Source: an uncultured Gammaproteobacteria bacterium (GTDB taxonomy: Bacteria > Pseudomonadota > Gammaproteobacteria > Pseudomonadales > Azotimanducaceae). From it: a DNA stretch of 37,840 bases. The first letter of the stretch is position 1; each line of letters starts with the position of its first letter. Location of the stretch: assembly GCA_913043815.1 (NCBI GenBank), contig CAJWNY010000022.1, positions 1 through 37,840 of the forward strand. Direction: 5' to 3'. Of the stretch, positions 1 through 37,840 are shown piece by piece. A program made the translations under genes and the position numbers. The notes below the pieces were generated by a model. The model saw nothing but the letters and a program-made list of their open reading frames with translations. It ran no database searches and was not told where the DNA came from.

Positions 1-395
1 AAAAAATGCCCCCTTGGGGAATACTTTTTTTCTAAGCCTCTTTTAAAGCCCCCCCCCCAAAAAAAAAATAAGAAGCGCTAATCCAGGTGAATACTGAATT
101 TTTTAAGAGTTAGGCCCACGTATCCTTTTTCAACCTCTCATCATTATAAAAACTGTGGCCGCAGCTATGACGATATTAGTTAGGCTTGATTTGTTCATCT
201 AGCATCTTCTTTTAATTTCTCGCGAGTATCTGCACTCTTGACCTGCAGGCTAATAACGTCAACGCTACTGAACATATGATTTGAAACAACTACAAAAATA
301 CCAGTCGCGGCTAGCTATAAGCGCGTTTGGTGCGTGGCGGTGTGAGGATACAGCAGCTTGTGGTTCAGCTATGCTAAAGGTTAGGAGAGCAGACA
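1..395. other. Non-coding left edge: low-complexity tract and leader of the first gene
   Basis: The first ~75 bases are unusually rich in homopolymers: runs of A, T and C, including about ten C followed by about nine A at 50-69. This is unlike the rest of the window and looks like a poor contig end rather than biology. The frame open from base 1 stops at 79-81, and I do not trust it as a gene. From about 80 to 395 the sequence is ordinary AT-rich intergenic DNA. The only signal I can support is the ribosome binding site AGGAG at 383-387, eight bases before the ATG at 396. Confidence 0.6.
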
Positions 396-1280
396 ATGAA
401 TGTACATCCCATGGACCATATCCCGGTCCGCCCGCTGAAATTCGACTTGTCACAAAGCCAAGTGGCAGACCCACTGTGGAGTCGCACTAATCCTGAGTTT
501 TCAATGTTTATTAATGCATTGGGTATTCACGTTCCGCACTTTGAACGTTTTTTAGTGAAAACTATGCGGGCCTATAGAGCCGAGCTCAAGGATGACGTGT
601 TGCTGGGTGAGGTGCAGGCACTGATAGGCCAGGAAGCGCATCATGCATTTAATTTTGTTAGGTGGACCGAAAAAATGGCTGAGAAGTACCCCGGCCTCTC
701 GGCATTGGACGCGAGTGCGCAGAATTACTTTGCCAAAATCTTTGCCGAAAAGGACAAAAAATTTCATATCGGATTTACTTCAGGCTACGAAACTTTTACC
801 TTTCTGGGCGGTATGATCATCCTCAACCGCTACGAAGAACTCATGCAGGAAGCTGATCCTACCATTCGCGCTTTGTGGGTCTGGCACCAGGTGGAAGAGG
901 TAGAGCATGGGGGTGTGGCATTTGATTTCTTCAAGGCCAATTACCCTGACTCAGAGGCTTATCGACGTTATATGGTGCTTTATGCATTTCTGCATATTTG
1001 CTGGGAAACCTTCAAAGCCTATCGCTTAATGGTGAAGGGTGAGAGCTGTTATCGACGTTTTAAGGATAAAGCCCGAGCTTGGAAGTTTTTTGCGTCCTTC
1101 GCCTGGGATTTGGCTTATGCGGCGTTGCCGGTATTTTCGCGCTCATATCATCCACGCAATCACCCTATCTGTAATGGCGAGCAAAACTCTATTGCGGTGG
1201 CTTGGCGAAAGCTCTATCGCGAAGATAACGACGTTTTGACCTTAGATAACGACAAGATCAGAAGTATGCTTAAGGTATAA
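396..1280 (+). CDS. PF10118-family metal-dependent hydrolase (ferritin-like diiron fold)
   Basis: This 294-residue cytoplasmic protein matches the family annotated as predicted metal-dependent hydrolase (COG3687/PF10118). The biochemical reaction of that family is poorly known. Candidate metal ligands follow a ferritin-like pattern. E50 lies in the first helix, E80-x-x-H83 in the second, E132 or E147 in the third, and E168-x-x-H171 in the fourth, inside HQVEEVEH. The sequence supports a diiron or dinuclear centre but not a substrate. AGGAG eight bases upstream supports the start. The next gene follows after only about 14 bases, so the two are almost certainly co-transcribed. The context with an isomerase-like membrane protein and a Baeyer-Villiger monooxygenase suggests a role in processing a hydrophobic organic compound. 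That role is inference; the family call is fairly sure. Confidence 0.85.
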   Translation: MNVHPMDHIPVRPLKFDLSQSQVADPLWSRTNPEFSMFINALGIHVPHFERFLVKTMRAYRAELKDDVLLGEVQALIGQEAHHAFNFVRWTEKMAEKYPGLSALDASAQNYFAKIFAEKDKKFHIGFTSGYETFTFLGGMIILNRYEELMQEADPTIRALWVWHQVEEVEHGGVAFDFFKANYPDSEAYRRYMVLYAFLHICWETFKAYRLMVKGESCYRRFKDKARAWKFFASFAWDLAYAALPVFSRSYHPRNHPICNGEQNSIAVAWRKLYREDNDVLTLDNDKIRSMLKV

Positions 1281-1294
1281 GTTGGGGAGTGATA

Positions 1295-1783
1295 GTGCAG
1301 CAAGATAATAAACTGAGATATTTAGTGATAGGCAACGCAATGGCGGTGCTGTTGATAGGTCTCTTATCAGGAGTAATGCTTATCTTTTCATTGTTGGATG
1401 CAGTGACCTTGTGGCCATTTCCTGAGTGGAAAGTGACAATTCCTGGCTCAACCAGAGGCTGGCAGGCGGCGCACGTAGGTGGCATTTTGAATGGTGTGAT
1501 GATTGCTGGAGCGGCCTACTTAATGCAAACCCTAGAGCTATCTGGGCGCCGCGAGAAATGGGCAGGCTGGGGCATGATCATTACGGGTTGGGCCAATACA
1601 GTGTTTTACTGGGGCGGTAACTTTGCCGCTAACAGAGGGCTTTCGGTTGCGACTACGCCTTATGGCGAGGGTGACTTGGCTGGAGCGCTCGCATTTTTAG
1701 GTGGTGGTGCCGGAATGGTATTTACCTTCATAGCCGTATCAATATTTGCGCTGGCAGCATTCAAAAAAGCTAAAGCAAGTTAG
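1295..1783 (+). CDS. Styrene oxide isomerase-like membrane protein (StyC / hydroxylaminobenzene mutase family)
   Basis: This 162-residue protein has four predicted membrane helices (about 8-32, 60-80, 89-109, 132-157). From memory it aligns along its length with bacterial styrene oxide isomerase, which converts epoxides to aldehydes by Meinwald rearrangement using heme b at a trimer interface. Shared blocks are PGSxxGWxxAHxGxxLNG at 50-67, GWAN at 98-101 followed by FY, and NFxxNRGL at 109-116. The StyC heme ligand His58 corresponds to H60, Asn64 to N66 and Tyr103 to Y105. Asp95 is replaced by T97. Start choice: GGGGAG at 1283-1288 directly touches the GTG at 1289, whereas the in-frame GTG at 1295 has a normal six-base spacing, so I use 1295. 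Homology is strong. Substrate and exact reaction are open, and the family also contains hydroxylaminobenzene mutases. Confidence 0.75.
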   Translation: MQQDNKLRYLVIGNAMAVLLIGLLSGVMLIFSLLDAVTLWPFPEWKVTIPGSTRGWQAAHVGGILNGVMIAGAAYLMQTLELSGRREKWAGWGMIITGWANTVFYWGGNFAANRGLSVATTPYGEGDLAGALAFLGGGAGMVFTFIAVSIFALAAFKKAKAS

Positions 1784-1987
1784 AACCAAATACGGGTATG
1801 CTAAAAGGACCGTTTCTTAGACGTTTGGCTTCTTGGAGATGTTTTTCTGAGCTGTGTTGTAGACCAGCGCTGATGCTCAGAACTATAACTGTCTTACTCA
1901 ACGGGTCTATTCGGAGAGTAATAGACGGTTTTATGAGTTTGCAGTGTTGTTGGTAAATGTGTTGAGTGACTTAGGAGTGTAGTAACT

Positions 1988-3796
1988 GTGTCTAGTGAGA
2001 ATTCTGTTGTAAATGATTTGGGTTTTGATCCAGCAGCGTTGAGAGAAAAATACCGGGTTGAGAGAGATAAGCGCTTGCGCAGCGATGGCAGCGAGCAATA
2101 TCAAGAGGTTGTTGGAGACTTTTCCCACTACGTGGACGACCCCTATGTTGAATCAGGGTTCTCAAGAGCGCCGTTAGAAGACCAAGTAGATGTCATTGTA
2201 ATTGGTGGCGGGTTTGGTGGTCTGTTGTCTGGGGCGCGTTTGACTGAAGCGGGTGTGGGCAGTGTCCGTATTATCGAAAAAGGCGGCGACTTCGGCGGTA
2301 CTTGGTATTGGAACAGATATCCGGGCGCGGCCTGTGATGTGGAATCCTATGTGTATTTACCGCTGTGCGAAGAGTTGAACTTTGTTCCCAAAGAAAAATA
2401 TACCCACGCGCCGGAAATCCTAGCGCATAGCCGGGCGATTGGCGAAAAATTTAATCTTTACGAGCACGCTTGTTTCCAAACTGAAGTACAGGGTCTTGAG
2501 TGGAGTGAGGTCACAAAATTATGGACGGTGAAAACTAACAGAGGTGATCGTATGCGTTCGCGTTATGTAGTGATGGCCAATGGTCCGCTGAATCGACCTA
2601 AGCTGCCGGGTATTAAAGGTATTAGCGAATACAAGGGCCATACATTTCACACCAGTCGGTGGGACTACTCTTACACCGGCGGAGGCCCACAAGGTAACTT
2701 GACTGGCCTTAAAGGCAAGAAGGTTGGCGTGATTGGTACTGGTGCCACAGCTATTCAATGTGTGCCCCACTTGGCTAAAGGTGCTGATGAGCTTTATGTT
2801 TTTCAGAGAACGCCATCTTCTGTCGATGTTCGCGCAAACCGACCCACTGACCCAGTTTGGGCTGCGAGTCTAAAGCCTGGCTGGCAGCAAGTGCGTATGG
2901 ATAACTTTAATACCCTAGTTTCTGGCGGGTTTGCCGATGTCGACATGGTTAACGATGGTTGGACTGAGATCATTCGTAACCTAGGTTCAATGGTTAACTT
3001 TAAGGGGGGCGCGAGGCTTTCTCCTCAGGAAGTGGCAGAAAAAATGGAATTAGCGGATTTTCAGAAAATGGAGCAGGTACGCGCCAGGGCTGAAGAGTTG
3101 GTAAACGATCCTAATACCGCAGAGGCTTTGAAGCCCTATTATCGTCAGTTTTGTAAGCGGCCTTGTTTTAACGATGAATACTTAGATTCGTTTAATTTAC
3201 CGGGTGTGCATTTGGTTGATACTCAAGGCAGCGGCATCGACAAAATTACTGAGAAAGGAATTGTCGCTAATGGTGTAGAAATTGAGTTGGATTGCATCGT
3301 GTTTGCTACCGGCTTTGAAGTGGGTACCGAATATACTCGACGCTCTGGCTACGACTTAATTGGTCGCGATGGGTTGAGCCTAAAAGACAAGTGGCAGGAT
3401 GGCATATCTACGCTGCATGGTCTGCAAACGCGAGGCTTCCCTAACTGTTTTATTATCAGTAACGCGCAGTCTGGCTTTACCGTTAGTTTTCCTCACGCGA
3501 TGAATGAACAAGCCAAGCATGTTGCCTATATAATAAATCGCTGCGCTGAGGCAAATGCGGAAACCGTTGAAGTAGCGGCAGACGCTGAGGCTGCTTGGGT
3601 GCAGGAAATTGTTAAAATGTCGCGTCTTAGCGAGAGCTTTCAGGCCAGTTGTACGCCGGGCTATTACAATAATGAAGGCAAACCTAATCCTAAGAGCGTA
3701 CAAAATGGCTCTTATGGCGCAGGGCCAGTGAAGTTCTTTAAGGTGCTTGACGCCTGGCGCCAAGAAGGCACCCTGCAGGGTCTCGAGCTGAGGTAG
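1988..3796 (+). CDS. Type I Baeyer-Villiger monooxygenase (FAD/NADPH), long form
   Basis: This 602-residue flavoprotein should insert one oxygen atom next to a carbonyl, turning ketones into esters or lactones. The FAD Rossmann motif G73-x-G75-x-x-G78 is followed by the GGTWYWNRYPG stretch from 103 and C116-D117. The BVMO fingerprint YKGHTFHTSRWD is at 215-226, the NADPH Rossmann motif GTGATA at 250-255, and the second fingerprint FATGFE at 439-444. R391 in CKRPCF matches the catalytic arginine of phenylacetone monooxygenase. A ~65-residue N-terminal extension makes it longer than phenylacetone monooxygenase and close in length to cyclopentadecanone-type enzymes. That fits bulky or cyclic ketones but does not prove them. 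The start is GTG with AGGAG at 1973-1977. The 204-base gap after the isomerase-like gene leaves co-transcription possible but not shown. A terminator follows. Confidence 0.93.
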   Translation: MSSENSVVNDLGFDPAALREKYRVERDKRLRSDGSEQYQEVVGDFSHYVDDPYVESGFSRAPLEDQVDVIVIGGGFGGLLSGARLTEAGVGSVRIIEKGGDFGGTWYWNRYPGAACDVESYVYLPLCEELNFVPKEKYTHAPEILAHSRAIGEKFNLYEHACFQTEVQGLEWSEVTKLWTVKTNRGDRMRSRYVVMANGPLNRPKLPGIKGISEYKGHTFHTSRWDYSYTGGGPQGNLTGLKGKKVGVIGTGATAIQCVPHLAKGADELYVFQRTPSSVDVRANRPTDPVWAASLKPGWQQVRMDNFNTLVSGGFADVDMVNDGWTEIIRNLGSMVNFKGGARLSPQEVAEKMELADFQKMEQVRARAEELVNDPNTAEALKPYYRQFCKRPCFNDEYLDSFNLPGVHLVDTQGSGIDKITEKGIVANGVEIELDCIVFATGFEVGTEYTRRSGYDLIGRDGLSLKDKWQDGISTLHGLQTRGFPNCFIISNAQSGFTVSFPHAMNEQAKHVAYIINRCAEANAETVEVAADAEAAWVQEIVKMSRLSESFQASCTPGYYNNEGKPNPKSVQNGSYGAGPVKFFKVLDAWRQEGTLQGLELR

Positions 3797-3824
3797 TTCT
3801 AGATCAAGTCTCGGTTATGTTTAG

Positions 3825-3853
3825 GCCTAGAATTGTTCTTCTAGGCTTTTTTT
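3825..3853 (+). terminator. Rho-independent terminator after the BVMO gene
   Basis: A perfect 8-bp stem (GCCTAGAA at 3825-3832 with TTCTAGGC at 3839-3846) encloses a six-base loop and is followed at once by seven T (3847-3853). It lies 28 bases after the BVMO stop and ends that transcription unit. Confidence 0.9.
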
Positions 3854-4305
3854 GCTAGCTCTTTGATGTGTCGGTTTGTTCCTCGCTGCACTCTGGGGGT
3901 GAGACTCGCTACTTGCTCGTGACAGTTGAAACTGACGAGATAGGTTAATGGCTAGTACGATTCGTCCAAAACAATTTTACTCAAAGACTCCCGGCGCAGA
4001 TTAATATGATTTTATGTAGGACTTAGGTGGTGGCGTGGTTACCAACCTCTTCTGCTTGCTCGGGCAGCGCTGTCGTCTCTTTCGCCAGGGCGTAGGCGTT
4101 CCTCTTTTTCGTCGGTGTATCGTTTGCTATGGTGCTCATAATATTCGGGTTTAACCGTCATTGGGCACTTTCAAACCAATTTGTTAGACGTGCCGTTTAC
4201 AAAAACGCGTTTAGGGGAGCTACATAAAGAGCATACGTTGGGGTAAATTAGCCAGATCTATATTGGTATTTGATCTATTAGTCTCTATCGAGTTGGGAGT
4301 GTTGT
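3854..4305. other. Intergenic region before the amidohydrolase
   Basis: About 450 bases with no open frame of convincing length or composition on either strand and no tRNA-like structure. The only clear element is GGGAG at 4295-4299, a ribosome binding site six bases before the ATG at 4306. The promoter of the amidohydrolase is probably in the last ~100 AT-rich bases, but I cannot place its boxes reliably. Confidence 0.5.
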
Positions 4306-6084
4306 ATGCGTTTTTTGTTCTCGAAGTATTGTTTGTCATTAATGAGCGTGTCCCTGCTGCTGAGTGGCTGCGATACCCCTAGCAACACTCAAACACTGCC
4401 CACTGTTTTTGCAGACATGGTTTTGCGAAATGGTGTGGTGGTAACCGTTGATGATGGGATTGGCAATGTGCAGGGCATTGCGGTGGCTGGCCATAAAATA
4501 ATTGCTGTGGGCAACAACGAAGAAATCGGCGCATATATCAATGCGGATACTCAAGTGATTGATCTGGCCGGGCGGATGGCAATGCCAGGATTTATAGAAG
4601 GCCACGGTCACTTTATGAGCCTTGGTCGTTCTAAGCAAATCCTTGATCTGACGGATATTACGAGTTGGCACCAAGCGGTTAGTCGTGTGGCGGCTGCGGT
4701 TGACAGCGCCGAGCCTGGTGAATGGATTTTTGGTCGCGGCTGGCACCAGGATAAGTGGGAGCGAGTTCCTGAAGGCGCTATAGATGGCGTGCCTTTGAAC
4801 AACACGCTCAACCTTATATCGCCGAATAATCCGGTTTTATTAGGCCATGCCAGTGGTCATGCCGCTTTTGCAAATGATGCTGCGCTGCAAGCAGCAGGCA
4901 TCACTGATGCCACAGCAGATCCGGATGGCGGCACCATTCTCCGTGCGGAGAGTGGTCGTGCGACAGGATTGTTGCGCGAAACAGCACAACGGTTGGTGGC
5001 CAGTGCCGGTGCTGAATATGAATCACGGCGTAGTGCTGACGAAGTGGAGCGATTGAAACGTGAGCAAGTTTTTCTGGCCAGTGCGGAAGCTCTTGCCAAT
5101 GGCGTGACCTCCTTCCAAGACGCTGGTGCAGATTTTGCGACCATAGACTTTTTCAAGCAATTGGAAGCTGAAGGCGCGTTGCCCATCAGGTTGTATGTCA
5201 TGGTTCGCGGCGAAAGTAACGCGGAAATGGAGCAACTTTTACCGTCTTATTATATGCCGGCCGAAGAAAACGATTTTCTTACGGTTCGATCTATTAAGCG
5301 CCAGCTTGATGGTGCCCTTGGCGCTCATGGAGCCTGGTTGTTGGCGCCTTATGTGGATTTGCCGAGTACCTCGGGTTTGGTATTGGAGTCGGTTGAGGAC
5401 ATTGAAGAAACCGCGCGGTTGGCGGTTAAGTATGGCTATCAAGTCAATACTCACGCCATCGGAGACAGGGCGAACCGAGAAACTTTGGATTTGTATCAAC
5501 GCGCGTTTGCTTCTGCGCAAGCTGCTGATCAAGAGTTAAGTGCAAACGCAGATCAGGACTTGGTGCAGGACTTGCGCTGGCGCGTGGAACATGCCCAGCA
5601 CATAGATCCTGCAGACGTGCCTCGATTCGGCGAGTTGGGTGTTATTGCCGCAATACAAGGTGTTCATTCCATCTCAGATGGTCCGTGGGTGCCATCCCGG
5701 TTGGGCGATGCCCGCACCAAACTAACTTCTTATCCTTGGCGCGACCTTATCGATAGCGGCGCTGTTGTAGCAAATGGCACTGATGTGCCTGTGGAGGGCA
5801 TAGATCCCATTGCATCTTATTACGCGTCTGTATCGCGTATGACTAATAGTGGCGAAAAATTCTATCCCGAGCAGGCTATGACCCGAGTAGAAGCGCTTGC
5901 CAGCTACACCATAAATAATGCTTTTGCGGCCTTCGAGGAAGCGCATAAAGGGTCGCTAACGCCAGGTAAGTTGGCGGACATTGTGGTGCTATCTCAGAAT
6001 ATCCTGAGTGTTGATGAAGAGCAGATTCCTAATACTTTAGTAGATATGACTATTGTTGCTGGACAGGTGCGCTACCAGCGCTGA
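4306..6084 (+). CDS. Lipoprotein amidohydrolase, YtcJ-like (amidohydrolase family 3)
   Basis: This 592-residue protein has a lipoprotein signal: basic start, hydrophobic stretch, and LLSGC with the lipidated cysteine at C22. After a linker it shows the amidohydrolase core. The early beta-sandwich segment (NGVVVTVDD) precedes the H101-x-H103 metal motif in EGHGHF. Later come NTHAIGDRAN, WRVEHAQHID and GTDVPVEGIDP, which carry the remaining metal-binding histidines and the catalytic aspartate. The family hydrolyses C-N bonds in cyclic or N-acyl compounds. The substrate cannot be read from the sequence. Aspartate follows the lipid cysteine (D23), which in enteric bacteria retains lipoproteins in the inner membrane. 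If the rule holds here, the enzyme faces the periplasm from the inner membrane. It appears to be a single-gene unit with its own ribosome binding site. Confidence 0.88.
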   Translation: MRFLFSKYCLSLMSVSLLLSGCDTPSNTQTLPTVFADMVLRNGVVVTVDDGIGNVQGIAVAGHKIIAVGNNEEIGAYINADTQVIDLAGRMAMPGFIEGHGHFMSLGRSKQILDLTDITSWHQAVSRVAAAVDSAEPGEWIFGRGWHQDKWERVPEGAIDGVPLNNTLNLISPNNPVLLGHASGHAAFANDAALQAAGITDATADPDGGTILRAESGRATGLLRETAQRLVASAGAEYESRRSADEVERLKREQVFLASAEALANGVTSFQDAGADFATIDFFKQLEAEGALPIRLYVMVRGESNAEMEQLLPSYYMPAEENDFLTVRSIKRQLDGALGAHGAWLLAPYVDLPSTSGLVLESVEDIEETARLAVKYGYQVNTHAIGDRANRETLDLYQRAFASAQAADQELSANADQDLVQDLRWRVEHAQHIDPADVPRFGELGVIAAIQGVHSISDGPWVPSRLGDARTKLTSYPWRDLIDSGAVVANGTDVPVEGIDPIASYYASVSRMTNSGEKFYPEQAMTRVEALASYTINNAFAAFEEAHKGSLTPGKLADIVVLSQNILSVDEEQIPNTLVDMTIVAGQVRYQR

Positions 6085-6324
6085 ATTGGGTTTTTCGATT
6101 TTTTCGTTAGGCTGAGGGTTTGTCGCTTGTTAGGTACGTCACTGCGGATGCACCTCGCCACCCATAGAGTGGAGGGGTGGGGCCCGATCAGCCTCGATGA
6201 CTTAAGGTTGGATAGTGCTTAGAAAAAGTGATCCTCGCCAATAAATTGTGGATGTATGTCCATTCTTCCTTGTCGCCCCTCTTTGTGAAAGACTGCTTAT
6301 CGAATTTAATAAATGGAAATATAG

Positions 6325-6888
6325 ATGTCGCAACCCACTGCATTAGACCTGCCTATGCTTGACCCATTACCTGAAGGTACGAAAAAGTATTTTGAAGTTT
6401 GCCAAGACAAGTTGGGCATGGTTCCCAATGTACTGCAAGCTTACGCCTTTGATATAGATAAGCTCAATGCCTTTACTGGTCTTTACAATGACTTGATGTT
6501 GGCAAGTAGTGCGCTAAGCAAGTTAGAGCGTGAAATGATTGCCGTGGTTGTATCGTCTATCAACCGTTGTTTTTATTGCTTAACAGCACATGGCGCCGCT
6601 GTGAGAGAACTTTCCGGTGATGCTAACCTTGGTGAGATGATGGTGATGAACTACAGAGTGGCGGAATTGGATAAACGCCAACGCGCAATGTTAGATTTTG
6701 CAGCGCAGATTACGGTTGAGAGCTACAAGATCGAAGAGGCAGATCGTCAAGCTCTGCGAAATGTAGGTTTTAGCGATCGCGATATTTGGGATATTGCCAA
6801 TGTGGCCGCGTTTTTCAATATGACCAACCGTGTCGCCAGCGCAACGGATATGCGTCCTAATGAAGAATATCAAGCACAACATCGATGA
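6325..6888 (+). CDS. AhpD-like peroxidase-related protein (carboxymuconolactone decarboxylase superfamily)
   Basis: This 187-residue protein has the AhpD core motif C82-x-x-C85-x-x-x-H89 (CFYCLTAH), preceded by E70 in a helix. This is the arrangement of the thiol pair and proton relay of AhpD-type alkylhydroperoxidases. The length and N-terminal ...GMVPNVLQAYA segment fit the uncharacterised peroxidase-related subgroup. A reductase partner is not encoded next to it. The ribosome binding site is weak (GGAA at 6315-6318). It lies 240 bases after the amidohydrolase and is convergent with the methyltransferase, so it is likely its own unit. The superfamily call is secure. Peroxidase activity is inferred from the intact CxxCxxxH motif. 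Confidence 0.85.
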   Translation: MSQPTALDLPMLDPLPEGTKKYFEVCQDKLGMVPNVLQAYAFDIDKLNAFTGLYNDLMLASSALSKLEREMIAVVVSSINRCFYCLTAHGAAVRELSGDANLGEMMVMNYRVAELDKRQRAMLDFAAQITVESYKIEEADRQALRNVGFSDRDIWDIANVAAFFNMTNRVASATDMRPNEEYQAQHR

Positions 6889-7226
6889 GCGCCTTGCATT
6901 TCAAGTAGGAAGCGAAATTCTATAACGAAAATATTTAGCGGATAATAAGTTTCAGATTTTAGATCTCGGTCAGCGAAAGTGCTGGCTTAATAGTCGGATT
7001 CAGGAATATAGCGAAGTACAGATTATTTTTTGAGCATTTGTTTCAGAGCATCTAAATAGTGACGAGAATAATTCAGTCACTGAGGCGCTGTTATTTACCT
7101 ATTTGACGAGTGTTGTTCAAGACAGATAGCTGCCGTTAAGCACTGATCTCTTGCCTAGTTAGAGGATGAGGTCTTTTTCAGCCCTCACTTTGTAGGTTTG
7201 AAGAAGTCGTCTGTTCAAGCGGATGC
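6889..7226. other. Convergent intergenic region
   Basis: This stretch between the converging AhpD-like and methyltransferase genes is AT-rich. It contains no credible open frame. A weak imperfect inverted repeat (GTCAGC / GCTGGC near 6970-6986) is not followed by a T tract, so I do not call a terminator. Confidence 0.5.
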
Positions 7227-8081
7227 CTAGTGCTTGTTGCGGGCGCTGACTATCCAAATAGCGGACTCTAAATCTAGACCTTTTTCTGTCATTTGAGGCC
7301 GAAAAATTTCTTTTACCGCATTTAGAGCTTTGTTTTTTTCCTCACCCCCAAGGGTTGCAACAGCATTGGCTGCAGGACCGATTTGAGTTTGAAAGTACAA
7401 AGCATCATCCAAATTATTAGCAATGTGTAGCGGGGTATTAAACGATTGCATCTGCACATCGGTGAAGCCTGCTCCGGTAAGAATGGCCAGAACGTGCGCT
7501 GGATCGGAGAATGCAAAGGGGCCGGGTGCATATGGATTGGGTGATGTTGTGGCTGGGGGCATGAAGGGCTGCACGGCTTTACCTGCTAATGACATCCAAG
7601 GATTTTCACTTGGAGGCTGCCAGCAGACAAAGACCATTCGACCAGTTGGTTTAAGTGCTTTGCGTAAATTCTCGAATGCAGCTTCTGGATTTGAAAAAAA
7701 CATCACCCCAAACCGAGAAAACAGCAAGTCGTATTGGCTATTGAATTCCGCTACAGCGGCATCGGCTAGTTCAAAAGTGAGGTTGGGCGTTGACGCTGCT
7801 CTCATTTTTCCATGGGCTAGCATAGGCTCTGAAATATCCACGCCAGTTACCGAGCCGTTACTTTGGCTTACGGCAAGTGCAAGACTGGTGTCACCGCAAC
7901 CGCAGCCAATATCTAGTGCAGATTCATTGGCTGAAAATTTTGCCGCAGCGAGTCCAGCTTGGGAAAGTGGAGCGAGTAATCGGTCCAAGTGCTCTTGTTG
8001 AGCAACCCAAACAGTCCCTGCTTTATTGTTCCAATATTTGATTTGCTCTGCGTTATCAGCCTTATCTTCAACGTTGACCAT
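7227..8081 (-). CDS. Class I SAM-dependent methyltransferase
   Basis: This 284-residue cytoplasmic protein has the glycine-rich SAM-binding motif I DIGCGCG at 57-63. An acidic motif II follows (TGVDISEPML), then the post-motif LLFSRFGVMFF and LKPTGRMVFVCW strands typical of small-molecule methyltransferases of the UbiE/Methyltransf_11 type. The substrate is unknown. The stop codon of the upstream dehydrogenase (TAG, 8091-8093) forms part of this gene's ribosome binding site (TAGGAG). The two genes are nine bases apart, so they are co-transcribed and probably translationally coupled. That suggests a shared metabolite, for example an alcohol or aldehyde and its methylated form, but this is inference only. 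Confidence 0.85.
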   Translation of the reverse strand: MVNVEDKADNAEQIKYWNNKAGTVWVAQQEHLDRLLAPLSQAGLAAAKFSANESALDIGCGCGDTSLALAVSQSNGSVTGVDISEPMLAHGKMRAASTPNLTFELADAAVAEFNSQYDLLFSRFGVMFFSNPEAAFENLRKALKPTGRMVFVCWQPPSENPWMSLAGKAVQPFMPPATTSPNPYAPGPFAFSDPAHVLAILTGAGFTDVQMQSFNTPLHIANNLDDALYFQTQIGPAANAVATLGGEEKNKALNAVKEIFRPQMTEKGLDLESAIWIVSARNKH

Positions 8082-8090
8082 TACGTGCTC

Positions 8091-9185
8091 CTATTGGTTT
8101 TTACTGTCCATTGTGGGGTCCACTAATATTTTCGCGTGCACCTCAGGATTGGCCAAATCTTCGAAGGCTTGCGCTACGCCATCCAATCCTACTGTATCGG
8201 TAATCAAGGGCGCCACGTCCACGTGTCCTTCCGCAATGCTGTTTAGGGTCTCTGCGAACTCCTCTGGCGTATATGCCAATACAAACTGCAAGCTGAGTTC
8301 CTTGTTTATGCCAACTAAGGGCCTAAATTCATCAGACTCCATGCATACCCCAACAACGACTATTCGGCAGCCTTTTTTCGCCCCGGCCATTATCTGGTCG
8401 ATGACACCTGGTACACCTACGCATTCGAAAAATACGCCCTCTCGGAAAGATTGGCCTGAGAAAGGTTCCACCGGCATTTGGTTGCCGTGCACATCTTTTT
8501 GGGCGGCTTCCGCCCACGTTTCATAAGGCGACGTTTTGCTTGGATCTAGGACCTGATTTGCGCCCATAAGTTCAGCTAACTGACGTCGTTTGGCGCTGTA
8601 ATCTACTGCGATGATCGGTCCAATCCCCATATGTTTGAGCGCGCTGATCACGGCTAGGCCCACTGGGCCGCAGCCAATGACCAAGGGTATTTCTGATTTA
8701 TTTAGCCTCGCCATGCGCACCGCGTGTAATCCAACCGCCATAGGTTCTGTTAACGCGGCATGTTGGGTGGCGAGGCCGTTGGGTACCGCCAGCAGCATAG
8801 ATTCCGTGAGGACCATGTTCTGCGAATAACCGCCGGGGACGACATTGGAGTAACCCACGGTGGAGGGCGCGCCGTTATGTACAGTCATTGGAAAGGAACA
8901 AACTCGCGTGCCCGCTTTAAAAGCGTGTTTGGTGCCGGGTCCGTGATCGAGGATTTCTGCACAGAACTCGTGTCCCATTACAATGTCTTTGCCCAGATCC
9001 ATTGAAAACGAACCGCCTGTCTCAGTTGAGGTTTCCACCATTTGGCGGCCGTGTTTAAGGGCGTGTAAATCCGAGCCACAAATGCCGCACGCAAGTGTTT
9101 TAACTAAAACTTCACCTTGGCTGGGTATTGGCGTGGCCATATCGTCTACAATGATTTTAGCGTTGCGCATAATTGCTGCCTTCAA
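8091..9185 (-). CDS. Zinc-dependent alcohol dehydrogenase (medium-chain dehydrogenase family)
   Basis: This 364-residue protein has the MDR catalytic zinc signature CGICGSDLH (33-41, catalytic C36) and GHE (71-73). The Rossmann segment VIGCGPVGLAVI binds NAD(P). The region around 90-120, which holds four cysteines for the structural zinc in many MDR enzymes, has only C96, so the structural zinc lobe is absent. The family oxidises or reduces alcohols and carbonyl compounds; the substrate is unknown. It is the first gene of a two-gene leftward operon with the methyltransferase and is divergent from the GST gene across a 225-base spacer that should hold both promoters. Confidence 0.88.
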   Translation of the reverse strand: MKAAIMRNAKIIVDDMATPIPSQGEVLVKTLACGICGSDLHALKHGRQMVETSTETGGSFSMDLGKDIVMGHEFCAEILDHGPGTKHAFKAGTRVCSFPMTVHNGAPSTVGYSNVVPGGYSQNMVLTESMLLAVPNGLATQHAALTEPMAVGLHAVRMARLNKSEIPLVIGCGPVGLAVISALKHMGIGPIIAVDYSAKRRQLAELMGANQVLDPSKTSPYETWAEAAQKDVHGNQMPVEPFSGQSFREGVFFECVGVPGVIDQIMAGAKKGCRIVVVGVCMESDEFRPLVGINKELSLQFVLAYTPEEFAETLNSIAEGHVDVAPLITDTVGLDGVAQAFEDLANPEVHAKILVDPTMDSKNQ

Positions 9186-9410
9186 GGAATTCCCCTCATT
9201 TTTTTGGACTTGATTGACCCTGAATATTAACTCAGTGTTTGAGCAATTGAAGCAGATTTTGTGCGTGTAGATTAGCTTCCATCTCGGGGCGCATTTCGGG
9301 GAACTTGATCACTTCATCCATATGGCATAAGTTCTTACTGATCCAAATCTTCGGAAATAATAGTTAGGTATATGCTGTTCGGATGCGATTTGTCGTAGGA
9401 GAGATCTACA

Positions 9411-10271
9411 ATGGTTCAACTAGTTCCAGAAGAAATTCAGACAAAAGAAGTTTTGCACTGGAAAGGGGTTCATCTGATTAATTTTTCAGATTCAGCCTGC
9501 TCGCAAAAAACACGTATTTTTCTGAATTTGAAGGGTATTAATTGGACTCCACACCCACTTAACTTAACCCAGCAAGACAACTATAAACCCTGGTTTTTGG
9601 GCATCAATCCAAGAGGCCTGGTGCCAGTCTTGGTGCATGACGGTGAAGTGCACATAGAAAGCAACGACATACTGTATTACTTAGACGAAACGTTTTCTAA
9701 CTTAAAGCTTATTCCGGACGATGACCGTGAAGACATCATAGCTGGTTTGGATGAAGAAAATGATCTGCACTTAGATTTGCGCGCCCTGACCATGCGTTTT
9801 GTTTTGCCAGGATTTTTGGCGCGCAAACGTCCTGAAGCTCTGAGTTTATATGAGCAATCTGAAAATATTATTAATGGCGAGGTGGACCCGCGCAGAGAGA
9901 TAGAACTAAGTTTTTGGCGCACCTATGCCGTTGACGGTATTACTGATCGTCGCGCCCATGAAGCGGCCCAGAACTTTTTTGCAGTCTATGAATTGCTGGA
10001 GCAAAGGCTGACGCACAATCGCTACCTTTGTGGCGGCGAAGTGACTTTGTTAGACATTGCGTGGTTTATTTATACTCAGCGACTGTATATGGCTGGATAT
10101 CCTTTCGCAAAGCTGCATCCAAAGGTGGCTATTTGGCATGCGCACCTTTTGTTAAAACCAGAGTTTGCCAATGAAGTGCAAGTTTCAACTTCGTTAAAGA
10201 TGATTGCCTCAGCAATGCAACTGATGCAGTTGATCACCAGTTCGACGTTGAGTCACATTGCCAATTTTTAG
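9411..10271 (+). CDS. Glutathione S-transferase family protein
   Basis: This 286-residue protein has an N-terminal thioredoxin-like domain (about 18-95) and an all-helical C-terminal domain. SACSQKTRIFL (28-38) is the position of the catalytic Ser/Cys, NPRGLVPVL (66-74) holds the cis-proline P72, and ESNDILYYLDE (83-93) is the glutathione gamma-glutamyl binding loop. C30 or S28 is the likely catalytic residue. The family conjugates glutathione or acts as a thiol lyase or isomerase; the substrate is unknown. AGGAG about nine bases upstream supports the start. It is convergent with the DUF3604 gene, with only 11 bases between stops. At 286 residues it is longer than typical GSTs (about 200-230), with the extra length in the C-terminal domain. 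Confidence 0.88.
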   Translation: MVQLVPEEIQTKEVLHWKGVHLINFSDSACSQKTRIFLNLKGINWTPHPLNLTQQDNYKPWFLGINPRGLVPVLVHDGEVHIESNDILYYLDETFSNLKLIPDDDREDIIAGLDEENDLHLDLRALTMRFVLPGFLARKRPEALSLYEQSENIINGEVDPRREIELSFWRTYAVDGITDRRAHEAAQNFFAVYELLEQRLTHNRYLCGGEVTLLDIAWFIYTQRLYMAGYPFAKLHPKVAIWHAHLLLKPEFANEVQVSTSLKMIASAMQLMQLITSSTLSHIANF

Positions 10272-10282
10272 GCGTTTGCGCT

Positions 10283-12310
10283 CTATCCAGTCGGCGGCAC
10301 TAGCCAAATAGCCGAAGACCATGCTCTTTCTTGAATGGTTGCTTGCAGATCGGATCGTGGCTTTGCCCCAGCCTTAATAGCGTCCCAAGTTGACCAGCGA
10401 CAGGTTGGATTCTCCAGTGCGCGTACGTAATAAAAGGCCCGGTGTTCCGAGTTGAACTCTGGGTCCTGCCACTTCGCTTTGAGCTCTGCAGAGCCTAAGT
10501 TGCGACTTATCGCGCAGTTGCTCAGATCTACTTGAGCACCGTTGTCAGGGCAGCGATAAGTAATGGCGTCCACTATGCCGCCATCTGAACAAGCAACGTC
10601 ATAAACTTTTTCATTGTGTTTGCCGTCCACGGTCCAGCCTTTAATGATCTGTAGTCGTTGTAGAGGTGCGGAGTTTGGGTCTCGGGTAGCATGAGCTAGT
10701 AGAGTCGGCGCCTGGACACCGTTGGCGAATAGTTGAGAGCCCATGCTGACACCGCTTGTATAGGCCGAAGCAACTTCATCGGTATCGTTAAGGGAGTCGT
10801 TAGCAAAGTCGTAACCGGCAAACAACCTGATCTTAATTCTGGGTCCCGATGTAGCAAAAGTTTCTTTGCGCCTAAGAGCGCGATAAATTGCATCTCGTGT
10901 ATTTTCCTCCGCCCATACCCCTGTGAGGCCAGAGGCTCCCCAAGTTTCATAGGCGCCCGAGGCATATTGCTTGCCATCTACTTGTTTGATTTCTACTCTA
11001 CCGGCTGCTTTGATGATTTCAGCATCGCCGGCGGTTAGCGGTTCAGATCCGCGGCGACTGCCGTTTCCATCTAATAAGCCAACTTTGGAGAAATAGTTCT
11101 CCTCATCTAATGATGCCGCCCCCGTATGGGTATCGGAAGCGCCGACAAAACCGAATTGATAAGCGTTGGACAAACCCTGGTCTGCCAGGGTCATGCCGTT
11201 CAGTAGTGCTTGTCTTGCGTAAGAGCCCTCTGGTTGGCTAGCTATCGTGGTGGCTATTCGATAAGGCATTATCTCAAAATTAGCCCATTCGTCATTTGGA
11301 GAAAGCAGTGGGTGTGTTTCTGATGTGCCTTTTACCTGCGTTATTTCAACTAAAGGTTCGTTGCGAATTCTGCGCTGGGCATAGGTTTCATTTATGGGTT
11401 TACTCGCCCAGTCAACCATTTGAAACATTGCGCCGTTCGATCCATTGGAGTTATGGGGTATCGCGAGAGTCTCTATTCCTTGGGCCCTCAAGCCATCCAT
11501 CCAATCCCAAAGACCTTCTGGATTTTGGCTGTGAAAGCGCGAGAAAGGCATTGTTGGTAGCTTATCTGAATCCCTGAATATTACGTTGCGGTGCAAGTTG
11601 CCGCGTCCGTCCGTGGAAGAGGTGTATTCATAGGCAACGAACGTGGTGAATTCTCCTGGACGATTGTTTGCTTGGGCTGCTTGAACAATGTCTGCCCAAG
11701 CGTCTTTAGCGATTTGGTTGACAGTAGCCACATCGGTTTGGCCGTTAGTTATTCTATTCAAAGTATCGGGTAGGAACGTGCTAAAGGCCTTTACACGCTG
11801 GGGTAGGCTAGCAAGGTTTAGATTGTCTGGCGCATTGATATTATGCAGGTCTTGTACGTGAGGCTCTTGCGAGAATTCGGTGTTTGTATTGGCTGCCGCT
11901 TTGACTGCGCCTAAAAACATGGCATGGTCAGTAACCGCATAAAAATCCAATGGCTCACCCAATTGTACTTTAAAACCGGCTGGATGGGCTATTGCTTCGC
12001 CTTGAGCGTATTTATAGGCGTCATAGGGTGTGGCTACAGTGCCAAACGCGTACGCATCAAATGAATAGTCTGTGTGCACGTGCAGGTCACCAAAATAAGC
12101 TTCGCGGTAAGCGTTGGCTTGAGGCTCTGCGGTAAATGTATCGGCGGGTATCACGAGACTAGGTGCGTTAAATCTGGGTTTTAATGTCGCAGAGTCTCTA
12201 TCGGCGCTTACGTCGGTTCTCTTATCGTCTTGCGGGCTAGAACAGGCCGCCAAGAATGTCGTTAAAAAAATTATGCCCACGCTTGCGAACTGGCGGCGTA
12301 AATCTTTCAT
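10283..12310 (-). CDS. DUF3604 lipoprotein (PHP-like metal hydrolase fold)
   Basis: This 675-residue protein has a lipoprotein signal: MKDLRRQ, a hydrophobic segment, then LAAC with lipidated C23 followed by S24, which predicts outer-membrane sorting. The mature protein begins after a low-complexity linker. FGDLHVHTDYSFDA (73-86) and VTDHAMF resemble the metal-binding HxH and TDH motifs of PHP-domain hydrolases, the known relationship of DUF3604. Later AIPHNSNGSNG and GASDTHTGA are also conserved-looking histidine-bearing loops. The family is widespread in marine bacteria and its substrates are not established. The start is supported by GAGGGAG just upstream. It appears monocistronic. A periplasmic phosphoesterase-like or other hydrolase role is a reasonable guess, no more. 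Confidence 0.88.
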   Translation of the reverse strand: MKDLRRQFASVGIIFLTTFLAACSSPQDDKRTDVSADRDSATLKPRFNAPSLVIPADTFTAEPQANAYREAYFGDLHVHTDYSFDAYAFGTVATPYDAYKYAQGEAIAHPAGFKVQLGEPLDFYAVTDHAMFLGAVKAAANTNTEFSQEPHVQDLHNINAPDNLNLASLPQRVKAFSTFLPDTLNRITNGQTDVATVNQIAKDAWADIVQAAQANNRPGEFTTFVAYEYTSSTDGRGNLHRNVIFRDSDKLPTMPFSRFHSQNPEGLWDWMDGLRAQGIETLAIPHNSNGSNGAMFQMVDWASKPINETYAQRRIRNEPLVEITQVKGTSETHPLLSPNDEWANFEIMPYRIATTIASQPEGSYARQALLNGMTLADQGLSNAYQFGFVGASDTHTGAASLDEENYFSKVGLLDGNGSRRGSEPLTAGDAEIIKAAGRVEIKQVDGKQYASGAYETWGASGLTGVWAEENTRDAIYRALRRKETFATSGPRIKIRLFAGYDFANDSLNDTDEVASAYTSGVSMGSQLFANGVQAPTLLAHATRDPNSAPLQRLQIIKGWTVDGKHNEKVYDVACSDGGIVDAITYRCPDNGAQVDLSNCAISRNLGSAELKAKWQDPEFNSEHRAFYYVRALENPTCRWSTWDAIKAGAKPRSDLQATIQERAWSSAIWLVPPTG

Positions 12311-12836
12311 TTTTCTCCCTCAATTTCCGAATTCCCTAATGTAAATTACACTATTGGGAAGAGCAGTACAGGGTTTTAATCCTTCGATAACGAATAGGTG
12401 GTGGACGGAATAGGCGTTTGAAACCTTTGTCGATATCTGCGGGGGGTGAAAATAGGCAGAAAAACCCTGCAAAAATTGGGTCTAAATCAATCACAACTTT
12501 AAGTATCGCCCCTTATCGAGCGCCGAATTCGTAGGTCACTCCTATTTCGTGGCCTGAGGGAATAGTGACTCAGCGATTAGGCCAATTGTTCGGGCATCCG
12601 TCGGTTTATCTGGTTATCGGGATTTGCTCGACCAAATGCATCGTCCTTACTGTCAGGTTTGCATTTGAAGCACGCGATATAAGTAAAGATATATGTGTTT
12701 TGGATTCGAGAACTGATACCACTGCATAGCATTCGGTTGAGTGTGCTTTTCTTTCTGCATTGGTAGCAATATGATGTCGGCCGGACGGGGAGTTAGTTTT
12801 TAAGCCTTTGTGGCTGTTTTTTATTTGGACATATTA
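12311..12836. other. Divergent promoter region between the DUF3604 and TrpB2 genes
   Basis: About 525 bases separate the two divergent starts. I see no convincing open frame, no tRNA and no strong inverted repeat. The length suggests two independent promoters and possibly upstream regulatory sites, but none stands out by eye. Confidence 0.45.
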
Positions 12837-14198
12837 ATGAGTGATTACACGAAGATCTTGCTTGAAGAAGATGAGATGCCAACACAGTGGTACAACATTG
12901 TGGCAGACCTGCCAGAACCACCGCCTCCAGCGCTGCATCCAGGCACTCATCAGCCTGCCACTGCGGAAGACTTTGCTCCTTTATTCCCCAAAGCGCTAAT
13001 CGCGCAAGAAATGTCTACTGAGCGTTATATCGATATCCCGGGTGAAGTGCTGGATGTTTATCGGTTATGGCGCCCCAGTCCGCTTTTTAGAGCTCACAGA
13101 TTGGAAAAGTTACTAGATACGCCGGCAAAGATTTTTTATAAGTACGAAGGCGTAAGCCCGGCTGGTTCGCACAAGCCCAACACTGCGGTGCCTCAGGTTT
13201 GGTACAACGCTCAAGAAGGCGTGCGCAAACTCACAACTGAAACCGGGGCAGGGCAATGGGGCAGTTCTCTAGCCTTTGCCTGCGCGCAGTTTGGTTTGGA
13301 GTGTGAAATTTGGCAGGTGGCGGCCTCTTACTTGGCGAAGCCTTATCGACGCACGATGATGGAAATATGGGGCGGTAAAGTGCACCCGAGTCCGTCAACG
13401 GTGACTGAATTTGGTAGATCGTTATTGGCGCAAGATCCGGACCACCCAGGATCGCTTGGTATTGCTATTTCTGAAGCAGTCAGCGAAGCAGTGCAAGATC
13501 CGAGTGTTCGCTACGCCCTTGGTAGTGTTTTGAATCACGTTCTTTTACACCAGACCATTATTGGCGAAGAGGCGCTACTGCAGTTGGCCAAGGTGGGTGA
13601 AACCCCAGATGTATTGGTGGGTTGTACCGGTGGCGGCTCAAACTTTGGTGGCTTAGCTTTTCCTTTTCTACGTGAAAAGATGGCGGGTAATATGAATCCA
13701 ATAATTCGTTGTGTAGAGCCTACTGCCTGTCCAACTCTGACCAAAGGCGAGTATCGTTATGACTTTGGCGATACCGCGGGTTTAACGCCGCTTATGAAGA
13801 TGCACACTTTGGGACACGGATTTATTCCAGAGGCAATCCATGCGGGCGGTTTGAGGTATCACGGGATGGCACCCTTAGTGTCACATATTTATGAACTGGG
13901 TTTAGTTGAAGCCATTTCTATTCCTCAGACCGAATGTTTTTCTAGTGCGCTACAGTTTGCCCGCTCGGAGGGTATTGTACCTGCTCCTGAACCAACTCAT
14001 GCTTTAGCCGCAGCTATTCGTGAAGCGCTGGCCTGTAAAGAGTCTGGTGAAGAGAAGGTTATTCTTACTGCGCTTTGTGGTCACGGCCATCTTGATTTAG
14101 CTTCATACGATAAGTATATGAGTGGTGGGATGGAGGACTTAGATTTGTCTGATGCGAAAATTGCTGAGGCGATGAGTAATGTACCTGTGATTGCATAG
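12837..14198 (+). CDS. TrpB2-type tryptophan synthase beta-like PLP enzyme
   Basis: This 453-residue enzyme belongs to the TrpB2 family, which joins serine or a derivative to indole (or acts on related beta-replacement substrates) without an alpha subunit. The PLP lysine is K113 in GSHKPNTA (110-117). TETGAGQWG carries the catalytic glutamate equivalent to E. coli TrpB E109. [11 protein letters not shown] is the phosphate-binding loop. The N-terminus ([16 protein letters not shown]) matches the TrpB2 pattern. An in-frame GTG at 12810 would add nine residues. I prefer ATG 12837 because family similarity begins there, although the ribosome binding site is weak for either. No trpA or other trp gene is adjacent, consistent with a salvage role. 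The TonB receptor follows 150 bases later. Confidence 0.9.
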
Positions 14199-14350
14199 AC
14201 ACGTTTAATTTTAAAGCAAGTTAGTAAAAGTGAGAGCCAGCAACAGTTAGAGCCGCTGGGGAAAAACTCGCATCAAATGCTTGAGGCGCTGGCATTTTTA
14301 GCTCACGAAAAAATAAATGGAACGATTAAATGATGAAAAGGGGATTTCTT

Positions 14351-16762
14351 GTGAACATAAATAAAAGCGGTCTAGCGATTGCTGTTGCTTTTACCTCGTC
14401 GGTTTTGGCTAGTTTAGCTGGCGCTGACGACACCAGAGAGCGCAGTTCTGGTTTTAGTGCGGTGATTGAAGAAGTAGTTGTGACTGCTCGGCGCCGTGAG
14501 GAGGGTTTGCAGGATGCACCTATTGCGATTTCTGCATACACAGGAGATTCGTTAGATTATCGTGGCATTACTAAATTGGACGAAATATCGCGTTTTGCGC
14601 CAAGCTTAACGTTAGAAAATAACCCCAGTTTTGGTGGTGCATCTAATTCTGCAGCGATTTATTTACGCGGCGTAGGGCAAAAAGAGTTTTTGCCTACAAC
14701 TGAGCCTGGTGTGGGTCTATACGTTGATGGTGTATATATTGCTCGCTCTGTGGGCGCAATTTTAGATTTGGTCGATATCGAGCGTTTAGAAGTATTGCGT
14801 GGTCCTCAGGGCACATTATTTGGCCGCAACACAATTGGTGGCGCTATATCAATTACTACGATCAAACCTGAAGTGGGTGGTGACCGCACCGGTAGCTTGG
14901 CCTTTACTGCGGGCACTGACCAACTGCAAAATTTTAAAGGTTCCATCGAATCCCCCTTTGGTGAAACCTTGGCCGCGCGAATATCTCTTGCAAGCTTTAA
15001 GCAAGATGGCCATGTGCAGCGCGCTGACGGTATTGATTTAGGTAATGACGACACCCTTGCTGGCCGCCTTGCAGTGAATTGGGAGCCAACAGACGCTTTT
15101 TCTGCGCAGCTTAATTTGGATGTGTCGCGCGATCGTGAAAATGGTCCTGCCATGGAATTGATCGGCATTGATTTTACTGACCTAAGCCAGTTGGCCGGTG
15201 TTGTGCTTGCGCCGCCACCCCCAATGGCTTTTATTCATAACGTCACCACAGCGGCCTTAGGGCCTGGACAACCGTGCGCCGTGACTAATGCTGCCGGCGG
15301 CGGTGTAACTACTAATCCTGCCAGTGCGAATTGCTATGACAATCGTTACGTCGGTAAAGATGGCAGTGACAAAGGTACAGCGCCTGCGTATTCAGAAAAC
15401 GATACTTTTGGTGCTTCTGTTACTTTGAACTACGATGTCAATGACGCATGGTCACTGAAATCAATCACAGCCGTTCGTCAGTTAGACTCAGAATTCGCTC
15501 GCGATGGGGACCATTCGCCTCATCGTATATCTCAGTTTTCTGACGTTTTGGATCAAGATCAGTTCACTCAAGAATTTCAGCTGTTAGGGACCTACGATAA
15601 AGTTCAGTGGACTACCGGCCTGTACTACTTTTCTGAAGAGGGTACCAACACTAACATCTTAGATTTCACAGTTTCCAATTTCCGCTCAGGCGGTGATTTT
15701 GACAATGAAGCATGGGCGGCATTCGCGCAGGTGACTTATGATGTGACAGAGGATTTTCACGTCACCCTAGGCGGTCGCTATACAGACGAGCAGAAGTCTT
15801 TCACCCCAGACCAAATTATTTTCGAAAATTACTACGCTGGGATTAGTGATTTGGTGCCAGCGGGCAATCCCTTGGCGGCTTTGGACGCGCCTTTCTTGCA
15901 AGCAGGTGGACGAATCTTACCTTTGCTAGAAAAAGAAATTGATGTGTCGGAGTTTACTCCTGCGGTGAATTTTGCTTATGACATTTCAGATGACTTAATG
16001 ATTTATTTCAATTATTCCGAGGGCTTTAAGTCTGGCGGATTTACTCAGAGAGTTTTTCCACCAGTGGTTGTTCCATTCACAGCGCCTGCCGGCACAGCTG
16101 ATATAGATTTGATTCCAACTTACGATCCAGAATTTGTGGACGTCTCCGAAGTGGGTTTTAAAGGCACGTTCAATGATGGCACATTGCGCATTAACGGCGC
16201 CCTTTTTAGTACCGATTATGAAGAACTGCAGGTGCAGGTATTTAACAGTGTTGCTCCGGTAACGCGTAATTTAGGCCAGGCATCTATTGAGGGCTTAGAG
16301 CTTGAGGCCTTGGTGTCTCCCGGCGCGGGTTGGTTGATCGAAGGGAGTTTTGCCTACCTGAATGCTGGCTATGAGAGTATTGATACAAGTATTACTTTGA
16401 TCAGCGAGTCTTTCGAGTTTGAACGTGTGCCAGAATTCGCAGCGAGTTTAGGTGTCTCTAAAGAAGTGCAGATGGATGACTCAGGCACCCTGATATTCCG
16501 TGCGGATTGGAGTTACAGAGCTGAAACCTTCAACGACGCTTTTAACACACCAACACTCGCCACAGATTCTGTGCAGTTGGTAGATGCCAGTGTGCGCTGG
16601 ATAAGTGCCGATGAAGATTGGTTGGTGACATTGTCAGGACGTAATTTAACCGATGATGACTATCTAATTAGCGGCGTGTACGGTACCGCATTCCAATCCT
16701 TTGAAGGTTTGTTTGATCGCGGCAGAGAGTGGCGTTTAGAACTTAGACGCGACTTCAACTAA
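14351..16762 (+). CDS. TonB-dependent outer-membrane receptor
   Basis: This 803-residue protein has an N-terminal signal peptide (core LAIAVAFTSSVLASLAGA), the TonB-box-like EEVVVTARRREEG, and a plug domain with DGVYIARSVGA and VLRGPQGTLFGRNTIGG. A long beta-barrel with alternating aromatic strands follows. The family imports scarce ligands (Fe complexes, vitamins, glycans, aromatics or other nutrients) across the outer membrane using TonB energy. The ligand cannot be told. Start: AAGGGGA at 14338-14344 lies six bases before GTG 14351, a better site than that for ATG 14330, which would add seven residues and lengthen the basic leader. The next gene starts 70 bases after the stop, so the receptor and the AhpD-like gene probably share a transcript. 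Confidence 0.92.
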   Translation: MNINKSGLAIAVAFTSSVLASLAGADDTRERSSGFSAVIEEVVVTARRREEGLQDAPIAISAYTGDSLDYRGITKLDEISRFAPSLTLENNPSFGGASNSAAIYLRGVGQKEFLPTTEPGVGLYVDGVYIARSVGAILDLVDIERLEVLRGPQGTLFGRNTIGGAISITTIKPEVGGDRTGSLAFTAGTDQLQNFKGSIESPFGETLAARISLASFKQDGHVQRADGIDLGNDDTLAGRLAVNWEPTDAFSAQLNLDVSRDRENGPAMELIGIDFTDLSQLAGVVLAPPPPMAFIHNVTTAALGPGQPCAVTNAAGGGVTTNPASANCYDNRYVGKDGSDKGTAPAYSENDTFGASVTLNYDVNDAWSLKSITAVRQLDSEFARDGDHSPHRISQFSDVLDQDQFTQEFQLLGTYDKVQWTTGLYYFSEEGTNTNILDFTVSNFRSGGDFDNEAWAAFAQVTYDVTEDFHVTLGGRYTDEQKSFTPDQIIFENYYAGISDLVPAGNPLAALDAPFLQAGGRILPLLEKEIDVSEFTPAVNFAYDISDDLMIYFNYSEGFKSGGFTQRVFPPVVVPFTAPAGTADIDLIPTYDPEFVDVSEVGFKGTFNDGTLRINGALFSTDYEELQVQVFNSVAPVTRNLGQASIEGLELEALVSPGAGWLIEGSFAYLNAGYESIDTSITLISESFEFERVPEFAASLGVSKEVQMDDSGTLIFRADWSYRAETFNDAFNTPTLATDSVQLVDASVRWISADEDWLVTLSGRNLTDDDYLISGVYGTAFQSFEGLFDRGREWRLELRRDFN

Positions 16763-16831
16763 GGGCTAAGGCTGATATAGGTATTATGGTTGCGCCTCAG
16801 AGCGCAACCGACTTTTGCTAAAGGAAGAAAA

Positions 16832-17404
16832 ATGGCTAGAGTTAAAATTGCTAAACCAGATCAAACTAATGATCCAGCGGTACAAGGGATTTTTGATTGG
16901 GTGACGCAAATGGAAGGCAGTGTCCCTAACCATTTTTTTGTTGAGCTGAACTTTCCTGAATTTTTTATCGCCAAACTCGGCGCTACTAAAGTGCTGTGGG
17001 AAGCAGGCGAGCTGGAAATGGATGAAATTCAGCACATTGGTATTTTGGTCTCGCAGCGCAATGGTTGCGCCTATTGTACGGCCGCTTTCTGTACCATTCT
17101 TAATCATGGGTTGGGAGAGTCTGAAGGTCTTATTAGTGAGCTTTTGCAAAAGGGTACAGAAATCGTCAGTAATGTTCGCCTGAAGCAGATATTGGAATAT
17201 GCACTTAAAGTGAATGAAGAACCTGCGGCGATAACTGATGCTGATATTGAGGGTTTACGCAGCGTGGGTTTAACTGATAAGGGCATTGTCCAAGTAACGC
17301 ATCTTGTCAGCGATTTTGGATCTTACAACCGCCTGAACTTGGCTCTACAAACTGATTATGATTATCAGGATCTTTGGCAGAAACTGGCTTTCCCCAAAAA
17401 ATAG
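16832..17404 (+). CDS. Carboxymuconolactone decarboxylase-family protein with altered motif
   Basis: This 190-residue protein has the AhpD/CMD fold pattern with C79-x-x-C82 in NGCAYCTAAFC. The histidine expected four residues after the second cysteine is F86, with another cysteine at C87. The thiol pair is intact but the usual proton relay is missing, so peroxidase chemistry may be changed or lost. The start at 16832 is set by AAGGAAG at 16821-16827; an upstream in-frame ATG at 16790 has no such site. The gene lies 70 bases after the TonB receptor and is convergent with the thioesterase gene. The superfamily is fairly sure; the function is unknown. Confidence 0.8.
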   Translation: MARVKIAKPDQTNDPAVQGIFDWVTQMEGSVPNHFFVELNFPEFFIAKLGATKVLWEAGELEMDEIQHIGILVSQRNGCAYCTAAFCTILNHGLGESEGLISELLQKGTEIVSNVRLKQILEYALKVNEEPAAITDADIEGLRSVGLTDKGIVQVTHLVSDFGSYNRLNLALQTDYDYQDLWQKLAFPKK

Positions 17405-17575
17405 CTTTCCTAAAAAAATATCTGCCTCTAGTCACAATGCCCAAAGGACTTTTCCGCAAAGTTTGTTTCTAAAAAGACTGGCCCTAAATGTCTTTTCTTG
17501 TGTTGATAGATTCCGGACAAACGTCCAATGCTACGGTTCTAGAGTGGAAGGGTTCGTCGATCGTTATACAAACGT

Positions 17576-18433
17576 CTAATTATGGATGCGCATCAACCCT
17601 TCTTGGGTCGTAGATGCCACCAACTCCCCGGCCTGATTGTAAATCAATCCTCTATTGAAGCCTCTGCCACCACTGGCATTAGGACTGTCTTGGTCATACA
17701 GCAGCCATTCATCGGCTCTAAACGGGCGGTGGAACCACATGGCGTGATCTAGGCTCGCCACCTGTACATTCTGCTGCATAAAGCTTACCCCATGCGGGCG
17801 AGCAGCCGTATCCAGCAAAGACCAATCTGAAAGATAGGCAAGCACACACTGATGCAGGCGCGGGTCGTCAGGCAGCGCTTCACCACTTTTCATCCAGCAA
17901 CGTTGAACGGGTTCAGTAGGCTTGGGATTAAGCAAATCGGTGGGTGCTACATGTTTCATCTGGATAGCGGAGGAGCCGGTAAACGATTCTTGAAATTCTG
18001 CCGGCCATGCTTGCGCTTGCTCTCTGCGTAGTTCGTCTTCGTCTTTTAAATCTTCAGGCTTTGGGGTTGAGGGCATTGGAAACTGATGCGACAAACCCTC
18101 TTCGGCAACCTGGAAAGAGATCGACATAGTGAATATAGCTTTACCTTTTTGCACGGCGACAACGCGCCTTGTGGTGAAGCTCCTTCCGTCGCGAATGCGG
18201 TCAACCTTATACAGAATGGGAATTTCTTTATCGCCCGCTCTCAGGAAATAGCCGTGCAGACTATGTGCTTGGCGGTCCTCGTCTACAGTGCGCGAAGCAG
18301 CGACCAACGCCTGGCCGATGACTTGGCCACCGTAAACGCGCTGCCAGCCCTCATTGGGGCTGGTGGCCAAATAGTGATTTAACTCAATTTCTTCGAGATT
18401 GAGTGTTTCGATAATTTTATTCAGTGGTTGCAT
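17576..18433 (-). CDS. tesB: Acyl-CoA thioesterase II
   Basis: This 285-residue double-hotdog enzyme hydrolyses acyl-CoA to free acid and CoA. Compared with E. coli TesB, the catalytic Asp204 matches D203 in LSDWSLLD, Gln278 matches Q277 in TTQEGLM, and Thr228 is replaced by S227 in ASLDHAMWFHRPF, a conservative change. The N-terminal YGGQVIGQAL and HGYFLRAG blocks are typical. I choose the ATG at 18433 (MQPLNKII) because similarity begins there. An upstream in-frame extension to 18490 looks non-coding. It follows ahcY on the same strand, but two hairpins and 280 bases separate them, so a separate promoter is likely. Confidence 0.93.
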   Translation of the reverse strand: MQPLNKIIETLNLEEIELNHYLATSPNEGWQRVYGGQVIGQALVAASRTVDEDRQAHSLHGYFLRAGDKEIPILYKVDRIRDGRSFTTRRVVAVQKGKAIFTMSISFQVAEEGLSHQFPMPSTPKPEDLKDEDELRREQAQAWPAEFQESFTGSSAIQMKHVAPTDLLNPKPTEPVQRCWMKSGEALPDDPRLHQCVLAYLSDWSLLDTAARPHGVSFMQQNVQVASLDHAMWFHRPFRADEWLLYDQDSPNASGGRGFNRGLIYNQAGELVASTTQEGLMRIHN

Positions 18434-18606
18434 AGGTAATTTAAATAGCGGTTTTAAGGACGAAGCGCTAAAACAGCGAGCCGCGGACAATACGCGCTAT
18501 GGCTCATCCAGTAAAGTAGCGGGTGACTAACGCCGTTATTGTTGAAAAAATCGGCTTTAAAGAAATCGATTAGAGTTGAACAGGGGTAGACGAGAGCTCT
18601 CTTTTT

Positions 18607-18675
18607 GCTAACGGGGCCGGAAGGCTGGTTAGCAACTCACTCTACCGGTTGGCAAGTGCCTACCGATAGGTGAGT
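18607..18675 (-). repeat. Two adjacent hairpins between ahcY and tesB
   Basis: Hairpin A (18635-18675) pairs ACTCAC with GTGAGT outside and CTACCGGT with ACCGATAG inside, around a GGC/GCC tip. Its one non-Watson-Crick position (45 against 66 of the 18600s) is C-A on plus-strand RNA but G-U on minus-strand RNA, so the fold is better in a minus-strand transcript, the direction of ahcY and tesB. Hairpin B (18607-18633) pairs GCTAAC with GTTAGC and has an inner GGCC/GGCT stem. Neither has a T tract on the downstream side, so they are not canonical Rho-independent terminators. They may stabilise the ahcY 3' end or be a small intergenic repeat. Confidence 0.55.
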
Positions 18676-18713
18676 GTTCGCATTTGCCCTTATAATAGGA
18701 CCGTTACGTAGTG

Positions 18714-20075
18714 CTAGTACTTGTAGCTGTCAATTTTAAACGGACCTTCTTCTCCAACACCGATATAGTCGGCTTGGTACTTGGTCAGGCGAGTCATAAC
18801 GCCGCCAAAGCCAGCAACCATAAGTTCTGCCACTTCTTCATCTAGTTTCTTCGGCAGTACTTCAACACTAATAGGTTGACGCTGATTTGCCGGTTGATCT
18901 GACCATGCCTGCTCAAACAGATACATTTGCGCCAGTACTTGGTTGGCAAATGAACCGTCCATTATGCGTGATGGGTGACCCATAGCGTTGCCCAAGTTCA
19001 CCAAACGGCCTTCGGATAAAAGGATTAGGTAGTCGCCGCGAGTTTCTGAACGGTGGATCATGTGAACCTGATCTTTGACCTTGTCCCAAGTCCAGTTTTC
19101 ACGCATGAAATTGGTATCAATTTCGTTGTCGAAGTGACCGATATTACAAATCACCGCGCCTGCTTTAACTGTGCGCAGGATTGCTTCGTCACACACGTTT
19201 GCGTTACCAGTGCAGGTCACGACAATATCTGTATCTTGTAGTAAACGTAGATCGATGTCTGCAGCTTTGCCGGTGTTCTTGCCGCCAACATAAGGAGATA
19301 CAACTTCATACCCGTCCATGCAGGCCTGCATTGCGCAAATTGGATCTACCTCAGTAACTCTTACAATCATACCCTCTTGACGTAAACTTTGGGCAGAGCC
19401 TTTGCCTACGTCGCCATAACCGATGACCAAGGCGCGCTTGCCTGCCATAAGCATGTCCGTGCCGCGCTTGATGGCATCATTCAGACTGTGACGGCAACCA
19501 TACTTGTTGTCGTTCTTAGACTTCGTAACCGAGTCATTCACGTTGATCGCAGGTATTTTAAGTTCGCCATCGCGCATCATTTCGTAGAGACGGTGTACTC
19601 CTGTAGTTGTCTCTTCGCTGATGCCGTGAATTTTTTCTAGCATCGCGGGATATTCTTTATGAATGATTACTGTGAGGTCGCCCCCGTCGTCCAACAACAT
19701 GTTGGCATCCCACGGGGTACCATTTTTAAGAATTGTTTGCTCGATGCACCATTCGTACTCTTCTTCAGTTTCACCTTTCCAAGCAAATACGGGAACGCCG
19801 GCCGCTGCCATTGCTGCGGCAGCGTGGTCTTGGGTTGAGAAGATATTACAGGATGACCAGCGTACTTCTGCGCCAAGGTCGATAAGTGTTTCGATGAGCA
19901 CTGCGGTTTGAATGGTCATGTGGATGCAACCAATAATCTTAGCGCCTGCTAAAGGTTGACTTTCTGCGTAGCGATCACGTAGCGCCATAAGCGCTGGCAT
20001 TTCCGCTTCAGCTAAAGTAATTTCCTTGCGACCGAACTCGGCCAAAGCCATATCGGCTACTTTGTAATCTGACAT
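18714..20075 (-). CDS. ahcY: Adenosylhomocysteinase (S-adenosylhomocysteine hydrolase)
   Basis: This 453-residue enzyme splits S-adenosylhomocysteine into adenosine and homocysteine, removing the inhibitory product of methyltransferases and feeding the methionine cycle. The NAD-binding segment [13 protein letters not shown], the substrate-domain [14 protein letters not shown] and [10 protein letters not shown], and the C-terminal ...FKIDSYKY tail all match the family at its usual bacterial length. AAGGAG seven bases before the ATG is a strong ribosome binding site and contains the stop codon of the upstream regulator gene, so the two genes are translationally coupled. Control by that regulator and by the palindrome at 21227-21250 is likely. 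Confidence 0.97.
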
Positions 20076-20085
20076 TGTTATCTCC

Positions 20086-21135
20086 TTAAGATAGGAATGG
20101 TTGGGTGGTTACTAGTTCAAAACTGGGTATTTGCACGCGGAAACCATTGCGCTGGGCAAGGTATTGTTGGGCTTTTACTTTTAAGCCGTTCTTTGCAGCG
20201 TGCTCTTGCAAAATTTCTGGAGCGAATCCAAGCCAAAGGTCACCGCAGAGGGTTTTTGCTTTCTCTTGGGTGTGGGGACACAACTCTGCTAGTACGAGCA
20301 ATCCGTTAGGGCGCAAGAGTTTTTCGGCTTGCTTAAAGAATGCGTTGGGTGATGGCATATGGTGCAGTACCATGGCAGCAACAATGACGTCATAGCCTTC
20401 GCCTCTCGGAAGCTGATAAAAGTCCTTTTTTTGCAAACTAATGTTTTCTGTAATCTCGGCAGTCATTTGTTTGAGCTGTGCTATGCCAACATCGAGCATT
20501 GATTGGCTGCTGTCTACGCCAATTGCTTGATCAAACTGCGGCGCCAACTCGGCTAGCAGCGTGCAATCGCCAGGGCCAATTTCAAGCAAGCTAGTGGCAG
20601 AGAGCTCGTCGGGTTTGGTTGACGCCATTCGAGAAGAGGCATTGTGCTCTGCTATTGTCTCTATTATGTAGGGAATGAAGACCTCTGAAGGACAGATCAA
20701 TTCACTTTGATAGCTTAAAACGTCTGCATTGTTTTGGAAAAAAGACGCACTCTGATGAGCTCTTTCTGCGTAAATCTCATCCACATTCTTTAGCGCCACA
20801 ACTGGCAGCGATGTTTGATCAAGGGCGTAAAATAGCGAAGCAGGTAGCAAGTGAGTGGCGAATGCGGCTCGCTGGTAGAAAACACTGGTGCCTTCACGTC
20901 TAGAGTTAGCCAAACCAGCTTGTTTGAGAATTTTTAGGTGATGGCTCAATGCGGGCTGCGCTACCGAAAATATTTTGCACAACTCCATGACCCCAAAAGA
21001 GTTTCTGGCTAGAGCTCGTAAAATATTCGCCCGCAGATCATCACCAATGGCTTTTGCCATAGCGACGACGTCTATGTCGAGTGATTCTGGCGCACTGTGG
21101 TTTGCTATGTTGAGTGGCGTGATATTGGATTGCAA
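20086..21135 (-). CDS. sahR: SahR-like ArsR-family regulator fused to a SAM-binding methyltransferase domain
   Basis: This 349-residue protein joins an ArsR-type winged helix (about 25-95, recognition helix [18 protein letters not shown]) to a class I methyltransferase-like domain with the SAM motif EIGPGDC at 185-191. This architecture next to ahcY matches the SahR regulators of Proteobacteria, which sense S-adenosylhomocysteine and control methyl-cycle genes. It should repress by binding the palindrome 92 bases upstream, with S-adenosylhomocysteine as likely effector (inferred). The frame's first start is TTG at 21135. ATG 21060 is a shorter alternative, and neither has a clear ribosome binding site. 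The stop codon overlaps the ahcY ribosome binding site. The metal-binding cysteines of classical ArsR are not evident, consistent with a metabolite ligand. Confidence 0.82.
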
Positions 21136-21226
21136 AAAAGCGTTTCTCTGCTAGATATTGTAAAAAAAATTATCCTTTGCCATAGAATTTGGCGTTGGGC
21201 GGGGCGCATGCTAACAAGGTTTTTTT

Positions 21227-21250
21227 AAATATCAAAATATTTTGATATTT
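21227..21250. promoter_or_regulatory. 24-bp perfect palindrome, putative SahR operator
   Basis: The half site AAATATCAAAAT is followed immediately by its exact reverse complement, giving 12 + 12 bases with no spacer. It lies in the divergent spacer between sahR-ahcY (left) and the aminotransferase/omega-amidase pair (right), 92 bases from one start and 170 from the other. ArsR-family dimers bind AT-rich dyads of this kind, so it is the best operator candidate and could control both directions. The binding itself is inferred. Confidence 0.8.
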
Positions 21251-21419
21251 GTTTTTGCCGTTCTTATGCGAAACTAATTAACGGGGCCATAGCTTTGCTA
21301 GTCATTTAGGCCAGTAGGCGGTTAGTTGTATCAGTTGTTGCCAAAATGAGTGCCCTGTTTGCACTGGTCTTTGTTTTAGGAGAGAGGTTGATTTTGAAAA
21401 TTTTGTTAAGTTGTTTTAG

Positions 21420-22634
21420 GTGAGTTCTCCTCCCGTTGATGTCACCACGGCCTTCAATTCTGTGGGCACACCACTTAAGGGGCCTGTACCTGTCAGTAAA
21501 CTGCCAAATGTAGGCACAACGATTTTTACCACTATGAGTGTGTTGGCCGAGGAACATGGGGCGATTAACTTGTCCCAAGGGTTTCCAGACTTTGATGGCC
21601 CTCCGGAGCTTTTGGCGCAGGTAAATTATTATTTGACCAATGGTTTTAATCAATACCCGCCGATGATGGGTGTAGCGCCGCTAAGGCAAGCTATCGCGCA
21701 AAAGGTAGATCATTTGTATGGTCTAAAGTGTGACCCCGACAAAGAAATTACCGTAACTGCAGGGGCAACCGAGGGGCTTTTTTGTGCCATTGCCAGCGTT
21801 GTTCACAGCGGTGATGAGGTTATTATCTTCGACCCCGCCTACGACAGTTATGACCCCGTAATTCGATTGCAAGGCGGAGTACCTGTGCATATTCCACTGA
21901 CTGGCTCCTCATTTAGCGTGGATTGGCAATGCGTAAGAGAAGCGATTACCGAGCGCACGCGGTTGATCATTATTAACACGCCGCATAATCCTACAGGGTC
22001 AGTTTGGGAGGAAGACGATATCCAACAATTGCGCGAATTGGTCAGCGATACAAACATTTACCTTATCGGCGATGAAGTGTACGAGCACATGGTGTTTGAT
22101 CAGCGAGTGCACAGGAGTTTGTGCCGCTATGAGGATTTGTATACGCGGAGCTTTGTTATTTCCTCCTTCGGTAAAACCTATCATGTCACCGGCTGGAAGG
22201 TGGGTTATTGCGTTGCGCCTGAACAGCTGACCCTGGAATTTCGTAGGATTCATCAGTACGTAACATTTACTGTTAATACACCTGTACAGTATGGGCTTGC
22301 AGATTTTCTGCAAGCTCAGCCTGAACATCATTTGCAGTTACCAGATTTTTATGAGGCTAAAAGAGATCTTTTTTGTAGCTTGTTAGCATCTTCTAAGTTC
22401 AAAATAAAACCGTCTTCGGGTACCTACTTTCAGCTTTTAGATTACTCTGAGGTCACCGATGAGCTAGACCACGTACTGGCTGAGCGTTGGACGAAAGAAT
22501 TAGGTGTCGCGTCCATACCCATCTCGGTTTTTTATCAAGATCCTGAGAACTGTAAACACAAAGCGTTACGCTTTTGTTTCGCCAAGGACGATACAACGCT
22601 AAGACAAGCGGCCGAAATTTTATGCAAACTCTAA
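21420..22634 (+). CDS. ybdL: Methionine aminotransferase, YbdL-type (class I PLP enzyme)
   Basis: This 404-residue aminotransferase closely resembles E. coli YbdL, which prefers methionine, histidine and phenylalanine and interconverts methionine with 4-methylthio-2-oxobutanoate. Shared blocks include SKLPxxGTTIFTxMS, INLSQGFPDFDGP and TVTAGATE. The PLP lysine is K252 in SSFGKTYHVTGWKVGYC; N190 (TPHNPTG) and D218/Y221 (GDEVYEH) bind the cofactor. The reading frame has a TAG stop directly before the GTG at 21420, so the start cannot be further upstream. YbdL similarity begins near residue 25, so a slightly later start is possible. Its 3' end overlaps the omega-amidase gene by 13 bases, showing tight coupling. 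Confidence 0.92.
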   Translation: MSSPPVDVTTAFNSVGTPLKGPVPVSKLPNVGTTIFTTMSVLAEEHGAINLSQGFPDFDGPPELLAQVNYYLTNGFNQYPPMMGVAPLRQAIAQKVDHLYGLKCDPDKEITVTAGATEGLFCAIASVVHSGDEVIIFDPAYDSYDPVIRLQGGVPVHIPLTGSSFSVDWQCVREAITERTRLIIINTPHNPTGSVWEEDDIQQLRELVSDTNIYLIGDEVYEHMVFDQRVHRSLCRYEDLYTRSFVISSFGKTYHVTGWKVGYCVAPEQLTLEFRRIHQYVTFTVNTPVQYGLADFLQAQPEHHLQLPDFYEAKRDLFCSLLASSKFKIKPSSGTYFQLLDYSEVTDELDHVLAERWTKELGVASIPISVFYQDPENCKHKALRFCFAKDDTTLRQAAEILCKL

Positions 22635-23404
22635 CTCTGACTCTACTGCAAACCGCAACGTACTGGCATTCTCCGGCGCGTAATAGGACGCATTTTGAAA
22701 CCTTATTAGACCAAGTGCCGTCGTCATCGCAACTAGTGGTGCTGCCAGAAATGTTTAGCACGGGTTTTACTATGGACTCGGCATTAGTTGCAGAATCTAT
22801 GGATGGCGAAACCGTAAAATGGATGCTTGAGCAAGCGCGAGAGCGGCAAAAAATACTGTGCGGTAGTTTAGCTATAGAGGAAAAGGGGCAGTTCTTTAAC
22901 CGCTTATTGTGGGTGCAGCCTAAAGGGGGGATACAATTTTATGACAAGCGCCACTTGTTTCGTATGGCTGGAGAGCACCAGTACTACAGCGAGGGGGCTC
23001 GGCGGATTGTAGTTGATTTGCAAGGTTGGCGGATTTGCCTTTCTGTATGCTATGACCTGCGCTTTCCTGTCTGGCTACGTAACAACCAAAAATACGATTT
23101 ACTTATATGTGTAGCGAACTGGCCAGAAGCCCGGCAGGATATTTGGCAGACTCTTCTTCGGGCAAGGGCGGTGGAAAACCAAGCTTTTTGTGCGGGTGTA
23201 AATATTGTTGGCACCGATGGCGCCGGTATAGTTTATGGCGGTGGCAGCGGTATATATCATGGAGACGGTAAAGTACTTGTTGATCCTGAGGAGAATTTGT
23301 CTAAGCAAAAGATTATTACTCAGACCTTAGATTTGGCAGAGCTTGATACAATGCGCAGGGCATTTCCTGTGGCTCTTGATGCTGACGAATTCATTCTTGA
23401 ATAA
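22622..23404 (+). CDS. yafV: Omega-amidase, YafV-type (nitrilase superfamily)
   Basis: This 260-residue enzyme should hydrolyse the omega-amides 2-oxoglutaramate or 2-oxosuccinamate. It pulls forward transaminations that use glutamine or asparagine as donor, including the last step of methionine salvage. The nitrilase triad is E43 (VLPEMF), K109 (YDKRHLF) and C143 (SVCYDLRFPVW). ANWPEARQDIWQTLLRARAVENQ is also typical of YafV. ATG 22622 starts inside the end of the aminotransferase gene (13-base overlap, different frame) and aligns with the YafV N-terminus, so upstream starts are not needed. The aminotransferase/omega-amidase pairing is a known functional couple, which strengthens both calls. 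Confidence 0.93.
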   Translation: MQTLTLTLLQTATYWHSPARNRTHFETLLDQVPSSSQLVVLPEMFSTGFTMDSALVAESMDGETVKWMLEQARERQKILCGSLAIEEKGQFFNRLLWVQPKGGIQFYDKRHLFRMAGEHQYYSEGARRIVVDLQGWRICLSVCYDLRFPVWLRNNQKYDLLICVANWPEARQDIWQTLLRARAVENQAFCAGVNIVGTDGAGIVYGGGSGIYHGDGKVLVDPEENLSKQKIITQTLDLAELDTMRRAFPVALDADEFILE

Positions 23405-23521
23405 GACTATCTGTGGCCGTGACGCTAAACACTGGATTCTGAAAATCTTTCGTCACCCTGAGTCGAAAAATAGGTGAACTATTTCCCGTTTTACAATTGT
23501 TTTGGTTGGAGCAGAAATTTA

Positions 23522-23893
23522 ATGAATAAGCCCGTTTTTCGGCGGATGGCTGCGGTACTTTTGCTACTTTCCAGTAGCCTAGTTTTTACTGGCTGCTCTG
23601 AAGGTGGTGGAACTCGTGTAGGACAAAGTGGCCCAAGCCACCCAGGTAAGGCTGTATACAACGATTACTGTTATTCCTGCCACAACCCTGGCATCAATGG
23701 TGCGCCAAGAATCGGTGATGTAGATGAATGGCGTCCTCGTATTGCTAAAGGCAAAGCCCTTTTACTTGCGTCCACTGTAAACGGATTGGCTCGTATGCCT
23801 GCCAAAGGGTTATGTTACAGCTGCACCGATGAGGATCTTTCTCAGGCAGTCGACTATATGATTGCACAGGCACAACCGTTCTCTGAGCAATAA
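23522..23893 (+). CDS. Cytochrome c5-family lipoprotein
   Basis: This 123-residue periplasmic electron carrier has a lipoprotein signal ending VFTGC (C25, S26 at +2). The single heme motif is CYSCH (C50, C53, H54) and M92 in LARMPAKG is the expected sixth ligand. C98 and C101 (CYSC) form the extra cysteine pair typical of cytochrome c5. The ATG at 23522 is supported by GGAG at 23508-23511; the in-frame upstream extension would spoil the signal peptide. It lies 27 bases before oxyR, so the two may be co-transcribed. The electron partner is not shown by the sequence. Confidence 0.9.
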   Translation: MNKPVFRRMAAVLLLLSSSLVFTGCSEGGGTRVGQSGPSHPGKAVYNDYCYSCHNPGINGAPRIGDVDEWRPRIAKGKALLLASTVNGLARMPAKGLCYSCTDEDLSQAVDYMIAQAQPFSEQ

Positions 23894-23920
23894 ATTGGTT
23901 CGCTATTAGGAAATTTATAT

Positions 23921-24847
23921 ATGAATCTGCGAGATTTACGTTACTTGGTCGCCGTGGCTGAGCATCGGCACTTTGGTCGTGCAGCGGAGGCGTGTTTTGT
24001 CAGTCAGCCGACCCTTTCTACCCAGTTGAAAAAGTTAGAAGAGACTTTGGGGGTTATGCTTATTGAACGTACGAATCGCCGCGTAATGTTGTCACCGGAA
24101 GGGGAGCAGATTGTTGCCCAAGCGCAACGCATATTGTCTGAAGTAAATACCTTATTAGCGCTTTCGGAACAGCTACAAGACCCATTAGGGGGTGAGCTTC
24201 GAGTTGGTATTATTCCAACGATTGCGCCTTATTTGTTGCCACAAATTTTAGGGCCTATTCGAGAATCTTTTCCTAATTTGCAACTGCAGTTAACAGAAGG
24301 CCAGACTTCACATATTACTAGGCTTCTGAAAAGAGGCGACTTAGACGTTATTTTGTTGGCTATCCCTATTCCTGATTTACATGATGTAAATATAGAGGAG
24401 TTCGAGCTTTATGCAGAGCCGTTCTATTTAGCGGTGAGCGAAAATCATGCAAAGGCCAAATATCAAGCGGTGACTCCTGAAGACTTAGAGGGGGAGGCGG
24501 TATTGCTCTTGGAGGATGGGCATTGTCTTCGTGACCAAGCCCTGGCTGTTTGCCATGCGCACCGCGGCGTAGAGAGTAAAAGCTACAGCGCAACTAGCCT
24601 TGAAACACTGAGGCAATTAGTCGGCGCTGGAATGGGTGTAACCTTAATGCCAGAGTTCGCAGTACCGCTAAGCGATAGAACTAATGAAGGTAGGGGCGCT
24701 GTAAGTGCAATCAGTAATGTGCGTTACATTCCGTTTGATGAAGACGAAGTGCCTTATAGAACTTTAGGGCTTTGTTGGAGGCGCACTTCAACACGGTCAG
24801 AGCTTTTGGCAGATTTAGCAAAGGTGTTGCGCGCAAGTTTACATTGA
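23921..24847 (+). CDS. oxyR: OxyR, hydrogen peroxide-sensing LysR-family regulator
   Basis: This 308-residue protein has an N-terminal LysR winged helix (MNLRDLRYLVAVAEHRHFGRA..., about 1-60) and a periplasmic-binding-like sensor domain. The redox pair of E. coli OxyR, C199 and C208, is conserved as C202 and C211 in LEDGHCLRDQALAVC with identical spacing, so peroxide sensing by a disulfide switch is expected. It activates peroxide defence genes in gammaproteobacteria. It points toward the convergent DUF3501/Fe-S/rubrerythrin set, which makes those genes possible targets; I did not identify an OxyR site. Confidence 0.96.
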   Translation: MNLRDLRYLVAVAEHRHFGRAAEACFVSQPTLSTQLKKLEETLGVMLIERTNRRVMLSPEGEQIVAQAQRILSEVNTLLALSEQLQDPLGGELRVGIIPTIAPYLLPQILGPIRESFPNLQLQLTEGQTSHITRLLKRGDLDVILLAIPIPDLHDVNIEEFELYAEPFYLAVSENHAKAKYQAVTPEDLEGEAVLLLEDGHCLRDQALAVCHAHRGVESKSYSATSLETLRQLVGAGMGVTLMPEFAVPLSDRTNEGRGAVSAISNVRYIPFDEDEVPYRTLGLCWRRTSTRSELLADLAKVLRASLH

Positions 24848-24965
24848 GTGTTAGTCGCTTTTTTCTTGAGGCCGAAGAATGTTAGCTTCGCTAGCAATTG
24901 CCGAGAACGCTCTGAACGATTAGCTATGAAGTAAGAGCTTTGAATCTTTAACTAAATTCCAAGAG

Positions 24966-25544
24966 CTAATAAAGGTCGGCTAACAGTGCGTTCCTAGTCA
25001 CACCTTCTATAGGGATAGCACATGGGATGCTTTGGTGGTCGATGCCCATTGTTAATGATTTACCATTTTTCAGGTCAGCTACATTCTCTGCGCTGAGTTC
25101 GAAGCGCGCGAAGTGCACTGCTGCAGCTTTTTCATCTCTGGTGCGATCCATATCTTCGTTGGCGATAGCATAAATTTTTTCGCCCTCATCTACTTGAACC
25201 CAAACCGTGAGTTCAATGCCACCCATCGTGGACAAAGCCAGTTTGCGTTCTTCGGCGTCACCGTATTCGATCATGAAGGTGGCCTTCCAATTGCTACCAT
25301 CCGGAATCAATGGGTTATAAGAAGCTAGCTCTTCCTCGATTTCCGCGGTTTCAAAAATACGTTCCACGCGGAGCATTTCTTGGATTTGATAGCGCATCGT
25401 TAATTCGTCTTCAAAATATAGCGTGGCATTTGGACCCAAGGCTACATTACGATCTTTTTTGTGGGCGATGACTTTCTGGCGAAACGTTTCGCGTTTTTGT
25501 GCGTACTCTTCTAACGACCAAAGGTCCTCACGGGTCAATTTCAT
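24966..25544 (-). CDS. DUF3501 protein
   Basis: This 192-residue soluble protein belongs to DUF3501 (PF12007), of unknown function. It has no signal peptide or membrane segment. The N-terminus is charged and helical (MKLTREDLWSLEEYAQKR), and the rest looks mixed alpha/beta with a single cysteine in SIPCAIPIEGV. AAGGA seven bases upstream supports the start. It follows the Fe-S protein gene by 73 bases on the same strand. DUF3501 genes are often found with a rubrerythrin and a GlpC-like Fe-S protein, exactly as here, so it is likely an accessory subunit or assembly factor of that set. The biochemical role is unknown. Confidence 0.85.
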   Translation of the reverse strand: MKLTREDLWSLEEYAQKRETFRQKVIAHKKDRNVALGPNATLYFEDELTMRYQIQEMLRVERIFETAEIEEELASYNPLIPDGSNWKATFMIEYGDAEERKLALSTMGGIELTVWVQVDEGEKIYAIANEDMDRTRDEKAAAVHFARFELSAENVADLKNGKSLTMGIDHQSIPCAIPIEGVTRNALLADLY

Positions 25545-25617
25545 TTTCTATCCTTGGGGCGTTGATCAGATTTTTCAGCGCCGATATTTATCAATATTGG
25601 GGTTATGCTTTGATTGG

Positions 25618-26946
25618 TTAAATGCCGTACGCTTGGCGAACCATGCTCACCGGGTGCTTGGCTTCGCCATTTTCAACGCCTTCAGCAATGAGTCGGCCAG
25701 CCATTGGGCAGTCAGAACCAAACTCATCTGGTTCGCTATCGATTACGCGTTTGACTACAGGCTTGGCGATTTTTTTTGCTTTCTCGTAGGTTTCCGCTTT
25801 GACAGCATACGTACCATCATGGCCAGAGCAGCGCTCAATGGCGGTTACCACTGTTTCAGGTATAAGTTTTAAGAAATCTCGCGTCTTCATGCCGAAGTTT
25901 TGCACTCGTTGGTGGCAGGCAACATGATAAGCAACTTTACCCAGCGGTTTCTCAAACTCTGTCTTAATGAGCCCCGCTTTGTGTCGGAGAATCAAATATT
26001 CGAATGGGTCGAAAAAGTGCGCTTTAATATTTGCCACATCCGCTTGGTCTGGAAACATCAAAGGTAATTCCTGCTTGTACATTAGAACGCAGGAAGGAAT
26101 GGGTGCAATTATGTCGTAACCTTCCTCGATGGCTTGTTGGAAAACGGGGATGTTCGCATCTTTCATTCTCTCGACTTTCTTCAGGTCGCCCAGTTCTAAC
26201 TTGGGCATACCACAGCATTTAGCATCTTGTAGCACTTTTACAGGCACACCATTGTGATTGAGTACAGCGATCAGATCCTCAACCATTTGTGGTTCGTTGT
26301 GATCTCCGTAGCAGGTAACGAATATCGCTACTTTGCCCGTTGTTTTGTCGGTTGAAGTCACTTGGGCGTGGTCGCCAATATAACCCTCTAATGTTTTTGT
26401 TAAAGGCTTAGGTACGAACTTGGGGAGAGGGGCATCTTGGTGAATGCCAAACAGCGCTTGGCCGGCTTTCCGCAATGGTTTCGAATTGGCAGCAGCGTTA
26501 GCCATCTGAGCGATACCCGGAGTTGATATGGCATCAAAAATTGGATCGGTCGAAGTAATGATCCGATCTCTCCATTTAGTATCTTTGTCTTCAAAGTTTT
26601 GTGCTTTAGCACGCAACATTAGGTGCGGAAAGTCTAACGCCCATTCGTGAGGTGGTAAGTACGGGCACTTAGTTTCAGCGCAAAGATCACAGAGAAAGCA
26701 CTGGTCAACAACTTTGTTGTAATCAGCTTTGTCTACACCATCAATCTCGAAGGTCTCTGATTCGTCGACTAAATCAAAAAGAGTTGGGAAAGAATCGCAT
26801 AGATTGACGCAGCGTCTGCAGCTATGGCAGATATCAAAAACGCGTTCCATTTCTTTATGCAAAGAATCTTTATTATAGAATTCAGGAGTCTGCCAGTCGA
26901 GTGGTTGGCGATCCGGGGCCTCTAAACTACCTTCACGTGTACTCAT
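25618..26946 (-). CDS. GlpC/HdrD-like Fe-S oxidoreductase with two [4Fe-4S] sites and CCG repeats
   Basis: This 442-residue protein has two ferredoxin-type cysteine clusters at its N-terminus (C40, C43, C46, C50; C83, C86, C89, C94). Two CCG-type repeats follow, as in GlpC and heterodisulfide reductase subunit D. The first repeat has TCYG, KCCGMP and PSC. The second has ACHQ, RCSGHDG and CPMAG, with one cysteine of the canonical CC lost. Such proteins pass electrons between a dehydrogenase or quinone and an acceptor. No glp genes are nearby. The rubrerythrin upstream lacks a rubredoxin domain, so this protein is a plausible electron donor to it. That link is inferred from context. A terminator-like hairpin lies between the two genes. 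Confidence 0.85.
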   Translation of the reverse strand: MSTREGSLEAPDRQPLDWQTPEFYNKDSLHKEMERVFDICHSCRRCVNLCDSFPTLFDLVDESETFEIDGVDKADYNKVVDQCFLCDLCAETKCPYLPPHEWALDFPHLMLRAKAQNFEDKDTKWRDRIITSTDPIFDAISTPGIAQMANAAANSKPLRKAGQALFGIHQDAPLPKFVPKPLTKTLEGYIGDHAQVTSTDKTTGKVAIFVTCYGDHNEPQMVEDLIAVLNHNGVPVKVLQDAKCCGMPKLELGDLKKVERMKDANIPVFQQAIEEGYDIIAPIPSCVLMYKQELPLMFPDQADVANIKAHFFDPFEYLILRHKAGLIKTEFEKPLGKVAYHVACHQRVQNFGMKTRDFLKLIPETVVTAIERCSGHDGTYAVKAETYEKAKKIAKPVVKRVIDSEPDEFGSDCPMAGRLIAEGVENGEAKHPVSMVRQAYGI

Positions 26947-26997
26947 TGAAATTCTCTATTCTCATCATTTACGGGGTCTATGCATTTTTACTGGCAC

Positions 26998-27022
26998 AAA
27001 AAAGGGGCTCGAATAGGCCCCT
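26998..27022 (-). terminator. Terminator or attenuator after rubrerythrin
   Basis: On the minus strand AGGGGC pairs with GCCCCT around an eight-base loop and is followed by six T (plus-strand A at 26998-27003). It sits between the rubrerythrin stop and the Fe-S gene start. It may end most rubrerythrin transcripts and let a fraction read into the downstream genes. Confidence 0.8.
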
Positions 27023-27069
27023 CTTAAGAACATCCGGCCAATATCGCCGAGTTTAGAACCAGCTTGTAA

Positions 27070-27486
27070 CTAGTCCATTGCATCCAAAGCTTTTTGGAAT
27101 CTGTTGGCGTGTGAACGCTCAGCTTTCGCTAGAGTCTCAAACCAATCTGCAATCTCATCAAATCCTTCGTCACGCGCAGTCTTGGCCATACCAGGGTACA
27201 TGTCTGTGTACTCGTGGGTTTCACCAGCAACAGCTGCTTTAAGGTTGTCTGAGGTAGATCCAATGGGCAAGCCGGTGGCTGGATCGCCAACTGCTTCCAT
27301 GTACTCAAGGTGCCCGTGGGCGTGCCCAGTTTCGCCTTCTGCAGTTGAGCGGAAGACTGTTGCGACATCATTCTCGCCCTCAATATCAGCTTTCGCTGCG
27401 AAGTATAGGTAACGACGATTTGCTTGAGATTCCCCAGCAAAGGCGTCCTTAAGGTTTTGCAAAGTATTGCTGTCCTTTAGTTCCAT
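27070..27486 (-). CDS. Rubrerythrin-family diiron protein without rubredoxin domain
   Basis: This 138-residue protein is a lone rubrerythrin four-helix domain. E18, the pairs in [16 protein letters not shown] and AERSHANRF, provide the glutamates and histidines of a diiron centre used to reduce hydrogen peroxide. There is no cysteine at all, so the usual C-terminal rubredoxin electron-donating domain is missing and an external donor is needed. The gene next downstream encodes an Fe-S oxidoreductase, a natural candidate. The strong terminator after this gene suggests higher expression than the downstream genes. A Fur box lies 164 bases upstream of its start. Confidence 0.92.
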
Positions 27487-27643
27487 GATTGCATGAACTC
27501 CGTCTTAGTTATTTTTGTTTCAAACCGAAGGTTTGATGACTGAATGGGATTATAGAAGTCTTGGGATACATTTCTATTCGAAACTTTAGATGACTGTAAT
27601 AGTCTGCACCTATCAATAATTGATTATTAGTTGATTTCCTCAA

Positions 27644-27666
27644 TGATAATGATAATAATAATCATT
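27644..27666. promoter_or_regulatory. Fur box between rubrerythrin and MATE genes
   Basis: TGATAATAATAATCA at 27650-27664 matches the 7-1-7 Fur consensus (TGATAATNATTATCA) at all positions but one. A second, weaker overlapping register begins at 27644. Fur with iron(II) would bind here. It lies 128 bases before the MATE start and 164 bases before the rubrerythrin start, so either or both could be iron-regulated. I cannot place the promoters precisely. Confidence 0.78.
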
Positions 27667-27791
27667 CTTATTTCGCAATTTCACTTCACAACCTTCTACG
27701 GCGATAGAGGCGCTGGCTCCCAGCTAGTCACTCTGTACAATGCCTTGCATAGTTGGCCTCTTTCCAGATGCTAGTAAACAGAGTGAGCGTT

Positions 27792-29174
27792 ATGGATCGG
27801 CCGGCGGTGTCCACAGAGTTTAAAAAGCTGACCGCTTTAGCTTTACCGCTTGTGGTCACGCAACTGGCTCAAATGGGGTTGGGGGTGTTAGACACGATTA
27901 TGGCGGGACGGGTTAGCGCTGCTGAGCTAGCTGGCGTTGCCCTAGGTGGCGTTATTTTCTGGCCTGTGCTCATGTTGATAGCTGGCGTTGTTATGGCAGT
28001 TACTCCCACAGTTTCTCAACTACATGGTGGTGGCAGGGTGCGAGAGGCTGGTGCCCCAGTTCGTCAGGCTCTGTGGATAGCCTTTTTCTCCGGCATTGTC
28101 ATGATTTTTTTGCTGCGTAACATAGAGCCTCTGTATCACTTTGTTGGCGTAGACCCAGTGGCGATCCCAATTACCATGGCTTATATGAAAGCGTTGAGCT
28201 GGGGCGTTTTGCCGGTTTTGGGTTACTTTGTGTTGCGTTACCTGTGTGAGGGTACGTCTTGGACGACTCCTGCAATGCTCATTGCTGGTTCTGCTTTTTT
28301 GCTCAAAATTCCGTTGAATTACTGGTTTATTCACGGCGGTATGGGTCTGCCCGCTATGGGTGGCGAGGGCTGTGGTTGGGCGACTTCTGTGGTGATGGCC
28401 TTTGAGTTCATTGCCATTATTTGCGTTGTGCAGTTTTCTAGAGTGAGAGTCACCAACGTGTTTGGCGAGTTTTCTTGGCCGGATGCTGTCGAGATTAAGC
28501 GCTTGATCCGGCTGGGTCTGCCAATTGGTCTTTCAACCTTTGCTGAGTTCAGTATATTTTCTGCCATCACCCTACTAATTGGCCGCCTGGGCGTAGAGAC
28601 CGTGGCGGCAAATCAGATTGTCAACAACGTGTCTGGCCTAGTTTTTATGATTCCGTTGGGGCTGGGTATGGCGACTTCAATTCGCGTGGGCTATAACGTT
28701 GGCGCCGGGGATTACGTTGCCGCTCGTCGTAGCGGTTTAGTAGCAGTGGGTGCAGGTTTTGTATTCGCACTTTTTGCCGTGTCCTCGCTGTTATTAGGTG
28801 GGGAATTTATTGTCAGCTTATATTCTTCGGAGGCATCTGTGGTGGAGCTCGCGACCGGGTTATTAGTCATAGTTGCGTTTTTTCAATTAACCGATGACCT
28901 ACAGGTAATTGGCATGGGCGCACTTAGAGGCTACAAGGATACAAGAGCACCTTTTTTGATTGCCCTAATATGTTACTGGGTAGTGGGATTTCCTGTTGCT
29001 TGGGTCCTAGGATTCGGCTATTTCGAAGCTTTAGATTTAGGTGTGTACGGCTACTGGATTGGTATGGCTACGGGTTTAACTTGCGCCGCGATACTTCTGC
29101 TCTATCGATTTAATAGGGTGTCTCGGCGTGAGATCGCGGCGCATAATTTGCAATCGTCAGAGCAGGTTAGCTGA
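27792..29174 (+). CDS. norM: MATE-family multidrug efflux transporter (NorM-like)
   Basis: This 460-residue inner-membrane protein has twelve predicted membrane helices in two repeats. Typical MATE sequences are LALPLVVTQLAQMGLGVLDT with IMAGRVSAAELAGVALG in the N-half and LIRLGLPIGLSTFAEFS with VAANQIVNNVSGLVFMIPLG in the C-half. NorM proteins export cationic drugs and dyes using sodium or proton gradients. Start: GAGTGAG at 27781-27787 points to ATG 27792, giving the usual short N-terminus; TTG and ATG codons upstream (27753, 27768) lack such a site. Its TGA overlaps the ATG of the next gene by one base. The Fur box upstream suggests iron control, unusual for a drug exporter and perhaps hinting at a siderophore or oxidative-stress link. 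Confidence 0.92.
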   Translation: MDRPAVSTEFKKLTALALPLVVTQLAQMGLGVLDTIMAGRVSAAELAGVALGGVIFWPVLMLIAGVVMAVTPTVSQLHGGGRVREAGAPVRQALWIAFFSGIVMIFLLRNIEPLYHFVGVDPVAIPITMAYMKALSWGVLPVLGYFVLRYLCEGTSWTTPAMLIAGSAFLLKIPLNYWFIHGGMGLPAMGGEGCGWATSVVMAFEFIAIICVVQFSRVRVTNVFGEFSWPDAVEIKRLIRLGLPIGLSTFAEFSIFSAITLLIGRLGVETVAANQIVNNVSGLVFMIPLGLGMATSIRVGYNVGAGDYVAARRSGLVAVGAGFVFALFAVSSLLLGGEFIVSLYSSEASVVELATGLLVIVAFFQLTDDLQVIGMGALRGYKDTRAPFLIALICYWVVGFPVAWVLGFGYFEALDLGVYGYWIGMATGLTCAAILLLYRFNRVSRREIAAHNLQSSEQVS

Positions 29175-30091
29175 TGGAATTATGGATTGGCTTAACCATC
29201 GCTGGCGCTTTTTTGCAGAATTTGCGCTCGTTGTTGCAAAAGCGCTTAACAGGAGACCTCTCTGTTAACGCCGCCGCTTATGTGCGTTTTTTTTATGCTA
29301 TTCCTTTTGCCTGGATATATGTTGCTTATATCTGGGAAGGTCGTTTTCCTGATTTAAATTTTATTTTTGTGGCCTATGTAATGGTTGGCGCAATTATGCA
29401 GATTATTGCCACTTCGGCTTTGGTCGCCGCCGTCAGTGGTTCTCACTTCGCTGTAGGCACTGCCTTGAGTAAGACCGAGGCAGTGCAAGCTGCGCTCTTG
29501 GGTTTGATCATTTTAGGCGATGCGGTTTCTGGCTTGGCATTAACGGGTATCGCGGTGAGCTTAGTTGGCGTTTTCTTTTTATCTGGAAGTATTCGCTCCC
29601 AGGACTTCTTACAGGGCGATGCCAGCGTTTGGTACGGAGTGTTGGCAGGCACTGCTTTCGCGCTTTGTTCGGTGTGTTTTCGCGGTGCAAGTCTGGCTTT
29701 AGGCGTTGATGGCAGTGCTAGTGCTAGTGTACAAATCAATGGTGTACCAATATTGGGTGTGGCCGAGCGAGCTGGCTTTACCTTGGCTGTAACGCTGACT
29801 TTGCAAACGGTGTTGATGGGGATCTACCTCTTCCTGAGAGAGCCTGAGCAGATGGCGAAAGTTCTGCTTAGTTGGCCTATCGCGGTTTGGGTAGGGTTGA
29901 TTGGTAGTGTTAGTTCTATATGCTGGTTTACGGCAATGACTTTGCAGAATGCGGCCGTTGTTAGAGCGCTAGGTCAGGTGGAGTTGCTGTTTACTCTGGT
30001 TACTTCGGTTTTCTTTTTACGCGAGCGCATTAGAATTCGCGAGATGGTAGGCATGTTTTTGCTGGTTCTAGGTATTCTTTTGCTGGTTTAA
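29174..30091 (+). CDS. DMT/EamA-family permease
   Basis: This 305-residue membrane protein has about ten predicted helices arranged as two EamA-like halves, with basic loops such as LLQKRLTGDL and FFLRERIRIREMVG that place them in the drug/metabolite transporter superfamily. The substrate is unknown. It overlaps the MATE stop by one base (TGATG) and is thus translationally coupled. Pairing a MATE exporter with a DMT permease suggests a shared export function, which is inference. Confidence 0.88.
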   Translation: MELWIGLTIAGAFLQNLRSLLQKRLTGDLSVNAAAYVRFFYAIPFAWIYVAYIWEGRFPDLNFIFVAYVMVGAIMQIIATSALVAAVSGSHFAVGTALSKTEAVQAALLGLIILGDAVSGLALTGIAVSLVGVFFLSGSIRSQDFLQGDASVWYGVLAGTAFALCSVCFRGASLALGVDGSASASVQINGVPILGVAERAGFTLAVTLTLQTVLMGIYLFLREPEQMAKVLLSWPIAVWVGLIGSVSSICWFTAMTLQNAAVVRALGQVELLFTLVTSVFFLRERIRIREMVGMFLLVLGILLLV

Positions 30092-30114
30092 GTTGCTGGA
30101 CAAATCTGGAGTTG

Positions 30115-30174
30115 GAAAAGTAAAAAGCTAAAAGACCTAAAAGTGAAAAGAATAAAAGGCTAAAAAAAGAGAAG
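30115..30174. repeat. Purine-rich tract of repeated AAAAG units
   Basis: The ~60 bases before the crotonase start hold seven or eight AAAAG-like units spaced five to nine bases apart, almost all purine on the plus strand. The 3' end supplies the ribosome binding site (GAGAAGG) for the gene at 30181. The array may only be an AT-rich leader, but the regular spacing is striking. Confidence 0.6.
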
Positions 30175-30180
30175 GCGGTC

Positions 30181-30921
30181 ATGGAAGAGGTTTTAGTTAA
30201 CAAATTTACTACTGAAGCTGGCGGGGTATGGGCCGAGGTGGTTTTGAACCGGCCGGAACGCAAAAATGCGATTACTGGACCGTTAGGCACTGGTCTTGCA
30301 AAAACTATCAATGCACTTAATGCAGATGAGCAAGTGCAGGCCATTATGCTTCGTGGCGAGGGTGGTGCCTTCTGTTCCGGCTTAGACCTAGGTGCATTTA
30401 ACGCTACGCCTGAGCCCGAGTGGCTGGCAGACTTCCAAACAATTTGGCGTGGTGCGCATAAAGCATTATTTCAGTGCGACAAGCCTATCGTTGGTGCCAT
30501 GCAGCGGTTCGCTATTAATGGTGGCGCAGCGCTAGCGGTTGCCTGTGACTATTTGGTTGTGGGTGAGCAGTCTTTTGTTCAAGTAGGTGAGGTGCAGATT
30601 GGTATGGCCGCTCCCTATAACCTGGCTTGGTTGAATTTGCGTTACAGCGAGGCTGTGATAGCTGAAGTTGTACTTCTTGGTGACAGGCTAAAGGGGGCAG
30701 ATATGCTGCGCCTTGGTCTTGCCAATCAAAGCGTTGATGATGATCAAGTTCTAGAGACAGCCTTAGGAATATGTGAGCGTTTCGCTGACTTTCCGGTGGG
30801 TGCCCCAGCAAAGATCAAGCGAGGTATGCGCGCGCGCTTGGGCCAGACCGCTGATCAATGGTTTGACTTACATACTGCAGCATCTGCAGGGACGCCTGTT
30901 AAACCACAATCTATGAAGTAG
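30181..30921 (+). CDS. Enoyl-CoA hydratase/isomerase-family (crotonase) protein
   Basis: This 246-residue soluble protein has the crotonase fold signature: NRPERKNAIT near 21-30, the oxyanion-hole segment GEGGAFCSGLDLGAF, and QRFAINGGAALAVACDYLVV. In the second acid/base position E136-137 region reads QVGEVQIGM, so one of the two catalytic glutamates may be retained. Members hydrate, isomerise or cleave CoA thioesters; which applies here is unclear. The start is supported by GAGAAGG a few bases upstream. It follows the DMT permease by 89 bases and may share its transcript. Confidence 0.87.
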   Translation: MEEVLVNKFTTEAGGVWAEVVLNRPERKNAITGPLGTGLAKTINALNADEQVQAIMLRGEGGAFCSGLDLGAFNATPEPEWLADFQTIWRGAHKALFQCDKPIVGAMQRFAINGGAALAVACDYLVVGEQSFVQVGEVQIGMAAPYNLAWLNLRYSEAVIAEVVLLGDRLKGADMLRLGLANQSVDDDQVLETALGICERFADFPVGAPAKIKRGMRARLGQTADQWFDLHTAASAGTPVKPQSMK

Positions 30922-31455
30922 CCGCATCGTGTTTCGAATAGAAGTAATATGCTTTATCTGTTTTATCTATCAAGGATTGGGCGAAAGGTGATTATTGATT
31001 TGGTGAGAAATTTTCTGCTCAAGATCTTGCTGAGTCGTTTGTATCGGTGATTGCTTGGCCTGTGCATTGCGTGCCGAGATGGCCAAATAGCTAGGTTTGT
31101 AAATCTTGCCACATAGAAAAATCTCCTGATTTGCTGGATTCCCAGTTGCCGGGGGGCCGCTCCACCGTGACTTTTGAAATTGTTAAATCAACTCCGCTGT
31201 AATTTCCCAATGAGCCAGGAAAAACACCCAGTCTTATTGCGGTCAAAGCGCCCGAATTAGTCTGTCCTCCCGGTGGAGCGTCGAAGTCGACTCTCCCGTA
31301 AGGTGCCTGTTGGGGGATCATGGCGTGTGGTTATGATGAGAGGGCTAATTAGGTTGGCCGATAAAAGTGTGATTTTCTTTGCATTTGAGTCTCAGCAAAA
31401 GCTGTTGGCAGTTCAGATCTGCAAACCTAGCTACTGAAAAGAGCAATTCCCAACC
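30922..31455. other. Intergenic region with one doubtful small ORF
   Basis: Between the crotonase and idi genes about 530 bases carry no secure gene. The one open frame of any length is on the minus strand at 31091-31321 and is listed separately as doubtful. I see no tRNA or strong terminator. Confidence 0.45.
31091..31321 (-). CDS. Doubtful small hypothetical protein
   Basis: A 76-residue frame with an in-frame stop shortly upstream and no ribosome binding site that I can see. The protein is proline- and glycine-rich (PPGGQTNSG, GVFPGSLGNYSGVD) and ends in SKSGDFSMWQDLQT. It has no signal peptide or membrane helix. I do not recognise it. It could be a degraded end of a larger protein or a chance frame; the slightly protein-like composition is the only reason to list it. 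Confidence 0.3.
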   Translation of the reverse strand: MIPQQAPYGRVDFDAPPGGQTNSGALTAIRLGVFPGSLGNYSGVDLTISKVTVERPPGNWESSKSGDFSMWQDLQT

Positions 31456-32031
31456 TTAAGAGGCTCTGAGTGCGTTACTGTGATCGGTACGCAGATTTTC
31501 CCATTCCATTTTTAGCCACGGCGTATAGTGGTCAGCATTGTCAACTAGGGCTTTGGCTAGTTTGGAGGGCGAAATCCAGCGGCAGGCGCTGACTTCTTCA
31601 GTATTAAATATAGGCTCATCATTTGTCTGTGCCACATAAACAGAACACAATTCGCGTTCGCTACCCACCTCGCCGAATTTTGCTGAGTATTCAAATTTAT
31701 AAATGAACTTCGCTTCCACCTTGATACCTATTTCTTGCTGGCTGCGACGGATCACTGATTCAATCATTGATTCGCCTACTCTTGGGTGCGAGCAGCAAGA
31801 GTTTGACCAGTAGCCACCCCATAGTCGCTTATTTTTTGCTCGCTTTTGCAGCAAAATTTGACCTTTGCGGTTTATTATGAAAAGAGAAAAAGCCCGGTGT
31901 AAAGTGCCTTTGCCATTGTGGCATGCGGCTTTATCAAGCTCTCCAATGGGCTGGTCGTCGCTGTCAACGAGGATCAGCATTTCTGCCTCGTTTGATACAA
32001 CTTCTGTTTTTGTAGTGATTTGGTCTGTCAT
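31456..32031 (-). CDS. idi: Isopentenyl-diphosphate delta-isomerase type I
   Basis: This 191-residue Nudix-like enzyme interconverts isopentenyl and dimethylallyl diphosphate. Compared with E. coli Idi, catalytic Cys67 matches C80 in NSCCSHP and Glu116 matches E127 in RELCSVY. Metal ligands H25, H32, H69 and E114 match H38, H45, H82 and E125 with the same spacings. The start at 32031 is chosen because a longer frame to 32127 adds an unrelated AT-rich stretch; the ribosome binding site is poor. It is a solitary gene, divergent from an alpha/beta hydrolase, with no carotenoid or other isoprenoid gene nearby. Confidence 0.95.
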   Translation of the reverse strand: MTDQITTKTEVVSNEAEMLILVDSDDQPIGELDKAACHNGKGTLHRAFSLFIINRKGQILLQKRAKNKRLWGGYWSNSCCSHPRVGESMIESVIRRSQQEIGIKVEAKFIYKFEYSAKFGEVGSERELCSVYVAQTNDEPIFNTEEVSACRWISPSKLAKALVDNADHYTPWLKMEWENLRTDHSNALRAS

Positions 32032-32181
32032 AGTTTTTGTAGGTAAATAATAATTAACTAGTACATTAGCGTAAAAATTTCTAGTGTAACGCTTTGTCGC
32101 GCTTTCGCCTAAAATATCCCATTCCACTGGGGCGTGAGTTTAGTATGTGTCCCACTTTTGTAGTCCAATCGAGTTTGAAAT

Positions 32182-33063
32182 ATGCCAGCTTCACCAAAGC
32201 AAATGACCCTTAACCTTCCTGATGTTGATTTATGTGTATTTGAGTGGGGGGTGCCCGGTGGTCAGCAGGTTTTGTTGGTCCACGCTACTGGATTTCACGC
32301 GCGCTGCTGGGATCAAGTTGTGGCGGGCCTACCGGAGGATTGGCAGATTTTTGCGGTGGACATGCGTGGTCATGGACGGTCTGGGAATGTTGGCCCCTAT
32401 ACCTGGCCGCAGTTCGGTAATGACCTGCTCCATGTATGTGAAATGCTGGGCTTGGCAGATGCGGTCGGCGTAGGACACTCTATGGGAGGCCACTGTGTTG
32501 TTCATGCTTGCGGCCACAAAGCTAAACATTTTAAGCATCTCGTGTTAGTTGATCCGGTGATCTTATCCCCAGAGGCGTTTAAGAACAGTACCAAGCATCA
32601 GTTTGATTCAGTTCAAGATCACCCTGTGGCTCGCCGTCGAGGCCAATTTCTAACGGTTGCAGACATGCACGATCGCTACGCCGAGCGACCGCCCTATGCC
32701 ACTTGGGACCCGCAGGTTTTTACCGATTATTGCGAGTACGGACTCGTTCCCTCAGCGACAAAAGAGGGACTAGAGCTGGCTTGTCCGCCGAAGGTAGAGG
32801 CGTCGGTATATATGGCGGACTTTGACGAAAATATATATCCATTGATATCGTCAATCACTATGCCAGTGGTTGTTTTGCGAGCAAATCCTCGCGATGAAAC
32901 AAGTCAAGAGATGGATTTTTCAGCATCGCCAACATGGCCAGAACTGGCTCATCAGTTCCAGCATGGGCAAGATGTTTTACTGCCCGAGTTAACACACTTT
33001 ATTGCCATGCAAGATCCGGGTTTGGTGGGTGACTTTATCAAGTCTGGTGCTGCTGCGAACTAA
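32182..33063 (+). CDS. Alpha/beta hydrolase
   Basis: This 293-residue soluble hydrolase has the strand LLVHATGFHARCW containing the oxyanion region, the nucleophile elbow GHSMGG with S100, and a late histidine in LPELTHFIAM as the third triad member. An aspartate from the region between (for example VDPVIL or the loop after it) should complete the triad; I cannot assign it with certainty. The substrate is unknown. The ribosome binding site is weak, and ATG at codon 8 is an alternative start. It is divergent from idi and precedes an LLM oxidoreductase by 117 bases, so a loose operon is possible. Confidence 0.85.
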   Translation: MPASPKQMTLNLPDVDLCVFEWGVPGGQQVLLVHATGFHARCWDQVVAGLPEDWQIFAVDMRGHGRSGNVGPYTWPQFGNDLLHVCEMLGLADAVGVGHSMGGHCVVHACGHKAKHFKHLVLVDPVILSPEAFKNSTKHQFDSVQDHPVARRRGQFLTVADMHDRYAERPPYATWDPQVFTDYCEYGLVPSATKEGLELACPPKVEASVYMADFDENIYPLISSITMPVVVLRANPRDETSQEMDFSASPTWPELAHQFQHGQDVLLPELTHFIAMQDPGLVGDFIKSGAAAN

Positions 33064-33180
33064 TAACGTTTTCCAGTTTGTAAGGCTTAGGAGAAGGGTA
33101 CGTGCTTGTCGGGTTAGTGCACTTGCATGTGTCTGAGCAACAGCCCACGCTAAGTAATGTTTTTAATTTTTGGAGAGGTA

Positions 33181-34038
33181 ATGATGAAAATTAGTGTCGC
33201 TATGGCGTTTAATGAACATACGCCTGTGGGTTTGATCAAAGACTCAGTGCAAATGGTTGAGGCCAAGGGTGTGCATGGTATTTGGGTGCCTGAGCATGTG
33301 CTGTTTTACCCAGAGTATGCCTCGACCTATCCTTACGCTGAAGATGGCCGCATACCCGGTAATCCTGAAGGTCTCTTAGATCCGTTCACCGCCTTAACTT
33401 TTATTGCCGCTCATACAGAGCGAGTGCGTCTAGGTACTGGTATTTGTTTGGTGCCACAACGACAGCCGGTTTACACAGCTAAAATGGTTGCTGACTTAGA
33501 TTATCTGTCTGGTGGTCGAGTAGATTTTGGTGTGGGTATTGGCTGGCTTAAAGAGGAGTTTGAGAGCTTGGGCATGGATTTCTCAACAAGGGCGTCGAGA
33601 ACTGAAGAATATATTCTGGCCATGCGTGCGCTGTGGTCAAAAGGAATTTCAGAGTTTTCAGGTAAAACTGTGCAGCTCGCGCCTTGCCACTTTAATCCTA
33701 AGCCGGTGCAAAAACCCTATCCCCCCATTATTTTTGGCGGTGAGTCTGACCCTGCTTTAAGACGCGTGGCACGTCTAGGTGACGGCTGGTATGGGTATGA
33801 TCTAACCCCTGAAGCCCTTATACAGCGTTTGCCAGGACTGGATGCGGCTTTGGCTGCTAGCGGTCGTTCTCGGCGAGACATTCAACTAATCGTTGGGCCA
33901 AATCGCCACCCTGTAAACCCTGAAACTATTGCAGCCTATGCTGCAGCTGGGACTGATCAGCTGGTTGTGCCAGTTTTTGCAGGGTCTCTTGAAAAACTGG
34001 CCAGTCGCCTAGATTTGTTGATGTCTGCGGCATCTTAG
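33181..34038 (+). CDS. LLM-class (luciferase-like) oxidoreductase, probably F420-dependent
   Basis: This 285-residue TIM-barrel protein fits the luciferase-like monooxygenase superfamily. GIWVPEHVLF, LDPFTALTFIAAHTERVRLGTGI, VADLDYLSGGRVDFGVGIGWLKEE and PIIFGGESDPALRRVARLGDGWYG are characteristic blocks of its F420-type members. They use F420 or FMN as hydride carrier; which one applies is not visible. GGAGAGG at 33172-33178 directs initiation to ATG 33181 (or 33184). No cofactor-biosynthesis gene is nearby. It may be co-transcribed with the preceding hydrolase. Confidence 0.85.
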   Translation: MMKISVAMAFNEHTPVGLIKDSVQMVEAKGVHGIWVPEHVLFYPEYASTYPYAEDGRIPGNPEGLLDPFTALTFIAAHTERVRLGTGICLVPQRQPVYTAKMVADLDYLSGGRVDFGVGIGWLKEEFESLGMDFSTRASRTEEYILAMRALWSKGISEFSGKTVQLAPCHFNPKPVQKPYPPIIFGGESDPALRRVARLGDGWYGYDLTPEALIQRLPGLDAALAASGRSRRDIQLIVGPNRHPVNPETIAAYAAAGTDQLVVPVFAGSLEKLASRLDLLMSAAS

Positions 34039-34417
34039 GTTGCGGTAAAACAACCAGTAAGCGCTTTCCTTTTTATTGACAGGTTTTTAAGGCTTTTCTC
34101 GGCAATAATTTCGAGAAATTTCGTTTCCGAGTGACTTGATGTGTTGGCGATAGCTAATGATTGGGCTGTGGTTAGGAGCCATTTCTAGCATCTTTTATAT
34201 TTAAAAAAGTTCGTACTTTGAAACATTAGATTCAGGAAAGGTTAAGACTGATATGCAGCTAGGGGAAAAATTCAGGACTTCGCCATCGTAAGCAAACTTG
34301 CGGCGACGGTGGGCGTGGTTTTATTAGATCCATTGCATCTGCCGGTATTGCCTTTATGAGTAACTCTCCTCGTGCTGGTAGTATGCTCATTTCACTAAAG
34401 TAGAAGTAGAAAGGCTG
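34039..34417. other. Intergenic region
   Basis: About 380 AT-rich bases between the LLM gene and the SGNH hydrolase gene. I see no open frame, tRNA or strong hairpin. A purine-rich ribosome binding site (AAGG at 34411-34414) precedes the next ATG. Confidence 0.45.
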
Positions 34418-35191
34418 ATGTTTATACGAGTATTTTTGGCGTTGCTGTTGGCTTTCAGTTCGTCTGGCGGCCTAGCAGCTGGTCTGGAAGCTGGGCTCAA
34501 GCGTGTGCTGTTCGTGGGCAACAGTTATCTTTACTACAATGACAGTCTGCACAATCATGTTGAGCGGATGGCGATTGAGCGTCATCCAGCAAGCGAGGCC
34601 AGCAGTTTCGAATATAAATCAGCCACCATAGGGGGGGCTAGCCTCAGGCATCACAATATTGATTGGCTGCTAAGGCCAGGCCAGATTGGTGTCGAGCGTC
34701 CATTTCAGGTGGTGGTTATGCAGGGGGCGAGTTTTGAGGCTCTAACCCCTGAAACGCGCCAAAGATTCAAAGATACGGCTGTTGGCTACGCTAATAAGGT
34801 TCGACAGATTGGCGCTACACCGATGCTCTATATGACTCATGCCTATGTGCCGCCACATCGTTTAGCCGACAAAAACATGATTGACGTAGTGAGTAAGGCC
34901 TACATCGAAGCAGGGCATGCTGCAAAGGCCAAAGTGATTCCTGTCGGACTTGCATATGCACTTTCTTACGAAAAGCGACCCAATTTTTCTCTTCATGCGG
35001 ACTTTGATCACACTCACCCTAATCTGCGAGGTACGTATTTAGGGGCCTGTGTCGTCTATCTGTCGCTCTATGATGATGATCTCGATGGCGTGTCTTACGA
35101 CTATTTCGGGCGCCTGCCAAAGGATGAGGCGCGTTATTTGCAGCAAATAGCGCGTGAAACGTTTGATGACTTTGTAACTAGAAAGTTATGA
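34418..35191 (+). CDS. Secreted SGNH/GDSL-type hydrolase
   Basis: This 257-residue protein begins with a signal peptide (MFIRVFLALLLAFSSSGGLAAG) and then shows SGNH-hydrolase blocks. The nucleophile serine is S36 in VGNSYLYYND. IGGASL is the glycine block and MQGASFEAL the third block. D197 and H200 in DFDHTHPN supply the Asp-x-x-His pair. It should be an esterase or deacetylase acting in the periplasm, with unknown substrate. The third block has S instead of the usual asparagine. It resembles DUF4886-type SGNH proteins. It is convergent with the second LLM gene. Confidence 0.82.
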   Translation: MFIRVFLALLLAFSSSGGLAAGLEAGLKRVLFVGNSYLYYNDSLHNHVERMAIERHPASEASSFEYKSATIGGASLRHHNIDWLLRPGQIGVERPFQVVVMQGASFEALTPETRQRFKDTAVGYANKVRQIGATPMLYMTHAYVPPHRLADKNMIDVVSKAYIEAGHAAKAKVIPVGLAYALSYEKRPNFSLHADFDHTHPNLRGTYLGACVVYLSLYDDDLDGVSYDYFGRLPKDEARYLQQIARETFDDFVTRKL

Positions 35192-35210
35192 GTGCAACCT
35201 GTCACTCATA
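35187..35210 (+). repeat. 8-bp inverted repeat overlapping the SGNH gene stop
   Basis: TATGAGTG and CACTCATA form a perfect 8-bp stem with an eight-base loop. The stop codon TGA lies in the left arm. No T tract follows, so it is a possible but unproven transcription stop. Confidence 0.5.
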
Positions 35211-35384
35211 GTCGTATTTAGCTCTGCCAAAGCTGGGGCTTGAATTGATTTACGATTAATCGCTATCTTTGTTAGACCGAAAGCGCAATTAACCGCAGGA
35301 TGCAAACCAAGCGCAGCGCCGGAAGCCACGCCGATTTACAGTGCGATAGCAATATGGTGGCAGGGCCCCTCTCAGTGAGACGGT

Positions 35385-36263
35385 CTATGCTCGCAGAGCG
35401 CGTTGATACTCTGCAATGCGTTTCAGGTGACCATCGACATTGGTTTCGCCCGCATTGTGGGTAGCCACTGCCAAGTGGGTGCAGCCCATATTCTGCCAGG
35501 CTTTGGCGTGCTTAACCCATCGATCGGCGTCGCCGCCCGCATACTGGGCCTGAGACTGTATTCCGAAGCCATCAAAGCTGAGACCTGCCTCCTCCCGCTT
35601 TGCTTTCATGTAGTCCAGGCATGCTTGAGCTTTATGATTTGCGCCCATCAATGGTATCCATCCGTCGCCCAACCTAGCTGTGCGATCCAGCAGCGCTGGC
35701 GCCGATCCGCCAAACCAAACTGGGATTTGCTTGCTAGGGCGTGGGTTGATGCTGGCTTTGTCTATGCGGTGGTATTCGCCGGTATAGTCTATTGAATCTT
35801 CGCTCCATAGCTTGCGCATGACTTCCACTTGTTCCGCTTGCCGACGTCCACGGTTGTTGAATGTTTCGTTAAGGCCAGTGTATTCCACTTGGTTCCAGCC
35901 CACGCCTACGCCTAGGCGAAAGCGATTATTCGATAGTAATGCTACTTGAGCCGCCTGCTTGGCTACCAATACCGTTTGTCGCTGAGGCAGAATCATAACC
36001 GTGGTGATCATTTCTAGCTGTTCTGTTACCGCTGAAATAAACGCAAAAGTGGTGAGGGGTTCGTGAAAGGCCACGTCCTTGTCGTAAGGCCCGCGAAAAC
36101 CGCCTTTTCGGTCTGGGTCCGCGCCTAATACATGGTCGTAAATAAGCAGGTGGCTAATGCCTAATGCTTCTACTCCTTGGGCAAATGCTTTGATCGCACT
36201 GGGGTCTGTGCCTATCTCGTTGTGGGGAAATACTGCCCCTATTTGCATATTTTTCAGATCCAT
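35385..36263 (-). CDS. Second LLM-class oxidoreductase, probably F420-dependent
   Basis: This 292-residue TIM-barrel protein has the same superfamily blocks as the gene at 33181 but in a different subfamily. They include HLLIYDHVLG near the start, TFAFISAVTEQLEMITTVMILPQRQ, RFRLGVGVGWNQVEYTGL, and PVWFGGSAPALLDRTARLGDGWIPL. A flavin or F420 cofactor is expected. The strong AGGAGG upstream, though eleven bases from the ATG, and family similarity support this start. It is divergent from ileS. The substrate is unknown. Confidence 0.88.
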   Translation of the reverse strand: MDLKNMQIGAVFPHNEIGTDPSAIKAFAQGVEALGISHLLIYDHVLGADPDRKGGFRGPYDKDVAFHEPLTTFAFISAVTEQLEMITTVMILPQRQTVLVAKQAAQVALLSNNRFRLGVGVGWNQVEYTGLNETFNNRGRRQAEQVEVMRKLWSEDSIDYTGEYHRIDKASINPRPSKQIPVWFGGSAPALLDRTARLGDGWIPLMGANHKAQACLDYMKAKREEAGLSFDGFGIQSQAQYAGGDADRWVKHAKAWQNMGCTHLAVATHNAGETNVDGHLKRIAEYQRALRA

Positions 36264-36381
36264 CTCTCTCTTCTCCTCCTCTAAAGTCTAAAAGGCTATC
36301 CTTTTCCTAATCAAGTTGACAGCAACCTGCGTTCAAAATAGGTACTATAGGCGCCGAATTTCAGTCATAGAATATCTACAC

Positions 36382-37840
36382 ATGTCCGAGTCATCTGATA
36401 GCGCCCAATTTTCCTTTGTTGAGATGGAACATGACATTCTCGAGTTTTGGGAAGATACCGGGGCATTTCAAAAGTCCTTAAACAATACTAAGGGTAAGCA
36501 GCCTTATATTTTTTACGATGGACCTCCATTTGCTACCGGTTTGCCGCATCACGGTCACCTTGTGGCCAGCACTATAAAGGACATTGTGCCGCGTTACTGG
36601 ACCATGAAAGGTCGGTATGTCATGCGCCGTTTTGGTTGGGACTGTCATGGTTTGCCTATTGAGCATGAGATTGATAAGCAACTGGGTCTGTCCGCACAAG
36701 AGGCGGTCGAAAAGCTCGGTGTGGCTGGATATAACGACGAGTGTCGTGGCATTGTGCAAAGATATGTGGGCGAGTGGCGCAATACAATTACTCGCATTGG
36801 TCGCTGGATTGATTTTGATAACGACTACAAGACCATGGACGTTTGGTACATGGAATCTCTGTGGTGGGTGTTTAAGCAGCTTTGGGACAAGGGCCTTATT
36901 TATCAGGGTGTGAAGGTTATGCCTATTTCTACGGCTCTCGGTACCCCGCTGGCTAATTTCGAAGCCACATCTAATTATCAAGACGTGCAAGACCCGGCAA
37001 TTACAGTGCTGCTTAAATTATTCGACGAAGACGCACACTTAGCTATTTGGACAACAACGCCGTGGACTTTGCCGTCTAATCTGGCAGTTTGTGTGGGCCC
37101 GGATATTGAATATTCGCTAGTTGTAGATCCTGAGTCCGGGGACAAGATTTATTTAGCGACAGAGCGCTTGTTCCATTATCAGGGAGACAATGAATTTGAG
37201 GTTGTGAAAACCGTCGCCGGTTCCGAGCTAGTAGGTAAGAAATACGCACCTATTTTTGATTATTTTGAAGGTATGCAGGATCAAGGTGGCTTTGTCGTAG
37301 TCAGCGACGGTTATGTCAGCACGGAAAGCGGTACAGGGCTTGTGCATCAGGCACCTGCTTTTGGAGAAGACGATAATCGCGTGCTGCGCGCTCACGGTAT
37401 TGAGGCATTTGTTTGTCCGGTGACAATTCATGGTGAATTCACTGATGAAGTGGCAGATTTTGCTGGGTTGCATGTTAAGGCTGCTGACAAAGAAATTATC
37501 AATAAACTGAAATCCCAAGGTGTGCTTTATCGCCAAGAGGTTATTCAGCACAGCTATCCTTATTGTTATCGGTCGGATACGCCTCTGATTTACAGAGCTA
37601 TTCCATCCTGGTACGTGGAAGTAACCGCGATTAAAGACAAATTGCTAAAGGCTAACGAGCAGATTAACTGGGTGCCTGGCCATATCAAAGAAGGTCGTTT
37701 TGGTAATTGGTTGGAAGGTTCTATTGATTGGTCTATTTCGCGAAATCGTGTCTGGGGCACCCCGCTACCCGTCTGGATTAACGATGTCACGGAGACTGCA
37801 CTATGCATCGGCTCCATTGAAGAGTTAGAGCAATATTCTG
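36382..37840 (+). CDS. ileS: Isoleucyl-tRNA synthetase, type 2 (eukaryote-like), 5' part
   Basis: The frame runs 486 codons from ATG 36382 to the right edge and continues outside. It charges tRNA-Ile. The class I HIGH motif is H56-H57-G58-H59 in ATGLPHHGHL. FEDGPPF-type PYIFYDGPPF at 41-50, the CHGLPIEHEID block and the editing-domain WTTTPWTLPSNLAV and GTGLVHQAPAFGEDD are all as in the IleRS2 group found in eukaryotes and some bacteria. IleRS2 enzymes are typically insensitive to mupirocin, in contrast with the common bacterial IleRS1. The KMSKS loop and C-terminus lie beyond the window. No strong ribosome binding site precedes the start. Confidence 0.95.
   Translation, partial: MSESSDSAQFSFVEMEHDILEFWEDTGAFQKSLNNTKGKQPYIFYDGPPFATGLPHHGHLVASTIKDIVPRYWTMKGRYVMRRFGWDCHGLPIEHEIDKQLGLSAQEAVEKLGVAGYNDECRGIVQRYVGEWRNTITRIGRWIDFDNDYKTMDVWYMESLWWVFKQLWDKGLIYQGVKVMPISTALGTPLANFEATSNYQDVQDPAITVLLKLFDEDAHLAIWTTTPWTLPSNLAVCVGPDIEYSLVVDPESGDKIYLATERLFHYQGDNEFEVVKTVAGSELVGKKYAPIFDYFEGMQDQGGFVVVSDGYVSTESGTGLVHQAPAFGEDDNRVLRAHGIEAFVCPVTIHGEFTDEVADFAGLHVKAADKEIINKLKSQGVLYRQEVIQHSYPYCYRSDTPLIYRAIPSWYVEVTAIKDKLLKANEQINWVPGHIKEGRFGNWLEGSIDWSISRNRVWGTPLPVWINDVTETALCIGSIEELEQYS

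Follow-up and report, generated by a model that had tools for sequence, protein, structure and literature searches.

The locus and its genes

The window, that is, the whole stretch of 37,840 nucleotides analysed here, comes from an uncultured gammaproteobacterium whose 2.85 Mb draft genome is about 90% complete, and carries near its beginning two genes on the forward strand. The first (396..1280) encodes a 294-residue protein of Pfam family PF10118 ('Metal_hydrol'; E 3e-44, 152 bits, above the gathering cut-off of 33.2), a family labelled 'predicted metal-dependent hydrolase'; it is proposed below to be an AurF-type ferritin-like diiron oxygenase. It ends 14 nt ahead of GTG-1295, the start of the second gene (1295..1783, 162 residues), which encodes a four-helix membrane protein resembling styrene oxide isomerase (SOI) and proposed to be a heme-b isomerase. 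The longest open frame of the latter begins at GTG-1289 (1289..1783, forward strand, 164 residues); GTG-1295 is the preferred start because a ribosome-binding-like GGGGAG (1284..1289, forward strand, recognised from the sequence) lies 5 nt before it and because codon 3 of the 164-residue frame is where the first Met of a relative, L020, falls in the alignment. Residue numbers refer to the 162-residue form, those of the 164-residue form being two higher.

Directly after the pair, a Baeyer-Villiger-type flavin monooxygenase is encoded at 1988-3796 (823 bits, short of the 1100 that the PtlE/pentalenolactone D synthase model requires). Such an enzyme would be in keeping with a ketone or aldehyde as the product of the pair; no homologue of it was found in 16 stretches from relatives (6 to 20 kb, 15 genomes). 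A run of C followed by a run of A at 49-68, near the contig start, possibly marks a low-quality assembly end. The closest named loci belong to drafts titled uncultured Gammaproteobacteria, K189A clade and HTCC2089. A viral origin was discarded, two viral scans having found no relative, as was a plasmid origin: seven plasmid records matched, and the three examined were sty operons.

The window protein is a real relative of SOI, and its description in the earlier note as a StyC-family protein of the four-helix membrane type is confirmed by profile match, alignments and a fold test that assigned it the SOI fold. The StyC profile search (NF045734) recommended in that note returned a clear match (E 2.2e-30), but one that at 105.7 bits stays under the equivalog cut-off of 150; five members of the StyC clade score 166.9-250.3 bits and three isomerases paired with PF10118 genes 105.1-138.2. 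The score below the cut-off and the trees agree with the note's placement of the protein outside StyC proper: it falls outside the StyC clade in a 120-row tree, within a clade (hereafter the window clade) that comprises 26 rows and is supported 99/97 in a 90-row tree. No hydroxylaminobenzene mutase was named by Pfam and NCBIfam scans (E up to 1), libraries which may lack such a model, and a literature search never found that enzyme and SOI named together. The isomerase family is scarce, with 6 bearers among 369 genomes drawn from the class and 33 among 390 drawn from the order.

Conservation of the gene pair

The upstream partner was counted in a named set of 81 loci (the window and 80 named ones) holding 84 isomerase-like frames. 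A PF10118 gene lies directly upstream on the same strand in 59 of the 84 and is absent in 25. Sorted by the 120-row tree, pairing is found in 59 of 69 frames outside the StyC clade and in none of the 15 inside it; the ten unpaired frames outside are those of L047, L050, L051, L062 (first copy), L067, L074, L078, L103, L104 (second copy) and L109. No PF10118 frame occurs in the stretch of any unpaired named locus but L062, where it is linked to the second copy. A 295-residue frame upstream of the isomerase in L047 was rejected as a PF10118 gene, having no Pfam match, and is probably an overlapping frame.

Searches of the class and order contributed one locus for most genomes, and 34 of the rows were tested for a same-strand PF10118 frame lying no more than 1.5 kb away. 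Among the matches listed, 13 of the 34 have one; divided by clade, these are 13 of the 25 rows that lie outside StyC and none of the 9 inside it. Of 16 genomes of relatives that carry the isomerase, 12 have the pair; PF10118 genes in all number one or two in 14 of the 16, none in G026 and eleven in G057. The gene order is reversed in four remote rows (L120, L140, L143, L151), which argues that adjacency itself has been kept.

The two proteins also share their history. Their pairwise distances correlate (r 0.89 for 26 pairs and r 0.80 for 30, neither value being reached in 1000 permutations). In the PF10118 tree the partners from the window clade form one group of 26 with support 94; of the 19 unpaired rows, 15 cluster apart and the other four lie among remote paired rows. 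The genes are adjacent, co-inherited and under purifying selection.

No conserved third gene was seen. Among neighbour clusters present in at least five loci, several of which are probably overlapping non-coding frames, none beyond the two genes occurs in more than 10 paired loci; the recurring ones (SDR, ABC-transporter, ligase, sulfatase, glyoxalase) were named by the look of their sequences, some with further backing. These other neighbours look catabolic and vary. The PF10118 gene is the conserved partner of the isomerase, and the frame picked out at 1295-1783 forms with it a module of two genes. The suggestion of an orphan branch of the family consequently falls, for the partner stands immediately upstream, outside the segment on which the earlier note had commented.

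Copy number varies in some genomes. Genomes of genus g303 (family f205; G741, G571, G759 and G776) have as many as seven isomerase-like matches each, suggesting an expansion to several substrates, and G020 has a second isomerase-like copy with internal stops (C119:11995-12464) besides an open paired copy elsewhere. Two drafts titled Klebsiella pneumoniae (L071, L073) carry the pair and group with Gammaproteobacteria drafts; their species label is probably wrong.

Active-site residues of the isomerase-like protein

In PtSOI, according to PMC11374702, ferric heme b is held by H58, the variants N64A and D95A are impaired, and N99A and Y103A are dead. Sequence alignments find the equivalents of His58, Asn64, Asn99 and Tyr103 all kept in the window protein, with every codon on the forward strand: H60 (1472..1474; H62 in the longer form), the candidate heme ligand; N66 (1490..1492; N68); N101 (1595..1597; N103), at the position of the essential N99 and Asn in 30/30 rows of the window clade; and Y105 (1607..1609; Y107), at that of the essential Y103 and Tyr in 29/30, the remaining row having X. 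The preservation of H60, N66 and Y105, noted earlier, is thereby upheld.

The 80 named loci were retrieved by the pattern [ARG]AH[VST]G[GP][IVA][LTM]NG, 80 of 96 confirmed relatives being kept, and the perfect counts for H58 and N64 in the named set are built in, because the pattern itself contains the His and the Asn. For this reason the fair test of conservation is a pattern-free set of 34 rows, taken from 38 loci (L115-L152) by excluding the window's own locus (L115), two loci from genomes already included (L124, L125) and a weak partial match (L123); six of the rows (L116, L117, L118, L126, L129, L136) repeat named loci. The heme-ligand His occurs in 34/34 of these rows, remote ones without Tyr103 included, and the Asn equivalent to N64 in 33/34. 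The Asn99 position is Phe in 32 of the 59 isomerase rows paired with PF10118.

The position of PtSOI D95 is T97 in the window protein (1583..1585, forward strand; T99 in the longer form), Thr in 29/30 rows of the window clade. The earlier note correctly saw this Thr, yet its reading of an altered aspartate does not hold: in the 120-row tree the D95 rows all lie within one StyC subclade (23/23 of its rows, two references included) and nowhere else, and in the named set D95 occurs in 14 of 84 isomerase-like frames, none of them paired with PF10118. In RoSOI1, as described in PMC12502698, H57A abolished whole-cell activity and D94A remained active; since H57 corresponds to H58, D94 presumably corresponds to D95. 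Loss of Asp95 as a mark of altered function is ruled out on these two grounds, for which reason T97 also tells little about the substrate; Asp95 is better read as a StyC-specific addition than as a loss in the window protein.

The PF10118 protein

The alignment and tree of the partner comprise 85 rows, 81 of them different, 'unpaired' denoting no isomerase-like frame within 1.5 kb. Seven Glu and His residues are invariant candidate metal ligands: E50 (543..545; Glu in 84/85 rows, with one gap), E80 and H83 in a QExxH motif (Q79, E80, H83; 630..644), E132 (789..791), and H164, E168 and H171 in an HxxEExxH motif (H164, E167, E168, H171; 885..908), all on the forward strand and, E50 apart, invariant in 85/85 rows. 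At the level of sequence, their succession repeats the AurF-type pattern E, ExxH, E, H(x3)ExxH. The predicted model (pLDDT 92.7) has ferritin-like dimetal proteins as its VIA neighbours.

Kinship with AurF is not established by sequence profiles. The AurF family model, PF11583, matches the window PF10118 protein at E 0.005 and 16.5 bits, under its cut-off of 29.6; at E 0.1 or better it matches 12 of 45 aligned partners (best 2.1e-4), PF10118 itself matching 45 of 45; and hhalign of the PF10118 and AurF profiles, shallow ones of eight members, gave a probability of 0.7%. A further residue, H200 (993-995), is His in 26/26 and 30/30 partners of the two main paired clades and in just 7 of 19 unpaired PF10118 rows, and may mark the paired subfamily.

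Full-text literature searches yielded one paper that names PF10118, on an unrelated topic, but no account of its function, COG3687 going unnamed, and no description of the PF10118/isomerase pair in a corpus outside which most subscription journals lie.

A proposed two-step pathway and its alternatives

The pairing suggests that uncultured bacteria have a pathway of oxidation in two steps that has not been described. In the reading preferred here, whose chances I judge evenly balanced, the PF10118 protein would be a diiron oxygenase and the window protein a heme isomerase acting on what the oxygenase makes, perhaps an epoxide. The former, rather than being a hydrolase, would most likely belong to the ferritin-like diiron oxygenases, with AurF-type ligands, and would use O2 to oxygenate a hydrophobic substrate, epoxidation of an alkene or arene being the simplest case. 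The window protein would form a trimer in the membrane, with ferric heme b bound between subunits through H60, and the oxygenated product would then be rearranged by heme catalysis. The scheme would follow the logic of StyA/StyB and StyC with a different oxygenase.

The main functional rival, rather unlikely, makes the SOI-like protein a non-catalytic heme subunit or membrane anchor, feeding electrons to the diiron protein or holding it. That the pair has no conserved reductase speaks for it, as do the Phe at position 99 in the majority of paired rows noted above and the loss of Tyr103 in remote members that keep the heme His, as expected if heme binding outweighs isomerisation. Against it, the window clade keeps the equivalents of H58, N64, N99 and Y103 together, StyC itself is an isomerase, and a redox role would not need Y103 or N99.

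The main chemical rival is N-oxygenation: an AurF-like N-oxygenase would deliver a hydroxylamine, N-oxide or nitroso product for the isomerase to rearrange on its heme iron. The proposed set of three His and four carboxylates has been called largely unique to N-oxygenases (PMC12101540), and the heme iron of PtSOI binds the nitrogen of benzylamine (PMC11374702). This alternative is nonetheless unlikely, since epoxide opening is the reaction that the isomerase fold is known to catalyse, those oxygenase neighbours that could be named in the StyC branch come from families acting on alkenes or arenes, and no amine-related cluster stood out among those found in five or more loci, named as they are by the look of their sequences.

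It is quite improbable that PF10118 is a hydrolase as named and that the pair simply supplies two reactions of a degradation route: the Pfam name and the variable, catabolic-looking surroundings favour this, whereas the seven invariant metal-type residues would fit a dimetal carboxylate site, the neighbours of the predicted model are redox dimetal proteins, and the literature searches gave no paper on the function of the family. Finally, an ordinary SOI with its monooxygenase elsewhere in the genome would explain the profile match and the kept catalytic residues, but it is very improbable given the score below the StyC cut-off and the position outside the StyC clade, and given that, in line with the earlier note's observation that styrene monooxygenase genes are missing, none was seen among the annotated neighbours, no StyA was found in the draft genome (E up to 1e-20), and only one of 58 genomes (its own included) has a StyA match, itself below the cut-off.

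The isomerase pairing offers a route to PF10118 function. SOI, described in PMC11374702 as structurally unique, has a use in converting epoxides to carbonyl compounds, to which the authors of that paper draw attention; a scaffold of this kind tied to another oxygenase-like gene provides natural sequence variants, together with a partner that hints at the class of chemistry.

Evolution of the pairing

Inside the StyC clade, StyA lies within the stretch in 11 of 24 non-reference rows of the 120-row tree (the two PDB references carry the StyA label by manual assignment). In L106, StyA (707.8 bits, cut-off 550) is accompanied by a flavin reductase, an aldehyde dehydrogenase and an OmpW-family gene. 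Comparable arrangements are annotated on Phaeobacter and Marinibacterium plasmids, and a Pseudomonas VLB120 plasmid has styA-styB-styC. In Sphaerotilus natans (L113:6986-9578), a StyC-clade isomerase has the gene of a soluble diiron monooxygenase subunit (PF02332) on one side and that of a Fer2/FAD reductase on the other. With StyA and PF02332 as its neighbours, the StyC branch adjoins an epoxide-capable oxygenase wherever the neighbour can be named.

The 90-row tree retains 90 of the 120 rows, long branches and near-copies being left out (remote rows are long-branched in the 120-row tree). In it, the larger paired clade joins StyC (99/94), the window clade standing apart; the bootstrap is not settled, and an AU test does not reject a tree that unites the two paired clades (p 0.296). 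This grouping, together with the paired remote members, favours a pairing with PF10118 older than that with StyA, and the rival grouping still fits; as a proven ancestral state the PF10118 pairing is not upheld.

A broader scenario can be offered tentatively, its chances leaning somewhat to the negative: PF10118 would constitute a diiron oxygenase family not recognised before, dependent on O2 and with many members that make epoxides, and the isomerase fold would have evolved as its partner; the pair, seen mostly in uncultured bacteria, would be ancestral, and the styrene operon would have arisen by swapping the diiron oxygenase for StyA and fixing Asp95. The pair provides a testable hypothesis on the assembly of the styrene pathway.

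Comparison with known systems

The candidate ligands of the PF10118 protein appear in the same order as, and with spacing similar to, the published set of DnfA, a ferritin-like diiron enzyme grouped with AurF and CmlI; that set includes H209/E213/H216 (PMC9478400). With CylC-type enzymes, characterised by QExxH and HxxDExxH motifs (PMC12101540), the protein shares QExxH, its second motif being HxxEExxH instead. Its predicted model suggests a helical bundle that may be similar to that of both groups of ferritin-like enzymes; PF10118 is a Pfam family of its own, with weak or no profile relation to the AurF family, and, unlike these enzymes, has one subfamily with an isomerase as neighbour.

The window protein is 27-28% identical to PtSOI in structure 8pnu (8pnu/8pnv; StyC, NF045734), has Trp where StyC has Leu104, belongs to a separate clade, and has the PF10118 protein as its partner where StyC has StyA/StyB. 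The sty operon and the window pair are alike in placing an oxygenase or oxygenase-like gene beside a heme isomerase (of epoxides) or a gene resembling it; in the former the oxygenase is a two-component flavoprotein, several such operons having aldehyde dehydrogenase and OmpW-family genes nearby, whereas in the latter its place is taken by the PF10118 protein, and the pair stands as a module of two genes.
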